Origin: Albidovulum sediminis
Lineage (GTDB): Bacteria; Pseudomonadota; Alphaproteobacteria; Rhodobacterales; Rhodobacteraceae
Reading direction: 5' to 3'
Assembly: GCF_025380365.1 (NCBI RefSeq)
Contig: NZ_JAOCQF010000001.1
Span: 1,848,245 to 1,912,244 of the forward strand
DNA: 64,000 nt
Below the pieces are notes generated by a model, which was not told the origin of the DNA, did no database searches, and saw nothing but the letters and a program-made list of their open reading frames with translations. The position numbers were made by a program, and so were the translations under genes. Shown here in pieces: positions 1 through 64,000 of this stretch. Positions within the stretch are counted from its first letter, which is position 1. Every line of letters starts with the position of its first letter.

Positions 1-912
1 GACCCCGAGAACCACGACCTGCGCGCCGCTCTCGCCGCCCATCATGGCGTGGCGCCCGGCAACATCGTCGTGGGCGAGGGGATCGACGGGCTGCTGGGCT
101 ATCTCGTCCGCCTGCTCGTCGCCCCCGGCGACGCGGTGGTGACCTCGGACGGGGCCTATCCCACCTTCAACTTCCACGTCGCGGGCTTCGGCGGGGTTCT
201 CCACAAGGTCCCCTACCGGGGCGATCACGAGGACCCGGAGGCCCTGATGGCCCGCGCCGCCGAGACCGGGGCGAAGCTTGTCTACCTCGCCAATCCCGAC
301 AACCCGATGGGGTCCTGGCACGGCGCCGACAACATCGCCCGGATGATCGCCGCCGTCCCCCCCGGCACGCTTCTGGTGCTCGACGAAGCCTATGTCGAAT
401 TCGCCCCCTCCGGCACCGCCCCCGCGATCGACCCCGAGGACGCGAGCGTGATCCGCATGCGGACCTTCTCCAAGGGCTACGGCATGGCCGGTGCGCGCGT
501 GGGCTACGCCATCGGCGCGGCCCCGCTGATCGCGGCCTTCGACAAGATCCGCAACCACTTCGGCATGGGCCGGATCGCCCAGGTCGGCGCGCTTGCGGCA
601 CTTGGCGACGGGGATTGGCTGGCGCAGGTGCAGGCGCGGGTCGCAGCCGCCAGGGAAAGCCTCTCGGCGGTCGCGCGCGACAACGGTCTGCGCCCCCTGC
701 CCTCCGCCACCAACTTCGTCACCATCGACTGCGGCGGTGACGGCGCCTTCGCCCGCCGCGTGCTTGCGGAACTTGTCGCGCGCGACATTTTCGTGCGCAT
801 GCCCTTCGTCGCCCCGCACGACCGCTGCATCCGCGTCAGCGCCGGCCGACCGCAAGACCTTGCCGCCTTCGCGGCGGCACTGCCCGCAGCCCTCGCGGCC
901 GCGCGCGCGTGA
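1..912 (+). CDS. PLP-dependent aminotransferase, HisC-like (5' end outside window)
   Basis: Class I/II fold aminotransferase, closest in feel to histidinol-phosphate aminotransferase (HisC) and related cobalamin or amino-acid transaminases. The reading frame is open from base 1, with residues encoded upstream of the first GTG at 49, so the gene starts before the window and its true start is not visible. Seen in the sequence: a substrate/PLP segment with NPDNPMGSW, the aspartate of VLDEAYVEF, and the Schiff-base region FSKGYGMAGARVGY, where the lysine binds PLP. A C-terminal arginine in CIRVSAGRP fits the carboxylate-binding Arg of the family. Which amino acid it uses cannot be told; HisC paralogues are common and there are no other his genes here. 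Confidence 0.85.
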   Translation, partial: DPENHDLRAALAAHHGVAPGNIVVGEGIDGLLGYLVRLLVAPGDAVVTSDGAYPTFNFHVAGFGGVLHKVPYRGDHEDPEALMARAAETGAKLVYLANPDNPMGSWHGADNIARMIAAVPPGTLLVLDEAYVEFAPSGTAPAIDPEDASVIRMRTFSKGYGMAGARVGYAIGAAPLIAAFDKIRNHFGMGRIAQVGALAALGDGDWLAQVQARVAAARESLSAVARDNGLRPLPSATNFVTIDCGGDGAFARRVLAELVARDIFVRMPFVAPHDRCIRVSAGRPQDLAAFAAALPAALAAARA

Positions 913-962
913 CCCCTCTTCATTCTGGCGCAAATACTCCGGGGTCCGGGGCAGCGCCCCGG
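913..962 (-). repeat. Dispersed G-rich hairpin + TATTTG element, copy 1
   Basis: On the minus strand this reads as a 7-bp perfect stem (946-952 with 956-962), then ACCCCGGAGTATTTG, then a purine-rich tail ending GAAGAGGGG. The same architecture occurs at 36164-36215 and 63585-63628, always in the same orientation. Here it lies just after the stop of the FG-GAP gene and could act as its transcription end. The role is inferred only from position. Confidence 0.6.
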
Positions 963-976
963 CCCTGCCGCCCTGC

Positions 977-1668
977 TCAGGAACAGCCGGCCGGCGTTTT
1001 CAGGCTGTCCGGCCCCCGATAGGGGCCAAGCCGGCGCGACACCAGGCGTCCGCCGACCAGTTCGGTCGCAACGACATGTTCCCAGCCGGCGTCGGCCGTG
1101 ACGATGGCCGGGCGCCCGCCGCAGCGCCGGATGCCGCCTTCGATGGCGGGCTCGCCGTACCGATGGTTGGTCAGGCCCGCGGCCTCTGCCACCGGCACCA
1201 GCCGGTCGCCTTCCAGCCGCACGACCCGAAGGATCCGGCCCAGGTGCGGCGTCTCGACATAGGCGATCTCGACCGTCCCGTCGCCGTCGAGATCCGCCGC
1301 ACCCACGGGCGCAAGCCAGCGATGGGTGCGGCCGATGTAGCCGGTGGCGGCGATCAGCCCGGCCTCGCCGTAGACCGACAACCGCGCCCCGCGGCCCATG
1401 TCGGTCTCGACCACGATGACCTCGGGGGCGCCGTCGCCGTCCAGATCGGCAAGGCGCGGCGCGGTGTCCTCGAAAACCCGCGCCTGCGGCAGCGTCAGGC
1501 GCAGCCGGCCCGCGGTCGTCGCCAGCACCAGCGCGCCGAATTCGAACCCGTCGCCAAGCGCGCCGTGATCGTAGCGCCCGGTCGGATCGGCATAGCGCGC
1601 GCCGGTGATCTCGGCGGCAGCGGAAGTGCCGGCCAGGACGACGGCCAGCACCATCGCCGCACCGCGCA

Positions 1669-1669
<1 letters not shown>
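977..1669 (-). CDS. Secreted FG-GAP/VCBS repeat protein
   Basis: A 230-residue protein with an N-terminal signal peptide (roughly residues 1-20, ending SAAA) and at least two calcium-binding-like FG-GAP/VCBS segments: LADLDGDGAPEVIVVE and AADLDGDGTVEIAYVE. Such repeats form beta-propeller blades and are found in exported proteins. It has two cysteines near the C-terminus that could form a disulfide after export. Its start overlaps the stop of the ferredoxin gene by one base (TGATG), so the two are probably co-transcribed and translationally coupled. The specific function is unknown. Pairing with a ferredoxin is seen here, but I cannot say that it is functional. Confidence 0.8.
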
Positions 1670-2013
<344 letters not shown>

Positions 2014-2098
2014 TCATTGGCTATCTAGTCCCGTGACGCGGCAGGTTCCAGCCCCCCTGCGACGGCACGATGTCGCTGCGGGCCTGCCGAAACGACAA

Positions 2099-2119
2099 CG
2101 GGCGCCCCATGGGCGCCCG
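2099..2119 (-). terminator. Stem-loop after degQ
   Basis: A perfect 9-bp GC-rich stem (2099-2107 with 2111-2119) with a CAT loop lies 20 bases downstream of the degQ stop on the minus strand. It is followed by GTTGTCGTTT, only a loose U-tract, so it is a moderate candidate for the end of the hflK-hflC-DUF2065-degQ transcript. Confidence 0.5.
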
Positions 2120-2139
2120 CCGGTCGGGTATTGCCGCAC

Positions 2140-3636
2140 CTATTCGACGGTGAGCGCCACGAAGCGCGGGTCTCCGCCGCGCCGGATCAGCAGAAGAAGC
2201 GACTTGCGCCCGGCCTCCTTCGCCTCCTCGATGCGCGCCTCGAGATCGGCGACAGAGGCGACCGCCTGCTGGCCGGCCTCGGTGATCACGTCGCCCGACC
2301 GCAGCCCCTTGCCATAGGCCTCGCTCGTCTCGTCGATGCCGGTGACGACAAGGCCGCTGCTGCCCGCAGGAAGGCCGAGTTCGGAGGCCAGTTCGTCGGT
2401 CATTTCCGACAGCGTCAGCCCCAGGATGTCCTTCTGCACCGGGGCGGCGGGGGGCGCATCGCTCGTCCCCGTCTCCTCGGCCTCGGCCGCCTCGCGACGG
2501 CCGAGCGTGACCAGAAGCGTCTCGCTCTTGCCCTCGCGCAGGACCACCACGCGCACGGCCTTGCCCACGTCGGCGTCGGCCACGCGGCGGACGAGGTCAC
2601 GGGTGTCGGTCACTTCCGCACCGTCGAAGCTGGTGATGAGGTCGCCCGGAAGGATGCCCGCATCCTTTGCCGGCCCGTCGGGAACGTCGCTGACCAGCGC
2701 GCCCTTCGCCGCGGCGAGGCCCATGGCCTCGGCCACGTCCGGGGTCACGTCCTGGATGCGCACGCCAAGCCAGCCGCGCCGCGTCTCGCCGAATTCGCGC
2801 AGTTGATCAACCACGCGCGACACCACGTTCGAGGCCATGGAAAAGCCGATGCCGATCGAGCCGCCGTTGGGCGACAGGATCGCCGTGTTCACGCCGATCA
2901 CCTCGCCCGACATGTTGAAGAGCGGCCCGCCCGAGTTGCCGCGGTTGATCGCCGCGTCGGTCTGGATGAAATCGTCATAGGTGCCGCTGAGTTCACGATT
3001 GCGCGCCGACACGATCCCGGCCGAGACCGAGAAACCCTGGCCAAGCGGGTTGCCCATGGCCATCACCCAGTCGCCCACGCGCATCAGGTTCGAATCGCCG
3101 AACCTGACGAAGGCCAGCGGCTCCGGGCTTTCCACCTTGAGAAGCGCGATGTCGGTCTTGGGGTCGGTCCCGACCAGCGTCGCGTCCAGCCGCTTGCCCG
3201 AGAAGAACTCCACCTCGATCTCGTCCGCGCCTTCGATGACATGGTTGTTGGTGACGATGTAGCCGTCCTCGGAAATCACGAAGCCGGAGCCCAGGGCATT
3301 CGAACGGCGCGGGCCGTCGGGCCCCTGATTGCCGAAATCGTTGAAGAAATCCTCGAACGGGGAACCTTCGGGCACGATCGGTCCGCCCTCGGTCGGCGCG
3401 GCGACGACGGTCGAGGTCGTGATGTTCACGACCGCCGGGCTGACCTGGTCGGCAAGATCGGCAAAGCTTTCCGGCGCGGCGCGAGCACTTGCCTGAAGCG
3501 CCAGCGCCAGGGCAAGCATGAGCCCGGCGAACAGCGCCAGCAGGTACCGCGGCGCAGGCGCCACGAGGGCCCGACGCACCACAATGGATTTGGCCTGAGG
3601 TTCCACTCCACTTTCCCCTTGTCTTTCGCGGCGCAT
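2140..3636 (-). CDS. degQ: Periplasmic serine protease DegQ/DegP (Do family)
   Basis: HtrA-family protease/chaperone that degrades damaged periplasmic proteins. From the ATG it has 498 residues: a hydrophobic export signal (about 30-53), a trypsin-like domain with the triad H132 (in TNNHVIEG), D162 (KTDIALLKV) and S235 (NRGNSGGPLF), then two PDZ domains (about 265-355 and 400-490). The Ala/Glu-rich linker between the PDZ domains is normal for Rhodobacterales. A GTG at 3606 has a better-placed AAGGGG ribosome-binding site than the ATG at 3636, so the true protein may be 10 residues shorter. It closes the hflK-hflC-DUF2065 operon, a common grouping in alphaproteobacteria that joins membrane and periplasmic quality control. 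Confidence 0.95.
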   Translation of the reverse strand: MRRERQGESGVEPQAKSIVVRRALVAPAPRYLLALFAGLMLALALALQASARAAPESFADLADQVSPAVVNITTSTVVAAPTEGGPIVPEGSPFEDFFNDFGNQGPDGPRRSNALGSGFVISEDGYIVTNNHVIEGADEIEVEFFSGKRLDATLVGTDPKTDIALLKVESPEPLAFVRFGDSNLMRVGDWVMAMGNPLGQGFSVSAGIVSARNRELSGTYDDFIQTDAAINRGNSGGPLFNMSGEVIGVNTAILSPNGGSIGIGFSMASNVVSRVVDQLREFGETRRGWLGVRIQDVTPDVAEAMGLAAAKGALVSDVPDGPAKDAGILPGDLITSFDGAEVTDTRDLVRRVADADVGKAVRVVVLREGKSETLLVTLGRREAAEAEETGTSDAPPAAPVQKDILGLTLSEMTDELASELGLPAGSSGLVVTGIDETSEAYGKGLRSGDVITEAGQQAVASVADLEARIEEAKEAGRKSLLLLIRRGGDPRFVALTVE

Positions 3637-3733
3637 CCGGCGCCGCCCTACTCCGTCATACTAGGTAGGGTTGCCCCTGCAGGAATCAAACCCGCGCCCG
3701 CTGCGTCAAACACGCGTGAGCGTCGCCAGTGTC

Positions 3734-3937
3734 TCAGGCCGACAGAAAGCGGGCAAGCCAAATGAGCGCGAGACCGAGTGCGGCGGCGGCAATCCCCAGG
3801 TTGCGGCGCGTCTCCGCCGGCAGGCGGCGCAGCAGGTCGAGCGCATCCTCGATGCGCGAAGGGGCCAGCGCAAAGGCCAGCCCCTCCAGCGTCAAAACAA
3901 GCCCGATGCCCAGGAGAAGGAGAGCGAGGCCCCCCAT
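3734..3937 (-). CDS. DUF2065 small membrane protein
   Basis: A 67-residue protein with two hydrophobic helices (about residues 3-24 and 45-65) separated by a basic, polar loop. It matches the DUF2065 family, which is regularly placed just downstream of hflC in proteobacteria (YjeT is the E. coli member). Its function is unknown. It begins four bases after the hflC stop, so it is translated from the same message. The context suggests an accessory of the HflKC complex or of FtsH-linked membrane quality control; that is inference. Confidence 0.85.
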   Translation of the reverse strand: MGGLALLLLGIGLVLTLEGLAFALAPSRIEDALDLLRRLPAETRRNLGIAAAALGLALIWLARFLSA

Positions 3938-3941
3938 CCGC

Positions 3942-4811
3942 CTACTGCCCCTTGTCGGACTTGAGATAGTTGAAGAACTCGCTGTCCGGCGCCATCACCA
4001 TGGTCGAGTTTCCGCCCAGAAGCGAGGCGCGATAGGCCGCGAGAGAGCGGTAGAAGTCGAAGAACTCCGGGTCCGCGCCGTAGGCTTCGGCGAAGACGGC
4101 GTTGCGGCGGGCGTCGGCCTCACCCCGGATGATCTCGGACTGGCGCTGCGCGTCGGAGACCAGTTCTACCCTGGTGCGGTCGGCCTGGGCGCGAAGGCGC
4201 TGCGCCGCCTCCTTGCCGCGCGCGACCTCGTCGGCGGCCTCACGCTCGCGCTCGGCGCGCATGCGGGCGAAGGTGGCATCGAGGTTCTGCACCGGCAGGT
4301 CGGTCCGCTTGACGCGCACGTCGATGATCTCCACCCCCAGGGTCGCGGCCTCGGAACGCGAGGCATCGCGGATGCGCTGCGCAAGCGAGGCGCGGTCGGC
4401 CGAAAGGATCGCCGAAGACGTCACCGAACCCAGCACCTCACGCGTCTGCGCGCGCAGGATGGTGTCGATGCGGCTTTCGGCCAAAGACAGGCCCGCCGCG
4501 CCGACAGCCTGACGGAATCGCTGCACATCGTCGATGCGGTAGCGCGCGAAGGCGTCGACCACGAGGCGGCGGTCGTCGAGCGGCGTGACCTCGAGCGGTT
4601 CGACGTCGAGGCCGAGGATGCGGTCGTCGTAGCGCACGACTTCCTGGATCAGGGGGACCTTGAAGTAGAGCCCCGGTTCCTCGCGCACGGCCTTGATCTG
4701 GCCGAACTGCAGGACCAGCGCCTTTTCCTTTTCGTCGACGATGAAGACGGCAGACAAGGCACCGGCGATCACCAGCACCACAGCCGGAATGAGAAGTGCG
4801 GCACGGTTCAT
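3942..4811 (-). CDS. hflC: HflC, SPFH-domain regulator of FtsH
   Basis: Inner-membrane protein with a single N-terminal transmembrane helix (residues 5-25) and a periplasmic SPFH/band-7 domain. With HflK it forms a large cage around the FtsH protease and limits access of membrane substrates. Length (289) is typical. Visible family features are the KEKALVLQFGQIK segment after the membrane anchor and the long charged helix rich in Arg, Glu and Ala (about 185-235) that builds the cage wall. Its ATG shares one base with the hflK stop (TGATG), which indicates translational coupling and the usual 1:1 assembly. Confidence 0.96.
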   Translation of the reverse strand: MNRAALLIPAVVLVIAGALSAVFIVDEKEKALVLQFGQIKAVREEPGLYFKVPLIQEVVRYDDRILGLDVEPLEVTPLDDRRLVVDAFARYRIDDVQRFRQAVGAAGLSLAESRIDTILRAQTREVLGSVTSSAILSADRASLAQRIRDASRSEAATLGVEIIDVRVKRTDLPVQNLDATFARMRAEREREAADEVARGKEAAQRLRAQADRTRVELVSDAQRQSEIIRGEADARRNAVFAEAYGADPEFFDFYRSLAAYRASLLGGNSTMVMAPDSEFFNYLKSDKGQ

Positions 4812-5938
4812 CAGTTGCCCTCCGCCACAGGCTTGCGGCCCAGTTCGTTCAGGGGAAGATAGGGCACGACGCCCTGCCCGGCCTGATTTTCGTCGATGAT
4901 GACCTTGTCCACCCGGCCCATCACTTCTTCCATCGTCTCCAGATACAGGCGCTTGCGCGTGACCTCGGGTGCCTTTTCATATTCCGCCAGAACAGCGGAG
5001 AAGCGGCTGGCCTCACCCTCGGCCTGGTTCACCACCTGGGCGCGGTAGGCCTCGGCCTCCTCGAGGATCTGCGCGGCCTGGCCGCGCGCGCCGGCCACGA
5101 CCGTGTTGGCGTAGGCGTCGGCCTCCTTCTGGAGCCGGTCGCGTTCCTGTTCGGCCGACTGCACGTTCTTGAACGCCTCGATCACCTCGCGCGGGGGGTC
5201 GGCGCGGTCGAAGTTCACGCGCACCACGTTCAGGCCGGAATTGTAGCTGTCGAGCGTGGTCTGGATCAGGTCCTTCAGCCGTTCGGCAATGGCGCCGCGG
5301 TCACGGTTGAGGATCGGGGCAAGCTGCGACTGCGCGATGATCTCGCGCATCGAGGCTTCGGCAACGGCGTTGATGGTCAGTTCCGGGTCGCGCAGGTTGA
5401 ACAGGAACTTCTCAGGGTCGGAGACGTTCCAGACCACCTGGAAGTCGATGTCCACGATGTTCTCGTCCCCGGTCAGCATCAGGCCGCTGTCGTCGGCCCC
5501 GCCCCGGCCGACGCCGATATCCTCGGTCCGTTCGGTCGAAAGCTGCACCTTCTCGGGGAAGACGATGGGCCAGGGGGCGAAGTTCAGGCCCGGTTCGCCG
5601 ATACAGGGCGAATTGCACTTGCCGAGGAACAGCTCGACCGAGCGTTCTTCGGGGCGGACGGTGTAGAAGCTCTGGTAGGACCAGAGCGCCACCGCGGCCA
5701 AAGCGGCCAGCGCGAAGGTGCTGCGCGGCAGGCCTGGCTGATCACCGCCGCCGCCCTGTCCGCTGCCGCCCCGGCCGCCCATCAGCACCCGGAGCCGTTC
5801 GGTTCCCTTGCGCATGATGTCGTCGATTTCGGGAATCTGTGCGCCGCCGGACGGACGACGGGGACCGCGGGTCGGCCGGTCGTCGTCATCTCCGCCGCCT
5901 GCTCCGCCACCGCCCCAGGGGCCTCCGCTACCACTCAT
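4811..5938 (-). CDS. hflK: HflK, SPFH-domain regulator of FtsH
   Basis: Partner of HflC in the FtsH-associated HflKC cage. The 375-residue protein has the typical long glycine-rich, charged cytosolic N-terminus (about 1-70), one transmembrane helix (about 75-95, AALAAVALWSYQSFYTV), then the SPFH domain and a helical region with Ala/Glu repeats. It is the first gene of the hflK-hflC-DUF2065-degQ unit. The 68-base gap to gor holds no gene and probably carries the promoter. The start is well supported because the Gly-rich head is a family hallmark. Confidence 0.96.
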   Translation of the reverse strand: MSGSGGPWGGGGAGGGDDDDRPTRGPRRPSGGAQIPEIDDIMRKGTERLRVLMGGRGGSGQGGGGDQPGLPRSTFALAALAAVALWSYQSFYTVRPEERSVELFLGKCNSPCIGEPGLNFAPWPIVFPEKVQLSTERTEDIGVGRGGADDSGLMLTGDENIVDIDFQVVWNVSDPEKFLFNLRDPELTINAVAEASMREIIAQSQLAPILNRDRGAIAERLKDLIQTTLDSYNSGLNVVRVNFDRADPPREVIEAFKNVQSAEQERDRLQKEADAYANTVVAGARGQAAQILEEAEAYRAQVVNQAEGEASRFSAVLAEYEKAPEVTRKRLYLETMEEVMGRVDKVIIDENQAGQGVVPYLPLNELGRKPVAEGN

Positions 5939-6006
5939 CTATGCCTATCCTCTTTCTCGCACGTTGTGTTCATCCTGCATCCCAACTGGGTCGCAGGACA
6001 GAAAAA

Positions 6007-7365
6007 TCAAGCCGTCCTGACCGGTTTGCGCAACGTGACCAGTTCTTCGGCCATGACCGGATGCACCGCCGCGGTGCGGTCGAAATCCTCTTTCGTGGCG
6101 CCCATCTTGATCGCGATGGCCACCAGCTGGATCATTTCGCCCGCCCCGGGTGCGACGATGTGGCACCCGAGGATCTTGCGCGTGGTCGCACAGACGATCA
6201 GCTTCATCATCACCCGGTCCGGGCGGCCGGCGAAGGCGGACTGCATCGGCCGGAACGCGGTCGCATAGACCTCGATCGGCCCCCGTTCGCGCGCGTCCTC
6301 CTCGGTCAGGCCGACGGTGCCAAGCTCGGGCTGGGTAAAGACGGCCGAGGCGACCAGTTCGTGATCGGGCTTCGTCGGCTTCGCTCCGAAGACGGTATCG
6401 GCAAAGGCGTGCCCCTCGCGGATCGCGATCGGGGTCAGGTTGATGCGGTCGGTCACGTCTCCCACCGCATAGATCGAGGGAACCGAGGTCTGGCTCCAGC
6501 CGTCGACGATCACCTCGCCCTTGCGGCCAAGCTTCACGCCCGCATCTTCCAGGCCGAGGCCGCGCGTGTTGGGCGCGCGCCCGGTCGCGTAGATGACCTT
6601 TTCGAACACCCGTTCGTGCCCGTCGGTCGACATGACCCAGGTCCCGCCCGCGGCGGCGCGCATTTCCATCACATCGGTGCCGAGGTGCAGGTTCACGCCC
6701 CCCTCGCGCATCTGATCGGCGACGTGGCCGCGGGCCTCGCCGTCGAAGCCGCGCAGGATCTGCTCGCCGCGGTAGAACTGCGTGACCTCGACCCCCATGC
6801 CGTTCAGGATGCAGGCGAATTCGCAGGCGATGAAGCCACCGCCAACGATCAGGACAGACTTCGGCAGCCGGTCCATCTTGAAGATCTCGTTCGAGGTCAT
6901 CACGCCGACCGCGCGCGCCGCCTCGGGCACCGAGGGCTGGCCGCCGGTGGCGATCAGGATGTGTTTCGCGGTGAATCGTGCGCCGCCGGCCAACCGCACG
7001 GTGTGCGCATCCTCAACCACGGCGCGGTCGTCGTGGATGGTGACCCCCGCCTTCACCAGCCCCGCGCGATAGACGCCTTCGAGCCGGTCAAGCTCCACGT
7101 CGAGCTTCGCGCGGAAGGCCGTCCAGTCGAAGCCGCCCGGCGCCACGTCCCAGCCATAGGCGCGCGCATCCGACATCTGCCCGGCATAGGACGAGGCGAA
7201 GACCATCAGTTTCTTGGGAACGCAGCCGCGGATGACGCAGGTCCCGCCCATGCGGTATTCCTCGGCGATTGCGACGCGGGCGCCGTATTCGCTCGAGGCG
7301 ATGCGGGCGGCCCGCACACCGCCCGAGCCGCCGCCGATGACGTAAAGATCGAAATCGAATTCCAT
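6007..7365 (-). CDS. gor: Glutathione-disulfide reductase
   Basis: NADPH-dependent flavoenzyme that reduces glutathione disulfide to glutathione in the cytosol. The 452 residues show, in order, the FAD-binding GGGSGG motif (residues 11-16), the redox-active disulfide C43/C48 in GGTCVIRGCVPKK, the NAD(P)-binding GGGFIACEFA motif near 170, a second FAD motif (VGDVTDRINLTPIA), and the C-terminal catalytic HPVMAEE. The arginines after the second dinucleotide fold (FYRGEQILRG) fit NADPH preference. It follows rpiA by seven bases, which links the enzyme to a pentose-phosphate gene and so to NADPH supply. Confidence 0.95.
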   Translation of the reverse strand: MEFDFDLYVIGGGSGGVRAARIASSEYGARVAIAEEYRMGGTCVIRGCVPKKLMVFASSYAGQMSDARAYGWDVAPGGFDWTAFRAKLDVELDRLEGVYRAGLVKAGVTIHDDRAVVEDAHTVRLAGGARFTAKHILIATGGQPSVPEAARAVGVMTSNEIFKMDRLPKSVLIVGGGFIACEFACILNGMGVEVTQFYRGEQILRGFDGEARGHVADQMREGGVNLHLGTDVMEMRAAAGGTWVMSTDGHERVFEKVIYATGRAPNTRGLGLEDAGVKLGRKGEVIVDGWSQTSVPSIYAVGDVTDRINLTPIAIREGHAFADTVFGAKPTKPDHELVASAVFTQPELGTVGLTEEDARERGPIEVYATAFRPMQSAFAGRPDRVMMKLIVCATTRKILGCHIVAPGAGEMIQLVAIAIKMGATKEDFDRTAAVHPVMAEELVTLRKPVRTA

Positions 7366-7372
7366 GAAGGGT

Positions 7373-8161
7373 TCAGTCCCCGATGTTCGAGAATATGTTG
7401 CCGGTCTCCGCGATCAGTGTTTCCGACACCTCGATCGACAGGTCGTGGATGTCGCGCACCTCGACCCGGCCGTCGGCATGACCGATCACGATCCTGTCGC
7501 AGATATCCACGAAAAGCCCGTTTTCAACCACGCCGGGCACCTGATTGAGCATCAGCGCCAGTTGCCGGGGGTTTCCGATCCGCCCGAGATGCAGGTCGAT
7601 GATGAGGTTGCCCTCATCGGTGCGGAACGGCTCGTCCCCGCTCATCCGGATCGTGGTCCGCCGCCCCATCACGTCGAAGGCGCCCAGCAGTTCCTCGACC
7701 AGACCGCGGGTGACCTCGGCGCCGAAGGGGATGACCTCGACCGGCAGCGGGAAGGCCCCGAGATGGGCAACTTCCTTGGCCGCGTCCGCGATCACGATCA
7801 TCTTGTCCGAGGCGGTGGCCACGATCTTTTCCTGCAGGAGCGCGCCGCCGCCGCCCTTGATCAGGTTCATTTCCGCGTCGAACTCGTCAGCCCCGTCGAT
7901 GGTCAGGTCGAGCCACTTCGCCTCGTCAAGCGTGATGACCCTGATGCCCACCTCGCGCGCAAGCGCTGCGGTGCGGCCCGAGGTCGGGACGCCGACGATC
8001 TGAAGCCCTTCGTCGCGGATACGCTCGCCCAGGCGGCGAACCATCCATGCGGCGGTCGATCCGGTTCCCAGCCCCACCTTCATGCCGCTTTCGACGAACT
8101 CGACCGCCTTGCGCGCGGCATTGGCCTTGGCCTGGTCGATCTGGGACAGGTTCTCGGGCAT
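7373..8161 (-). CDS. rpiA: Ribose-5-phosphate isomerase A
   Basis: Interconverts ribose 5-phosphate and ribulose 5-phosphate in the pentose phosphate pathway. The chosen ATG at 8161 follows a clear GAGGAGA ribosome-binding site and gives a 262-residue protein of the usual length; longer upstream frames lack conservation. Visible family signatures are VGLGTGSTA (phosphate loop), TIDGADEFD, and the KGGGGALLQEK segment that carries the catalytic residues. It is the first gene of an rpiA-gor pair on the minus strand, separated from gor by seven bases. Confidence 0.95.
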   Translation of the reverse strand: MPENLSQIDQAKANAARKAVEFVESGMKVGLGTGSTAAWMVRRLGERIRDEGLQIVGVPTSGRTAALAREVGIRVITLDEAKWLDLTIDGADEFDAEMNLIKGGGGALLQEKIVATASDKMIVIADAAKEVAHLGAFPLPVEVIPFGAEVTRGLVEELLGAFDVMGRRTTIRMSGDEPFRTDEGNLIIDLHLGRIGNPRQLALMLNQVPGVVENGLFVDICDRIVIGHADGRVEVRDIHDLSIEVSETLIAETGNIFSNIGD

Positions 8162-8259
8162 CGCATTCTCCTCGGGCGTGGCGCGCGCGTTATAGGAAAT
8201 CTCGGCGCCGGGTGCGAGCGACATTTGCCGGGACACCGCGCGGCACGGCGTCCACCGCG

Positions 8260-8646
8260 TCAGGACCCCACGTCGCGGTCGCACACGGCAGAGATCTTGT
8301 TGCCGTCGGGGTCGCGCACGTAGCAGGCGTAGAAATGGGGGCTGTAGGGCCTGAGGCCCGGCGCGCCCTCGTCGGTGCCGCCATTCTGGAGCGCCGCGCG
8401 GTGGAAGGCGTCGACGGCCGCCCGGTCCGCCGCGTCGAAGGCCGGCATGGAGCCGTTACCCACCGTCGCGGGGCGCCCGTCGAAGGGCCGCGTGACCCAG
8501 AAGCGGATCCGCTCCCCCGGTTTGCGAAAGCCGATCTCCTCGTCAAGCTCCGCGCCGGATTCGAACCCGAGCGTGGGCATGACGGCGTCGTAGAACCGCT
8601 TTGCGCGTGCCAGATCGTTAGTGCCGATCGTGATGTAAAGAAACAT
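8260..8646 (-). CDS. VOC-family (glyoxalase/bleomycin-resistance fold) protein
   Basis: A 128-residue single VOC-domain protein. It begins [20 protein letters not shown], the typical first beta-alpha unit of the fold, and ends in a DPDGNKI motif usual for the last strand. Metal-ligand positions are not all obvious. Family members include glyoxalase I, fosfomycin and bleomycin resistance proteins and many uncharacterised enzymes; the substrate cannot be assigned. It is divergent from purA, whose start lies about 100 bases away, so the short gap must hold two promoters. The start at 8646 was chosen because the longer frame upstream overlaps purA and has no family similarity. Confidence 0.85.
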
Positions 8647-8743
8647 GGCTCCCCCCGGCCCTCCTGCGGCCATTTTGCTGTTCCGTCCCGTGGACGCGGT
8701 CGCTATAGGATGCGGGGTTTGTCTCAGATGCAAGGACCGGATC

Positions 8744-10042
<1,299 letters not shown>

Positions 10043-10046
10043 GCCA

Positions 10047-10280
10047 ATGCTGTCCTACCGTGCGCGCCGCCGCCTGTCGCTTCTGATCCTGCTGGTCGGG
10101 CTGCCCGTCTACATCGTCGTTGCGGTGACGCTGGCCAACTGGCTTGGCGCCCGCTTCGGGCGGCTGCCGATCTGGGCCGAGGCGGCGCTTTACGTCGCCC
10201 TCGGGTTCCTCTGGGTGCTGCCGTTCCGGTCGGTTTTCCGCGGGGTCGGCAAGGAAGACCCCGACGCGCGCCGGGACTGA
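10047..10280 (+). CDS. DUF2842 small membrane protein
   Basis: A 77-residue protein with two transmembrane helices (about residues 11-34 and 41-61) and charged ends. It matches DUF2842, a family found almost only in alphaproteobacteria and of unknown function. It starts four bases after purA stops and so is probably translated from the purA message. Its stop lies three bases from the stop of the convergent gene at 10284, which leaves no room for a separate terminator. No catalytic motif is visible. Confidence 0.85.
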   Translation: MLSYRARRRLSLLILLVGLPVYIVVAVTLANWLGARFGRLPIWAEAALYVALGFLWVLPFRSVFRGVGKEDPDARRD

Positions 10281-10283
10281 TCG

Positions 10284-11984
10284 CTAGCGCGAGCCCCGCT
10301 TGGCATCGCTGAGAAAGCGCGAGGCCTCGGTGATCGTGAACTGGCCACGGCGGACCTTCTGGATCTTGCCCTGCCGGAGCAGCATGCCGAACGACCGCAG
10401 CCCGTCCTCGCGGCTGAAATCCGGTTTGTCGCTGACGGTCGCGACCTTGCGCAACAACTGCGGCCGCGAAAAGTGGGGCGTGCCCTCGATCGCCGCGGCA
10501 TAAGCCGCCGCGGCTTCCAGCAGGTCCGACAGGTCGGACGCACCCAGCAGTTCGGCGAATTCCGCGAAACTTCCGGCGTCCTCCGGCCGGATGCGGCGGC
10601 GCGGAACGATCACCTCGCTCTCGGGCAGGATGCGGGTGGGAACCGAGGTGCGGCGGCGCGCGGCCGAGGGCGGCATCTCATCCGCGGCCCGGGCGATGCG
10701 CTGCTCGGACACGAGGACAAGCGGCGGCGCCTCGGGCGCGCGTGCCGGGCCGGCTTCGGGGGCCGGGGCCTTTGCTTCACCGGGGGCGGCGGACGCGTCC
10801 CTTGCCTCTGCCGCCTCCGGTGCGGGTTCGGGAGCCGAGGGCGCGGAGGGAGCCGAGGGCGCGGAGGCCGACGATGGCCCCGATCCGGCATCCGGCCCCG
10901 AAGGGCCACCGGCCGACGACCGCGACTTGGGGCGGACCACGCGCGAAAGATCCTCGCGGTAGCGGTCGAGATAGGCGTCCTCATCCACTTCGGGCGCGGC
11001 ACTTTCGGCGTCGGACTTGAAACGACGATCCGCGACCGTGGCCGCGACGGCCGCCTTCATGTGCGAGATGGCGGACAGGCGCCGCCTGCTTTCCGGCCCC
11101 TCGAGCTTGCTGCGCGCCTCGTCCATGAGGCGGGCGACCGCCGTCTCGTCGTCGGCCGAGGCCTTTTCGAGGATGGAACGCCCGGGAACCGCGTCCGCGG
11201 CCGGCGTCTCCTCCTCCACCACCCTGCTTTCCTCGGTCACGCGGCGCAGCAGATCCTCATCCACCTTGGGCGTCGGGCGCGGGGATGCGGGCGGGCGCTG
11301 GCCGCCACGCAGATAGGGTGCCTCGGCCTCATAGGCGCGAAGGCGTGCGGCAAGATTGGGCAGCGTCGCCGGTCCCGCCGCGTCCGCAGCCGGGGGGGCG
11401 GCGCGCGCGGCACCCGTCACGGGGGCGGGAATTCCCGCGGCGTCCTCGTCCTCGTAGTACTCTTCCTCGTCGGCGTGCCCGGCCGCTTCAACTCCCGGCC
11501 CGCCGACATCGAGGTCATAACCGAAATCGACCGCTGGGGCCTCGGCCGGAAAGGCCGGCGCGGGCTCGGCCGCGGCCTCGGCGCCAAGGGCCGCCTCGGC
11601 TTCCGCCACGGCGGCGCGCAGGCGTCTGAGCTTTTCGGCGGCGGTTTCGGCAGGGGATGGGGCGGCCACCGGGGCTGCGACCTCTGGGGTTGCGGGCACC
11701 TCGCCCGCGGCTGTCTCGTCGGGTTCGGCGGCACGCAGCACGATGCCTTCGCCATCCACCCGCGCCTCGACCCGGCGGCGCACCTCGCGTTCGGCGATCC
11801 GGTGCAGCATCTCGGTATCCGGCGTGGGCGGCTCGGCACCGAAATACCGGTCCTGCGCGGCAAGGTCGCGGAAATACTCGGCAATGGCCCGCATCGTGCC
11901 GAACGGCTCGTCAAACCCCTCCAACGTGCAGGAGAAGGTTCCGTAGGACACCGTAAGGATCTTGTTCGCACTGACCATCGTCAT
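10284..11984 (-). CDS. Rhodobacterales-type conserved protein with long disordered Ala/Pro/Glu-rich middle
   Basis: A 566-residue protein that I do not recognise functionally. The N-terminal 80 residues (YGTFSCTLEGFDEPFGTMRAI onward) look like a compact conserved domain. Residues about 80-410 are low-complexity and rich in Ala, Glu and Pro, with short repeats such as SAPSAPSAP encoded by an imperfect 18-bp tandem repeat near 10840. The C-terminal 120 residues are again ordered (SFAEFAELLGASDLSDLLEAAAAYAAAIEG, then a winged-helix-like end with FSREDGLRSFGMLLRQGKIQKVRRGQFTI). This two-ended layout suggests an adaptor or tether. Databases often label relatives lipoprotein or CheA-like, but neither a lipobox nor histidine kinase motifs are present. 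It is divergent from the thiamine diphosphokinase gene. Confidence 0.75.
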   Translation of the reverse strand: MTMVSANKILTVSYGTFSCTLEGFDEPFGTMRAIAEYFRDLAAQDRYFGAEPPTPDTEMLHRIAEREVRRRVEARVDGEGIVLRAAEPDETAAGEVPATPEVAAPVAAPSPAETAAEKLRRLRAAVAEAEAALGAEAAAEPAPAFPAEAPAVDFGYDLDVGGPGVEAAGHADEEEYYEDEDAAGIPAPVTGAARAAPPAADAAGPATLPNLAARLRAYEAEAPYLRGGQRPPASPRPTPKVDEDLLRRVTEESRVVEEETPAADAVPGRSILEKASADDETAVARLMDEARSKLEGPESRRRLSAISHMKAAVAATVADRRFKSDAESAAPEVDEDAYLDRYREDLSRVVRPKSRSSAGGPSGPDAGSGPSSASAPSAPSAPSAPEPAPEAAEARDASAAPGEAKAPAPEAGPARAPEAPPLVLVSEQRIARAADEMPPSAARRRTSVPTRILPESEVIVPRRRIRPEDAGSFAEFAELLGASDLSDLLEAAAAYAAAIEGTPHFSRPQLLRKVATVSDKPDFSREDGLRSFGMLLRQGKIQKVRRGQFTITEASRFLSDAKRGSR

Positions 11985-12083
11985 TCTCGTCCGACACCCA
12001 CCATGCCCCGGAAGGGCTTACCCGATACTGGCCCCTTTGAATGATGACATATAGGAAAAAGGAAGGATTCTTTCAGGCTCGGA

Positions 12084-12830
12084 TTGCCTTTCTTTGCCCC
12101 AATCGTCATCAATTTGGCCATGTCACCCGTATTGCCCCCTTTCTCGCAACCGATCACGCTTCTGGGCGGCGGTGAGGTCGATCACGAGACCCTGGCGGAG
12201 GCTTTGTTGCTCGCTCCCGTGATCGTAGCGGCCGATGGTGGCGCGAATGTGGCATGGGCCCACGGACACAGCCCCGAATGGGTCGTCGGCGACCTCGACA
12301 GCGCGGATCGGCGGAAGCTGGCCGACATGCCCCCCGAGCGTGTGCTTTTTGTTGCCGAACAGGAAACCACCGACTTCGAAAAATGCCTTCGGCGGCTCGA
12401 TGCGCCCTTCGTTCTGGGGTTGGGTTTCACCGGACCGCGATTCGATCATTCGCTGTCGGCCTGCAACGCGCTGGCGCGCAATCCGCGCAGCGCCTGCCTG
12501 CTTCTGGGCCGGCAGGACGTGATCTTTCACGCGCCCGCGCGCCTCGCGCTCGACCTTGATCCAGGCACGCGTGTGTCGCTCTTTCCGATGGCCGAGGTTA
12601 CCGGCCGCTCCGACGGCCTGCGCTGGCCGATCGCCGGGCTGACGCTTGCGCCCGGCGGGCGGATCGGCACCTCGAACGAGGCGACGGGGCGGGTCGAGAT
12701 GGAATTCGACAGCGCGGGGATGCTGGTGATCCTGCCGCGGGCCGCCCTCAGAGCGGCGATTGCGGCGCTGCGACCGGAGTGGGGTGATCCAGCCGCGCCT
12801 GCCGGACAAGCTGCCGCTCGCGGTGGATGA
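12084..12830 (+). CDS. Thiamine diphosphokinase
   Basis: Transfers pyrophosphate from ATP to thiamine to give thiamine diphosphate (EC 2.7.6.2). The sequence shows the family signatures VVAADGGAN, VGDLDSAD (metal-binding Asp pair), EQETTDFEKCL and GFTGPRFDHSLS in the expected order, and ends with a C-terminal domain carrying TSNEATG. The frame opens at 12084; a start at the internal ATG of MSPVLPPF (12120) is more likely from the position of LLGGGE, giving about 236 residues. Its last 83 bases overlap the convergent EamA gene, an unusual amount for two real genes. No thiamine riboswitch was seen upstream. Confidence 0.9.
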   Translation: MPFFAPIVINLAMSPVLPPFSQPITLLGGGEVDHETLAEALLLAPVIVAADGGANVAWAHGHSPEWVVGDLDSADRRKLADMPPERVLFVAEQETTDFEKCLRRLDAPFVLGLGFTGPRFDHSLSACNALARNPRSACLLLGRQDVIFHAPARLALDLDPGTRVSLFPMAEVTGRSDGLRWPIAGLTLAPGGRIGTSNEATGRVEMEFDSAGMLVILPRAALRAAIAALRPEWGDPAAPAGQAAARGG

Positions 12831-13692
12831 CGTAAAGGCCCGAGCCCACGATCACGCCGATCCCCGCCCAGGTCAACCCGCCGGGGAAGTCGCTGAAAAC
12901 CATGAAGCCGAAAAGGGTTGCGGTCACGATCTCGAGGTAGTGGAGCGGCGCCAGCGTCGATGAGGGCGCGAACTTCAGCGCGTAGGTCATGGCCATGTGG
13001 CTGACCGCCGAGGCCAGACCGACGCAGAACACCCAAAGCCAGAAGATGCCCCTTGGCGGCGTGAAGTCGAGCGACGGTTCGCCGGCCCAGGTTCCCAGAC
13101 CCAGCAGCGGCAGGCAGAGAACACCGGCCACCAGCGCGGTGTGGAACTGCATCGGCACCGGATGCACCTCACGCGAGAGGCGGCGCGTCACCAGCATGTA
13201 GAGCGCGAAGCTGACCGCGGTGCCCAGCGGGAACAGCGCGACCGGGCCGAAGACCGCGAACGAGGGCTGGATCACCATGAGAGAGCCGCCGAAGCCCACC
13301 GCGCAGGCGATCAGGCGGCGCGGACCGACATGTTCGCCGAACACCAGCCGCCCGATCAGCAGGATGACGAAGGGCTCGACGAAGGCGATGGCGAGTGCGT
13401 CGGCAATCGGCATCACCTTGACGGCGGCAACGAAACAATAGGTCGACAGGATCAGCATCACCGCGCGCAGCGTCGTCAGCCGCAGCGCCGACGGCGTGAG
13501 CCGCAGCGGCAGGCCCAGCCACAGCACGACGGGCAGCATCAGCGCGGCCTGCACGACAAAGCGGCCAAGCGCGATCACGCCGACCGAGACCTCGGCGGCG
13601 GCAAGCTTGGAGGCAACGTCGATCAGCGGCGCAAAGACGCAAAAGCCGATCATCAGCGTGACGCCGGGCAGGATACGGTCGTTCGGGTTCAT
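12748..13692 (-). CDS. EamA/DMT-superfamily transporter
   Basis: A 314-residue inner-membrane protein with ten predicted hydrophobic helices arranged as two EamA halves (about 10-150 and 160-290). Family members export amino acids, nucleotides or other metabolites; RhaT and YdcZ are examples. The substrate cannot be told. Visible features include the loop of the first half with RLVFGEHVGPRRLIACAVGF, a typical EamA helix 4-5 signature, and a repeated version in the second half. The 3' end overlaps the end of thiamine diphosphokinase. Its promoter lies in the 90-base gap before the WYL regulator gene, which is transcribed in the same direction. Confidence 0.92.
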   Translation of the reverse strand: MNPNDRILPGVTLMIGFCVFAPLIDVASKLAAAEVSVGVIALGRFVVQAALMLPVVLWLGLPLRLTPSALRLTTLRAVMLILSTYCFVAAVKVMPIADALAIAFVEPFVILLIGRLVFGEHVGPRRLIACAVGFGGSLMVIQPSFAVFGPVALFPLGTAVSFALYMLVTRRLSREVHPVPMQFHTALVAGVLCLPLLGLGTWAGEPSLDFTPPRGIFWLWVFCVGLASAVSHMAMTYALKFAPSSTLAPLHYLEIVTATLFGFMVFSDFPGGLTWAGIGVIVGSGLYVIHRERQLVRQARLDHPTPVAAPQSPL

Positions 13693-13782
13693 GGCTTCCC
13701 GCTACCGCGCCGCCGCAGGGCCGTCCATGGGGAAAATGTGCCGGATACAATCGTCCCCATGAACGCCCCCGCGAGGCGCTGG

Positions 13783-14472
13783 TCAGGCGGGCACGGGCGC
13801 CGTGGGCATGCGCGCGGCCCAGCCCGCCCTGAGCGCCGCGCCGCGCCCGGTGAAGCCGCCGCCGGGAAGCACGCAATCCTCGATCCGGTCCAGTCTGAAA
13901 TGGCGGAAATCCTCGCGCAGTTCGCACCAGGCGGCCAATACGACCGCGTCGGCATAATGGATCAGCGCGACCGGCAGCACGGACCGGTGGGTCACCCGCC
14001 CGTCGGCGTCGCGGTAGGCGATGGCAAGCCGACGTTCTTCCCGGATTGCGCGGCGGAGGAGCGCGGGTTCGGTGGCGGCGGGCGGCATCCCGTGCCAGCC
14101 GGACGCGCCCGGAGACGCGCCCAAGCCGACACGCTTGCGCGCGGGCTGCGCGGCCGCGATCTTCGCCGCGACGGACTGCGCCGCCGCGACCTGCCCCCTG
14201 TCGCCGGTGCGCGGCAACAATGCCAAGCCGACGATGATCGCCTCGATCTCATCCGATGTGAAATTCAGCGGCGGCAGGTCGAAACCCGGACGCAGCACGT
14301 AGCCAAGGCCCGCCGCCCCGTCGACCGGCACCCCCATCGCCTGAAGGCTGGCGATATCGCGGTAGATCGTGCGCCGCGAGGCGCCCAGCCGCCCGGCGAT
14401 CTCTTCGGCCGTCAGGGCGCACCGGTGCGCCCGCAAAAGCGCAATGATCTCAAGCATCCGGGTCGGTTTCAT
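13783..14472 (-). CDS. YafY-type HTH/WYL transcriptional regulator
   Basis: A 229-residue DNA-binding protein. The N-terminal HTH_11 domain (about 1-60, RMLEIIALLRAHRCALTAEEIAGRLGASRRTIYRDI, shortened here in description) is of the DeoR-like winged-helix type, followed by a WYL ligand-sensing domain (about 125-215, AIREERRLAIAYRD and DAVVLAAWCELREDFRHFRLDRI). WYL domains bind oligonucleotides or other ligands. The ATG at 14472 starts the MKPTRMLEI segment where homology begins; the longer frame upstream is not conserved. It stands alone, with no obvious target beside it except the EamA gene downstream, which it could control. Confidence 0.88.
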   Translation of the reverse strand: MKPTRMLEIIALLRAHRCALTAEEIAGRLGASRRTIYRDIASLQAMGVPVDGAAGLGYVLRPGFDLPPLNFTSDEIEAIIVGLALLPRTGDRGQVAAAQSVAAKIAAAQPARKRVGLGASPGASGWHGMPPAATEPALLRRAIREERRLAIAYRDADGRVTHRSVLPVALIHYADAVVLAAWCELREDFRHFRLDRIEDCVLPGGGFTGRGAALRAGWAARMPTAPVPA

Positions 14473-14585
14473 GGCGCCGGAGTTCCCCGCGATTCCCTGC
14501 TGACAATCAGATGTCAGCAGGATCTCTCGGGATGCGCGCCATGACAAGGGCGAGGCTGCGGCCCGCCGGACGACCAGTCACGACC

Positions 14586-15962
14586 TCAGCAGTTCGGCAC
14601 GTTGACGGCGAGCCCGCCGAGCGAGGTTTCCTTGTACTTCTCGTGCATGTCCCGGCCCGTCTGCCACATCGTCTCGATCGCGGCGTCGAGCGGCACGAGG
14701 TGCTGGCCGTCGCCCCGAAGCGCCAGCGAGGCGGCGGAGACGGCCTTGATCGCGCCAAGGCCGTTCCTTTCGATGCAGGGCACCTGCACCAGCCCCTTCA
14801 CAGGGTCGCAGGTCATGCCGAGATGATGTTCGAGCGCGATTTCGGCCGCGTTTTCAACCTGCTCCGGCGTGCCGCCCATGACCGCGCACAGCCCCGCCGC
14901 CGCCATCGCCGCAGCCGATCCGACCTCGGCCTGGCAGCCGCATTCGGCGCCCGAGATCGAGGCGTTGTGCTTGCAGAGCCCGCCGATGGCCGCTGCCGTC
15001 AGAAGGAAATCCCCGACCTTCGAAGGCGTCGCGCCCGGCACATGGTCCAGCCAGTAGCGGATGACCGCGGGCAGCACCCCGGCCGCCCCGTTGGTCGGCG
15101 CGGTCACCACCTGGCCGCCGGCGGCGTTCTCCTCGTTCACCGCCATGGCATAGACGCTCATCCAGTCGTTGATCGTGTGCGGCGCGGTCAGGTTCATGCC
15201 GCGTTCGGCCAGAAGCGCCTCGTGGATCGCCTTCGCGCGGCGGCGCACCTTCAGCCCGCCCGGCAGGATGCCGTCGGTTGCAAGGCCGCGTTCGATGCAG
15301 TCGTTCATCACCTGCCAGAGCCGCGCCATGCCTTCGTCCAGGTCGCGGGCGGAGCGGAAGTGCAGTTCGTTCGCGCGCTTCATCTGGGCGATGGACTTGC
15401 CCGATGCCTTCGCCATGTCGAGCATTTCCGCCGCGGTCTGGAACGGATGCGGACAGCCCGAGGGCTTGGCCGCGACCTTGTCGGCGCTGTCCGCCTCTGC
15501 CGCCGTCAGGACGAAGCCGCCGCCGATGGAATAGTAGGTTTCCTGTAGGATAACGTCGCCCTGCGCATCGGTGGCCATCAGGATCATGCCGTTGGCATGG
15601 CCGGGCAGCGCGGGGCCGTAGTCGAACGCCAGGTCCTTCGCGGGGTCGAAGGCCAGGACTGGCAGGCCGGGCGGCGTCACCGTGCCGGTCGCGGCGATGG
15701 CGGCAAGCGCCGCCTCAGCCTTATCGTGGTCGTAAGTTTCGGGAACGAAGCCCGCAAGGCCAAGGATCGTCGCCCGGTCGGTCGCGTGACCCTTGCCGGT
15801 GAAGGCGAGCGAGCCGTGGAGCGAGGCCCTGAGGCCCGCGGGATGGAAGGGCGAGGCGCGCAGGAGGTCCAGAAAGCGCGACCCCGCCACCATCGGCCCC
15901 ATCGTGTGCGACGACGAAGGGCCGACACCCACCTTGAACATGTCGAAGACGGACAGAAACAT
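14586..15962 (-). CDS. sdaA: L-serine ammonia-lyase (iron-sulfur type)
   Basis: Deaminates L-serine to pyruvate and ammonia using a [4Fe-4S] cluster. It is the one-chain type (458 residues). The N-terminal beta domain has the SSSHTMGPM motif near residue 15. The C-terminal alpha domain has [16 protein letters not shown] and the cluster cysteines in [14 protein letters not shown]. Length is normal. It lies 12 bases downstream of a GST-family gene and is probably co-transcribed with it. A glycine or serine catabolic role fits; no glycine cleavage genes are near. Confidence 0.95.
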
Positions 15963-15974
15963 TTGGCGATCCTT

Positions 15975-16667
15975 TCAGGTCGCGCTGCCCTCGGGCGGGC
16001 ATGCGTAGGAGGGTGCGGTGAAGATCGTGTCGCCCAGCCCCTCGATCAAGGCGGCCTGGCGGGCGGAGGGCCGACGCTCGGTCGCGGCGGCGACGGCGTG
16101 AAGGGCCGGGTACCGCGCGAGGTCGAGCCAGCCCAGCGTCTCGGCCGGGTAAAGCGCCAGCCAGCGCAGGAGGCAGGAGACGTAGAGCGTCAGGACCGAG
16201 GGCACATCGGGCGAAAACCACGCGGGCCGGGTGGCCGCCATGGCGTCCAGCAGCGCGAGGTGGCCGGCGATGCGGTCCTGCGTTGCCGCCAGGAACGCCG
16301 CCACGTCCGCGCCCTGCCCCGCATGGCGGTCGGCGTAGAAGGCCAGCCGCGCATCGGCGTGAAGCGTGTTCGACACGAAGAACAGCCACTTGAGGAAATC
16401 GCCCCGCGCCGGGTCGCCCGGCTGCGGCGCGAGTGCCCCGTGACGCTCGGAGAGCCAGAGAAGGATTGCCCCGGTCTCGAACAGCGCCCCCTCGGGCGTT
16501 TCCAGTGCGGGGATCAGGCCGTTGGGATTGAGACGGCGGTAGGCCGCGCCGTCCTGCGCCCGCACGCGCCGGTCCACCAGCACCGCGCGATGGGGCTGGT
16601 CCAGTTCCATCAGCGCCAGCCGGACGATCAGCGAGGCGTTGTCGGGGGCGTAGTGCAGGACATACAT
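15975..16667 (-). CDS. Glutathione S-transferase family protein
   Basis: A 230-residue cytosolic protein with an N-terminal thioredoxin-like GST domain (YAPDNASLIVRLALMELDQP, then NPNGLIPALETPEGALFETGAILLWLSE, the glutathione-binding cis-Pro and Glu-Thr region) and an all-helical C-terminal domain. The chosen start at 16667 is the first ATG before the conserved MYVLHYAPDN; the longer frame has no similarity to the fold. It is followed by sdaA after 12 bases. Substrate is unknown: GSTs conjugate or reduce varied electrophiles. This is one of three unrelated GST-type proteins in the window. Confidence 0.88.
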   Translation of the reverse strand: MYVLHYAPDNASLIVRLALMELDQPHRAVLVDRRVRAQDGAAYRRLNPNGLIPALETPEGALFETGAILLWLSERHGALAPQPGDPARGDFLKWLFFVSNTLHADARLAFYADRHAGQGADVAAFLAATQDRIAGHLALLDAMAATRPAWFSPDVPSVLTLYVSCLLRWLALYPAETLGWLDLARYPALHAVAAATERRPSARQAALIEGLGDTIFTAPSYACPPEGSAT

Positions 16668-16835
16668 GGCGGTCTCCCTGCCCATGCTTATCGCCGGACG
16701 AAAGGCCGGGGAGAAGCGCGAAAGCGACGTTTCTTGCCGCGATGGCGCACCTTGGCGGGGCACCGCTTCCGGGCTTGCGCCCCGGACGCCATGCGCCTAG
16801 ATAGGCGCGTCAGCCCGAAACAGGACCCGGTCCCG

Positions 16836-17213
16836 ATGGAAAACGTCATTCTCACCGTCCATCTGATCCTCGCGCTCATGCTCATCGGCGTGGTGCTGCT
16901 GCAGCGGTCGGAGGGAGGCGGGCTTCTGTCCGGCGGCGGCGCGATGAGCGCGCGCGGCGCGGCCAACGCGCTGACCAAGTTGACCTGGGCGCTGGCGATC
17001 GCCTTCATCACGACCTCGATCGCGCTGACGCTGATCGCGGCACAGAAGTCCGAAGGCACCTCGGTCGTCGACCAGCCCGTGACCGAGGCGCCGGCCGACG
17101 CGCCCGTGGCCCCGGCGGTGCCGACCGGCGACCTTCTGCCGCCCTCCAGCACCGACGGCACGCAGGCCCCGGCGGCCGGTGACGCGCCGCTGACGCCGCC
17201 TTCGCTCGACTGA
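16836..17213 (+). CDS. secG: Preprotein translocase subunit SecG
   Basis: Small subunit of the SecYEG protein-export channel. The 125 residues contain two transmembrane helices (about 3-22 and 52-72) with the conserved cytosolic loop QRSEGGGLLSGGGAMSARGAANALTK, abbreviated here, which is the SecG signature. The Pro/Ala-rich tail after residue 75 is a usual alphaproteobacterial extension. The start ATG at 16836 gives the MENVILTVHLI family N-terminus. It lies about 160 bases before pyrG, the same order as in many Rhodobacterales. Confidence 0.96.
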   Translation: MENVILTVHLILALMLIGVVLLQRSEGGGLLSGGGAMSARGAANALTKLTWALAIAFITTSIALTLIAAQKSEGTSVVDQPVTEAPADAPVAPAVPTGDLLPPSSTDGTQAPAAGDAPLTPPSLD

Positions 17214-17372
17214 CCACAACCCTTTGATCCGGCCGTCCGGACGGCCCACTAGACCTTGCGGTCCTGTTGCGGGCAGGCTGCGAATCTGTTAAGGCTTGAA
17301 TCCCGTGATGCCGAGGCCCCGGCGCTTTGGCGAAACCAAGAATCTTGAGGCATTCACGGGGGCATCCGAACC

Positions 17373-19016
17373 ATGGCGCGTTACGTCTTCATCACCGGTG
17401 GCGTGGTCTCTTCGCTTGGGAAGGGGCTGGCCTCGGCGGCGCTTGGCGCGCTTCTGCAGGCGCGCGGCTATTCGGTGCGGCTCCGGAAACTCGACCCCTA
17501 CCTGAACGTCGACCCCGGCACGATGTCGCCGTTCGAGCACGGCGAGGTCTTCGTCACCGACGATGGCGCGGAAACCGACCTCGACCTCGGGCATTACGAA
17601 CGCTTCACCGGCGTCCATGCCCGCAAGACCGATTCCATCTCCTCGGGCCGGATCTATTCCAACGTGCTGGAGAAGGAGCGCCGCGGCGACTACCTTGGCA
17701 AGACGATCCAGGTCATCCCCCACGTCACCAACGAGATCAAGGACTTCCTCAGGATCGGGGAGGACGAGGTCGACTTCATGCTGTGCGAGATTGGCGGCAC
17801 CGTCGGCGACATCGAGGGGCTGCCCTTCTTCGAGGCGATCCGCCAGTTCATCCATGAGCGCCCGCGCGGCCAGTCGATCCTGATGCACCTGACGCTGCTG
17901 CCCTACCTGTCCGCATCGGGCGAGTTGAAGACCAAGCCCACCCAGCACTCGGTCAAGGAACTGCAGTCGATCGGCCTTGCGCCCGATGTGCTCGTCTGCC
18001 GGTCCGAACACCCGATCCCGGACAAGGAACGCGCCAAGATCGCGCTGTTCTGCAACGTCCGGCAAGAGGCGGTGATCCCCGCCTACGACCTTTCCACCAT
18101 CTACGAGGCGCCGCTGGCCTATCACCGCGCCGGGCTTGACCAGGCCGTGCTCGACGCCTTCGGCATCTCGCCCGCGCCGCGCCCGAACCTCGCGCGGTGG
18201 GAAGACGTGATGGACCGCCTGACCCATGCCGAGGGCGAGGTGCGGGTGGCCATCGTCGGCAAGTACACCCAGCTGGAGGATGCCTACAAATCCATCGCAG
18301 AGGCGCTGACCCACGGCGGCATGGCCAACCGCGTACGCGTCAAGGCCGAATGGATCGACGCCGAGATCTTCGAGCGGGAGGACCCCGCGCCCTGGCTCGA
18401 ACGGTTCCACGCCATCCTCGTCCCCGGCGGCTTCGGCGAGCGCGGCACCGAGGGCAAGATCAAGGCCGCCCAGTTCGCGCGCGAGAAGGGCGTGCCCTAC
18501 CTCGGCATCTGCCTTGGCATGCAGATGGCGGTGATCGAGGCGGCGCGCAACCTCGCCGGTGTGACCCGCGCCGGGTCCGAGGAGTTCGACCACGAGAAGG
18601 GCGAGAAGCGGTTCGAGCCGGTCGTCTACCACCTCAAGGAATGGGTGCAGGGCAACCACATGGTCTCGCGCCGCGCGGACGACGACAAGGGCGGCACGAT
18701 GCGCCTTGGCGCCTATACCGCGCATCTCAAGCCCGGCTCGAAAGTGGCCGGCGTCTACGGCGCGACCGAGATCGAGGAACGCCACCGCCACCGCTACGAG
18801 GTGGACATCAAGTACCGCGAGAAGCTGGAAAGCTGCGGTCTGATCTTCTCCGGCATGTCGCCCGACGGACGGCTTCCCGAGATCGTCGAGTGGAAGGACC
18901 ACCCCTGGTTCATCGGCGTGCAGTTCCACCCGGAACTGAAATCCAAACCCTTCGCCCCGCATCCGCTGTTTGCGGATTTCGTGCGAGCGGCGAAGGAGGT
19001 GGAGCGGTTGGTGTGA
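17373..19016 (+). CDS. pyrG: CTP synthase
   Basis: Converts UTP to CTP with ATP and glutamine. The 547-residue protein has the N-terminal amidoligase domain (about 1-270), starting [18 protein letters not shown] with the P-loop, and the C-terminal class I glutamine amidotransferase domain (about 290-540) with the nucleophile Cys in [10 protein letters not shown] and the His-Glu pair in [10 protein letters not shown]. All are intact. It follows secG. A 16-bp palindrome at 17231-17246 in the gap might end secG transcription, but it lacks a U-tract. Confidence 0.97.
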
Positions 19017-19160
19017 GGGGGGGAGATTTGTCGAGGCTCCGAAGTTCACCAGTATTCGAAAGGGCTGGGCAACTTTGGTTTTTAACTTCCCTTCGTACCA
19101 AATGCCGCTAATGTTCCAGGATCGGCAGCGACCAAATGTGATGCAACTTGGAGCAAAAAC

Positions 19161-19523
19161 GTGAAGAGGAGGTATGGCGCGGCCGTGTGTCTGCTGGCGC
19201 TCTTCTCGGTGAATTCAGGTGGCTACGGCTACGCACAAACCATTCCCTATCAATCAGATGAGTTCAATGACCCGGACAGTCGCATTCCGGCGATATTCGC
19301 CTGCATGTTTGCTGGGCACCAATCGGGGCTTGATGTTGCGGCGACTGAAACTGCGGTCGACTTTCTTCTTGATTCAGGCATAGCGCCCGAACAGATAGAC
19401 ACATGGGCGCATGACGCGACGATCTATGTATCGCGGGAACTTGCAGAAACGGATATGGCGAGCTTCTGGAAGCGTGAGTGTGAAACGCAGTTCGCGAACA
19501 TGCGCGCCGCCATGTCACAATAG
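19161..19523 (+). CDS. Hypothetical exported protein, AT-richer than neighbours
   Basis: A 120-residue protein starting at a GTG, with a Sec signal peptide (about residues 1-25, ending in GYAQ). The mature part has two cysteines (in IFACMFAG and KRECETQF) that might pair after export. I do not recognise a family. The codons are visibly less GC-rich than those of pyrG upstream (for example TTTCTTCTTGATTCA), and the gene has no operon partner, which suggests it was acquired. Immediately downstream is a spacer with a structured repeat that recurs after the other AT-rich orphan gene, at 57619. Confidence 0.6.
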   Translation: MKRRYGAAVCLLALFSVNSGGYGYAQTIPYQSDEFNDPDSRIPAIFACMFAGHQSGLDVAATETAVDFLLDSGIAPEQIDTWAHDATIYVSRELAETDMASFWKRECETQFANMRAAMSQ

Positions 19524-19932
19524 TTCCGTAGCGAGCTACGCCCCGTAGGATACGTGTTCGTACGCACCATTCCGTTCCACGAATCGGCGCGTGAAGTCAC
19601 GCATCCTGCGTCCCACTCTCGTCCGATTTCCCAACCGTCCGGCGCCAGCGGAGCCGCCCTTGCCCTGCGGCTTGCGCCTCCGGGCATTCGGACCGGGCGA
19701 AGGTCCACCGGGCCTTCGCCTGCCGGTCCTCGGGCATTCCGTCCGTGCGGGTTCTCCGCCCCGTCTGATCATCACAATCGCGCGAGACCACCCTCCGCGA
19801 GCCCGTTTCCGGGCCGTTCGGCCGGCAAGGCCGCCGTCCGCTCCCTAGCCAAACCGTCCTGCCCGTCGCATCCTTTCGCGCGGCGCGCGCCCCGGCTCGC
19901 CCGAACAAGACGCTTTGGGAGGAGCGCACCGC
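19524..19932. other. Non-coding spacer with hairpins and a structured repeat
   Basis: About 400 bases without a convincing gene. It begins with a short hairpin (cgtagc/gctacg near 19528-19541), continues with a second near 19589-19602, and carries repeat copy A at 19651-19731. Frames that cross it are short or use the repeat in several frames at once, as expected for non-coding repeated DNA. A ribosome-binding GGAGG at 19919-19923 belongs to the GST gene that follows. Confidence 0.6.
19651..19731. repeat. Structured ~80-bp repeat, copy A
   Basis: Aligns without gaps to 57619-57699 (67 of 81 positions identical by my count). The core GGCTTGCGCCTCCGGGCA is nearly invariant. It folds into a stem 19697-19706 with 19710-19719 (10 pairs, one G-T), enclosed by GGACC/GGTCC (19690-19694 with 19725-19729). 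One pair differs from copy B by a compensating change, which points to selection on the hairpin. Confidence 0.75.
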
Positions 19933-20679
19933 ATGACCGACACGATCGAATTCCTGCATCACCCGACCTCGCAGCCCTGCCGGGCGGTGCATCAGCTCAT
20001 GCTGGAAAACGACATTCCGTTCGAGGAGCGGATCATCAACCTGATGGACGGCGAGAACGAGACGGCGGAGTTCAAGGCGCGCTACAACCCGACCGGGCAG
20101 GTACCGATCATCGTGGATGGCGACTTCACGCTCTGGGAAAGCTCGGCGATCGGCTTCTACCTTTCCGAACGCTTCGCGATCCCCGGCAACTGGCTGGGCC
20201 GGACCATGCAGGAACGGGCGCTGATCCAGCAATACACGCATTTCCATTCGACCATGCTCCGGCGCGGCGCGGGCGCCTTCTTCTACACCCGCTTTGCCGA
20301 ATGCATCTGGGGCCCGCGCGACTATTCCGCCGAGATCGCCATGGGCCGCTACATGCTGGCGCAGTCGATGCCGATCCTCGAGACGTGGCTGGGCCGGCAC
20401 GATCACCTCTGCGGTGACGCGATCAGCTTCGCCGACCTCCTCGCATTCCACGAATTCGTCTCGCACGAGGCGGGCGCGATCATCCCGGCCTCGGAATGGG
20501 CGAAGTTCCCCCGCATCCGGGCCTGGTTCGACCGGCTGGCGGAGCGGCCCCACGCCAAGGCGGTCTCGGGCATGATCATGATGGTCGGCGCGATGCGGCA
20601 GGCGGGCGAGGCGATCCCGATGACGCGCAAATCCTCGCTGGCCAAGGGCACGCAGATCCGGCCGGACGAGGGGCACTGA
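19933..20679 (+). CDS. Glutathione S-transferase family protein
   Basis: A 248-residue protein with a thioredoxin-like N-terminal domain (FLHHPTSQPCRAVHQLMLEN; Ser/Cys in the active-site position, then NPTGQVPIIVDGDFTLWESSAIGFYL) and a long helical C-terminal domain. The pattern is like theta-class GSTs and dichloromethane-dehalogenase-type enzymes. The C-terminus (SSLAKGTQIRPDEGH) extends a little past the usual domain. The ATG at 19933 follows GGAGCG. No partner gene is adjacent, so the substrate is open. Confidence 0.88.
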   Translation: MTDTIEFLHHPTSQPCRAVHQLMLENDIPFEERIINLMDGENETAEFKARYNPTGQVPIIVDGDFTLWESSAIGFYLSERFAIPGNWLGRTMQERALIQQYTHFHSTMLRRGAGAFFYTRFAECIWGPRDYSAEIAMGRYMLAQSMPILETWLGRHDHLCGDAISFADLLAFHEFVSHEAGAIIPASEWAKFPRIRAWFDRLAERPHAKAVSGMIMMVGAMRQAGEAIPMTRKSSLAKGTQIRPDEGH

Positions 20680-20745
20680 CCCGGCGGGGCCGCGGGACCG
20701 CGCCTGACAACCCCGCCATGCGCGCATCCGCCGAGGGGGGGCGCC

Positions 20746-20954
20746 ATGAAAGCCCGCTGGCGTCTTCCTGCCGCCTTCCCGGTTGCCCCGACCGCGGCCG
20801 GGAATGGATGCACGCCCCCCCGGCGACCGTGAACCTTTCGCCCGAAACATACGTGAACCCGCCTGGCGGCACGGCAGTCGTCGACATCCGCGCGGCGCCC
20901 CCGCTGGCCCTTGGATGTGCCGTCGTCGGGGGGCGTGGCATCCGCTGCAAGTAA
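20746..20954 (+). pseudogene. Possible small lipoprotein gene interrupted at a C7 run
   Basis: An ATG at 20746 after a strong G-rich ribosome-binding stretch opens a frame with a lipoprotein-like signal peptide (MKARWRLPAAF..., ending NGC) and stops after 28 codons. The -1 frame, entered at the run of seven C (20815-20821), continues with the protein-like PATVNLSPETYVNPPGG and ends at 20954. One extra C would join them into a lipoprotein of about 70 residues. This may be a real frameshift mutation, a sequencing error or, less likely, programmed slippage. The rest of the 428-base gap from 20680 shows no gene. Confidence 0.35.
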
Positions 20955-21107
20955 CAAGCGCTTGCTTGCGGCCCCCGAAAGCGGATTTTCGGCCGCATTT
21001 CGCCTATGAGCAACCGTATCGAGCGCGCTTTTCCGCGCGCCAACAAAATTTTGCCCTAATTCCAAAACAAGCTGCTCTAGGATCACGAACTGACGCGGGG
21101 GCGCAGG

Positions 21108-21314
21108 ATGTATCTTGGAATGCTGATTATCGGATGGACGATCGGGCTGGCCGCGGGGCTTGTCCTCACGATCGTTTACGGGGCTCCCCTGTGGATGGGC
21201 TTTCTCGTCTGGTCGCTGGGCGGCGCGGCGCTGACGCTGGCCGGGTTCGTCGGCCTGCATCTTCTGGCCGGAACGCCCGCCAAGGAAAGCCGGCAGGCCG
21301 CGCGCGTCGGCTGA
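21108..21314 (+). CDS. Small membrane protein, two helices
   Basis: A 68-residue protein with two hydrophobic helices (about 2-24 and 28-54) and a short basic tail. No family is recognised with confidence. It lies 40 bases before a TerB-like gene on the same strand and could share its message. Reality is supported by the membrane pattern, a sound start with GGGGGCGCAGG upstream, and same-strand context. No function is proposed. Confidence 0.6.
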   Translation: MYLGMLIIGWTIGLAAGLVLTIVYGAPLWMGFLVWSLGGAALTLAGFVGLHLLAGTPAKESRQAARVG

Positions 21315-21354
21315 ACCGCTTTCCCTTGGCCTTCGGGGCCGCTATATCCAAGGC

Positions 21355-21792
21355 ATGTTTGCGAAACTCCTGTCGGCGCTGATGGCGCCGTCCCCTTCCC
21401 TGCCCCGCCCCGATGCCCGGCTTGCGCTGGCCGCCCTTCTCGTGCGGATCGCGCGGGCCGATGGCCGCTATTCGGCCGAGGAGGCGGCGCGCATCGATCG
21501 CGCCCTGGCCGGCCGATACGGCCTGTCCCCGTTCGAGGCCGCCGACCTGCGCCAACAGGCCGAATTGCTTGAGGCCGAAGCGCCCGACACGGTCCGCTTC
21601 ACCCGCGCCCTGAAGGATGCCGTCCCGCATGAGGATCGCATCACGCTGATCGAGGCGCTTTGGGCGGTGGCCCTGGCCGACGGCCGGCGCGACACCCACG
21701 AGGACGCGGTCATCCGGCTGGCCGCCGGTCTTCTGGGCGTGACGGATGCCGAAAGCGGCATGGCCCGGCAAAGGATGGAGCGGAAGGCATGA
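21355..21792 (+). CDS. TerB-like (tellurite-resistance family) protein
   Basis: A 145-residue all-helical cytosolic protein. The repeat of acidic motifs ARADGRYSAEEAARID and ALADGRRDTHEDAVIRL is the metal-coordinating signature of the TerB/COG4103 family. TerB domains are used in stress and membrane-linked complexes; tellurite itself need not be the substrate. The stop overlaps the start of the PhnD-like gene (ATGA), so the two are translationally coupled, an arrangement that may help find their common job. Confidence 0.85.
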   Translation: MFAKLLSALMAPSPSLPRPDARLALAALLVRIARADGRYSAEEAARIDRALAGRYGLSPFEAADLRQQAELLEAEAPDTVRFTRALKDAVPHEDRITLIEALWAVALADGRRDTHEDAVIRLAAGLLGVTDAESGMARQRMERKA

Positions 21793-22538
21793 TCGCCCTA
21801 TTGCCGATGTACGACTGGGACGAGGTCCGCGATGCGACGGACCGCCTTTGGGGAGCGATCCGCGACGCGCTCGATGCCCGGGGGATCGCCGCGCCAGGGA
21901 CGCTGACGCGCGGGGTGGACCTGTGGCAGGCCTGGCAAAGCCCCGACCTCGTCCTGGGCCAGACCTGCGGCTTTCCCTTCCGCACGCGGCTGCACGGCCA
22001 TGTCGCACTGGTCGGCACGCCCGACTTCGCCCTGCCCGACGCGGCGCCGGGTTACTACTATTCCCAGCTTGTCGTCCGGGCGGATGAGACCCACACACTC
22101 GCCGAGGTCTTCGCCCAGCGCCTTGCGGCGAACGGCCGGGACAGCCAGTCGGGCTGGGCCGCGCCGCTGAACCACGCGGCGGCGCAGGGATGGATGGTGG
22201 GAGAGACGGTGCTGACCGGCGCGCATGTCGAAAGCGCGCGGGCAGTGGCCGAGGGCCGGGCCGATGTCGCCGCCATCGACGCGGTCACCTGGCGGCTGGT
22301 CGAGACGTATCGGCCCGCGCTGGCCGGGCAGCTGCGCGTGATCGCCCGAACGGCGCCCGCGACGCCCGGCTTGCCCTACATCACCGCGAAAGGCCGCGAC
22401 CCCGCCGCCATCGCCGCCGCAGTGGACGACGCGGTTCGGGCACTTTCGGCCGCGGATCGGGCGTCGCTGGGGCTTGCTGGCCATGTGCGCATCCCCGAGG
22501 CGGATTATCTGGCCGTCCCGGTGCCGCAAGTGCACTGA
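21789..22538 (+). CDS. PhnD-like periplasmic-binding-fold protein without signal peptide
   Basis: A 249-residue protein of the phosphate/phosphonate/ectoine binding (PhnD, COG3221) type. The segment QTCGFPFRTRLHG followed by a VGTPDF start of the second lobe, and EGRADVAAIDAVTWRL, are typical. The protein begins MIALLPMYDWDEVRDATD with no export signal, so either it stays in the cytosol or the true ligand-binding role has changed. No permease or ATPase for it lies nearby; the ABC genes downstream have their own binding protein. It overlaps the TerB gene by four bases. Confidence 0.82.
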   Translation: MIALLPMYDWDEVRDATDRLWGAIRDALDARGIAAPGTLTRGVDLWQAWQSPDLVLGQTCGFPFRTRLHGHVALVGTPDFALPDAAPGYYYSQLVVRADETHTLAEVFAQRLAANGRDSQSGWAAPLNHAAAQGWMVGETVLTGAHVESARAVAEGRADVAAIDAVTWRLVETYRPALAGQLRVIARTAPATPGLPYITAKGRDPAAIAAAVDDAVRALSAADRASLGLAGHVRIPEADYLAVPVPQVH

Positions 22539-22596
22539 CGTTTTGCACAGCTTTCCTGGCCGAATTGCGCAAGATTGTCCAAAACGCTCCACATCG

Positions 22597-22620
22597 GGCG
22601 TTGCATGACGCCGTTTTTTT
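22597..22620 (+). terminator. Intrinsic terminator after the TerB/PhnD-like pair
   Basis: A short stem ggcgt/acgcc (22597-22601 with 22608-22612), loop TGCATG, is followed by G and seven Ts (22614-22620). It lies 58 bases past the PhnD-like stop and 36 bases before the ABC operon. The stem is short but the U-tract is strong. If the ABC promoter lies upstream of it, it would act as an attenuator instead. Confidence 0.5.
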
Positions 22621-22656
22621 CGCACACTTGGTCGCTACACGGGGGGATAGGCGACA

Positions 22657-23436
22657 GTGACAGCGAACGAAGCACCGGTCATCGAGATCAGGGACCTGCA
22701 CAAATCCTATGGCCAGCTCGAGGTGCTGAAGGGTGTCTCGCTTTCGGCACATCGGGGCGAGGTGATATCGCTCATCGGGTCGTCGGGGTCGGGCAAGTCC
22801 ACGCTGCTGCGGTGCTGCAACCTGCTGGAAGACAGCCAGCAGGGCGAGGTCCTGTTCAAGGGCGAGGCGGTGCGCTGGCGCGGCCACGGGCTTGGCCGCC
22901 ATCCCGCCGACCGGGCGCAGGTGATCCGCATCCGCACGAACCTGTCGATGGTGTTCCAGCAGTTCAACCTCTGGGCCCACATGACGATCCTGCAAAACGT
23001 GATGGAGGCGCCGGTGACCGTCCTGCGCCGCGACCGGCACGAGGTGGAGGAGGCGGCGCGCGGCTATCTCGCGAAGGTGGGGATCGGCGACAAGTGCGAT
23101 GCCTATCCGGCGCAACTTTCGGGGGGCCAGCAGCAGCGCGCGGCGATCGCGCGGGCGCTCTGCATGGAGCCGACGGCGCTTCTGTTCGACGAGCCGACCT
23201 CGGCGCTCGACCCGGAGCTGGAGCAGGAAGTGGTCAAGGTGATCAAGGCGCTGGCCGAAGAGGGGCGCACGATGCTGATCGTCACCCACGACATGCGCCT
23301 GGCGGCGGACGTGTCCGATCACGTCGTCTTCCTGCACCGCGGCCTGATCGAGGAGGAAGGCGCCCCCGACACGCTGTTCGGCAATCCGCGGACGGAACGG
23401 CTGCGCCAGTTCCTGAGCGCGACCGCCCCGGCGTGA
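22657..23436 (+). CDS. Polar amino-acid type ABC transporter, ATP-binding subunit
   Basis: ATPase of a HisP/GlnQ/OccP-type importer, 259 residues from a GTG start. Walker A is GSSGSGKSTLL, the Q-loop region is VFQQFNLW, the signature is [15 protein letters not shown], Walker B is ALLFDEPTSALD and the switch histidine is in IVTHDM. It opens a four-gene transporter operon (ATPase, binding protein, two permeases). The HisP subfamily energises uptake of basic or polar amino acids, opines and related amines. The enzymes further downstream suggest an amine or amino compound as cargo. Confidence 0.94.
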   Translation: MTANEAPVIEIRDLHKSYGQLEVLKGVSLSAHRGEVISLIGSSGSGKSTLLRCCNLLEDSQQGEVLFKGEAVRWRGHGLGRHPADRAQVIRIRTNLSMVFQQFNLWAHMTILQNVMEAPVTVLRRDRHEVEEAARGYLAKVGIGDKCDAYPAQLSGGQQQRAAIARALCMEPTALLFDEPTSALDPELEQEVVKVIKALAEEGRTMLIVTHDMRLAADVSDHVVFLHRGLIEEEGAPDTLFGNPRTERLRQFLSATAPA

Positions 23437-23516
23437 AGGCCTTGCAATCCCAAAGACCGTGGGCAAGTCAGGCCCCGGACAACCAGAAAAAACTCAAAAC
23501 CACCAAGGAGAAACCG

Positions 23517-24233
23517 ATGAAACATCTTCTGATCGCAACGGCGCTGGCGGCGCTGGCGGCCGGTGCGGCCCAAGCCCAGACGGTCCGCATGGGCACCGAG
23601 GGCGCCTACCCTCCGTACAACTACATCGACGATGCGGGCCAGGTTGCGGGCTTCGAGCGCGAGCTGGGCGATGAGCTTTGCAAGCGCGCCGGGCTGACCT
23701 GCGAATGGGTGACCAACGACTGGGATTCGATCATCCCGAACCTCGTGTCGGGCAACTACGACACCATCATGGCCGGCATGTCGATCACCGACGAGCGGGA
23801 TGAGGTCATCGACTTCACCCAGAACTACACCCAGCCCGATCCGTCCGCCTACCTCGCCAAGGCCGGAGCCGAGGTCGATTTCGCCGGTGGCGTGATCGCC
23901 GCGCAGACGGGCACCATCCAGGCCTCTCATGTCGCCTCGTCGGGCGCGACGCTGCTGGAATTCGCTACGCCCGAGGAAACCATCGGTGCAGTGCGCAACG
24001 GAGAGGCGGACGCGGTTCTGGCCGACCGCGCCTATCTGGAACCGATCGCGGCCGAGGATGCGGAGCTCGACTTCGTGGGCGAAGACGTCCTGATCGGCGG
24101 CGGCGTGGGCATGGGCCTGCGCGAATCCGATGCCGAGCTGAAGGAGAAGTTCAACGCCGCCATCCAGTCGATGAAGGATGACGGGTCGCTGAACGCGCTC
24201 ATCACCAAGTGGGAAATCGGCGCAACCTTCTGA
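23517..24233 (+). CDS. ABC transporter substrate-binding protein (amino acid/opine type)
   Basis: Periplasmic binding protein of family 3 (SBP_bac_3), 238 residues, with a signal peptide of about 20 residues ending AQAQ. The mature N-terminus VRMGTEGAYPPYNYIDDAGQ and the GMSITDERDEVIDFTQNY segment are diagnostic. Two cysteines (in DELCKRAGLTCEW) form the small loop disulfide usual in lysine/arginine/histidine and octopine-binding proteins. The ATG follows AAGGAG. The binding pocket has acidic residues suited to a cationic substrate, but that is inference. Confidence 0.93.
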   Translation: MKHLLIATALAALAAGAAQAQTVRMGTEGAYPPYNYIDDAGQVAGFERELGDELCKRAGLTCEWVTNDWDSIIPNLVSGNYDTIMAGMSITDERDEVIDFTQNYTQPDPSAYLAKAGAEVDFAGGVIAAQTGTIQASHVASSGATLLEFATPEETIGAVRNGEADAVLADRAYLEPIAAEDAELDFVGEDVLIGGGVGMGLRESDAELKEKFNAAIQSMKDDGSLNALITKWEIGATF

Positions 24234-24275
24234 CCGGAAAGGGGGCGGGGCCGTGAGGCCCCGCTTCGGACCCTC

Positions 24276-25160
24276 ATGTTCCCATATTGCTCGGACCCCA
24301 ACGCCATATCGGGCCTGACGTGGCTGTCGTGCTACCTGACCACGGGCAAGCACACGTCGCTCTACCTGTCGTTCCTGACGGTGCTCGTCCTGCTGGCGAT
24401 CACGGCGCCGGTGGCGCTTGTCTTCGGCTTCGGCGGCGCCACCGCGGCGCGGTCGCGCTTCGCGCCGCTGTCCTGGCTCGGCAAGGGCTACATCGGCATC
24501 GTCCGCGGGGTTCCGGACATCGCCTTCTTCCTCTTCTTCGTCATCGCGCTGGATCAGGCGTTCGAATATCTTCGCCACAAGATCAAGTGCCCCGACTGGG
24601 ATCAGCCGATCCGGCAGGGCAACGATTTCGTCGTCTGCGCCGCGGCCAAGCTGCCCCTGGGTGACGCGCCGCAGTGGGTGCATGAAACCTACGGCTTCTT
24701 CCTGGCCGTCCTGACATTTTCCATCATCTTCGGCGCCTTCGCTGCAAACGTCCTTTACGGCGCGATGCAGGCGGTGCCGCGCGCGCAGATCGAGACGGCC
24801 GAAGCCTACGGGATGAGCCACGGCCAGAGCTTCCGGCGCATCCTTGTCCCGCAGATGTGGGTCTATGCGCTGCCGGGGCTGTCGAACCTGTGGATGGTGC
24901 TGATCAAGGCGACGCCGCTTCTGTTCCTGCTGGGGGTCGAGGACATCGTCTACTGGGCGCGCGAACTGGGCGGCACGAAGACGCCGAAGTTCACCGACTA
25001 CCCGCACGAGGACTGGCGGATGTGGTACTTCGGCGCGCTTCTCGTCTTCTACCTTGTCTTCACCAGGGTCTCCGAAGTCGTGCTTGCGCGGGTCATGCGC
25101 CGCCTCACGCACGGGCAGGCCACCATGGGGGGCGAAGCCCAGAGAAAGGCCGCGGCATGA
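24276..25160 (+). CDS. ABC transporter permease (HisM/QuuQ type), with large periplasmic insert
   Basis: Inner-membrane subunit of 294 residues, longer than the usual 220-240 for this family. The extra part is a segment (about residues 100-135, with KCPDWDQPIRQGNDFVVC) between two helices and carries two cysteines that might form a periplasmic disulfide. The coupling EAA loop is visible as ETAEAYGMSHGQSFRRILVPQMW. Its stop overlaps the next permease start (ATGA). The two permeases form the heterodimeric channel. Confidence 0.92.
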   Translation: MFPYCSDPNAISGLTWLSCYLTTGKHTSLYLSFLTVLVLLAITAPVALVFGFGGATAARSRFAPLSWLGKGYIGIVRGVPDIAFFLFFVIALDQAFEYLRHKIKCPDWDQPIRQGNDFVVCAAAKLPLGDAPQWVHETYGFFLAVLTFSIIFGAFAANVLYGAMQAVPRAQIETAEAYGMSHGQSFRRILVPQMWVYALPGLSNLWMVLIKATPLLFLLGVEDIVYWARELGGTKTPKFTDYPHEDWRMWYFGALLVFYLVFTRVSEVVLARVMRRLTHGQATMGGEAQRKAAA

Positions 25161-25963
25161 GTTGCTGGGACACCATCGCCGACTATGCGCTGCGCAGCGT
25201 GGGCGTGGGCGAGCGGCTTTTGCCGCGATCGGATTTCACGCTCTGCCAGCAGGTCACGCTGATCGGCTCGGGCATGATCTGGAACATCTATTTCGGCTTG
25301 CTCGCGCTCCTGTCGGGGTTCTTCCTGGCCACCGCGCTTGCGATGGCGAAGGCGGCGCATTCGCCCCTTCTGCGCAAACCCGCGGAATGGTTCATTTTCG
25401 TCTTCCGCGGCTCGCCCCTCTTCATCCAGTTCTTCTTTGCCTACTTCCTGTTCCTGAGCCTGAAGAACGTCTACCCAGTCTTCTCGCCGCTGACCTCGGC
25501 ATGGCTCGGGGCGCTGGTCGTGCTGTTCCTCAACACCTCGGCCTACTCGGCCGAAATCTTCCATGGCGCGATGCTGTCGATCCCCAAGGGCGATGTGGAG
25601 GCGGCGGACGCCTATGGCATGTCGGGCTGGCCGCGGTTCCGCCGGATCATCTGGCCGACCATGCTGCGGCTGGCCTGGCCCGCCTACACGAACGAGGCGA
25701 TCTTTCTGTTCCACGCCACCGCGCTCGTGTTCTTCTCCGGCTTTCCGGCGACGCAGCAGATGGGCGATGCGCTCTATTACGCGAACTACTTCGCGGACAA
25801 GACCTTCAACCCCTTCGTCCCCTACCCGATCCTTGCCGTCTACTTCATCCTGCTGACGCTTTCGGTGATCGGGATCTTCGGCATCGTGAACCGACGCCTG
25901 AACCGTCACCTTCCGCAAGCGGCCCGCGCGAGAATTCGCTTGCGTCCGATGCTGGTCCGGTAG
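25157..25963 (+). CDS. ABC transporter permease (polar amino-acid type)
   Basis: Second membrane subunit, 268 residues, starting at an ATG that overlaps the previous stop. The EAA loop is visible as EAADAYGMSGWPRFRRIIWPTM, with the usual Gly at its centre. About five to six hydrophobic helices are present. After this gene comes a 179-base gap with TTGATCAA palindromes, so the transporter operon and the catabolic genes that follow may be separate transcripts under a common regulator. Confidence 0.93.
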   Translation: MSCWDTIADYALRSVGVGERLLPRSDFTLCQQVTLIGSGMIWNIYFGLLALLSGFFLATALAMAKAAHSPLLRKPAEWFIFVFRGSPLFIQFFFAYFLFLSLKNVYPVFSPLTSAWLGALVVLFLNTSAYSAEIFHGAMLSIPKGDVEAADAYGMSGWPRFRRIIWPTMLRLAWPAYTNEAIFLFHATALVFFSGFPATQQMGDALYYANYFADKTFNPFVPYPILAVYFILLTLSVIGIFGIVNRRLNRHLPQAARARIRLRPMLVR

Positions 25964-25971
25964 TATCAATT

Positions 25972-25983
25972 ATTTGATCAAAT
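25972..25983. promoter_or_regulatory. Perfect 12-bp palindrome ATTTGATCAAAT, operator candidate
   Basis: A perfect inverted repeat just after the last permease gene and about 160 bases before the first glutamine-synthetase-like gene. A near copy follows at 26048 and another perfect TTGATCAA palindrome lies at 27519. The spacing and repetition fit sites for a dimeric repressor of the amine cluster. No regulator gene is in the window, so the binder is unknown. Confidence 0.5.
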
Positions 25984-26047
25984 TCTTCGGGCGCGGAATT
26001 GCCGGCTCTGCCAGCTTCCGGGACGCCATGTCGGCCGCCGGATCGCG

Positions 26048-26059
26048 ATTTGATCAGAT
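26048..26059. promoter_or_regulatory. Imperfect palindrome ATTTGATCAGAT, second operator candidate
   Basis: Differs from the perfect site at 25972 by one base in the right arm. It lies about 85 bases before the start of the first ligase gene and 65 bases from the perfect site, a spacing that would allow looping or tandem binding. Confidence 0.4.
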
Positions 26060-26142
26060 GAACGGATGGAGAGTCGCCGGATCATTCCGCCCCCTGCCAA
26101 CGGCGGCGCGTGGCGTGACGGAGGATCCGGCTTCCGGGTGAG

Positions 26143-27480
26143 ATGATGAAGGACTGGCTTAGAAAGCACCCCCAGGTGCGCACGATCCGTGTGGCCGCCG
26201 CGGACCTGAACGGGCAGCCCCGCGGCAAGCGCATCCCCACGCGCTTTGCCGACAAGATTACCAATGACGGGACTCGGTTTCCCGTCTCAGTCCTCAACCT
26301 CGACATTTGGGGCGAGGACATCGAGGACAGCCCGCTGGTCTTCGACAGCGGCGATGCGGATGGTGTGCTGAAGCCCACCGAACGCGGCTTCATGCCGATG
26401 CCCTGGCTCGAGGCGCCGACAGCACTTCTGCCGATCTGGATGTTCCGTGAGAACGGCAAGCCCTATGAGGGCGACCCCCGCCATGCGCTGGCGCGCGTCG
26501 TCGAGCGCTACAAGGAACACGGGCTGACGCCCGTTGCGGCGATGGAGCTGGAATTCTTCCTGATCGACGACAGCGGCAAGACGCTGCAGGTTCCGCCCAG
26601 CCCGCGGTCGGGCAAGCGCCGCAAGGCGGCCGAGATCATGTCGATCCGCGCGCTCGACGCCTTCGACACCTTCTTCACCGACCTTTACGACGCCTGCGAG
26701 GAAATGGACATTCCCGCCGACACAGCGATCTCGGAATCGGGGCTCGGGCAGTTCGAAATCAACCTGATGCACCAGGAAGACGCGCTGCGCGCGGCCGACG
26801 ACGCCTGGCTTTTCAAGATGCTGGTGAAGGGGCTTGCCCGCCGCCACGGCTTCGCCGCGAGCTTCATGGCCAAGCCCTACCCGGAATATTCCGGCAACGG
26901 CCTGCACACGCATTTCTCGGTCATCGACCGGGACGGGCGCAACATCTTCTCGAACGGCGGGCCGGAAGGGTCGCTGAAGCTGCGGCAGGCAATCGCGGGC
27001 TGCCTGGCCGCGATGCCGGATTCGACGCTGATCTTCGCCCCCCACGCCAACAGCTATGACCGGCTGGTGCCCGAGGCGCATGCGCCGAACGCTGTCTGCT
27101 GGGCCTATGAGAACCGCACCGCCGCGATCCGCGTGCCTTCGGGCAGTCCGGCGGCGCGGCGGATCGAACACCGCGTGGCGGGTGGCGACGTGAACCCCTA
27201 TCTGATGCTGGCCGCGATCCTCGGTGCGGGACTGCTCGGCATGGAAAAGGAGCTGACGCCCCCGCCCCCGATCACGGGTAACGCCTATGCGATGGATCTG
27301 CCGCTGATCCATGACACCTGGGCCGACGCGATCGATGCCTTCGAGAAAAGCACGATCATGCCCGAGATCTTCCCGAGCGAGCTGATCCGCAACCTGGTCA
27401 TGACCAAGCGGCAGGAACTGCACTACATGGCGGAACTGTCGCCGACGGAGCAGACCGAGATCTACCTCGACACCGTCTGA
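26143..27480 (+). CDS. Glutamine-synthetase-family ligase (gamma-glutamyl amine synthetase type)
   Basis: A 445-residue GS-fold enzyme that ligates glutamate to an amine using ATP, as PuuA (gamma-glutamylputrescine) or GmaS (gamma-glutamylmethylamide) do. Seen: the AMELEFFLID and FEINLMHQEDAL metal-binding glutamates, the GNGLHTHFSVIDRDGRNIF active-site helix, FAPHANSYDRL, and the ATP-site ENRTAAIRVPSGSP. The residues near the ammonium site differ from true GlnA, and the adenylylation-loop tyrosine is not obvious. It is the first gene of a GS-amidotransferase-GS-oxidase set with an amine importer upstream. I infer an amine substrate; which one is not readable from sequence. Confidence 0.88.
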   Translation: MMKDWLRKHPQVRTIRVAAADLNGQPRGKRIPTRFADKITNDGTRFPVSVLNLDIWGEDIEDSPLVFDSGDADGVLKPTERGFMPMPWLEAPTALLPIWMFRENGKPYEGDPRHALARVVERYKEHGLTPVAAMELEFFLIDDSGKTLQVPPSPRSGKRRKAAEIMSIRALDAFDTFFTDLYDACEEMDIPADTAISESGLGQFEINLMHQEDALRAADDAWLFKMLVKGLARRHGFAASFMAKPYPEYSGNGLHTHFSVIDRDGRNIFSNGGPEGSLKLRQAIAGCLAAMPDSTLIFAPHANSYDRLVPEAHAPNAVCWAYENRTAAIRVPSGSPAARRIEHRVAGGDVNPYLMLAAILGAGLLGMEKELTPPPPITGNAYAMDLPLIHDTWADAIDAFEKSTIMPEIFPSELIRNLVMTKRQELHYMAELSPTEQTEIYLDTV

Positions 27481-27518
27481 CGCGATCCGCCCCTTGCCAG
27501 GCGGCGGGGGGCGGTCTA

Positions 27519-27530
27519 TTTTGATCAAAA
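27519..27530. promoter_or_regulatory. Perfect 12-bp palindrome TTTTGATCAAAA, third operator candidate
   Basis: Lies in the short gap between the first ligase and the amidotransferase, 18 bases before the amidotransferase ATG. It shares the TTGATCAA core with the sites at 25972 and 26048, so the downstream genes may have their own regulated start. Confidence 0.5.
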
Positions 27531-27547
27531 GCAGCCAAGAGACAGCC

Positions 27548-28228
27548 ATGCTGATCGGCATACTCCAGACCGGACAGGCGCCCGACGTCCTCAGGACCGA
27601 GATGGGCGACTATCCGGACATGTTCATCCGCCTGCTTGCGAACCGCGGCCTGACCTTCAGGAACTACCACGTCGAGGGTATGGACTTCCCGAAGGGCGTG
27701 CACGACTGCGACGGCTGGCTGATCACCGGGTCGCGCCACGGCGCCTACGAGGATCACCCCTTCATCAAGCCGCTCGAGGATTTCATCCGCAAGGCCTACG
27801 CCGAGCGGGTGCCCGTCGTCGGCATCTGCTTTGGCCATCAGATCATCGCGCAGGCGCTCGGCGGCAAGGTCGAGAAGTTCAAGGGCGGCTGGGCGGTGGG
27901 CCCGCAGGAATACGACTTCGCGGGCACGCCCGTGAACCTCAACGCCTGGCACCAGGACCAGGTGGTGGAGCGCCCCGCCATTGCCGAACTGGCCGGCACC
28001 AGCGCCTTTTGCGAGAATGCGGCCCTTCTTTATGGCGACCGCGCCTATACGATCCAGGCGCATCCCGAATACGGCAATGACTTCATCGACGGGCTGATGC
28101 GCACCCGCGGCAAGGGCGTCGTGCCCGCCGACCTCATGGAGGACGCTCGCGCGCGCTTCTCCGATCGGAATTCCTCTGCCGCGGTCGCTGACCGGATCGC
28201 GGATTTCTTCAAGCAAAACCGTAACTGA
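27548..28228 (+). CDS. Class I glutamine amidotransferase-like hydrolase
   Basis: A 226-residue protein with the full class I GATase triad: nucleophile C94 in GICFGHQIIAQALGG and the His-Glu pair in IQAHPEYG near the C-terminus. By position between two GS-like ligases and a PuuB-like oxidase it most likely hydrolyses a gamma-glutamyl product, the role PuuD plays in the E. coli putrescine pathway. PuuD belongs to another branch of the same fold, so the parallel is inference. An alternative is glutaminase supply of ammonia, which would be unusual beside these enzymes. Confidence 0.85.
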   Translation: MLIGILQTGQAPDVLRTEMGDYPDMFIRLLANRGLTFRNYHVEGMDFPKGVHDCDGWLITGSRHGAYEDHPFIKPLEDFIRKAYAERVPVVGICFGHQIIAQALGGKVEKFKGGWAVGPQEYDFAGTPVNLNAWHQDQVVERPAIAELAGTSAFCENAALLYGDRAYTIQAHPEYGNDFIDGLMRTRGKGVVPADLMEDARARFSDRNSSAAVADRIADFFKQNRN

Positions 28229-28242
28229 AAAAGCGTGATCCC

Positions 28243-29601
28243 ATGTCCGACTGGACCGAAAAACTGCCCGCAGCAGCGCGGGAGTATATTGCCGGCCGCC
28301 GCCTTGACGAGGTCGAATGCCTTGTCGCCGACCTTGCCGGCGTGGCCAAGGGCAAGGCCATGCCCGCCTCCAAGTTCGCCAAGCAGAAGTTCTTCCACCT
28401 GCCGAACTCGATCTTCGCGCAGACGATCACGGGCGACTATGCCGACATGCCCGACGAAAGCGAGTTCACCGAACCCGACATGGTTCTGGTGCCCGACTTC
28501 ACGACCGCCCAGGCCGTGCCGTGGACGGCGGATGTCACGCTTCAGGTGATCCACGACGTCAACGACCAGAAGGGCAACCCGGTCACGATGGCGCCACGCA
28601 ATGTGCTCAAGCGCATGGTGCAGCTTTACGCCGAACAGGGCTGGAAGCCGATCGTTGCCCCGGAGATGGAATTCTACATCGTCGCCCGCAACATCGACCC
28701 CAACCAGCCGGTCATTCCCCCCATCGGCCGTTCGGGCCGCCGGGTGATGGCGAACCAAGCCTATTCGATGTCGGCCGTCGACGAATACGGCAAGGTCATC
28801 GACGACATCTACGACTTCGCCGAGGCGCAGGGGCTGGAGATCGACGGCATCGTGCAGGAAGGCGGCGCCGGCCAGGTCGAACTGAACCTCGGCCACGGCG
28901 ATCCGGTGGTGCTGGCCGACGATGTGTTCTACTTCAAGCGGCTGATCCGCGAGGCCGCACTGCGCCACGACGCCTTCGCCACCTTCATGGCAAAGCCGAT
29001 CGAGGGCGAACCCGGATCGGCGATGCACATCCACCAGTCGGTGGTGGACCTGAAGACCGGGCGCAACATCTTTTCCGACGCGCAGGGCGGAGAGACCGAG
29101 GCGTTCCTGCACTTCGTCGCGGGCATGCAGAACTATCTGCCGGCAGTCGTCGCGCTGATGGCGCCCTACGTCAACTCCTACCGCCGCTACGTGCCGGACT
29201 TTGCCGCGCCCATCAACCTCGAATGGGGTCGCGACAACCGCACCACCGGCCTGCGCGTCCCGATCTCGGAACCCAACGCGCGGCGGCTGGAAAACCGCCT
29301 GCCGGGGATGGACTGCAACCCCTACCTCGGCATCGCCGCATCGCTTGTCTGCGGCTATCTCGGGCTGATGGAAAAGAAGATGCCGCGGCCGGAGAATACC
29401 GGGAACGCCTACATCAACGCCGACGAACTGCCGACGACGCTGGGCGACGCGCTTGACCTCTTCTCCGAATGCGCCCCGGTCCGCGAGGCGCTATCGCCCG
29501 ATTTCTGCGACATCTACGAGGCGGTGAAGCGCAACGAATACAAGGAGTTCCTGCAGGTCATCAGCCCCTGGGAACGCGAACATCTGCTTCTGAACGTATG
29601 A
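28243..29601 (+). CDS. Glutamine-synthetase-family ligase, PuuA-like
   Basis: A 452-residue GS-fold enzyme, closer to PuuA/gamma-glutamylpolyamine synthetases than the first ligase. The metal-binding glutamates are visible in APEMEFYIVARN and EGGAGQVELNL, the active-site helix in GSAMHIHQSVVDLKTGRNIF, and the ATP site in NRTTGLRVPISEPNARR. The two ligases of the cluster are clearly different from each other and so may act on different amines or at different steps. It starts 14 bases after the amidotransferase and overlaps the oxidase by four bases. Confidence 0.9.
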   Translation: MSDWTEKLPAAAREYIAGRRLDEVECLVADLAGVAKGKAMPASKFAKQKFFHLPNSIFAQTITGDYADMPDESEFTEPDMVLVPDFTTAQAVPWTADVTLQVIHDVNDQKGNPVTMAPRNVLKRMVQLYAEQGWKPIVAPEMEFYIVARNIDPNQPVIPPIGRSGRRVMANQAYSMSAVDEYGKVIDDIYDFAEAQGLEIDGIVQEGGAGQVELNLGHGDPVVLADDVFYFKRLIREAALRHDAFATFMAKPIEGEPGSAMHIHQSVVDLKTGRNIFSDAQGGETEAFLHFVAGMQNYLPAVVALMAPYVNSYRRYVPDFAAPINLEWGRDNRTTGLRVPISEPNARRLENRLPGMDCNPYLGIAASLVCGYLGLMEKKMPRPENTGNAYINADELPTTLGDALDLFSECAPVREALSPDFCDIYEAVKRNEYKEFLQVISPWEREHLLLNV

Positions 29602-30899
29602 ACCTTCTTTTTGCGAACGACCGCCGGGGGGAATACCCCCAGAGCTACTATGCCGCGACCCTGGCCCCGATCGAGCGTTTTCCCGCGCTTCGGGGCGAGG
29701 TCACGGCAGACGTCTGCATCGTGGGCGCGGGCTTCACCGGCCTCTCCGCCGCGCTGCACCTGGCCGAGGCGGGGCTTTCCGTCATCGTGCTTGAGGCGCA
29801 CCGCGTCGGCTTCGGCGCTTCGGGGCGCAACGGCGGGCAGGTCGGATCGGGCCAGCGGCTGGAACAGGATGCGCTGGAACGGATGTACGGGCTCGATACA
29901 GCGCGGCATTTGTGGGCGCTGGCCGAGGAGTCGAAGGCGCTGGTGCGCGACCTGATCTGGGCGCATGACATGCCCTGCACCTTCAAGCCCGGCATCGCGC
30001 ACGCCTGCTGGACCGACGGCGAGGTGCGACATTCGCATGCCCAGGCCGAAAAGCTGGCGCGGGACTACGGATACGACCAGATCGAGCCCTTGGATGCAGC
30101 GGGACTGGCGGCGATCATCCCCTCGGGCGTCTACAAGGGCGGTGACATCGACCGCGGTGCGGGCCACATCCACCCGCTGAACTTCACCGTGGGCCTTGCC
30201 CGCGCTGCAACCGCGAAGGGCGCGCGCATCTGCGAAGGCAGCGTGGTTACCCGCGTCGTGCCGGGGTCCCGACCCGTGGTTGAGACCGAGGCGGGCCGCA
30301 TCAGTTGCGGGCATGTGGTGCTGGCCTGCAACGGCTATCTGGGCGGGCTGGACCGGCAGGTGGCGGCGCGTGTCATGCCGATCAACAACTTCGTCATCGC
30401 CACCGAGCCGCTCGGCGAACGCGCGGCGGAGGTCCTGGGCCAGGACGTGGCGGCCCACGACACCAAGTTCGTGGTCAACTACTGGCGTCTGTCGGAGGAC
30501 AAGCGGCTACTGTTCGGGGGCGGCGAAAGCTATGGCTACCGCTTTCCCGATGTGATCAAGGCCGTGCGCCCGCCGATGCTGAAGGTCTATCCCGATCTTG
30601 CCGATGTCAGGATCGACTACGCCTGGGGCGGCACGCTGGCGATCACCATGAACCGGATGCCCTGCTTCCTGCGGCCGGCCGAGAACGTCCTGTCGGCGTC
30701 GGGCTATTCCGGCCACGGGGTCGCACTGGCGACGCTTGCCGGCAAGATCCTGTCCGAGGCGATTCGCGGTCAGGCCGGCCGTTTCGACGTGCTTTCCGGG
30801 CTGAATCTGCCGCGCTTCCCCGGCGGGCCGGCGATGCGCTGGCCCATGCTGGTACTGGCGATGACCTGGTTCTCCCTGCGCGACCGGCTGGGAATATGA
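29598..30899 (+). CDS. FAD-dependent amine oxidase, PuuB-like
   Basis: A 433-residue DAO-family flavoprotein with the N-terminal dinucleotide fold VCIVGAGFTGLSAALHLAEAG (about 38-58), the covalent/FAD-contact segment GFGASGRNGGQVGSGQR, and a C-terminal GYSGHGVALATLAGK. The pattern is that of gamma-glutamylputrescine oxidase PuuB. It would oxidise the gamma-glutamylated amine to an aldehyde. Its ATG overlaps the second ligase stop, so the two steps are translationally coupled. An aldehyde dehydrogenase, the next step expected, is not present in the cluster. Confidence 0.9.
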   Translation: MNLLFANDRRGEYPQSYYAATLAPIERFPALRGEVTADVCIVGAGFTGLSAALHLAEAGLSVIVLEAHRVGFGASGRNGGQVGSGQRLEQDALERMYGLDTARHLWALAEESKALVRDLIWAHDMPCTFKPGIAHACWTDGEVRHSHAQAEKLARDYGYDQIEPLDAAGLAAIIPSGVYKGGDIDRGAGHIHPLNFTVGLARAATAKGARICEGSVVTRVVPGSRPVVETEAGRISCGHVVLACNGYLGGLDRQVAARVMPINNFVIATEPLGERAAEVLGQDVAAHDTKFVVNYWRLSEDKRLLFGGGESYGYRFPDVIKAVRPPMLKVYPDLADVRIDYAWGGTLAITMNRMPCFLRPAENVLSASGYSGHGVALATLAGKILSEAIRGQAGRFDVLSGLNLPRFPGGPAMRWPMLVLAMTWFSLRDRLGI

Positions 30900-30900
30900 G

Positions 30901-30924
30901 AAAGGCCCCCCGGTGGGGGCCTTC
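30901..30924. terminator. Bidirectional terminator between puuB-like gene and phaR
   Basis: AAGGCCCCC and GGGGGCCTT pair in a perfect stem of about nine base pairs around a CGGT loop. It is preceded by A and followed by TCTTC, and both flanking genes converge on it within a few bases (stops at 30899 and 30926), so it can end both transcripts. Confidence 0.75.
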
Positions 30925-30925
30925 T

Positions 30926-31495
30926 TCACAGCTTTGACAGCTTGTCCTGCAACTCGGCCAGCTGCTTCTTGATCGCCGCCAGATCCTCTTCGTCGCGCCC
31001 CTTGGCCTTGGGCTTGGCCGGTTTATCCTCCTCGGCCTCGCCTTGCGCCGCGCCGCTCCAGCCCCCCATGAGCGATTTGAGGAACGCCTGCTGCTGGCGC
31101 TGCAGCGCCTCGAATCCCGGCATGGAGGCCATCGGGTTCGGCAGCTGGCTCATGTTCTCCATCAGCTTCGACTGGCCTTCGCGCAGCATCTCGAACGAGG
31201 CCGCCAGGAACTGCGGCACGACGCTTTGCGCGCTTGTCGCGTAGCTGCGCACAAGATCGGTCAGAACGTCGATGGGCAGCACGTTTTCGCCACGGCTTTC
31301 GTGTTCGGCGATGATCTGGAGCAGATACTGCCGCGTGAGGTCGTCCCCTGTCTTCAGGTCGACGATCTGGACCTCGCGCCCCTCGCGGATGAAGGCGGCG
31401 ATGTCTTCCAGCGTGACATAGTCGCTGGTTTCCGTGTTGTAGAGCCGCCGGCTGGCATAGCGCTTGATCAACAGCGGCTTGGCGTCTTCGGCCAT
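30926..31495 (-). CDS. phaR: Polyhydroxyalkanoate synthesis repressor PhaR
   Basis: DNA- and PHA-binding repressor, 189 residues. The N-terminal PHB/PHA accumulation regulator domain (KPLLIKRYASRRLYNTETSDYVTLEDI) and the second domain (TRQYLLQIIAEHE...VLPIDVLTDLVRSY) are intact, with a Met/Gln-rich C-terminus that binds the polymer surface. In Paracoccus it represses phasin until polymer accumulates and titrates it away. Three CTGC-N3-GCAG sites that fit its known motif lie in the two neighbouring promoters. It reads in the same direction as phaP. Confidence 0.95.
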   Translation of the reverse strand: MAEDAKPLLIKRYASRRLYNTETSDYVTLEDIAAFIREGREVQIVDLKTGDDLTRQYLLQIIAEHESRGENVLPIDVLTDLVRSYATSAQSVVPQFLAASFEMLREGQSKLMENMSQLPNPMASMPGFEALQRQQQAFLKSLMGGWSGAAQGEAEEDKPAKPKAKGRDEEDLAAIKKQLAELQDKLSKL

Positions 31496-31600
31496 GTCTT
31501 CCTCCCAGGGGGTGCGTTTTTTCGCGCTGCGGCGAGATTAAGCTGCGGCACGGAAAAAACAACTCCCGAAAGGCGCGGCCGCTTTTCTGCGGGCGCAAAG

Positions 31601-31626
31601 AAAAGGCGGGCCCGGAGGGGCCCGCC
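31601..31626 (-). terminator. Intrinsic terminator of phaP
   Basis: A perfect 9-bp stem (31605-31613 with 31618-31626) with a GGAG loop, followed on the minus strand by TTTTC. It lies 37 bases past the phasin stop. It should set the end of the abundant phasin transcript before phaR. Confidence 0.8.
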
Positions 31627-31663
31627 AGTCAACCAACCAACAGGGAGGACGTTGGTCGTCGGA

Positions 31664-32125
31664 TTACTTCGCAGCGGCGGTCGCGACGGTCGCGGCCTTC
31701 TTCGCAGCGGTCTGGACGTCGGCGGTCGCCTTCTTCACCGCGGCGGTGGCTTCTTCGGAGAAGTCCTTGCCAGCGGCCAGCATCAGCTCGACGGTTTCGG
31801 TCTGGGCCTTCTTCGCAACTTCGGCGAAGGCGGCGAGGTTTTCGGCAGCCAGCTCAGCCGAGGCCGAGGCGAAATCGCTGAAGGCTTTGGTGTAGTCGGT
31901 CGGCTCGGACTTCGCCTTCGACAGCTCGCCGAACTTCGCGATGGTTTCCTTGGCCCACTTCGAGGAGATGTCGTTCGACTTCTCGGCGGCTTCCAGCGCG
32001 ACCTTGGTCATCTTTTCGCTGAGAACGGCGGAGTTCTTGTAGACGTCCTTGAGGGCGGCGGTGTCAACCGGGAACTGGGAAACCATGTCCTGAAGGACTT
32101 TGGAGAAATCTTGCTGCTTCGTCAT
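31664..32125 (-). CDS. phaP: Phasin (PHA granule protein)
   Basis: A 153-residue helical amphipathic protein that coats PHA granules. It is rich in Ala, Lys and Glu with a coiled-coil-like pattern throughout and the phasin_2 core YKNSAVLSEKMTKVALEAAEK. The ATG at 32125 follows GGAGTG and is preferred over the longer frame. The promoter upstream has a strong TTGAAA/TATCTA pair with a PhaR box in the spacer. Phasin is repressed by PhaR in related bacteria, so regulation by the neighbour is expected. Confidence 0.95.
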   Translation of the reverse strand: MTKQQDFSKVLQDMVSQFPVDTAALKDVYKNSAVLSEKMTKVALEAAEKSNDISSKWAKETIAKFGELSKAKSEPTDYTKAFSDFASASAELAAENLAAFAEVAKKAQTETVELMLAAGKDFSEEATAAVKKATADVQTAAKKAATVATAAAK

Positions 32126-32172
32126 GGTGGTCACTCCATTTGCGACGGGGGGTGTCATTCGCTTCTGGAGCC

Positions 32173-32201
32173 TAGATACATGCTGCGGTGCAGCATTTCA
32201 A
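32173..32201 (-). promoter_or_regulatory. phaP promoter, TTGAAA-N17-TATCTA
   Basis: On the minus strand TTGAAA (32196-32201) and TATCTA (32173-32178) are 17 bases apart. A CTGC-N3-GCAG box sits in the spacer, so a bound repressor would block RNA polymerase. The distance to the ATG leaves a leader of about 40 bases. Confidence 0.65.
32183..32193. promoter_or_regulatory. PhaR box 1 (CTGC-N3-GCAG) in phaP promoter spacer
   Basis: The sequence ctgcggtgcag matches the CTGC-N3-GCAG motif known for Paracoccus PhaR. With box 2 it forms a 12-bp inverted repeat (ctgcggtgcagc and its complement) separated by 16 bases. Confidence 0.65.
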
Positions 32202-32210
32202 GTGTTTTCG

Positions 32211-32221
32211 CTGCACCGCAG
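32211..32221. promoter_or_regulatory. PhaR box 2 (CTGC-N3-GCAG) upstream of the phaP -35
   Basis: The sequence ctgcaccgcag is the inverted counterpart of box 1, centred 28 bases away, about two and a half helical turns, so both boxes could be filled by one tetramer. It lies on the far side of the -35 hexamer. Confidence 0.6.
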
Positions 32222-32240
32222 AAAAAAATTCATCTGGCCG

Positions 32241-34043
32241 TTACGCGTCCGAAGCCTTCGGCGTCTCGGCCACGTAGGTCCCCGGCGCCGGGGCCAGGAC
32301 CGGGTGGCTCGAATCGCCCAGGGCACGCGCCGCGACCATCTTGCCCGAACGCCCGGCCAGCCAGTCGCGCCAGCGCGGCCACCAGCTGCCCTTGTGGAAA
32401 CCGGCGCCGTCTTTCCATTCCTCGGGGCTGCGCATCGGCCCTTCGTTGGTGTAGTGGCCGTACTTGTCCTTGCCAGGCGGGTTGACGATGCCGGCGATGT
32501 GTCCGCTTTCGGACAGGATGAAGGACTTCTGCCGCGACCCGAACTGACGGATGCCGTTGAACGAGGACTTCCACGGCGCGATGTGGTCGGTTTCGCAGGC
32601 GATCGCGCAGATCGGAACCTTCACGTCCTTCACCGTCACGCGTTCGCCGCAGACCTCGAACCCCGGCGCGATCAGCCGGTTCTGCTGGCAAAGTTCGCGC
32701 AGGTATTCGACGCACATCCGCCCCGGAAGGTTGGTGCCGTCGCCGTTCCAGTAAAGCAGGTCGAACGCCGGCGGCGCCTCGCCCAGCATGTAGCTGCGGA
32801 TGGCCGGGGTGTAGATCAGGTCGTTCGCACGCAGGAACGAGAAGGTCCGCGACATGAAGAACTTGTCGAGATACCCCTCCCGCCGGACGGTCTCCTCGAT
32901 GCCGCCGACGAAGTCGTCGTCGAGGAACACCCCGATCTCTCCGGGCTCGGAGAAGTCGGTCAGCGTGGTGAAGAAGGTGGCCGAATTCACCGACTTGTCG
33001 CCGCGCTTCTGCATCAGCCCGAGCGTTGCGGTCAGCGTCGTCCCGGCGATGCAGTAGCCCACTGCGTTGACCTTGTCCTCGCCGGTGATCTGCTTGACCT
33101 GTTCGATCGCGGTCAGGTAGCCGTCCTGCACATAGTCGTCCATGCCGACATCGGCATAGCTGGCATCGGGATTCTTCCAGCTGACCACGAACAGGGTAAA
33201 GCCCTGGTCCACCACCCACTTGATCAGGCTGTTGGCGGGCTTCAGGTCAAGGATGTAGAACTTGTTGATCCAGGGCGGAAAGACCAGAAGCGGCGTCTTG
33301 TGGACCTTTTCGGTCGTCGCCTTGTACTGGATCAGCTCGAACATGCGGTTGCGGAACACGACCGCGCCCTCGGTCGCGCCGATATTGCTGCCAAGCGTGA
33401 ACGCCTCGCGGTCCGACAGCGTCACCAGCAGGTCGCCGCGGTGCGCTTCGACATCGCGCACGAGGTTCTCCAGCCCCTTGACCAGGCTCTCGCCCTCGGT
33501 CGCGACGGCGCGCTCCAGCGCGTCGGGGTTGGTGGCAAGGAAGTTCGTCGGCGCCAGCATGTCGACGATCTGGCGGGTGAAATACTCGACCCGGCGCTTG
33601 TCGGCCGGCTCAAGCCCGTCGAGGCCCTGGATGGCCTGTTCCATCGCCTCGACATTGGTCTGGTACTGGCGCTTGATGAAGTGGAAGTACGGGTTGGTGT
33701 CCCAGAGGGGATTGGAAAAGCGCCGGTCCTTCGGGCCCGTGTCCGCCGGGGGTTCGACTGCCTGCCCGGCCATCGCCTTCTGCATCTCGATATAATGTTC
33801 CAGCGACTTGCCCCAGAAGGCGACCTGCTGCTCCATGATCCGGGCCGGGTTGGACATCGCCTCGGTCAGGAAGGCGGTCATCGCCTTGCCGTAAAGCTCC
33901 GGCGCGGGCGCGTCGAGCGCGGGCGTATGGGGCTTCTTCTGCTGCAGTGCCGCGATCAACCGTTGCGTCAACTCCTCGATTCTCGCAAGGTTCGCGCTGA
34001 ACTTTTCAAGGTTGCGGGAAGAATCAGTAACTTCTGTTGTCAT
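32241..34043 (-). CDS. phaC: Class I poly(3-hydroxyalkanoate) synthase
   Basis: Polymerises (R)-3-hydroxyacyl-CoA into PHA. The 600-residue length is typical of class I. An N-terminal domain (about 1-190) precedes the alpha/beta-hydrolase core with the nucleophile C331 in the lipase-like box GYCIAGTT. The catalytic Asp is in IACETDHIAPW and the His in LSESGHIAGIVNPPG. It is transcribed away from phaZ, from a short divergent region that holds a PhaR box 26 bases before its ATG. The ribosome-binding site is AGGAGGG. Confidence 0.97.
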   Translation of the reverse strand: MTTEVTDSSRNLEKFSANLARIEELTQRLIAALQQKKPHTPALDAPAPELYGKAMTAFLTEAMSNPARIMEQQVAFWGKSLEHYIEMQKAMAGQAVEPPADTGPKDRRFSNPLWDTNPYFHFIKRQYQTNVEAMEQAIQGLDGLEPADKRRVEYFTRQIVDMLAPTNFLATNPDALERAVATEGESLVKGLENLVRDVEAHRGDLLVTLSDREAFTLGSNIGATEGAVVFRNRMFELIQYKATTEKVHKTPLLVFPPWINKFYILDLKPANSLIKWVVDQGFTLFVVSWKNPDASYADVGMDDYVQDGYLTAIEQVKQITGEDKVNAVGYCIAGTTLTATLGLMQKRGDKSVNSATFFTTLTDFSEPGEIGVFLDDDFVGGIEETVRREGYLDKFFMSRTFSFLRANDLIYTPAIRSYMLGEAPPAFDLLYWNGDGTNLPGRMCVEYLRELCQQNRLIAPGFEVCGERVTVKDVKVPICAIACETDHIAPWKSSFNGIRQFGSRQKSFILSESGHIAGIVNPPGKDKYGHYTNEGPMRSPEEWKDGAGFHKGSWWPRWRDWLAGRSGKMVAARALGDSSHPVLAPAPGTYVAETPKASDA

Positions 34044-34068
34044 CCCGATCGTTCCCTCCTAATCTTTC

Positions 34069-34079
34069 CTGCAGTGCAG
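34069..34079. promoter_or_regulatory. PhaR box 3 (CTGC-N3-GCAG) between phaC and phaZ
   Basis: The sequence ctgcagtgcag lies in the 104-base divergent gap, 26 bases from the phaC ATG and 69 from the phaZ ATG. It may control both the synthase and the depolymerase. Confidence 0.6.
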
Positions 34080-34147
34080 CATATCCGCGCCCGCTGGGTG
34101 GCGAAAGAAGTGATTTGTGTGGGGCCTGCCCCATCGAAGGAGACGCG

Positions 34148-35407
34148 ATGAAGGGCATGGCCACCTACGACCTGATGGAAAGCATCCGCAACACCAACGA
34201 ATGGCTGGGTGCCAGCGCGCGGGCGATGGCATCCTACCCGGTCTGGGGGCTGGTGCCGCATCCGATGTTCAAGGTGATGTCGGCCTGGGGCCGGATCACG
34301 GAACGCAGTTTCGCGCGCATGGTCATCAAGCCCGACTGGGGCATCCGCACCATCCTCGGCCCGGACGGGCGCGACCACATCGTCGAGATCGACACGCTCG
34401 TCACCCGTCCCTTCGCCGATCTCATCCACTTCCGCGTCCAGGGCCGCGCACCGATGAAGCGCCGCGTGCTCCTCGTTGCGCCGATGTCGGGCCATTACTC
34501 CACCCTCCTCCGTTCCACGGTCAGAAGCCTCCTTCCCGACTGCGAAGTCTACGTGACGGACTGGAAGAACGCCCGCGACATCCCGGTTTCGGAAGGCAAG
34601 TTCGACATCGAGGACTATACCCTCTACCTCGTCGATTTCATCCGCTTCCTCGGCCCCGATCTCAACATCGTGTCGGTCTGCCAGCCGGTGCCGCTGACGC
34701 TTGCCGCCACCGCCTACCTCGCGGGCGAGGATCCGGCCGCGCAGCCGAAGACGCTGACGCTGATCGGCGGCCCGGTCGATCCCGACGCCGCGCCGACCGA
34801 GGTCACCGACTTCGGCCGCCGCGTGACCATGGGCCAGCTCGAACACATGGTGATCCAGCGCGTGGGCTTCAAATACGCCGGCGCCGGGCGGCTCGTCTAT
34901 CCGGGGCTGATGCAGCTTGCCTCCTTCATCTCGATGAACATGGACCGCCACACCACCGCGTTCTCCGAACAGATCCTGCGCGCCGCCAAGGGTGAGGCGT
35001 CGGAGCGGGACGCCCACAACCGCTTCTACGACGAATACCTCTCGGTCATGGACATGACGGCAGAGTTCTACCTCTCCACCGTCGAGCGCATCTTCAAGAA
35101 TCGCGAGATCGCGCGCAACGACTTCCGCGTCGCCGGCAAGGCGGTGGACTTCGGCAAGATCACCGATGTCGCGGTCAAGATCGTCGAGGGCGAGAAGGAC
35201 GACATCTCCGCCCCCGGCCAATGCCTTGCCGCGCTCGACCTGCTCACCGGCCTCTCCGCCGACAAGAAGGCGCAGCATCTGGAGCCTGACGCCGGCCACT
35301 ACGGCATCTTCGCCGGCAAATCCTGGCGCAACAACATCCGCCCGCTGGTCCTGAACTTCATCGACGCGAACTCGGGCCCGCGCAAGGCGCATGTCCGCGC
35401 GGTCTAA
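34148..35407 (+). CDS. phaZ: Intracellular polyhydroxyalkanoate depolymerase
   Basis: Hydrolyses stored PHA to monomers. The 419-residue protein is of the intracellular type with a cysteine nucleophile, C178, in VSVCQPVPLTLAA, in place of the lipase-box serine of extracellular enzymes. The C-terminal catalytic His is in PDAGHYGIFAGKSW. It starts with MKGMATYDLMES after AAGGAG. The stop overlaps the stop region of the convergent alpha/beta hydrolase by four bases. Confidence 0.95.
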   Translation: MKGMATYDLMESIRNTNEWLGASARAMASYPVWGLVPHPMFKVMSAWGRITERSFARMVIKPDWGIRTILGPDGRDHIVEIDTLVTRPFADLIHFRVQGRAPMKRRVLLVAPMSGHYSTLLRSTVRSLLPDCEVYVTDWKNARDIPVSEGKFDIEDYTLYLVDFIRFLGPDLNIVSVCQPVPLTLAATAYLAGEDPAAQPKTLTLIGGPVDPDAAPTEVTDFGRRVTMGQLEHMVIQRVGFKYAGAGRLVYPGLMQLASFISMNMDRHTTAFSEQILRAAKGEASERDAHNRFYDEYLSVMDMTAEFYLSTVERIFKNREIARNDFRVAGKAVDFGKITDVAVKIVEGEKDDISAPGQCLAALDLLTGLSADKKAQHLEPDAGHYGIFAGKSWRNNIRPLVLNFIDANSGPRKAHVRAV

Positions 35408-36150
35408 CCCGCGCGGCCGCCCACCTTCAGGACCGTCGCCGCGACCAGCTTCAGGCACTCGGGCGTCGAGAAGCGGTGATCCGCGCCCTTGACAAGTGTC
35501 AGCCGGATGTCCGGCCCGGTCATGTGGTCAAGCAGCCGGAGCGCGACCGGAACCGGCACGTCGGCATCCGCCGTGCCCTGGAGCATCCGGACCGGCATCG
35601 GAAGATGCAGCGGCCGGTCGAATATCAGCCGCCCGCGCGCCTCCTCGATCAGGCGACGGGTAAAGATGTAAGGCTCCGGCGCATAGTCCGAGGGCCGCGC
35701 CACCCGTCCGGTCTGCTCCAGGGCGCGGCGCTCCTCCCCGGACATCTCCGCCAGGAGGCTTTCGGTGAAGTCGGGCGCCGCGGCGATGGTGACAAGCCCC
35801 GCGACCATCCCGGGGTGCTCGCGCGCCAGCAGAAGCGATATCCACCCGCCCATCGAGGATCCGACCAGGATCTGCGGCCCTTCGGTCAGCGCCCGAATCG
35901 CGCTCAGCGCATCCTCGAACCAGTCACCGATGGCGCCGTCCTCGAAGGCGCCCGACGACGCGCCGTGCCCCGAATAGTCGAAGCGCAGGAAGGCCCGGCC
36001 CCGCGCGCGCGCCCAGGCCTCAAGCGCCAGCGCCTTGGTGCCCTCCTTGTCCGACCGGAAGCCGCCCAGGAACACCACCCCGGGCCCCTCCCCCTCCACC
36101 CGGTCGAAGGCAATCTCCCGTCCCTGCGCTGTCCTCAGCCTGTCGCTCAT
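35404..36150 (-). CDS. Alpha/beta hydrolase (serine)
   Basis: A 248-residue hydrolase with nucleophile serine in VGSSMGGWISLLL (GxSxG), an Asp in GTADADVPVPVAL and His in KGADHRFST. The fold is close to the esterase/acyl-peptidase-like members of COG1073. It lies beside the PHA genes but points the other way and there is no evidence that it acts on PHA. Its start follows the second copy of the TATTTG element, whose GAAGAAGGGG tract could provide the ribosome-binding site. It ends inside the last codons of phaZ. Confidence 0.88.
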   Translation of the reverse strand: MSDRLRTAQGREIAFDRVEGEGPGVVFLGGFRSDKEGTKALALEAWARARGRAFLRFDYSGHGASSGAFEDGAIGDWFEDALSAIRALTEGPQILVGSSMGGWISLLLAREHPGMVAGLVTIAAAPDFTESLLAEMSGEERRALEQTGRVARPSDYAPEPYIFTRRLIEEARGRLIFDRPLHLPMPVRMLQGTADADVPVPVALRLLDHMTGPDIRLTLVKGADHRFSTPECLKLVAATVLKVGGRAG

Positions 36151-36163
36151 CACCGAACCCTTT

Positions 36164-36215
36164 CCCCTTCTTCTTTTCCCAAATATCCCCGGGGGACCGG
36201 GGGTGGAACCCCCGG
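36164..36215 (-). repeat. Dispersed G-rich hairpin + TATTTG element, copy 2
   Basis: On the minus strand: an 8-bp perfect stem (36197-36204 with 36208-36215), then CCCCCGGGGATATTTG, then GGGAAAAGAAGAAGGGG, ending 14 bases before the alpha/beta hydrolase start. See copies 1 and 3. It could serve as ribosome-binding leader here, or block transcription from the thrS side. Confidence 0.65.
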
Positions 36216-36308
36216 CGATTGACTTCCGCGTCGTGATCCCCGAAACAAGGCGCCGACATAACCCGCAACCGGGCGTTCCGTGGGCGCCAAACCGACGAGG
36301 AGCCGGCC

Positions 36309-38261
36309 ATGAGCCAGATTTCCCTGACATTCCCCGATGGCAATACGCGCGACTACGCCAGGGGCGTGACCGCCGCCGAAGTGGCGCAGTCCATCGCCCC
36401 CTCGCTTGCCAAGGCCGCGATTTCCGCGTCCGTGGACGGCCGGCACTGGGACCTCCAGTGGCCGATCGAGCGCGACGCCGCGATCGCCATCCACACGATG
36501 AAGGATGACGCGCAGGCGCTCGAACTGATCCGACACGACTTTGCCCATGTGATGGCGCGGGCGGTGCAGAAGCTCTGGCCCGAGGTCAAGGTCACCATCG
36601 GCCCGGTGATCGAGAACGGCTGGTATTACGACTTCGACCGCGACGAGCCCTTTACGCCGGAAGACCTCGGCGCGATCGAGCGCGAGATGAAGGCGATCAT
36701 CAACGAACGAGACCCGGTCCGGACCGAGGTCTGGGACCGCTCGCGCGCGATCGAGCACTACATCCGCAAGAACGAACCCTTCAAGGTCGAACTGATCGAG
36801 GCGATCCCCGGCGACGAGCCGCTGCGCATGTACTGGCACGGCCACTGGCAGGACCTGTGCCGCGGCCCGCACCTGCAGCACACCGGCCAGCTTCCCGCCG
36901 ATGCCTTCAAGCTGATGTCGGTCGCGGGCGCCTACTGGCGCGGGGACCACACGAAAAAGCAGCTTCAGCGCATCTATGGCGTCGCCTTCAAAAACCGCGA
37001 CGACCTCAAGGCCCATCTGACCATGCTGGAAGAGGCCGCCAAACGCGACCACCGCAAGCTCGGGCGCGAGATGGAGCTTTTCCACCTCCAGGAAGAAGCC
37101 CCCGGCATGGTCTTCTGGCACCCGAACGGCTGGACGATCTACCGCACGCTCGAGGATTACATGCGCCGGCGGCTGCGCCGCGCCGGCTACAAGGAAATCA
37201 AGACCCCCCAGGTCGTCGACCGCATCCTCTGGGAACGTTCCGGCCACTGGGAGGCCTACCGCGAGAACATGTTCATCGTCGAGGTGGACGAGGAAGGGGC
37301 GAAGGAAAAGCGCATCAACGCGCTGAAGCCGATGAACTGCCCCTGCCATGTGCAGGTCTACAACCAGGGCCTCAAGTCCTACCGCGACCTGCCGCTGCGT
37401 CTCGCCGAGTTCGGATCGTGCCACCGTTACGAATCCTCGGGGAGCATGCACGGCCTCATGCGGGTGCGCGGCTTCACCCAGGACGACGCCCACATCTTCT
37501 GCACCGAGGACCAGATCGAGCAGGAATGCGCGGCCTTCATCGGCCTTCTCTCCTCGATTTATCGCGATCTCGGCTTCACCAAGTTCGACGTGAAGCTCTC
37601 GACCCGCCCCGACGTGCGCGTGGGCAGCGACGAGATCTGGGACAAGGCGGAATCGGCGCTGGAAAACGCCGTCCGCAAGGTCACCAACGACTACCAGATC
37701 GACCCCGGCGAGGGCGCCTTCTACGGCCCGAAGCTCGACTTCAAGCTGACCGACGCGATCGGGCGGGAATGGCAGTGCGGCACCTTCCAGGCCGACTTCA
37801 ACCTGCCCGTCCGGCTTGGCGCCGAATATGTGGGCGAGGACGGGGCCAAGCATCGCCCGGTCATGCTGCACCGCGCGATTCTGGGCTCGTTCGAGCGTTT
37901 CATCGGCATCCTGATCGAGAACTACGCCGGCCGGATGCCCTTCTGGCTTGCCCCCCGGCAGGTGGTTGTCGCCTCGATCGTGTCGGACGCCGACGACTAC
38001 GTGAACGAGGTGGTCGCGAAACTGCGCGACGCCGGTCTGCGTGCCGAACCCGACACGCGCAACGAGAAGATCAACTACAAGGTGCGCGAGCATTCGGTGG
38101 GCAAGGTGCCGGTGATCCTCGCCATTGGCATGAAGGAAGTGGCGGAGCGGACTGTTTCAATCCGCCGGCTGGGCGAGACCCGGACCGATACGCTGCCGCT
38201 GGACGAGGCGACCGCGCAACTGGTCGGTGAATCCACGCCTCCGGACCTGGCAAGTGACTGA
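36309..38261 (+). CDS. thrS: Threonine--tRNA ligase
   Basis: Charges tRNA-Thr. The 650-residue protein has the N-terminal TGS domain (about 1-62), the editing SAD domain with [10 protein letters not shown], the class II catalytic core with the zinc cysteine in [11 protein letters not shown], motif 2 [22 protein letters not shown], motif 3 [16 protein letters not shown], and the anticodon-binding domain at the C-terminus. All are intact. A GC hairpin at 38270-38299 follows the stop. No T-box was seen, as expected for proteobacteria. Confidence 0.97.
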
Positions 38262-38269
38262 AAGAAAGG

Positions 38270-38299
38270 GGAACGGCACCGGAAATCCGGCGCCGTTCC
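38270..38299 (+). terminator. Stem-loop after thrS
   Basis: A 13-bp stem (38270-38282 with 38287-38299) with one G-T pair and an AAAT loop, nine bases past the thrS stop. It lacks a following U-tract, so it may act with Rho or protect the 3' end. Confidence 0.6.
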
Positions 38300-38452
38300 G
38301 TGACCCGCGCCGCAATCCGTCCCTTCGCGGATTGTTACGGCCGCTCACAGCGGCGTGGCCCACGGCTTCGTGACTTTCCAGTGACGCAAGCGGCTGGCTA
38401 GAACAGTGCTGTCGATACCAAACGACGCCAACCATTCTCAAAAGGATTGACC

Positions 38453-38746
38453 ATGTCGCACTCCATGAAGACCCTTGCCATCGCAAGCTCGCTGGCCGCC
38501 GCGCTCACCGCGCATTTCGCGGCCCCGGCTGCTGCCCAGGAAAACGAAAAGTGCTTCGGTGTCTCGCTGGCCGGTCAGAACGACTGCGCCGCTGGCCCGG
38601 GCACGACCTGCGCCGGCACGTCGAAGGTCGACTACCAGGGCAACGCCTGGAAGATGGTGCCCGCCGGCACCTGCACCACGATGGAACTGCCGGACGGCCG
38701 CATGGGCTCGCTCGAGGCGCTTGATCGCGACCTGCCGCAGGGCTGA
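38453..38746 (+). CDS. bufA1: Bufferin-type precursor peptide (DUF2282)
   Basis: A 97-residue precursor with a Sec signal peptide of about 28 residues and a small secreted core. The core carries four cysteines (C34, C45, C53, C74) in the DUF2282 pattern: [23 protein letters not shown], then [15 protein letters not shown]. In bufferins these cysteines are modified by a DUF692 (MNIO) enzyme, described as yielding thiooxazole-type groups that bind copper; the peptides help cells cope with metal stress. The next genes are the enzyme, its DUF2063 partner and a DoxX protein, the standard set. The ATG is chosen with AAAGGA upstream; the TTG at 38447 is less likely. Confidence 0.88.
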
Positions 38747-38757
38747 TGATCCCTTCG

Positions 38758-38780
38758 TCCCCCCGCGGATCGCGGGGGGA
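38758..38780 (+). promoter_or_regulatory. Intercistronic perfect hairpin between bufA1 and bufB1
   Basis: A perfect 10-bp stem (38758-38767 with 38771-38780) with a GAT loop, in the 57-base gap between precursor and enzyme. It has no U-tract. Such a hairpin can stabilise the upstream part of a message and lower the expression of the downstream enzyme relative to the peptide. Confidence 0.6.
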
Positions 38781-38803
38781 CATCCTGACCGATAGGCGCT
38801 GCA

Positions 38804-39658
38804 ATGCTTGACCGTTCCGCCAGCCAAGGTTTGCCGCCCTTGCCGGGCGTCGGCTACAAGGCCCAGCACTTTTCCAACATCATGGATGGCGCAGGCCCGG
38901 TCGCATGGCTGGAAATCCATGCAGAAAACTACATGGGCGATGGCGGCCGCCCACTGGCGCAGTTGCGCCACCTGGCAGAGCGATTCCCGATTTCCGTGCA
39001 CGGCGTGGGCCTGTCGATCGGCGGCGAAGGCCGTCTTGACCGCAGCCACCTGTCGCGGCTGAAACACCTTGTCGGCTGGCTCGACCCTGCAAGCTTTTCC
39101 GAACACCTGGCCTGGTCGACCCACGGGGCGGAGTTCCTCAACGATCTTCTTCCGCTGCCCTACACCGAACGGACGCTTGCCCGCGTCATCGACCACATCG
39201 ACGAGGTGCAGGAAACCGTCGGCTGCCGGATGCTGCTGGAAAACCCGTCCGTCTACGTCTCGTTCGCCGAGACTAACCTTGGCGAGATCGAGTTCCTCAC
39301 CGAAATCGCGCGCCGCACCGGATGCGGGCTCCTGCTGGATGTGAACAACGTCTTCGTTTCCTGCACCAACCGGCGGACCGACCCGCAGGACTACATCGAC
39401 AGCTTCCCGCACCGGCTTGTCGGCGAGATTCACCTTGGCGGCCATGACGAGGACAGCGACGACACCGGGCAGCCGCTCCTGATCGACGCGCATGGGTCGG
39501 CCGTCGTCGATCCCGTCTGGCAACTCTATGCCCGCGCGATCGCGGTGGGCGGTGCGAAGCCCACGCTGATCGAATGGGATAACGACGTGCCCGAATGGCC
39601 GGTCCTGGCTGCGGAGGCTGCCCGCGCGGCCCGCATTCTCGACAGGGTCCCGGCATGA
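38804..39658 (+). CDS. bufB1: MNIO-family (DUF692) peptide-modifying iron enzyme
   Basis: A 284-residue TIM-barrel enzyme of the multinuclear non-heme iron oxidative family, related to MbnB of methanobactin synthesis. Likely iron ligands and active-site residues visible are H66 (SVHGVG), E100/H101 (SEHLAW), E146/N147 (LENPS), D179/N181 (LLDVNN), H210 and H214 (EIHLGGH), D228/H230 (IDAHG) and E257/D259 (IEWDND). In bufferin operons this enzyme modifies the cysteines of the precursor. It follows the precursor after a hairpin and overlaps the DUF2063 gene by four bases, as in other bufABC operons. Confidence 0.9.
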   Translation: MLDRSASQGLPPLPGVGYKAQHFSNIMDGAGPVAWLEIHAENYMGDGGRPLAQLRHLAERFPISVHGVGLSIGGEGRLDRSHLSRLKHLVGWLDPASFSEHLAWSTHGAEFLNDLLPLPYTERTLARVIDHIDEVQETVGCRMLLENPSVYVSFAETNLGEIEFLTEIARRTGCGLLLDVNNVFVSCTNRRTDPQDYIDSFPHRLVGEIHLGGHDEDSDDTGQPLLIDAHGSAVVDPVWQLYARAIAVGGAKPTLIEWDNDVPEWPVLAAEAARAARILDRVPA

Positions 39659-40383
39659 GCCAGGGCGATTTTCGCGCCGCCTTGCTGGACCCGGACCTGC
39701 CGGTTCCGGCCGGCATCACCGACCCGGAGGGTCGGCCGGCGCCCAGGCGCTTCAACGTCTACCGCAACAACGTCACCGTCTCCCTCACCGAGGCGCTGCG
39801 CCAGGCCTTTCCGGTCGTTCGCGCGCTTGTCGGCGAAGACTTCTTCACCGCCATGGCACGGGTGCATCTGCGCGCCCATCCCCCGCGCTCCCCGCTCCTG
39901 ATGCTCTACGGCGAGGATATGCCGGCGTTCCTCGAGGCGTTCGAACCCGTTCGCCACCTTGGCTACCTGCCCGATGTGGCGCGGCTGGAACTGGCGCTGC
40001 GCCGCTCCTATCACGCCGCCGATGCCGACCCGGTCCGTCCCGAGGCGCTTCAGTCGCTTCCTCCCGAGCGGTTTCTGGCCAGCCGCATCGCCTTCGCACC
40101 CGCTGCGCGGCTCTTGCGGTCGCGCTGGCCGGTGGCGACCATCTGGGCGGCCAACACCCGCGGCGGGCCACAACCCCGGGCTGCGGTGGCCGAGGATGTG
40201 CTGATCACGAGGGCCGGATACGACCCGGAACCCGCCCTTCTGCCAGCCGGGGCGGGGCCTTTCATCGCCGCGCTCATGAATGGCGAAAACCTGTCCGAGG
40301 CGCTTGAAAAGGCGCCGGAATTCGATCTGACCGCGACGCTCGGAATCCTGATTTCCGGCGGCGCCATCACTGGAATATCCTGA
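39655..40383 (+). CDS. bufC1: DUF2063 partner protein of the MNIO enzyme
   Basis: A 242-residue protein with the DUF2063 signature near the N-terminus (RRFNVYRNNVTVSLTEALRQAFPVVRALVG, abbreviated) and a helical remainder. DUF2063 members are coded next to DUF692 enzymes and act as partners that bring the precursor to the enzyme; the annotation putative DNA-binding is a fold-based guess. ATGA overlap with bufB1 supports a stable complex. No nucleic-acid-binding surface is evident to me. Confidence 0.85.
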   Translation: MSQGDFRAALLDPDLPVPAGITDPEGRPAPRRFNVYRNNVTVSLTEALRQAFPVVRALVGEDFFTAMARVHLRAHPPRSPLLMLYGEDMPAFLEAFEPVRHLGYLPDVARLELALRRSYHAADADPVRPEALQSLPPERFLASRIAFAPAARLLRSRWPVATIWAANTRGGPQPRAAVAEDVLITRAGYDPEPALLPAGAGPFIAALMNGENLSEALEKAPEFDLTATLGILISGGAITGIS

Positions 40384-40394
40384 GGAGTCTCCCC

Positions 40395-40949
40395 ATGAAC
40401 GCCCTTCTGGCCGCCTACGACGGCTTGACCCTTCGTCTTTCCCGCCTGTCCTCGGGCGCGCTGCCGACGCTGGCGCGTCTTGGCTTTGCCGGTGTGCTTC
40501 TCGTCTACTTCTGGAACTCGGCGCGCACCAAGCTGGGGGAGGGCATCTTCGGCTTCCTCTCCCCTTCGCCCAGTGCCTACATCCAGATCTTTCCGAAGGC
40601 GGCCGAAGCGGCGGGCTACGACGTAAGCCAGTTCGGGCTGTTCCACTATGCCGTGGTGGTGGCTGGTACGCTCGCCGAGGTGATCCTGCCGGCACTGATC
40701 ATCTTCGGGTTGTTCACCCGGCTTGCCGCGCTGGGAATGACCGGATTCGTGGTCGTCCAGAGCCTGACCGACGTCTACGGCCATGGTGTCGGCGGCGACG
40801 ACCTCGGCCGCTGGTTCGACGCGGCGTCGGACGCGCTCATCTTCGACCAGCGCGCCCTCTGGGTGCTGCTGTTCGCCGTCCTCTTCTTCCAGGGCGCGGG
40901 GCCGCTGTCGCTTGACCGGTGGCTCAGCCGCCGCCGTGGCGGGGCATGA
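40395..40949 (+). CDS. DoxX-family membrane protein of the bufferin operon
   Basis: A 184-residue inner-membrane protein with four predicted helices (about 22-42, 82-105, 108-125, 148-170) and DoxX character (LARLGFAGVLLVYFW, LAEVILPALIIFGLFTRLAALG). DoxX proteins often accompany bufABC. Their role may be in redox supply, membrane anchoring or export, but is not established. It starts 11 bases after the DUF2063 stop and ends the operon. The spacer that follows up to cspA holds no gene. Confidence 0.85.
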   Translation: MNALLAAYDGLTLRLSRLSSGALPTLARLGFAGVLLVYFWNSARTKLGEGIFGFLSPSPSAYIQIFPKAAEAAGYDVSQFGLFHYAVVVAGTLAEVILPALIIFGLFTRLAALGMTGFVVVQSLTDVYGHGVGGDDLGRWFDAASDALIFDQRALWVLLFAVLFFQGAGPLSLDRWLSRRRGGA

Positions 40950-41125
40950 CACTGGCGCTCTGTTCAAAATTCTTGATTTTTTGTGGAAATCGCTCATCCT
41001 TCGGGTCGCGTGACTGCAGACTTTCTACCGCTCCCTCGTTTCGGGGCAGCCGGACTGAGTGAAAGACCTGGCTGCACGATCCGGCCGCAATCTCGCGGGC
41101 GGAGAACACAACAGGGAGTTAACGG

Positions 41126-41332
41126 ATGGCCACCGGCACCGTGAAATGGTTCAACACGACGAAGGGCTATGGCTTCATCGCCCCCGACGATGGCGGGAAG
41201 GACATCTTCGTCCACATCTCCGCGGTCGAGCGGGCGGGGCTGAAGTCGCTGAACGACAACCAGAAGGTTTCCTACGAGCTTCAGTCGGGCCGCGACGGAC
41301 GGTCCTCGGCGTCGGACCTCAAACTGATCTGA
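41126..41332 (+). CDS. cspA: Cold-shock protein, CspA family
   Basis: A 68-residue single-stranded nucleic-acid-binding protein. RNP1 is KGYGFI and RNP2 is DIFVHISAV, both intact, and the KWFN start is typical. Family members act as RNA chaperones or transcription antiterminators. The 176-base gap upstream probably includes a long 5' leader, a usual feature of csp genes, but no specific cold-box was identified. A strong terminator follows. Confidence 0.95.
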
Positions 41333-41353
41333 GGCGCGCGAACGCCCTTGCGA

Positions 41354-41378
41354 CGGCCCGCACCCCGCGGGCCGTTTT
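41354..41378 (+). terminator. Intrinsic terminator of cspA
   Basis: An 8-bp perfect stem (41354-41361 with 41367-41374) with a CCCC-containing loop, followed by TTTT (41375-41378). It lies 21 bases past the cspA stop and touches the 3' end of the convergent gene. Confidence 0.8.
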
Positions 41379-41704
41379 CATTTGAGCACCCGCGCCCTGA
41401 CCGCGTCCGTCCAGCCAAGGATCAGCGCCCCGTCCACGTCGATCACCGGTCGCTTCATCAGCGTCGGATGCGCGGCCAGAAGGGCGGCGGGGCCAGCCGC
41501 GCGGGCGGTGTCGTCAAGCCCGCGCCAGGTGGTCGAGGCACGGTTGACAAGGCCATCGCCGAGGGCGGCAAGGAAGCGGGAAATATCTGCCGTATCAAGG
41601 GGTTCCGAACGAACGTCGCGGAAGGTGACGGGCCGGCCGGCGGCCGCTATTTCCTTCATCGCCTCGCGGCAGGTGTCGCAGGTGGGGATGCCGTAAAGGA
41701 TCAT
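41378..41704 (-). CDS. Arsenate-reductase-like (ArsC/Spx/YffB family) protein
   Basis: A 108-residue thioredoxin-fold protein with the CDTC motif at the N-terminus (YGIPTCDTCREA) and the RPV segment (LMKRPVIDVDGALILGW) that binds thiol partners. The branch with CxxC and no ArsC arginine cluster resembles YffB, a glutathione-dependent thiol reductase of unknown role. Arsenate reduction is possible but no ars operon is near. The start ATG at 41704 removes an unsupported 51-residue lead. Confidence 0.88.
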   Translation of the reverse strand: MILYGIPTCDTCREAMKEIAAAGRPVTFRDVRSEPLDTADISRFLAALGDGLVNRASTTWRGLDDTARAAGPAALLAAHPTLMKRPVIDVDGALILGWTDAVRARVLK

Positions 41705-41872
41705 GCGCAGGCTTTCGTCGTCATGGCGACGGCCATAGCAGCCGCCCCCCGGCCCGGCAAGCGCCGCCGAGCCGCAGCCTTTGTTCACGATCCCGTGATC
41801 GCGTGATCCGGACGGTCGCCCCGCCCGTAATCCACCTGTCGGACACAACGACGACATCCATAGGGGGTAGAC

Positions 41873-42136
41873 ATGAAGACGACATTCACGATCCTGACCG
41901 CGGGCCTTCTGGCCGTTGCCGCGCCGGCTTTCGCCGACAGCAACAAGGACGCGGCGCAGAACATGGCGGCGGCGCTGAAGGGCGGCGGCGGGGGCAACAA
42001 CTCCCCGATCAAGGACGCGCTGGGGCTCGAGGGCAATGGCGGCGTGGCCAGCTATGTCTCGGGCGGCGGCAATGGCGGCTGGGGCAACGTCGGCAGCGGT
42101 CTGGTGGGCGACCAGGTTTCCAAGCGCAACAAGTAA
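41873..42136 (+). CDS. Small glycine-rich exported protein
   Basis: An 87-residue protein with a Sec signal peptide (about 1-22, ending AFADS) and a low-complexity Gly/Asn-rich mature part (KGGGGGNN, SGGGNGGWGNVGSG). No family is recognised. It has its own ribosome-binding site (AGGGGG) and a perfect intrinsic terminator, so it is a single-gene unit and likely well expressed. Such small Gly-rich periplasmic proteins are sometimes surface or matrix components; that is a guess. Confidence 0.7.
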   Translation: MKTTFTILTAGLLAVAAPAFADSNKDAAQNMAAALKGGGGGNNSPIKDALGLEGNGGVASYVSGGGNGGWGNVGSGLVGDQVSKRNK

Positions 42137-42154
42137 GGGCCCCTGCCCCGACGC

Positions 42155-42184
42155 GGCCCCGCCACCACCCGGCGGGGCCTTTTT
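42155..42184 (+). terminator. Intrinsic terminator after the glycine-rich protein gene
   Basis: A perfect 9-bp stem (42155-42163 with 42171-42179) with an ACCACCC loop, then TTTTT (42180-42184). It is a strong Rho-independent site, 18 bases past the stop. Confidence 0.88.
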
Positions 42185-42192
42185 CCTGCGCC

Positions 42193-42336
42193 TCAGAACT
42201 CCTCCTCGACGATCCGGTATTCCCCGTCGCGGAGAATCTTCATCACGCCCCGGTCCTTGCGGTAATCGTCGGCCAGACGCTCACACCCTGTGAGGACCAG
42301 GACGGCAAGGGGGAGGAGGGCGGCGAGGGTGCGCAT
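42193..42336 (-). CDS. Small lipoprotein
   Basis: A 47-residue protein with a classical lipoprotein signal (MRTLAALLPLAVLVLTGCER): basic start, hydrophobic stretch and the LTGC lipobox with C18 to be acylated. The mature part is 30 residues, strongly charged (RLADDYRKDRGVMKILRDGEY...). No family is recognised. It lies 50 bases downstream of thyX on the same strand, may be read from the same message, and converges on the terminator at 42155. Too short for many gene callers, but the lipobox is persuasive. Confidence 0.65.
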   Translation of the reverse strand: MRTLAALLPLAVLVLTGCERLADDYRKDRGVMKILRDGEYRIVEEEF

Positions 42337-42386
42337 TTCGGTAACCTCGTTGGAAACATCCACTGCCGGACGAGCGGAGCCAGGCC

Positions 42387-43292
42387 TCACCCCCAGACCC
42401 CCTCGAACTCCCGCCACTCGCCCTTGCTCATGCCGGAGGTTTCCTGCGTCACGACCTCTCCCGCCAGGCGACGTTTCAGCACCTCGATCGCCTTGCCCGA
42501 CAGCGTCGCGCCACCAAGCCGGTAATCCTCGAAGGCGCCGTAGGCGAGCGGCACCCAGTCCTTGACGATCTGGCACATCACCTCGGCATAGGCCCTGATC
42601 TCGTACTGGGCGTGCGCGTCGGCGCGCAGGCGCAGGAAGTGGAAGAGGTTGTGCAGGTCCACCTTCCAGTACCATTGCGTGTAGACGTTGGCGGGCAGGT
42701 TCATGCGGGCCAGTTCGCGCGCGAGGCCCTTTTGCCCCTCCTGGCTCAGCATCCCCTCGTAGTGGTCGTAGGCGCGCATCGCATCCTCGCGCAGGATGTC
42801 GAGGACGCGCGCTGCCTCCTCCCCCTCCAGCAGTTCGCCGCGGCCCTGGTTGTTGACGGTCGACTGCGCGGCCAGGTGTTCCGGCGCGGGAATGTAGAAT
42901 TCCCGGTCGAGGATGGAGTAGCGGGCGGAGTATTCGTTCACGTTGGCGGTGCGGTGGCGGATCCACTGGCGGGCGACGAAAACCGGCAGCTTGACGTGGA
43001 ACTTGACCTCGCACATCTCGAACGGGGTGGAGTGCCAGTGCCGCATCAGGTAGCGGATCAGGCCTTCGTCGTTCGAAACCGCCTTGGTGCCGCGCCCGTA
43101 GGAGACGCGGGCGGCCTGGGTGATGGCGGCATCGTCGCCCATGTAGTCGATGACGCGGACCAGCCCGTGGTCGAGCACCGGATGGGCGAGGTAGAGGCGC
43201 CGCTCCATCCCTTCCGACACGGCGCGCAGCGTGGGGCGCGTCTGGCTGCGGGCCTCGGCGATCTCGGCTTCCTGTTCGGGGGTGAGGGTCAT
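42387..43292 (-). CDS. thyX: FAD-dependent thymidylate synthase
   Basis: Makes dTMP from dUMP with methylene-tetrahydrofolate and NAD(P)H via FAD. The 301-residue protein has the ThyX motif [15 protein letters not shown] with RHR at 112-114 and serine at 122, and the second conserved region [20 protein letters not shown]. Length is on the long side, as in other Rhodobacterales. The ATG at 43292 was taken because the upstream frame is not conserved. No thyA is in view. Confidence 0.96.
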
Positions 43293-43441
43293 GGGGTGCC
43301 TCCGCTTCTTCGAATCGAAGACCACCTTATATTGTTGTCCCCGCGCGGGACACCGCCACGGAATGTGTGCGACGATTTTTTCCCGATGGCTTGGCAATCG
43401 GGCGCGCGGTGCTAGTCTGGGGTCAGGAAAGGCAGGGAAAG

Positions 43442-43870
43442 ATGACGATCCGATATCTGCACACGATGGTCCGCGTGCTGGACCTTGAAAAGTCGATGGC
43501 GTTCTATGCGCTTCTCGGGCTGAAGGAGACGCGGCGCTGGGACAATGAGGGCGGGCGCTTCACCCTTGTCTTCATGGCGCCGCCGGGGCAGGAGGACTGC
43601 CCGGTGGAACTGACCTGGAACTGGGACGGCGACCCTGGCCTGCCGTCGGACAGCCGGCACTTCGGGCATCTCGCCTATGAGGTGGACGATATCCATGCCA
43701 CCTGCGCGCACCTGATGGCGAACGGGGTGACGATCAACCGGCCGCCGCGCGACGGGCGCATGGCCTTCGTCCGCTCGCCCGACAACATCTCGGTCGAGCT
43801 TTTGCAGAAGGGCGCGGCGAAGGCGCCGGCGGAACCTTGGGTCAGCATGGCAAACACCGGGCACTGGTAG
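43442..43870 (+). CDS. VOC-family protein, lactoylglutathione-lyase-like
   Basis: A 142-residue glyoxalase I-like protein. The segments [44 protein letters not shown] and VELLQKG contain the His and Glu metal ligands of GloA at the expected places (H in LHTM, E in VELT, H in HFGH, E in VELL). It could detoxify methylglyoxal with glutathione; gor is elsewhere in the window. The end overlaps the probable start of a DUF1194 gene. Confidence 0.9.
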
Positions 43871-44547
43871 CGGCGGCGGCGCTGGCGCTTTGGGCGGGGC
43901 CTGGCTGGGGTGCCTGCCGGTTGGCCCTTGCGCTCGGCTTCGACGTGTCGCGTTCGGTCGACGCCGAGGACTACGCGATCCAGAGCGACGGCATCCTCGC
44001 GGCCCTGGCTGCGCCTGAGATCGTCAAGGCGCTGCTGGGCTCGGATGACCATGTGGCGCTGGCGGTCTACGAATGGTCCGGGCAAGGGGCGCAAAGCCTG
44101 GTCGTCGGCTGGACTCCGGTCCGCAGCCAGGCCGACATTGACGGGATTTCGGCGCGGGTCGCCGCCCACACCCGGTCCGAGGACAAGCTGCCCACGGCAT
44201 TGGGCGAGGCGTTGGACTTCGGCGCCGATCTTCTGGACCAAGCGGGGGAGTGCGCGGCGAGCACGCTCGACATCTCGGGCGACGGGCGCAACAATGCCGG
44301 CGAGGGACCGGAGCGGGTGCGGGAGCGGCGCGGCCTGGACGGTATCCTCGTCAACGGGCTGGCGATCGGCGGGCATGAATCCGACATCGCCGTCTATTAC
44401 AGCCAGCGCCTGATCCATGGGCAGGGTGCCTTCGTCGAGGTAGCGCGGGTGCATGCGGATTTTCCCCGCGCCTTCCGGCGCAAGCTGGAACGAGAGTTGA
44501 CCGAACAGCTTCTGGGCAAGGTCGCGCCGGGGGGCGGGGCGGGATGA
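43837..44547 (+). CDS. Exported DUF1194 (vWA-like) protein, first of a tandem pair
   Basis: A protein of up to 236 residues with a signal peptide ([17 protein letters not shown]) and a DUF1194 domain resembling a von Willebrand A domain; the MIDAS-like DVSRSVD and TLDISGDGRNN segments are visible. The frame has no ATG at its start. A TTG at 43837, inside the VOC gene, is the only usable start I see, so translation by coupling to the VOC gene is possible. The ATGA overlap with the second DUF1194 gene makes a three-gene unit. Confidence 0.82.
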   Translation: MGQHGKHRALVAAAALALWAGPGWGACRLALALGFDVSRSVDAEDYAIQSDGILAALAAPEIVKALLGSDDHVALAVYEWSGQGAQSLVVGWTPVRSQADIDGISARVAAHTRSEDKLPTALGEALDFGADLLDQAGECAASTLDISGDGRNNAGEGPERVRERRGLDGILVNGLAIGGHESDIAVYYSQRLIHGQGAFVEVARVHADFPRAFRRKLERELTEQLLGKVAPGGGAG

Positions 44548-45233
44548 AGACGCTGGCAGCCTTGGTTGCGCTTCTGGCAACGCCCGCGGCGGCGGATTGC
44601 CGGCTGGCGCTGGCCCTTGGCCTTGACGTGTCCTCTTCGGTCGACGCGCAGGAATACGCGTTGCAGCGCGACGGGCTGGCTGCGGCGCTTCTGTCGCCCG
44701 AGGTCAAGCGCGCGCTTTTTTACACGCCGGACCAATGGGTTGCACTTGCAGTTTATGAATGGAGCGGCCGCTGGCAGCAGGCGCTGATCCTGGACTGGAC
44801 CGACCTTCGGGACGAGAGCCGCCTGACCGAGGCGGCCGAAAGGATCGCCGGGACCAGCCGCAGCTATCGCGACTACCCGACCGCGCTTGGCGCGGCGCTT
44901 GGCTTTGGCGCAGTCCTTCTGGACCGCGCCCCCGACTGCGAGCGCCGGACGCTCGACATATCGGGCGACGGGGTCAACAACGAGGCGTTCGCCCCCTCGG
45001 ACGCCTATCGCGCCTTTCCGTTCGGCGACACGGTGGTGAACGGGCTGGTCATCACCGGATCGGACCCCGAGGTGGCGGGGTTCTACCTGTCGCAGGTCTT
45101 GCGCGGACAAGGGGCCTTTCTGGAAAGGGCCGGCGACTTCAGCGACTTCGAGGCGGCGATGACGCGCAAGCTGGAACGAGAGATCGGCTTTGCCGTCATC
45201 GGGGCGATGTCACCACTGCCTCCGGACCGGTGA
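44544..45233 (+). CDS. Exported DUF1194 (vWA-like) protein, second of the pair
   Basis: A 229-residue paralogue of the preceding gene. Signal peptide (about 1-18, AAADC) and the vWA-like MIDAS DVSSSVDAQEY are followed by YPTALGAALGFGAVLLD, LDISGDGVNN and the C-terminal KLEREIGFAVIG. The two proteins align over their whole length, which points to tandem duplication. Function is unknown; vWA folds usually mediate metal-dependent protein contacts, so the pair may form a heterodimer in the periplasm. Confidence 0.88.
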   Translation: MKTLAALVALLATPAAADCRLALALGLDVSSSVDAQEYALQRDGLAAALLSPEVKRALFYTPDQWVALAVYEWSGRWQQALILDWTDLRDESRLTEAAERIAGTSRSYRDYPTALGAALGFGAVLLDRAPDCERRTLDISGDGVNNEAFAPSDAYRAFPFGDTVVNGLVITGSDPEVAGFYLSQVLRGQGAFLERAGDFSDFEAAMTRKLEREIGFAVIGAMSPLPPDR

Positions 45234-45252
45234 CCTGGCCCCGCGGTCACGC

Positions 45253-46068
45253 TCAGCCGCCCCACCCCGCGAGGATGAGCATGCCCCAGGCGATCAGCCC
45301 GAGGCCCGCCATGCGTCCGAGTGCCGCGCCGGACGGAACCAGCTTCTCGACCGCGACAAGGACGGCAAGGGCCACGATCCAGTACAGGTTCATGACCCCG
45401 CCGACGAACAGCAGCACCATCAGGAAGCCGCAGCAGCCGAGGCAGAAGGCGCCGTGCACCACGCCCATCCGGAAGGCGCCCGCGACGCCGGGGCGCATGT
45501 GGCGGGTCAGGAACTCGGCGGGCGAACGGCATCGACCAAGGCACGCCTGCTTGAAGCGCGAGAACTGGTAGACCCCGGCCGCGATCAGCACGAGCGCCCC
45601 CGGCACCGTGCCGAGCAAAGTCATCATGCCTGCCGAGACGAGCCCTGCCGCCTCGAGCGCCCACTGCGCAGCGGCGGCCAGAACCGAGAATCCGGCCCAG
45701 GCGGACAGGTAGCCGGTCAGAAATGCGGGCGACGCCCTGCGCAGGCGCGGCGAAGACGCGCTTCGCCGCAGCAACGCGGCGTGAAGCAGGACGGTGGGGG
45801 CGGCGCTGGGCAGCATCATGGCGATCATCATCACCCACCACATCAGGAAGACGAGCGTCGCGTAGCCCGCCGTCCACGCACCCGGCGGCGTGGCGCCCGG
45901 CATGTCCGGCATGGATCGCATGGCGGTCATGTCGAGTGCCGTCATCGGCATGCCCGGCCCCAGCACGGTATAGACCGAGGCGACAAGGAAAAGCACGCCG
46001 ATCAGCGCGGCCAGGAGCCGCCCTTCGTGGCGCAGAAGCCTCTCCATACCTCCGGGTGTCGACGTCAC
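45253..46068 (-). CDS. DUF2182 integral membrane protein
   Basis: A multi-pass membrane protein of about 271 residues with about six to seven helices and the DUF2182 signature MWWVMMIAMMLPSAAPTVLL and FCLGCCGFLMVLLFVGGVMN. The Cys-Cys and clustered Met residues could bind a metal, copper for example; that is inference. The start is uncertain: a GTG at 46068 has a reasonable distance from a ribosome-binding site, while the ATG at 46047 has GGAGG almost touching it. It follows the DUF1326 gene by 25 bases on the same strand, a pairing that is widespread. Confidence 0.85.
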   Translation of the reverse strand: MTSTPGGMERLLRHEGRLLAALIGVLFLVASVYTVLGPGMPMTALDMTAMRSMPDMPGATPPGAWTAGYATLVFLMWWVMMIAMMLPSAAPTVLLHAALLRRSASSPRLRRASPAFLTGYLSAWAGFSVLAAAAQWALEAAGLVSAGMMTLLGTVPGALVLIAAGVYQFSRFKQACLGRCRSPAEFLTRHMRPGVAGAFRMGVVHGAFCLGCCGFLMVLLFVGGVMNLYWIVALAVLVAVEKLVPSGAALGRMAGLGLIAWGMLILAGWGG

Positions 46069-46093
46069 CTCAGCCCCGCGCTTCCGGCGGCGA

Positions 46094-46735
46094 TCACGCC
46101 CTTGCCGGAACCACACCCTTGTCGGAGAGATGGATCTCGGCCAGGTGGGTGTGAGTATCCCGGTTCGCGGGCAGGTCGATTGCACCACTCGTGCGGGTCG
46201 TCGCCTTCGCGATCTCGGCCACGCGGAACTCGAACCCGTTCGGCAGGTTGATGCGGGCGTGATGCTCGGCCCCGGTGACGGGGTTCCGAAGCGGCTCCGC
46301 CGTCGTCTCGAGGACGCCGGGAATGCGGATGCTGCCGGTGCGGGCGGCGACGTCGATCGCCATCTCGATCGGCTTGTACAGCGTCTCCAGCTTGTTCGGC
46401 GACATCGCGGAGAAGACCCACCACATCGTCGCCATGTCTTCGGTATCCGCGCCCGTCATGATCCGTTCGAGCGCGGCACGCTGTGCGGGGCTTGCGCGTT
46501 CGTCGATGATGATCTGCATGGTGCCGTTGCCCTCATGGATCGGACCCGGCCACTTGACCACCATCGCGGTCCGCGTACCGGCAAGATCCACGTCGCCGTG
46601 GCGGCCCGAGTCGAACTCGAACCCCGCCGCGGCCTCGCAGTTTCCGTGGGTGGGCAGCGACATAAACTGGCACGGGCATCCCGGCGCGCAATTGCAGTTG
46701 CCAAGCTCCCGGCCATGCAGTTCCCAACTGGTCAT
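46094..46735 (-). CDS. DUF1326 cysteine-motif protein
   Basis: A 213-residue soluble protein with an N-terminal CNCAPGCPCQ motif (residues 14-23), the hallmark of DUF1326. The motif looks like a metal-binding site. The rest is beta-rich with conserved His pairs (HEGNGTMQIII, GAEHHARINLP, HTHLAEIH). The gene precedes a DUF2182 membrane protein, as in many genomes, and their joint function is not known. It has a free-standing promoter region of 250 bases upstream that holds nothing else. Confidence 0.88.
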   Translation of the reverse strand: MTSWELHGRELGNCNCAPGCPCQFMSLPTHGNCEAAAGFEFDSGRHGDVDLAGTRTAMVVKWPGPIHEGNGTMQIIIDERASPAQRAALERIMTGADTEDMATMWWVFSAMSPNKLETLYKPIEMAIDVAARTGSIRIPGVLETTAEPLRNPVTGAEHHARINLPNGFEFRVAEIAKATTRTSGAIDLPANRDTHTHLAEIHLSDKGVVPARA

Positions 46736-46984
46736 GACATAGCCTCCCCTGTCACTTTAAAGCCAAATCCTACCACGGATCGCAGCGTTCCGGGCAACAA
46801 TGCGACCCCGACGGCCACGAACCACGCGCGCTGCGCGAATTCCGGACACCGTCCCATCCGCAGGACACGAAAATCGCGCCGAATCCTGCCCGGTTCGGGC
46901 CCCAGATGCCGGTGCCGGGGCGACTCAGTGGCGGCGCGCGCCGGATGTTCCCGGAGAAGGGAGCACCTGGCGCGCACGCCTCGG

Positions 46985-47500
46985 TCAGTAGATGTAGCGG
47001 ATCTGATCGGTCCAGTAGCGTTCCAGCCGCTTCAGCGTCAGGTTCGTCTCCTCCGCCATCAGACGCGCGATCAGGCCGCGCGCCTCCATCGTTTCGGCGT
47101 GGCGGCGGAACAGCGCGGCGACGATGTCGCGAACCTCCGCCCCACGCTCGGTCAGCCGCACCCGGACCGACCTTCGGTCCACGAGGGAGCGTTCATGGTG
47201 CATGAAGCCGCCCTCCACCAGCTTGCGCAGGTTGTAGCTGACGTTGGAGCCCTGGTAGTAGCCGCGCGACTTCAGTTCGCCCGCGGTCACCTCCGCCCCG
47301 CCGATGTTGAAGATCAGGAGCGCCTGCACGGCGTTGACTTCCGGGATGCCGAGACGCTCGAATTCGTCCTTGATCAGGTCGAGAAGCAGCCGGTGCAGGC
47401 GTTCGACCAGTCCCAGAGTTTCGAGATAACCGGAAAGAAAGCCCGCCTGCGGCGTCTCCTGCATGGCTGCGTGAATCGTCATCCTGGCCTCCGCCGTCAC
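46985..47500 (-). CDS. MarR-family winged-helix regulator, LdtR-like
   Basis: A 171-residue DNA-binding protein. The MarR core is visible: EVNAVQALLIFNIGGAEVTAGELKSRGYYQGSNVSYNLRKL (recognition helix, shortened here) and the wing VDRRSVRVRLTERGAEV. The GYYQGSNVSYNL helix and the IKDEFERLGIPEVNAVQALL lead closely resemble LdtR, the Rhizobiales regulator of L,D-transpeptidase and stress genes. The target here is unknown. Upstream reads toward sdhE and the HTH gene on the same strand. Confidence 0.85.
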   Translation of the reverse strand: MTAEARMTIHAAMQETPQAGFLSGYLETLGLVERLHRLLLDLIKDEFERLGIPEVNAVQALLIFNIGGAEVTAGELKSRGYYQGSNVSYNLRKLVEGGFMHHERSLVDRRSVRVRLTERGAEVRDIVAALFRRHAETMEARGLIARLMAEETNLTLKRLERYWTDQIRYIY

Positions 47501-47557
47501 CGCAATCGGGCAGAGACTGGCGGCAAAAGCCGAAATAACTGTTAAAACCGTAAAGGC

Positions 47558-47829
47558 TCAGCGCGCGGCGGCGTGGCGGCTGCGCAGGAAGGCGGCGACC
47601 TCTGCGATCAGCTCCGCATGCGCCGCCGGAGCGGGCATCGCCCCGGTCACCCAAGGGTAGAGATCCTGGTCGTTCTCGGAGAGAAGCGCCTCGTATCGCT
47701 CCAGCGTCTCGGGCGTCATCGCGGCAAGGCGGGCATCGGCGAAGGGGCCGAGGATCAGGTCCATCTCCTTCGTGCCGCGCCGCCATGACCGCATGGACAG
47801 ACGCTTGAGCCGCGCCGCATCCGGCGCGC

Positions 47830-47833
<4 letters not shown>
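47558..47833 (-). CDS. sdhE: SdhE, FAD assembly factor for succinate dehydrogenase
   Basis: A 91-residue protein of the SdhE/CptB/SDH5 family that promotes covalent flavinylation of SdhA. The RGTKEMD motif (RGxxE, residues 19-25) and the later ILGPFADARL and LLSENDQDLYPWVTGAMPAP are diagnostic. Its start overlaps the stop of an HTH-regulator gene by four bases (ATGA), so both are made together. No sdh genes are nearby. Confidence 0.92.
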
Positions 47834-49511
<1,678 letters not shown>

Positions 49512-49517
49512 GGCGAA

Positions 49518-49549
49518 GGCGCGCGGCGGTTTTGACAGCGCCGCGCGCC
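49518..49549 (+). terminator. GC-rich stem-loop after aspC
   Basis: A perfect 10-bp stem (49518-49527 with 49540-49549) around a 12-base loop, six bases after the aspC stop. No U-tract follows. Its loop and right arm overlap a consensus-like -35, so termination and a new start may be linked. Confidence 0.5.
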
Positions 49550-49560
49550 CTGCATAGTGT
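49532..49560 (+). promoter_or_regulatory. Promoter candidate for the 49584 gene
   Basis: A perfect TTGACA at 49532-49537 and TAGTGT at 49555-49560 are separated by 17 bases and lie 24 bases before the ATG of the next gene. The -35 is exact, the -10 weak, which is common in GC-rich alphaproteobacteria. Confidence 0.4.
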
Positions 49561-49583
49561 TGGCGAAGAACCGGGCGGGTGCG

Positions 49584-49997
49584 ATGACAGATTTGCCGGA
49601 CTACTATTTCCGCATCCGCGAGAATGGCGCCGCGGTGTTCCGGATCGATACCGCAAATCGCCAGCGCCGGATCGAGATGGACCAGATCGCGGTCGTCAAC
49701 GTCAAGACCGGCGATATCCGCCCGCACGGGGGCCGGACGCTCTCGCAGGCCGATCTGCAGGCGATCGGCGACTGGCTCGCCCGGCGGCAGGACCTTCTGG
49801 CCGCGCGTGAAACCGACGACATCCTGCGTCTGGCCGACCAGATGAACCAGGTGGCGCACTGGGTTCAGTCCAAGGCGACCGAGGCGCAGGTCGCGGCGGT
49901 CTCGGACGCGCTGCTTCTGGCCATGCACGACTTGCGCGGCGTCCTTGTGCGCAAGCAGGCGGGCCGCCCAGATGCGCCGGAGGCGGAAGCGGGCTGA
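49584..49997 (+). CDS. Conserved hypothetical protein
   Basis: A 137-residue cytosolic protein. The first half (YYFRIRENGAAVFRID, IAVVNVKTGDIRPHGGRTL) looks like a small beta domain and the second half is helical with ADQMNQVAHWVQSKATEAQVAAVSDALLLAMHDLRGVLVRK. I do not recognise a named family, although similar proteins occur in Rhodobacterales. It has its own promoter candidate and no operon partner. Confidence 0.65.
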   Translation: MTDLPDYYFRIRENGAAVFRIDTANRQRRIEMDQIAVVNVKTGDIRPHGGRTLSQADLQAIGDWLARRQDLLAARETDDILRLADQMNQVAHWVQSKATEAQVAAVSDALLLAMHDLRGVLVRKQAGRPDAPEAEAG

Positions 49998-50024
49998 GAC
50001 CCGCCCGCCGTCAATCTTCCGGGT

Positions 50025-51401
50025 TCAGGCGGGCGTGCCGCTGGTGGGCGCGCCGGGCTTGTCGGCAAGCCAGAGGCCGCGCCAGAACCGCAGCATCAGA
50101 AGGGATGCGGCGCAGACCAGCCCGACCACGAGGCCCAGCCAGAGGCCCACGCCGCCCATCCCGGCCTTGAAGGCCAGCAGATAGCTTGTCGGGATGCCGA
50201 TCAGCCAGTAGCTGACCGAGGCGATGATCATCGGCGCGCGGGTGTCATGCACCCCGCGCAGCAGGCCAAGCCCCATGACCTGCGTCGCATCCGCCACCTG
50301 GAAAAGCGCGGCCACCGCCAGAAGCGCGGTGCCATAGGCCACGATGTCCCCCGCCTGCGGGTTCGAGGGATCCAGGAACAACTCGATCAGCGGCACCGGG
50401 AAGGCCAGGAACACGGCCACGACGACCACGCCGAAGACAAGCGACATCGCCATCGCCGTCGCGGCCCCGTCGCGCAGGCCGCGCACGTCGCCCTGTCCGT
50501 AGGCGCGGCCGATGCGGACGGTCGCGGCATTGGACAGGCCGAGGTGGACCATGAACGCGATCGCGGCCAGTTCCAGCGCAATCCCGTGCGAGGCAAGCTC
50601 GACCGCGCCGATCCAGCCCATCATGATCGCAGTCGCCGTGAACAGGCCGCTTTCGAACAGCCCGGTCAGCCCGATCGGCCAGCCCAGGCGGAAGACCTGC
50701 GCCATGGCTGGCGGGTCCGGCCGCCAGAAGCGGCGGAAGATGCGATAGGGCGCCAGCACCGGGTGACGGGCGGCATAGGCCACCAGCACCGCCAGCGTGA
50801 GGATCTGGGTTGCGACCGATGCAAGTGCGGCGCCCTGCACGCCCAGTTCCGGCGCGCCCCAGTTGCCGAAGATCAGCATCCAGTTCAGCACGATGTTCAG
50901 CCCCACCCCCGCCAGCGTGGCCCAAAGCACGATCCCCGCCCGCTCGAACGCCGACAGGAAGCTTTTCAGCACCATGATCAGAAGTGCCGGAATCATGCCG
51001 AAGCCCGCGGTGCGCAGGTAGTCCTGCCCCAGTCGCGCCACCTCGGGTTCCTGTCCAAGCGCGGCCAGCACCTTCCCGGACCAGAATGTCAGCGGCAGCA
51101 CGCAAAGGCCGAACAGCACCGAAAGCCACATGCCCATGCGGGTATCGCGGCGCACGCGGGTTTCGTCCCCGCGCCCGAGCGCGGAGGCGACAAGCGGCGT
51201 GACCGCCAGCGCGAACCCCGACCCGAGGATGAAGATGATGAAGAAGGTCGACGAGCCCAGGACAACCGCGGCGAGTTCGGCGGTGCCATACCAGCCCAGC
51301 ATCACCGTGTCGGTCACATGCAACGTCATCTGCGCAAGGTTGGAGCCTATGAGGGGCAACCCCAGCACCCAGAGCGCCCGTGCATGGGCAGAATATGACA
51401 T
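50025..51401 (-). CDS. MATE-family efflux transporter
   Basis: A 458-residue inner-membrane pump with twelve predicted helices and MATE signatures: QMTLHVTDTVMLGWYG, LGSGFALAVTPLVASALGRGD, and the internal repeat HGIALELAAIAFMVHLGLSNAATVRIGRAYG in the second half. MATE (NorM type) pumps export cationic drugs with Na+ or H+. The start at 51401 (MSYSAHARALW) fits the family; an ATG 12 bases upstream is also possible. It is followed by nothing in its direction up to 50025 and reads from the GNAT side. Confidence 0.92.
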   Translation of the reverse strand: MSYSAHARALWVLGLPLIGSNLAQMTLHVTDTVMLGWYGTAELAAVVLGSSTFFIIFILGSGFALAVTPLVASALGRGDETRVRRDTRMGMWLSVLFGLCVLPLTFWSGKVLAALGQEPEVARLGQDYLRTAGFGMIPALLIMVLKSFLSAFERAGIVLWATLAGVGLNIVLNWMLIFGNWGAPELGVQGAALASVATQILTLAVLVAYAARHPVLAPYRIFRRFWRPDPPAMAQVFRLGWPIGLTGLFESGLFTATAIMMGWIGAVELASHGIALELAAIAFMVHLGLSNAATVRIGRAYGQGDVRGLRDGAATAMAMSLVFGVVVVAVFLAFPVPLIELFLDPSNPQAGDIVAYGTALLAVAALFQVADATQVMGLGLLRGVHDTRAPMIIASVSYWLIGIPTSYLLAFKAGMGGVGLWLGLVVGLVCAASLLMLRFWRGLWLADKPGAPTSGTPA

Positions 51402-51480
51402 CCTGTCGCGCATCCACCAGCAGTATCGCCGCGCATGGACAAGGTCCATACCCGGCGTGGCGCCGGTAACGCCATCCGCC

Positions 51481-51999
51481 TCAGAGCGCGATGACGCGCC
51501 CCGGCGCCACCAGCGCCAGACGATCCACCTGCCCGCGCAGGCGGGCATGAACCTCTGCAATGCCAGGATCGCCGCTTGCGACCGGTTCCATCCCGGCATG
51601 ATCTGCAATGCGTTGCATCGCGCGGTTGGACTTGCGGAAAAAGAAGAAAAGGTCCGCGAACCCGCGCCGGCGCCCCTCGTCCAGGGCCCGGTCGACCAGG
51701 GCCTGGCCGATACCCGCGTGGCGGTGGCCCTCGTCCACCGAAAGCGCGATCTCCGCAGCGCCCGCCATATCCGGGCGGCGATAGACCTCCGCCACACCGA
51801 TCACCGCCCCGTCTTCGAGCGCGTCGATGACGATCTCGGGCGCGGCGGTCGCGGCATAGCGTTCGACCTGCGCGTCCGAGACCCAGGCGAAGAAGCGGTT
51901 CACGCGGGAATCCGGCCCGAGGCCGAGGAGATGCACCTTCAGGCGGTCACGCCAGCCGGGCTCGGCGGGCGAATGGGCGACAAGACGGATCGCGGCCAT
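51481..51999 (-). CDS. GNAT-family N-acetyltransferase
   Basis: A 172-residue acetyltransferase. The acetyl-CoA pyrophosphate loop is recognisable as RHAGIGQALVDRAL (a variant of R/Q-x-x-G-x-G/A), preceded by AEIALSVDEGH. Substrate is unknown. It lies 80 bases upstream of the MATE gene and could be in the same unit. Confidence 0.85.
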   Translation of the reverse strand: MAAIRLVAHSPAEPGWRDRLKVHLLGLGPDSRVNRFFAWVSDAQVERYAATAAPEIVIDALEDGAVIGVAEVYRRPDMAGAAEIALSVDEGHRHAGIGQALVDRALDEGRRRGFADLFFFFRKSNRAMQRIADHAGMEPVASGDPGIAEVHARLRGQVDRLALVAPGRVIAL

Positions 52000-52118
52000 G
52001 GCGGGCCCTCATGCAGACGCCGCGATGCTGCGGCGCAGCATGAGAATGGGGCCGGTCTGCGCCGCAAACCAGCCCCCCGCGCGCAGCACAGCCATGCGCG
52101 CCGTGCATCCCGGAACCG

Positions 52119-53132
52119 TCAGCGCTTGCTGCGACGCAGGTTCGGATGCAGCGAGGTGCCGAGGATGTGGTCAGCGTGATAGACGACATGGCTCGCCCGC
52201 CCGACGATCAGGGGGTCGGGTGCGGTGACGACCGAAAGATCCTTGTCGGGGTAGTCGAGCGAGGACAGGAAGTGCTTCATGCAGTTCAGCCGCGCTCGCT
52301 TCTTGTCGTTCGACTTCACGATGACCCAGGGCGCGTCGGCGGTGTCGGTGTAGAAGAACATCGCCTCCTTCGCCTCGGTGTAGTCGTCCCACTTGTCGAG
52401 CGACGCCTTGTCGATCGGGCTCAGCTTCCACATCTTCAGGGGATCGGTCTCGCGCGATTCAAAGCGGCGGCGCTGCTCCTCCCGGGTGACGGAAAACCAG
52501 TACTTGTAAAGCCTTATGCCGGATCGCACCAGCATCCGCTCGACCTCGGGCGCCTGGCGCATGAATTCGAGGTATTCGGTCGGCGTGCAGAAACCCATCA
52601 CCCGTTCGACCCCGGCGCGGTTGTACCATGACCGGTCGTAGAAGACCATTTCGCCGCTTGTCGGCAGGTGCTGGATGTAGCGCTGGAAGAACCACTGGCC
52701 CTTTTCGACGTCCGAGGGCTTGTTGAGCGCAACGACGCGCGCAAAGCGGGGATTCAGGTGTTCCATGAACCGCTTGATGGTGCCGCCCTTGCCGGCGGCG
52801 TCCCGCCCCTCGAAGAGGATGACGAACTTCTGCCCCGTCTCCTGCGCCCAGATCTGCACCTTGAGAAGCTCGGTCTGGAGCTTGGCCTTTTCGGCCTCAT
52901 AGGCCCTGGTCGCGAGCTGATGGGAATAGGGATACCTGCCGGTTTCGAAGGCGTGGCGGATCGCATCCGCATCGACGACGGGGAAGGTGCTTGGCCCCTT
53001 CGCCCGCTCCTCGGGCTTCGCCGCCGCGGGCTCGGCGGTGACGCCCTCCGGCGCCGCCGGCATCTGGGCATCCGCATCGACGGTTGCGTGTTCGCTGGTC
53101 AGGGCAGAAACGGCCCGCGTGCTTTCCGACAT
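52119..53132 (-). CDS. ppk2: Polyphosphate kinase 2 (PPK2 family)
   Basis: Transfers phosphate between polyphosphate and nucleotides (GDP/ADP or the reverse). The 337-residue protein has a disordered Ala/Glu/Pro-rich N-terminus of about 50 residues, Walker A GRDAAGKGG (109-117) and Walker B MVFYDRSWYNRAGVERVMGF, then the SPIDKASLDKWDDYTEAKEAMF lid of class I PPK2. All key residues are present. The gene is divergent from a GST gene; the 161-base gap between them holds both promoters. Confidence 0.95.
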   Translation of the reverse strand: MSESTRAVSALTSEHATVDADAQMPAAPEGVTAEPAAAKPEERAKGPSTFPVVDADAIRHAFETGRYPYSHQLATRAYEAEKAKLQTELLKVQIWAQETGQKFVILFEGRDAAGKGGTIKRFMEHLNPRFARVVALNKPSDVEKGQWFFQRYIQHLPTSGEMVFYDRSWYNRAGVERVMGFCTPTEYLEFMRQAPEVERMLVRSGIRLYKYWFSVTREEQRRRFESRETDPLKMWKLSPIDKASLDKWDDYTEAKEAMFFYTDTADAPWVIVKSNDKKRARLNCMKHFLSSLDYPDKDLSVVTAPDPLIVGRASHVVYHADHILGTSLHPNLRRSKR

Positions 53133-53293
53133 GTCCTCTCCCTCCGGTTTTCACTGGCAGGGTGAGTCTCGTGCGGTTTACGCAGCCGCACCATGATGCG
53201 TGTCAAATAACATTCCGGCGGGGAAGAAAAATTTACCGCTTTCGCGCGGAGGGCACAGCCGGTAGCGATGGGCAACCCAATCGGAGAGATCCC

Positions 53294-53938
53294 ATGCTTC
53301 GCCTTCACGGTGTCTATCGGTCCCGCGCCGCCCGCAACATCTGGCTTCTCGAGGAAATCGGCGTGCCTTACGAGCATGTGCCGGTGGTCCAGCGCTACCG
53401 CCTGACCGACGAACAGGCGCAGGTGCATCCGCACACGCAGACCGACGCCTTCAAGGCGCTGTCGCCCGCGGCGGCCGTCCCGGTGCTGGAGGACGGCGAC
53501 CTTGTCCTGTCGGAATCCATGGCGATCAACCTTCACCTTGCCCGCGCCTACGGCGGCGACCTTGGCCCGCGCGACGCGCGCGAACTGGCGCAGATGGAGC
53601 AATGGTCCTTCTACGCGCTTTCCGGGGTCGAACCGTTGACGCTTGACGTTCTCTATGCCGACCAGACGACCGAGGCCGGGCGCGCGCAGGTCGCGGCGGG
53701 CGCGGAAAAGCTGCGCCGCCCGCTGGCCGTGGTGGACGGCGCGCTGAAGGCCACCGGCTGGCTGGTCGGCGGGCGCCTGACCGTGGCCGATATCAACATG
53801 GCCGAGGTCGTGCGCTACGCCATGCCCGCGCCGGGCCTGATCGCCGGGTTTCCCGCCGTGGCGGCCTGGATCGGCAAGCTGCACGCGCGGCCCGCGTTCC
53901 AGCGGATGTGGCATGCTCGCGAGGCCGAGGCCCTGTGA
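53294..53938 (+). CDS. Glutathione S-transferase family protein
   Basis: A 214-residue GST with the thioredoxin-like N-terminal domain (HGVYRSRAARNIWLLEEIGVPYEHVP, then LSPAAAVPVLEDGDLVLSESMAINLHLA) and a helical C-terminal domain ending in PGLIAGFPAVAAWIGKLHARPAFQRM. The start MLRLHGVYRS is sound after GGAGAG. Substrate unknown. It is the third GST-like protein here and not a close paralogue of the other two. Confidence 0.88.
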   Translation: MLRLHGVYRSRAARNIWLLEEIGVPYEHVPVVQRYRLTDEQAQVHPHTQTDAFKALSPAAAVPVLEDGDLVLSESMAINLHLARAYGGDLGPRDARELAQMEQWSFYALSGVEPLTLDVLYADQTTEAGRAQVAAGAEKLRRPLAVVDGALKATGWLVGGRLTVADINMAEVVRYAMPAPGLIAGFPAVAAWIGKLHARPAFQRMWHAREAEAL

Positions 53939-53970
53939 CCCGGTGGCCCGGCCCGGCCTTGCCCGGCGGG

Positions 53971-54564
53971 TCAGGCCGGCTTGCGCGCGATGAAGTCGAT
54001 CAGCGCGGATCGCCCGGAATGGCCGCGCCCCTCGTCCACGTCGGCGTCGAAATCGGCCGCGCGCAGGACGTCCCACCCCGCGAAGGCGTCGTGCAGAAGG
54101 TCGAGCGTATACATGTTTTCCCGGTGCGGCGGCCCGCCGGTGCCGTAGCCGACCTGACGCGGCGCGTAGCCATGGAGCAGCAGCAGGCCGCCCGGCGCCA
54201 GCGCCCCGCCGATGCGCGCAAATAGAGTTTCGCGTTCGTCAGGACCGACGAACTGGATGAAGATGCCCGCGACCACGTCGAAGCGGCGCGACCAGTCCCA
54301 TCCGTCTAGGTCGTTCAGGTGGAACTCCACCGCCACGCCCTGCGCGGCGGCCAGCCTGCGCGCCTTGGCCACGGCATTGGGCGCGGGATCGAAGGCGGTG
54401 ACGGTCAGGCCCTGACCGGCCAACCAGACCGAATTGCGCCCCTCGCCGTCGGCAATGGCAAGGACCGTCTGCCCCGCGTGCAGAAAGGGTGCCGCGCGGC
54501 GCAGGAAATCGGCCGGCTCCGTCCCGAACAGGTAGTCATCGCCTGCGTAGCGATCATTCCACAT
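53971..54564 (-). CDS. SAM-dependent methyltransferase
   Basis: A 197-residue class I methyltransferase. Motif I is AIADGEGRNSVWLAGQGL, followed by VTAFDPAPNAVAKARRLA, and motif IV/V is FDVVAGIFIQFVGPDERETL, typical of the TehB/thiopurine-type branch. The start MWNDRYAGDDYLFGTEP is a family hallmark. Possible substrates include tellurite, thiols or small molecules. It converges on the GST gene and lies divergent from parE, with 136 bases between starts. Confidence 0.9.
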   Translation of the reverse strand: MWNDRYAGDDYLFGTEPADFLRRAAPFLHAGQTVLAIADGEGRNSVWLAGQGLTVTAFDPAPNAVAKARRLAAAQGVAVEFHLNDLDGWDWSRRFDVVAGIFIQFVGPDERETLFARIGGALAPGGLLLLHGYAPRQVGYGTGGPPHRENMYTLDLLHDAFAGWDVLRAADFDADVDEGRGHSGRSALIDFIARKPA

Positions 54565-54700
54565 CTCGCGCTCCCTTGTGTCCCGACCTTCCGCACCATC
54601 CATATTTCGTGCGGACCGCGTCCGGATCAAGCCCCGACCGCTTGCCCCCGGTCCGCCTGCGTGGTCTAATCCGCGGCCAACCAGAACGAAGAGCAGTGCC

Positions 54701-56656
54701 ATGCCGAACGACCTTCTGTCCGCGCGGGCGGACGACTACAATGCCCATTCGATCGAAGTGCTCGAGGGGCTGGAACCGGTGCGCAAGCGGCCGGGGATGT
54801 ATATCGGCGGCACCGACGAACGCGCGCTCCATCACCTTGTCGCCGAGATTCTCGACAACTCGATGGACGAGGCGGTGGCAGGCCACGCCACCCGGATCGA
54901 GGTGGAACTGCACGCCGATTTCGCCGTCACCATCCGCGACAACGGCCGCGGCATCCCCATCGACCCGCATCCGAAGTTCCCCGGCAAGTCGGCGCTGGAG
55001 GTGATCCTCTGCACGCTCCACGCGGGCGGCAAGTTCTCCGGCAAGGCCTATGAGACCTCGGGCGGCCTGCACGGCGTCGGGGCATCGGTGGTCAACGCCC
55101 TGTCGGATTCGCTGGTGGTGGAAGTCGCGCGGAACCGGGAGCTGTTCGAGCAGCGGTTTTCGCGCGGCATCCCGCTTGGCCCCGTCCGCAAGATCGGCCC
55201 CGCCCCGAACCGCCGCGGCACCTCCGTCACCTTCCACGCGGACGAGGAGATTTTCGGCCACCACCGCTTCAAGCCTGCGCGGCTGCTGAAGATGGTGCGC
55301 TCCAAGGCCTATCTCTTTTCGGGCGTGGAGATTCGCTGGAAATCCGCCATCGACGACGGCGAGACACCGGCCGAGGCCACCTTTCACTTCCCCGGCGGTC
55401 TGGCCGACTATCTGGGCGAAAGCCTGAACGGATCGACGACCTATGCCGACCGCCCGTTCGCGGGCAAGGTCGGCTTCCAGGACAAGTACGGCGAGCCGGG
55501 CAGCGTCGAGTGGGCGATCAACTGGACGCCCTCGCGCGACGGCTTCATCCAGTCCTACTGCAACACCGTACCCACGCCCGAGGGCGGCACGCACGAGGCG
55601 GGATTCTGGGCGGCGATCCTCAAGGGTATCCGGGCCTACGGCGATCTGGTCAGGAACCGCAAGGCGGAGATGATCACCCGCGACGACCTGATCGCGGGGG
55701 GCTGCGCGCTGGTCAGCTGCTTCATCCGTGAACCTCAATTCGTCGGCCAGACCAAGGATCGCCTGTCGACCGAGGCCGCCGCGCGGATGACCGAGGGCGC
55801 GGTCCGCGACCATTTCGACAACTGGCTGGCGGCGGACACGAAGTCGGCAGGTGCGATCCTCGACTTCCTCGTGCTGCGCGCCGAGGAACGCCTGCGCCGT
55901 CGGCAGGAGAAGGAGACGGCGCGCAAGACAGCCACCAAGAAGCTGCGCCTGCCCGGCAAGCTTGTCGACTGTTCGGCCACCAACCGCGAGGGGACGGAGC
56001 TTTTCATCGTCGAAGGCGATTCGGCCGGGGGCAGCGCCAAGATGGCGCGCGACCGGGCGACGCAGGCGCTGTTGCCCCTGCGCGGCAAGATCCTGAACGT
56101 CCTTGGCGCGGCCTCCTCCAAGATGGGCCAGAACCAGGAGATCAACGACCTTTGCCAGGCGCTCGGCTGCGGCACGGGGACGAAGTTCAACGTCGACGAC
56201 CTGCGCTACGACAAGGTCATCATCATGACCGACGCCGACGTGGACGGGGCGCATATCGCCAGCCTTCTCATGACCTTCTTCTTCACCCAGATGCGGCCGA
56301 TGATCGACAAGGGGCACCTCTACCTCGCCTGCCCGCCGCTCTACCGGCTGACGCAGGGCGCGCGCCGCATCTACGTCGCGGATGATGCGGAGAAGGAGCG
56401 GATGCTGGCCACCGGCCTGGGCGGCAAGGGCAAGATCGACGTGCAACGCTTCAAGGGCCTGGGGGAGATGGACGCCAAGGACCTGAAGGACACCACCATG
56501 AACCCCGCGACCCGCAAGCTGATCCGGGTCTCGATCGACGAGGACGAACCGGGCGAGACCTCCGACCTGGTGGAGCGCCTGATGGGCAAGAAGCCCGAAC
56601 TGCGGTTCCAGTACATTTCGGAGAACGCGCGGTTCGTGGAGGAGTTGGATGTTTGA
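54701..56656 (+). CDS. parE: DNA topoisomerase IV subunit B
   Basis: ATPase subunit of topoisomerase IV, which unlinks replicated chromosomes. The 651-residue protein has the GHKL ATP-binding domain (ILDNSMDEA, DNGRGIP, GGLHGVGASVVNALS), the transducer, and the TOPRIM domain with EGDSAGGSA and TDADVDGAHI. IRDNGRGIPIDPHPKFPGKSALEV and the shape of the C-terminus (KKPELRFQYISENARFVEELDV) tell it from GyrB. The start MPNDLLSARADDYNAHSIEVLEG is typical of alphaproteobacterial ParE. parC is not in the window. Confidence 0.96.
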   Translation: MPNDLLSARADDYNAHSIEVLEGLEPVRKRPGMYIGGTDERALHHLVAEILDNSMDEAVAGHATRIEVELHADFAVTIRDNGRGIPIDPHPKFPGKSALEVILCTLHAGGKFSGKAYETSGGLHGVGASVVNALSDSLVVEVARNRELFEQRFSRGIPLGPVRKIGPAPNRRGTSVTFHADEEIFGHHRFKPARLLKMVRSKAYLFSGVEIRWKSAIDDGETPAEATFHFPGGLADYLGESLNGSTTYADRPFAGKVGFQDKYGEPGSVEWAINWTPSRDGFIQSYCNTVPTPEGGTHEAGFWAAILKGIRAYGDLVRNRKAEMITRDDLIAGGCALVSCFIREPQFVGQTKDRLSTEAAARMTEGAVRDHFDNWLAADTKSAGAILDFLVLRAEERLRRRQEKETARKTATKKLRLPGKLVDCSATNREGTELFIVEGDSAGGSAKMARDRATQALLPLRGKILNVLGAASSKMGQNQEINDLCQALGCGTGTKFNVDDLRYDKVIIMTDADVDGAHIASLLMTFFFTQMRPMIDKGHLYLACPPLYRLTQGARRIYVADDAEKERMLATGLGGKGKIDVQRFKGLGEMDAKDLKDTTMNPATRKLIRVSIDEDEPGETSDLVERLMGKKPELRFQYISENARFVEELDV

Positions 56657-56664
56657 ATGAACTT

Positions 56665-57393
56665 ATGAACGAGTCGCAACAGAAATGCACGACCTGCGCG
56701 AAAGACATTCCGAGCGGGGCAAAGAAGTGCACTCATTGCAATAGTTATCAAGGCTATAGACGACATCTGGACTTCGGGAACGCGTCAATTGCATTGTTAA
56801 TTGGGCTTTTGGGCATATTGACAACCTTGCCCAACACGGTCGCCGGCCTAGTTGGTATCGCGAATAAAATCATGACACCCAGCTATGAAGTCCAAGTCAT
56901 TGACCTTAACGAGAAATTCATTAGAATTCTCGTTTCGAACAACGGAGCCTCGGATCTGCTTTTGAGCTCAATAGAATGCATGATGTTTTTTCCTATCGAC
57001 CAAAGCACGCCATGGCGTAATTCACTTAAAGCGTTTTCGGATAGTAATATGGATGAGCAGCCCTGGCTCAGCCATGAAGAAACAATTAATCCGGTAGTTA
57101 TTAGCTATGAGCAAGAGCCGGATTTGGTGAAATCTGGCGAAACCAAAGTGAGCTCGGTACCTTTTAGTCACGCGTTCATTGCTGTCGCAGATAGCGACTC
57201 CCCAGACCGGGTGCCAAGCATCTGCGCGATAGATTTCTCCGGGAGCATCCAGAAAGACAAAGTATCCACATTAGATATTCACTATTCGAAGTACCGCAAT
57301 ATCGACCTTCGGAAGATCATTTCTGAGGCTGAAATATTGCAAAGCTCTGGAATTTCCCGTGACGAGCTGCTTGAAAAACTAAAAGGTTATTAG
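56665..57393 (+). CDS. Zinc-ribbon membrane-anchored hypothetical protein, AT-rich (foreign)
   Basis: A 242-residue protein with an N-terminal zinc ribbon (C8-x2-C11-x10-C22-x2-C25), one or two hydrophobic helices (about 40-70) and a C-terminal extracytoplasmic beta-rich domain of about 160 residues with no recognised family. Codon use is markedly AT-rich next to parE (for example ATTGCATTGTTAATT), so the gene was acquired. It begins within a few bases of the parE stop; the ATG at 56665 is preferred over the TTG at 56653. Such ribbon-plus-membrane proteins occur in mobile islands and defence-linked regions, but I see no partner here. Confidence 0.7.
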   Translation: MNESQQKCTTCAKDIPSGAKKCTHCNSYQGYRRHLDFGNASIALLIGLLGILTTLPNTVAGLVGIANKIMTPSYEVQVIDLNEKFIRILVSNNGASDLLLSSIECMMFFPIDQSTPWRNSLKAFSDSNMDEQPWLSHEETINPVVISYEQEPDLVKSGETKVSSVPFSHAFIAVADSDSPDRVPSICAIDFSGSIQKDKVSTLDIHYSKYRNIDLRKIISEAEILQSSGISRDELLEKLKGY

Positions 57394-57510
57394 GACCGCT
57401 GACACCAATGCAAGCAAGCGCTCTACAATAGGCCGGTAAATGCATGAAATTGCCGGCCACGCGAATGCATAGTCGATCGCTTTCTGTCCTTCTCCGCAAA
57501 GTCCTTGCCG

Positions 57511-57536
57511 CCCGATTTGTCCCGCGACAAATCGGG
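57511..57536. repeat. Perfect 11-bp inverted repeat
   Basis: CCCGATTTGTC (57511-57521) and its complement (57526-57536) flank a CCGC loop. It is followed at three bases by a second perfect stem. It may end transcription of the AT-rich gene or be part of an insertion-site structure. Confidence 0.6.
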
Positions 57537-57538
57537 CC

Positions 57539-57563
57539 GCGCCTGCCTGCCCCCGGCAGGCGC
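57539..57563. repeat. Perfect 9-bp inverted repeat
   Basis: GCGCCTGCC (57539-57547) pairs with 57555-57563 around a seven-base loop TGCCCCC. Directly after the preceding hairpin, it makes a tandem pair. Confidence 0.6.
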
Positions 57564-57618
57564 GTTACCGCGCCCGCCCAGGCAGACGCGTCCCGATTAC
57601 GGGCGAATGGCGATAGCG

Positions 57619-57699
57619 GATAGCCCCTTGCCCTTCGGCTTGCGCCTCCGGGCAATCGGACCTGCCGAAGGTCCACTGGACCTTCGGCCAACGGTCCTC
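57619..57699. repeat. Structured ~80-bp repeat, copy B
   Basis: Aligns without gaps to copy A at 19651-19731. Stem 57664-57674 with 57678-57688 is 11 perfect pairs around ACT, enclosed by GGACC/GGTCC (57658-57662 with 57693-57697). Base pair 57665/57687 is C-G where copy A has G-C, a compensating change. Confidence 0.75.
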
Positions 57700-57707
57700 T
57701 GAAGCGC

Positions 57708-59717
57708 CTACCTCACCCGCCAGGCCTGGGTGCGGCTCAGGATCCGCCGTGACGCGAGCGCGTGCAGCACCCTTGCGGTCGCGTTGGTGTAGAAGATCAT
57801 CATGCCCATGGCGGCGGCAGGGGCGATGTCGCCCGCGTCGTCCATGTTGAGGACGGCGACGGAGGCGAGCGCGGTGTGGGTGGAATAGAGGAACACCACC
57901 GCCGAGACCGTCGTCATCGCGTTGACGAACATGTAGATCGAGATATCGAGGATCGCGGGCAGGCAGACCGGCACGGTGACGCGGGCAAAAAGCCTCCAGA
58001 ACGGCTGGCGCAGCGAGGAGGCGACCGGCTCGAACTCGGCGTCGATCTGCTTCAGCGCGGTCAGCGCGGTCAGGTGGCCCACGGTGTAGAAGTGCGTGAC
58101 GGTCGACACGACAAGGATCGTCATCGTGCCGTAGATCGGGTTCAGCGGATTGGCGGGGTCGTTGAAGAAGAAGATGTAGGCCAGGCCCAGCACCATCCCC
58201 GGAATCGCCATCGGCAGCATGGCAAGGAACTGGAACGCGGCGCGGCCCGTCCGGAAGCCGTCGATCTTCTCGACCATGTAGGCGCCGGTGAAGATGATCG
58301 CGGTGCCGATCACGGCGGTCAGCGCGGCCAGTTCCAGCGAATTCCAGTAGGCCCCCCAGCCGCCTCCGTCCATCCGGTTGAACTCGTAGTTCCTGAGCGA
58401 GAAGGTCAGGTCGTAGGGCCAGTAGTTGATCAGCGCCGCGAACTGGCAAACGCCGATGATCCCGGCGATGAAGACGCCCATGACCGCGCACCACGCCAGC
58501 ATGGCAAGGTCGAAGCGGCGGTCGGGCCTCGGCTGATAGGGAACGGAGCGGGCGGAGAGGAGCGAGACCTGTTTCTTCTGCACCTGTCGGTCGACGATGA
58601 AGGCGATGACGGCGGGGATCAGCAGGACGACGGAGACGACGGCCCCCATCTCGAAATTCTGCTGGCCGATCACCTGCTTGTAGATGTCGATGGCAAGCAC
58701 GTTGTATTGCCCGCCGATCACCTTGGGCAGGCCGAAGTCGGTGATGACAAGAGTGAAGGTCACGAAGGCGGCCGAGATCAGGCCATAGCGCGCGCCGGGG
58801 ATCGTCACCGTCCAGAAGGTCCGCCACTTCGAGGCGCGCAGGGATTCGGCCGCCTCGTACTGCCGCTGGTCGGAGATCGAAAGCGCGGTCGAGATGATGA
58901 TCAGCGCGTGCGGGAAGGTAAAGAAGACCGACCCGATGACGATGCCGAGCGGGCCGTAGATCGTCTGGCCGAAAAGCAGGCCCTTCAGGAAGCCCTGGTT
59001 GCCGAACATGTAGATCAAGGCGATCCCGGGCAGGAGCGAGGGAACGAGGATCGGCATCATCGCGATCAGCCGGAAGGTGCCCTTGTAGGGCATGCAGGAG
59101 CGGTTCAGCGCATAGGCGAAGCCGAAGGCGAACAGGACCGTCAGCACCGTCGAGATCGTCGCGATGAAAAGAGAGTTCTCGATCGAGGAGAAGAGCGCGG
59201 GGTTGGAGAAGTATTCGACGTAGTTCTGAAGCCCCGTGGTGGTGACAGGGCGCAGGTTCACGCGGCGGAAGGTGTTGCTGTCCAGCTCCCGCCACTCGGT
59301 CGAGTTCTGCAGGTCCAGCCCGACGAGATAGGGCGCGTTGTCGGTGGTGCCGCGGATGCGGTACTTGACCGGACTGCGGAAGCTGAAGTCGGGGAAGAGT
59401 TCCGTGACGGCGAGGCGCCCGTCGGAGCTTGAGCGCAGGTCGTCAGGGCCGAACCGGCCCAACTGTTCGTTCAGGGTGGCCGCGCTGACCGGATCGCCCC
59501 AGACGGTGCCGCTGTCGTCGCTGACCTGGAATTCGTAGCGCGAGAGGTCGAAGCCGTAGGTGACGAAGCTTTTCGACAGCATCGCGTACAGCGGCAGGGC
59601 AAGGGCCGCGATGAGGTAAAGCGCGATAACCGCCATGAAGGCGCGCTTGATCCAGCCGTCGCTGTCGATCCTGAGCCGGACTGCACGGCCGGCGGGAAGT
59701 CCGGCCGCCTCAGCCAT
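57708..59717 (-). CDS. Fused permease of a 2-aminoethylphosphonate-type ABC importer
   Basis: A 669-residue inner-membrane protein with two complete permease halves in one chain. Two EAA-type loops are visible (YEAAESLRASKWRTFWTVTIPG and PVASSLRQPFWRLFARVTVP). This fused form matches the putative 2-aminoethylphosphonate permease (PhnU2 type). A stretch of about 130 residues after the first helix, with alternating polar segments (DDSGTVWGDPV, LFPDFSFRSPVKYR), is periplasmic and unusual for the superfamily. The start overlaps the ATPase stop by eight bases. The PbfA and PhnY genes upstream strongly support phosphonate cargo. Confidence 0.9.
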   Translation of the reverse strand: MAEAAGLPAGRAVRLRIDSDGWIKRAFMAVIALYLIAALALPLYAMLSKSFVTYGFDLSRYEFQVSDDSGTVWGDPVSAATLNEQLGRFGPDDLRSSSDGRLAVTELFPDFSFRSPVKYRIRGTTDNAPYLVGLDLQNSTEWRELDSNTFRRVNLRPVTTTGLQNYVEYFSNPALFSSIENSLFIATISTVLTVLFAFGFAYALNRSCMPYKGTFRLIAMMPILVPSLLPGIALIYMFGNQGFLKGLLFGQTIYGPLGIVIGSVFFTFPHALIIISTALSISDQRQYEAAESLRASKWRTFWTVTIPGARYGLISAAFVTFTLVITDFGLPKVIGGQYNVLAIDIYKQVIGQQNFEMGAVVSVVLLIPAVIAFIVDRQVQKKQVSLLSARSVPYQPRPDRRFDLAMLAWCAVMGVFIAGIIGVCQFAALINYWPYDLTFSLRNYEFNRMDGGGWGAYWNSLELAALTAVIGTAIIFTGAYMVEKIDGFRTGRAAFQFLAMLPMAIPGMVLGLAYIFFFNDPANPLNPIYGTMTILVVSTVTHFYTVGHLTALTALKQIDAEFEPVASSLRQPFWRLFARVTVPVCLPAILDISIYMFVNAMTTVSAVVFLYSTHTALASVAVLNMDDAGDIAPAAAMGMMIFYTNATARVLHALASRRILSRTQAWRVR

Positions 59718-60849
59718 GCTCGTCCCCCCGCGGAAAGACCAGAACCCGCTCGGCGGGCAGTTCCACGGTCATCTCCGCCCCGGTTCCCAGGCCAAGCCGC
59801 CGCACCGCGTTCATCGAGAAGTTGGCGACGAGCGGCGTGCCGCCCAGCGCGGGGCTGGTCAGATGGGTGCGCCAGTAAGAGCCAAGGAACTCCATCGCCC
59901 CGATGCGGACGTTGAGGTGGTTGGGCCGGGGCTCCGCCTCGTGTCCGACGGCGTGCGGCAGCACGTCCTCGGGGCGCACCGCAAGGGTGACGGGGGCGCC
60001 ATCGGCAAAGCCCGCGGCCCGGGTCTGAAGCACGGCTTCGCCCAGCGTGACGGCGCCGGCGGAATAGGTCGTGGCGACGCGGTTCGTCTCGCCGATGAAG
60101 TCGGCGACGAAAAGTGTGGCGGGGTGGCGGTAGATCTCGGTCGGCGTGCCGATCTGCTCGATCACGCCATGGTTCATGACCACGATCCGGTCGGCCATCG
60201 ACAGCGCCTCTTCCTGGTCATGGGTCACCATGATGGTGGTCACGCCCAACTTGCGCTGAAGTTCCTTGATCTCGTGGCGAAGGTGGACGCGCACCTTGGC
60301 ATCGAGCGCCGAAAGCGGTTCGTCGAGAAGCAGAAGCCCGGGGTTGATCGCGATCGCACGGGCCAGCGCGATCCGCTGCTGCTGCCCGCCCGAAAGCTGG
60401 GCGGGGTACTTCTTCGCCTGATCCGGCAGCCCGACCAGCGCCAGCAACTCTGCCACCCGCGCGGCGATCTCGGCCTTGGGCCGCCGGGTGTTCTCAAGTC
60501 CGAAGGCGATGTTCCGCTCCACCGTCAGGTTAGGGAACAGCGCGTAGGACTGGAAGACAATGCCGTAGTCGCGCTGCGAGGCGGGCAGGCCCGACACGTC
60601 GCGCCCGCCCTGACGGATGGTGCCGCGCGATTGCGGGTCGAGCCCGGCGATGGCGCGCAGAAGCGTGGTCTTGCCGCAGCCCGACGGCCCGAGAAAGCAG
60701 ATGAATTCGCCACGTGCAATGTCGAGGGAGACATCGCGAAGGGCAACGAAGTCGCCAAAGGCTTTCCAGAGCCCTTCGATCTTGAGGTAGGACGGATCGG
60801 CCGCGGCAGGTGCCGGCCCCTCCGCTGTGAGTTCGGTCATGCGTGTCAT
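59710..60849 (-). CDS. ATPase of a 2-aminoethylphosphonate-type ABC importer
   Basis: A 379-residue ATP-binding subunit of the spermidine/iron/phosphonate class. Walker A is [17 protein letters not shown], the signature [14 protein letters not shown], Walker [13 protein letters not shown], and the switch His in [12 protein letters not shown]-terminal TOBE domain (about 290-370) is typical for this class. The start is taken at 60849 with an ATG nine bases downstream as an alternative. The gene lies between the binding-protein and permease genes on the same strand. Confidence 0.93.
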
Positions 60850-60916
60850 CCGGTGGGGTCAGCGCAGGAAAAGGGGCGCCGCGATCGCGGCACCCCGGCA
60901 AGCGGGGTTCGAGGGC

Positions 60917-61939
60917 TCAGCCCTTCGGTTCCGACTTGGCGTCGTAGCGCTTGGACCATTCCGCCAGGATCGCCTCGCGGTTGTTGGCGGCCCATTCGAA
61001 GTCGTTGTCGATCATCTTCTCCGGAATGTTGGCCGGGAAATGCTCCACCGGCTTGGCGATGCCGGGGATGCCCACGACGGCATAGCCGACGTTGTACATC
61101 TCCATCGCCTTCTGCGTGATCGACCAGTCGACCAGCGCCTGCGCCGCCTCGGGGCTGTCGGTTCCCGCGACGATGGCGGTCGCCTCCATGTCCCAGCCGA
61201 TGCCTTCCTCGGGGATGATGATCTCGACCGGCGCGCCGGCGGCCTTTTCCTTGGCGCCGCGGAAGGCGAAGGAGACGCCCATCACGGTTTCACCCGCCGC
61301 CGCCATCTTGCAGGGCTTCGAGCCGGAGTGGGTATAGGCCGCGATGTTGTTGTGCAGCGCGTCCATGTAGGCCCAGCCGCCCTCTTCGCCCATCATCTGC
61401 AGCCAGCTTGAGACATCGAGGAACCCGGTGCCCGAAGAGGCCGGGTTCGGCATCACCACATGGCCCGCATATTCAGGCTTCGTCAGGTCCGCCCAGCTTG
61501 TTGGCGGGGTCAGGCCCAGCTTCTCGCCCTCGACCGTGTTGTAGCAGATGGCGGCCACCCAGGCGTCCATGCCGACCCAGGAGGGGGGCGTGTCGCTGTC
61601 GCGGAACTTCGGGTCGAGCGCATCGAGCCCTGCCGGCGCATAAGGCTCCAGCATGCCCTCGGTCTTGAGCACCAGAAGCGAGGTCGCGGCCAGGCCCCAG
61701 ATCACGTCGGCCTGAGGATTGTTCTTTTCTGCCAGAAGCTTGGCGGTGATGACGCCGGTGGAATCTCGCACCCAGTTCACCTTGATGTCGGGATGATCCT
61801 CGTTGAACGTGGCGGCGTAACGCTCAAGATCCTCCGCCTCGATCGCCGTATAGACCGTCAGTTCGGTCTGCGCCCGAACCGCCGTGGTGCCGAGTGCCAG
61901 TGCCAGTGCGCCGAGTGTGAGTAGCTTCGATGTCGTCAT
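60917..61939 (-). CDS. Substrate-binding protein of a 2-aminoethylphosphonate-type importer
   Basis: A 340-residue periplasmic binding protein with a signal peptide (about 1-23, ending RAQT). It belongs to the Fe3+/AEP-type family (AepX, PhnS2): ELTVYTAIEAEDLERYAATFNEDHP start, NWVRDSTGVITAKLLAEKN, and SGTGFLDVSSWLQMMGEEGG. The ribosome-binding site GGGGAAA precedes the ATG at 61939. In related bacteria such AepXVW systems import 2-aminoethylphosphonate. It is the first gene of the transporter unit. Confidence 0.92.
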   Translation of the reverse strand: MTTSKLLTLGALALALGTTAVRAQTELTVYTAIEAEDLERYAATFNEDHPDIKVNWVRDSTGVITAKLLAEKNNPQADVIWGLAATSLLVLKTEGMLEPYAPAGLDALDPKFRDSDTPPSWVGMDAWVAAICYNTVEGEKLGLTPPTSWADLTKPEYAGHVVMPNPASSGTGFLDVSSWLQMMGEEGGWAYMDALHNNIAAYTHSGSKPCKMAAAGETVMGVSFAFRGAKEKAAGAPVEIIIPEEGIGWDMEATAIVAGTDSPEAAQALVDWSITQKAMEMYNVGYAVVGIPGIAKPVEHFPANIPEKMIDNDFEWAANNREAILAEWSKRYDAKSEPKG

Positions 61940-62229
61940 GTTTTTCCCCAGTGTTGGCCAGTCAGTCTTCACTGCATGAGAGCCCGTTGGCGCCAGCGGC
62001 GTGTCAGGCTTCGTTAACGTCGGTATCCTGCCAATATGACACCCCGGTGAAACCGGAAGGCGTTCGGCAGGTCCCGGACTGAATTCTGCGGATCGAACAA
62101 CAATAAGTAAAATCTATTTATCTTATATATACATCGAAATCATAGATGGGATGTTCTCCGCCGTCCGGCCTCGTCCGGGTGCAGGCGACGTGCCAGCCAG
62201 GCGAAAGGACGTTCGTCGGGAACGATCCG
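61940..62229. promoter_or_regulatory. AT-rich intergenic region upstream of the importer
   Basis: 290 bases, with a markedly AT-rich stretch at 62098-62147. It lies upstream of the binding-protein gene and downstream of the PbfA gene, both on the minus strand, so it probably carries the importer promoter. One TGTCAT word lies near 62040 on the minus strand, but no full Pho box pair was found. No gene is visible. Confidence 0.5.
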
Positions 62230-63579
62230 TCAGCCGCGTTCATCGGCAATCGCCCGGGCGACGATCGAAAGGGCACGGTCGAGGTCGTCCTGCGCGATGG
62301 TCAGCGGCGGCGACAACGTCAGCACCGACCCCGCGCTGATCTTGAAACTCAGCCCCGCCTCGAGACAGCGGTAGTAGATCCGCTCCGCCGCCGCCCTGTC
62401 CGGCGCCCGCGTCGAGCGGTCGGCCACGATCTCGACCCCGAACATCAGGCCCCGGCCCCGGATGTCGCCGACGCTGGCGCTGCCGCCGACCGTCTCGCTC
62501 AGCCGCTCCTGCGCATGGCGGCCAAGCTGCGCAGCGCGCTCCACCAGCCCCTCGTCCCGGATCACCGCCAGCGTTTCCAGCGCCGCGCGCGCGGTCACCG
62601 GGTTCTTCTCGTGGGTGTAGTGACCGATGGCGAAATCGCCGCAGACATCGAGATCGCGGCGCGCCACCACCGCGGCGATGGGCAGGATGCCGCCACCCAG
62701 CGCCTTGCCCAGCGTGACGATGTCGGGGACCACCTCGTCATGCTCGAAGGCGAACATGCGGCCGGTCTTGCCAAGCCCGGTCGGGATCTCGTCCATGATG
62801 AGCAGCGCGCCATGCCGGTTGCAGGCAGCGCGCACCGCCGCCCAGAACCCCGGCGGCGGCACGACAGGCACCGCGCGCATCGGCTCCGCGATTACCGCGG
62901 CCACGTCGCCCTCGCGCTCCAGCACGAACTCCACCATCCGCGCGCAGGCAAGGCCGCAGGCCTCCGGGCCGGGGTGGCCATAGGCACAGCGATAGCAGTT
63001 GAAGGGCGCCACATGTTCGGCCCCGGGCAGGAGCGGCCCCGCGATGTGACTGCGGAACGTGGCCTCGCCCCCCACGCTCGACGCACCGAAGCCCGCGCCG
63101 TGGAACGCATCCCAGAAGCTCAGCGTCTTGAACCGCCCCGTAGCCGCGCGCGCGATCCTCAGCGCCACCTCGTTCGCGTCCGACCCGCCCGTGGTGAACA
63201 GCACCTTGCCAAGATCGCCCGGTGCGAGCGCGCCCAGCGCCTCGGCCAGTTCTACCGACACCTCGTTGGTGAAGCGGCGGGGCGAGAAGCTCAGGCTGTC
63301 AAGCTGTGCCTTGATCGCGGCCACCACGCGCGGATGGCCGTAACCGATATGATGGACCGAGTTGCCGTGAAAATCCATGTAGCGCCGCCCGGCGGTATCC
63401 TCGATCCAGATCCCCTCGGCCTTCGCGATGGTCGAGACGCAGGGCGAGGACAGCGACTGGTGCAGGAAGGCGCCAGCATCGCGCGCGAGAAGATCGCGGG
63501 TTGCGGCATCGGGATGGCGCGCCGCCCAGGCCGCCCGCGCCTGAGAGGTGTTGGACTCGCCTTCGGTATGGGTGATCAC
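62230..63579 (-). CDS. pbfA: (R)-1-hydroxy-2-aminoethylphosphonate ammonia-lyase, PbfA-like
   Basis: PLP enzyme of the class III aminotransferase fold, 449 residues from a GTG start. The lysine that binds PLP is K292 in TLGKALGGGILP; also visible are YMDFHGNSVHHIGYGHP, FTTGGSDANEVALRIARA and LLIMDEIPTGLGKTGR. PbfA turns (R)-1-hydroxy-2-aminoethylphosphonate into phosphonoacetaldehyde, feeding PhnY. The neighbouring PhnY-like gene and the phosphonate importer make this call much more likely than ordinary omega-aminotransferase. The start lies directly after element copy 3. Confidence 0.85.
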   Translation of the reverse strand: MITHTEGESNTSQARAAWAARHPDAATRDLLARDAGAFLHQSLSSPCVSTIAKAEGIWIEDTAGRRYMDFHGNSVHHIGYGHPRVVAAIKAQLDSLSFSPRRFTNEVSVELAEALGALAPGDLGKVLFTTGGSDANEVALRIARAATGRFKTLSFWDAFHGAGFGASSVGGEATFRSHIAGPLLPGAEHVAPFNCYRCAYGHPGPEACGLACARMVEFVLEREGDVAAVIAEPMRAVPVVPPPGFWAAVRAACNRHGALLIMDEIPTGLGKTGRMFAFEHDEVVPDIVTLGKALGGGILPIAAVVARRDLDVCGDFAIGHYTHEKNPVTARAALETLAVIRDEGLVERAAQLGRHAQERLSETVGGSASVGDIRGRGLMFGVEIVADRSTRAPDRAAAERIYYRCLEAGLSFKISAGSVLTLSPPLTIAQDDLDRALSIVARAIADERG

Positions 63580-63584
63580 GCCCG

Positions 63585-63628
63585 CCCCCTTCTTCTTTTT
63601 TCAAATATCCCCGCCGGAGGCTCCGACG
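63585..63628 (-). repeat. Dispersed G-rich hairpin + TATTTG element, copy 3
   Basis: On the minus strand: GGAGCCTCCGGCGGGGATATTTG, then AAAAAAGAAGAAGGGGG, then the pbfA GTG five bases later. The stem is weaker than in copies 1 and 2. The purine tail may serve as the pbfA ribosome-binding site. Confidence 0.6.
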
Positions 63629-63641
63629 CCCGCCGCCCGCG

Positions 63642-64000
63642 CTACCGCGGCCAAGGAAGCGAATAGGTTTTCACATTGGTGAAGAACTTCATCGCCTCGG
63701 TCACGCCTTCCTTCACGCCGTTGCCTGAATCCTTGATGCCGCCGAAGGGCGATGTCTCGATCCGGTAGCCCGGCTGTTCCCAGATGTTCACCGTGCCGAC
63801 GTCCAGCCCCTCAATATAGGCCTGCATGCGGCGGAAATCGTTGGTGCAGACGCCCGAGGACAGGCCGAAGGGCGTGCCGTTCGAGATTCGCATCACCGCG
63901 GCGTCGTCATCGGGCACGCGGACGATGGGGACGATCGGCCCGAAGGTCTCCTCCATCACCAGTTCGCTGTCGTGAGGCACATGGTCCACCACGATGGGGG
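63642..64000 (-). CDS. phnY: Phosphonoacetaldehyde dehydrogenase, PhnY-like (5' part outside window)
   Basis: C-terminal 119 residues of an NAD-dependent aldehyde dehydrogenase. The catalytic Cys lies outside the window, but the family residues after it are seen: [13 protein letters not shown], then [12 protein letters not shown]. The end [21 protein letters not shown], followed by [21 protein letters not shown] (split here), closely resembles PhnY, which oxidises phosphonoacetaldehyde to phosphonoacetate. It is transcribed toward pbfA, 62 bases away. The open frame continues to the window edge. Confidence 0.88.

Follow-up and report, generated by a model that had tools for sequence, protein, structure and literature searches.

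The window, by which we mean the whole stretch of 64,000 nucleotides of Albidovulum sediminis DNA that was analysed, contains at 38453-40949 a complete Buf1-type bufferin operon, as judged by the family, fold and residue tests that were run. A preliminary description had proposed a four-gene bufferin-type operon, and the DUF2282, MNIO, DUF2063 and DoxX genes indeed all scored over the curated Pfam cut-offs; the open-frame coordinates confirmed the tight spacing or ATGA overlap of the DUF2063 and DoxX genes, and Pfam matches confirmed thrS and the cold-shock gene cspA as the flanks (Table 1). Because the genes and their thrS neighbour are conserved in many relatives, a chance arrangement was ruled out. 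Among the NCBIfam models, the maturase passed the bufferin-maturase equivalog NF050167 (365.3 bits, cut-off 310) and the other three proteins had no model over its cut-off, the products of bufC and bufD scoring below those of HvfC (48.4 vs 142 bits) and HvfX (28.2 vs 80 bits), respectively. A further bufferin precursor or MNIO elsewhere in the genome was rejected, as the single PF05114 match and the single DUF2282 match both lie in this operon. The region of the cold-shock gene after bufD (40933-41380) also gave a sub-threshold match to the Rfam cspA thermoregulator (24.6 bits, gathering score 78, E 0.0014).

Table 1. Features of the bufABCD locus and the region upstream of it, in window coordinates
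Feature	Position	Strand	Description
Tandem CAC-N6-GTG palindromes, predicted CenR operator	38345-38373	+	Pair of dimer sites spaced 15 bp centre to centre
TGA-N8-TGA direct repeat overlapping the operator	38371-38385	+	Published CenR motif form; matrix rank 23 of 127,972 window positions
Predicted -35, weak match	about 38374-38379	+	Would directly abut the operator
Predicted -10, TAGAAC	38399-38404	+	TA at the conserved offset after the operator
Stem-loop GTCG-N8-CGAC	38411-38426	+	At the predicted transcript start; arm pairing sequence-specific
bufA	38453-38746	+	DUF2282 (Buf1) precursor; Pfam 90.7 bits, E 5.5e-26
bufB	38804-39658	+	MNIO bufferin maturase; Pfam MbnB_TglH_ChrH, E 2.6e-100
bufC	39655-40383	+	DUF2063 partner (PME type 1); ATGA overlap with bufB; Pfam 99.2 bits, E 1.7e-28
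bufD	40395-40949	+	DoxX-type helical membrane protein; Pfam 26.4 bits, cut-off 23.6, E 1.1e-5

Products of the operon and its distribution

The BufA precursor has the four cysteines (C34, C45, C53 and C74) and the 12-residue core that had been ascribed to it, and its N-terminus, judged by eye, is hydrophobic and ends in AAAQ, giving it the look of a Sec signal peptide. The earlier expectation of a thiooxazole at all four cysteines was given up, as it conflicts with published Buf1, in which the central cysteines are modified and the outer pair forms a disulphide (PMC12452194), and was amended to C45 and C53; the outer pair, C34 and C74, is accordingly expected to be joined by a disulphide. By analogy with homologues (PMC12452194), BufB and BufC would turn C45 and C53 into thiooxazoles in the cytoplasm, and the modified BufA would then leave via Sec and, like its Caulobacter homologue, buffer periplasmic copper. 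One relative (locus L137 of genome G007) has two bufA genes in succession ahead of a single bufB.

The structural comparison of BufB with known MNIO enzymes, which had been suggested as a check, was run on an AlphaFold model (mean pLDDT 84), of which the nine top PDB matches were all MNIO chains, with 3bww the best (TM 0.85 by target length). The fold matches 3bww, TglH and MbnB, to which BufB could be aligned, and its putative iron ligands align with those of the known enzymes and are nearly invariant in 109 rows. Invariant in all 109 rows, the window included, are H66, H101, E146, N147, D179, N181, N182, H210, D228, H230, E257 and D259; H214 is kept in 108, the single exception being Y. By local alignment, D259 appears to match FonB-D249, the alanine mutant of which leaves the peptide unmodified (PMC13097082). 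The model of BufD was helical, and a fold search gave no useful guide to its identity, with no PDB match at E <= 0.001; among 18 rows, D, E, H, R and Q positions were invariant and no cysteine was conserved.

The operon itself is a typical representative of a family already in print: the four-gene core with four-cysteine Buf1 precursors was described in a 2025 review (PMC12452194), and DUF2282 occurs in 211 of the 295 genomes sampled from the bacterial family. Its neighbourhood was compared in 111 loci, namely two from the window genome that overlap each other, 29 short ones from other genomes and the best 80 of 578 contig loci, with genes in GC-rich DNA called by codon score; longest-ORF calls were poor there. 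From the counts of thrS (88), cspA (70) and bufD (79) in this set, in which many loci are too short to reveal them, thrS-bufABCD-cspA is a common fixed arrangement. A second group of 16 longer stretches without thrS (L120-L135) lies elsewhere, and 13 of these have sigF-like and nrsF-like genes by tblastn (exceptions L130, L131 and L134). Such a pair also occurs at the window's own site, between thrS and bufA, in the congener G010 (L025, L136) and likewise in L036 and L053-L055, and beside bufA in L040, where thrS is absent from the contig part covered; Pfam confirmed the sigma-factor and NrsF domains in L136 and L036. NrsF matches were found in 45 of the 295 family genomes, 40 of them over cut-off; the window genome gave no NrsF match, and its operon is flanked by thrS and cspA. 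In L128, L129 and L130, bufD is followed by a CcdA-like and then a thioredoxin-like gene (names given by eye), after which L128 and L129 have sigF-like and nrsF-like genes.

A predicted tandem operator and promoter upstream of bufA

The preliminary description had noted no metal regulator beside the operon and had left its control blank. No such regulator is adjacent, as it had said, but the control is blank no longer, with a tandem CenR-type site at the promoter. The aligned bufA upstream regions gave the consensus TCAC-N5-YGTG-N3-CAC-N5-YGTGA, and an operator with at most two mismatches within 170 nt of bufA was found in 74 of the 108 usable regions, the window included, against 0.03 expected from dinucleotide shuffles, a proportion that is not unbiased because the best 80 of the 578 loci were chosen for the closeness of their BufB to that of the window. 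The window operator is perfect, and every other match in its genome has two mismatches or more. Across the non-redundant set of 58 tandem loci, the arms of the palindromes hardly vary and the spacers are free, and the TA of the -10 lies at offset 24 or 25 past the operator in 53. The end of the operator adjoins the predicted -35, and the operator therefore sits where an activator would. The palindrome was also considered as a thrS terminator and rejected; a terminator-like hairpin, found by eye, lies further upstream at about 38270-38299.

Of the remaining 34 of the 108 regions, 19 have a SigF-like promoter and the other 15 have neither type of site. The available DNA around the 74 tandem loci contained no sigF or nrsF match, and one or the other was matched near 16 of the 19 SigF-like loci and near one of the 15 neither-type loci; three tandem loci (L078, L097 and L104) also contain a SigF-like string. 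At one mismatch or fewer, 164 of the 295 family genomes had a tandem match somewhere, with few control hits, and such a match was present in nine of the 40 genomes with NrsF over cut-off compared with 155 of the 255 others. Thus, the tandem and NrsF systems mostly, but not strictly, exclude each other. G155 combines an NrsF-bearing contig with a second contig that has both a perfect tandem site and the DUF2282 match, so that both control systems can coexist in a genome.

A class-wide sample of 385 genomes contained tandem sites outside the family in three genomes besides that of the window, two of them within called coding frames, and tandem sites were rejected as a feature beyond the family; four other same-family genomes of this sample had none at the same strictness. 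A perfect single TCAC-N6-GTGA palindrome with the second-highest CenR matrix score in the window was also observed at 41785-41798, 75-88 bp upstream of the gene for a small, apparently secreted Gly-rich protein (41873-42136). As a conserved target it was rejected, since the matching region has the site in one of 73 loci.

CenR as the predicted regulator

A full-text literature search with the CAC-N6-GTG motif matched a single paper, on CenK-CenR of Sinorhizobium meliloti, where an AGTCAC-N6-GTGACT repeat lies immediately upstream of the -35 of a promoter that depends on CenKR, its centre 42 bp from the start, and where mutating this repeat lowers the activity of that promoter. ChIP-seq and RNA-seq of CenR in Rhodobacter sphaeroides defined 31 direct units, with 28 sites upstream of the -35, and CenR activates an msrA gene, dsbC, an L,D-transpeptidase and cenR itself; its sites include ACACGAGCGCGTGAG and TCACCTCCTCGTGAG (PMC9275681). 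In print the CenR motif has the form of a direct repeat; here it is given as a palindrome. A cenR-type gene was found in 27 of the 29 genomes searched, and CAC-N6-GTG lies upstream of it in 23 of the 27 (1.81 expected). The cenR of the window genome (G000:C14:250617-251270) encodes receiver and winged-helix domains and has Asp at 11-13, 51 and 56 as published, a comparison made by residue position.

With a matrix built from the 31 published R. sphaeroides sites (p = 1e-3 at a score of 6.67), the buf operator ranked 18th and 23rd of the 127,972 window positions, ranks that arise from the minus strand and the overlapping repeat, with 17 other window positions scoring higher. The CenR-type motif lies directly upstream of the promoter, with the palindromes scoring 6.15 and 6.11 on the plus strand, just below the p = 1e-3 line, and among the 74 tandem loci 62 distal and 50 proximal sites reached p < 1e-3. 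The sites upstream of cenR and msrA in the window genome are degenerate only.

A further 20 sites from the matches listed, mostly away from known bufA places, were inspected. These sites lie upstream of apparently secreted msrA in G286, G274 and G091 ("secreted" meaning a hydrophobic N-terminus judged by eye), of a DsbD-type gene in G233, of an L,D-transpeptidase gene in G112, and, in G154 (L142 3015-5223), of genes for a Met-rich repeat protein, a cytochrome b561 and a molybdopterin oxidoreductase; five are bufA loci or bufA-like, and several others look like chance. The G154 gene group resembles operons for defence against hypochlorite that encode MsrPQ together with a Met-rich peptide. A regulator gene adjoining the 20 sites was also sought, and none was convincing save an OmpR-type gene in L152, which is cenR-like. 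Upstream of msrA, the exact TCAC-N6-GTGA was present in 22 of 30 regions (0.14 expected), these being the top 30 loci from 98 matching genomes among 149 searched, with the discovery case G091 counted among the 22. One msrA without the site (L178) belongs to an NrsF-positive genome and has a SigF-like promoter instead. Furthermore, a search of 90 genomes for exact tandem sites at 15- or 16-bp spacing, which was not steered by any gene, yielded 14 sites, spread over 13 genomes, whereas the control gave none; six lie upstream of bufA (the window's included), seven upstream of msrA and one elsewhere, with three of the bufA and two of the msrA assignments made via neighbours or earlier gene matches.

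Taken together, the motif and its position suggest that the Buf1 bufferin operon bufABCD is probably activated by CenR, a response regulator of envelope stress, and that it shares this control with msrA. CenR would bind the tandem palindromes at 38345-38373, centred at about -44.5 and -59.5, and activate the bufA promoter, with transcription beginning near 38411 from the TAGAAC -10 promoter. It would join the bufferin and the apparently secreted MsrA in one envelope-stress regulon, and would stand in for the dedicated SigF/NrsF switch of other bufferin operons. The literature search gave no CenR-bufferin connection among the matches listed, and the CenR literature examined contained no link to copper as a metal signal. 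Bufferin genes are absent from the targets in Table 1 of the R. sphaeroides study (PMC9275681). The same source places its msrA product in the cytoplasm and gives it no signal peptide, and, given the secreted look of the one found here, the published msrA may be a paralogue of it.

That last point would also suit a different regulator, of the OmpR type or another dimeric kind and perhaps specific for copper or oxidants, acting through the shared CAC-N6-GTG motif, and so would the near-confinement of the doubled exact sites to bufA and msrA (13 of 14), which is narrower than the 31-unit CenR regulon. However, the single motif is present in the promoter of cenR itself in 23 of 27 genomes, and an L,D-transpeptidase gene, a published CenR target, is also among the tandem sites found; we regard such a regulator as unlikely. 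The palindrome could otherwise be incidental to an operon that is expressed constitutively or governed by an unlinked copper regulator, a reading in keeping with the lack of an adjacent regulator and with a cargo metal known from homologues only. The near-fixed distance that the site keeps from the -10 in different genera while its spacer bases vary freely, and the excess of 74 regions over the chance expectation, speak against it, and we consider it very improbable.

It is very improbable that the operon still depends on a sigma factor of the SigF type whose gene lies elsewhere. Relatives, one of them congeneric, do have sigF-nrsF at the same site, but the window genome lacks an NrsF match, no GTAAC-N16-CGAA promoter lies upstream of the window bufA, and the DNA available around the tandem loci matched neither gene.

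Promoter exchange and the proposed place of bufferins in CenR control

CenR-type sites are found in both promoter types, since in 18 of the 19 SigF-type bufA promoters a loose pattern places a CenR-type palindrome 4-6 bp ahead of the SigF -35. When a tree was built from the BufB proteins of 91 of the 109 rows (16 near-copies, mostly Ruegeria, were removed by hand and two by filters), SigF-type loci occupied several places, with one row within the close clade of the window, and the SigF-type label requires six changes. Promoters of the two types have replaced one another more than once. With these six changes, which fix no direction, a simple loss of sigF-nrsF in the window lineage was dropped as an account.

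The leader stem-loop recurs in relatives with differing arms (GTCG/CGAC, ATCG/CGAT, CGCC/GGCG and others). A four-pair stem was present in 42 of 55 tandem-type leaders, compared with a chimera mean of 23.2 and a maximum of 34 in 1000, and in 16 of 17 SigF-type leaders, compared with a mean of 10.1 and a maximum of 15.9. The mean folding z was -1.25 for tandem and -2.01 for SigF-type leaders, and -0.13 and 0.21 for the control windows. A known Rfam family was rejected for the leader, as nothing scored over the gathering score. A 5' stem can protect mRNA, and the simplest reading of the bufferin leader is an mRNA-protecting stem of this kind.

On balance, we lean towards a broader reading, in which the bufferin promoter of Rhodobacterales would be a swappable module at the thrS-buf-cspA site, where the operon is often found. 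In some genomes the module would be a SigF promoter together with its sigF-nrsF cassette, in others a housekeeping-type promoter behind a doubled CenR operator. As the palindromes close to the SigF -35 suggest, CenR would then be the input that stays constant and the sigma factor the one that varies; the bufferin and MsrA would form a conserved copper-and-oxidation arm of CenKR, and the mRNA would start with the conserved stem-loop.

What is new here is the predicted control, by way of the CenR-type operator; the type of operon is already known. The Buf1 cluster of Caulobacter vibrioides has the same four core genes, a four-cysteine DUF2282 precursor and an MNIO of the bufferin group (PMC12452194), but the Caulobacter clusters are driven by SigF/NrsF (PMC3511200, PMC8224329), whereas the promoter here has the CenR-type tandem site and the genome gave no NrsF match. 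The CenKR regulon of R. sphaeroides agrees in motif class, in the place of the site just upstream of the -35 and in having msrA as a member; it differs in that its Table 1 has no bufferin genes and its msrA is cytoplasmic, and the available part of the paper does not describe tandem palindromes 15-16 bp apart as found here (PMC9275681). In the ECF16 SigF-type regulons, genes for envelope oxidant repair (methionine repair) are likewise joined with bufferins in Caulobacter, although under a sigma factor and not a response regulator (PMC8315932), and, unlike in those regulons, SigF-type and CenR-type promoters alternate at one locus among the relatives of the window. In Cupriavidus metallidurans the gig operon, a bufferin cluster according to a review, is copper-induced with a periplasmic signal, but has a divergent ECF sigma factor gene beside it (PMC10304878).

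The earlier statement that control was unknown has become a testable prediction, namely that an essential envelope-stress system commands a copper-buffering peptide together with methionine repair. If this is true, CenKR, for which the literature examined gives no metal link, would be tied to copper or oxidant damage in the envelope, and one peptide operon would be shown to switch master regulators at a fixed chromosomal place.
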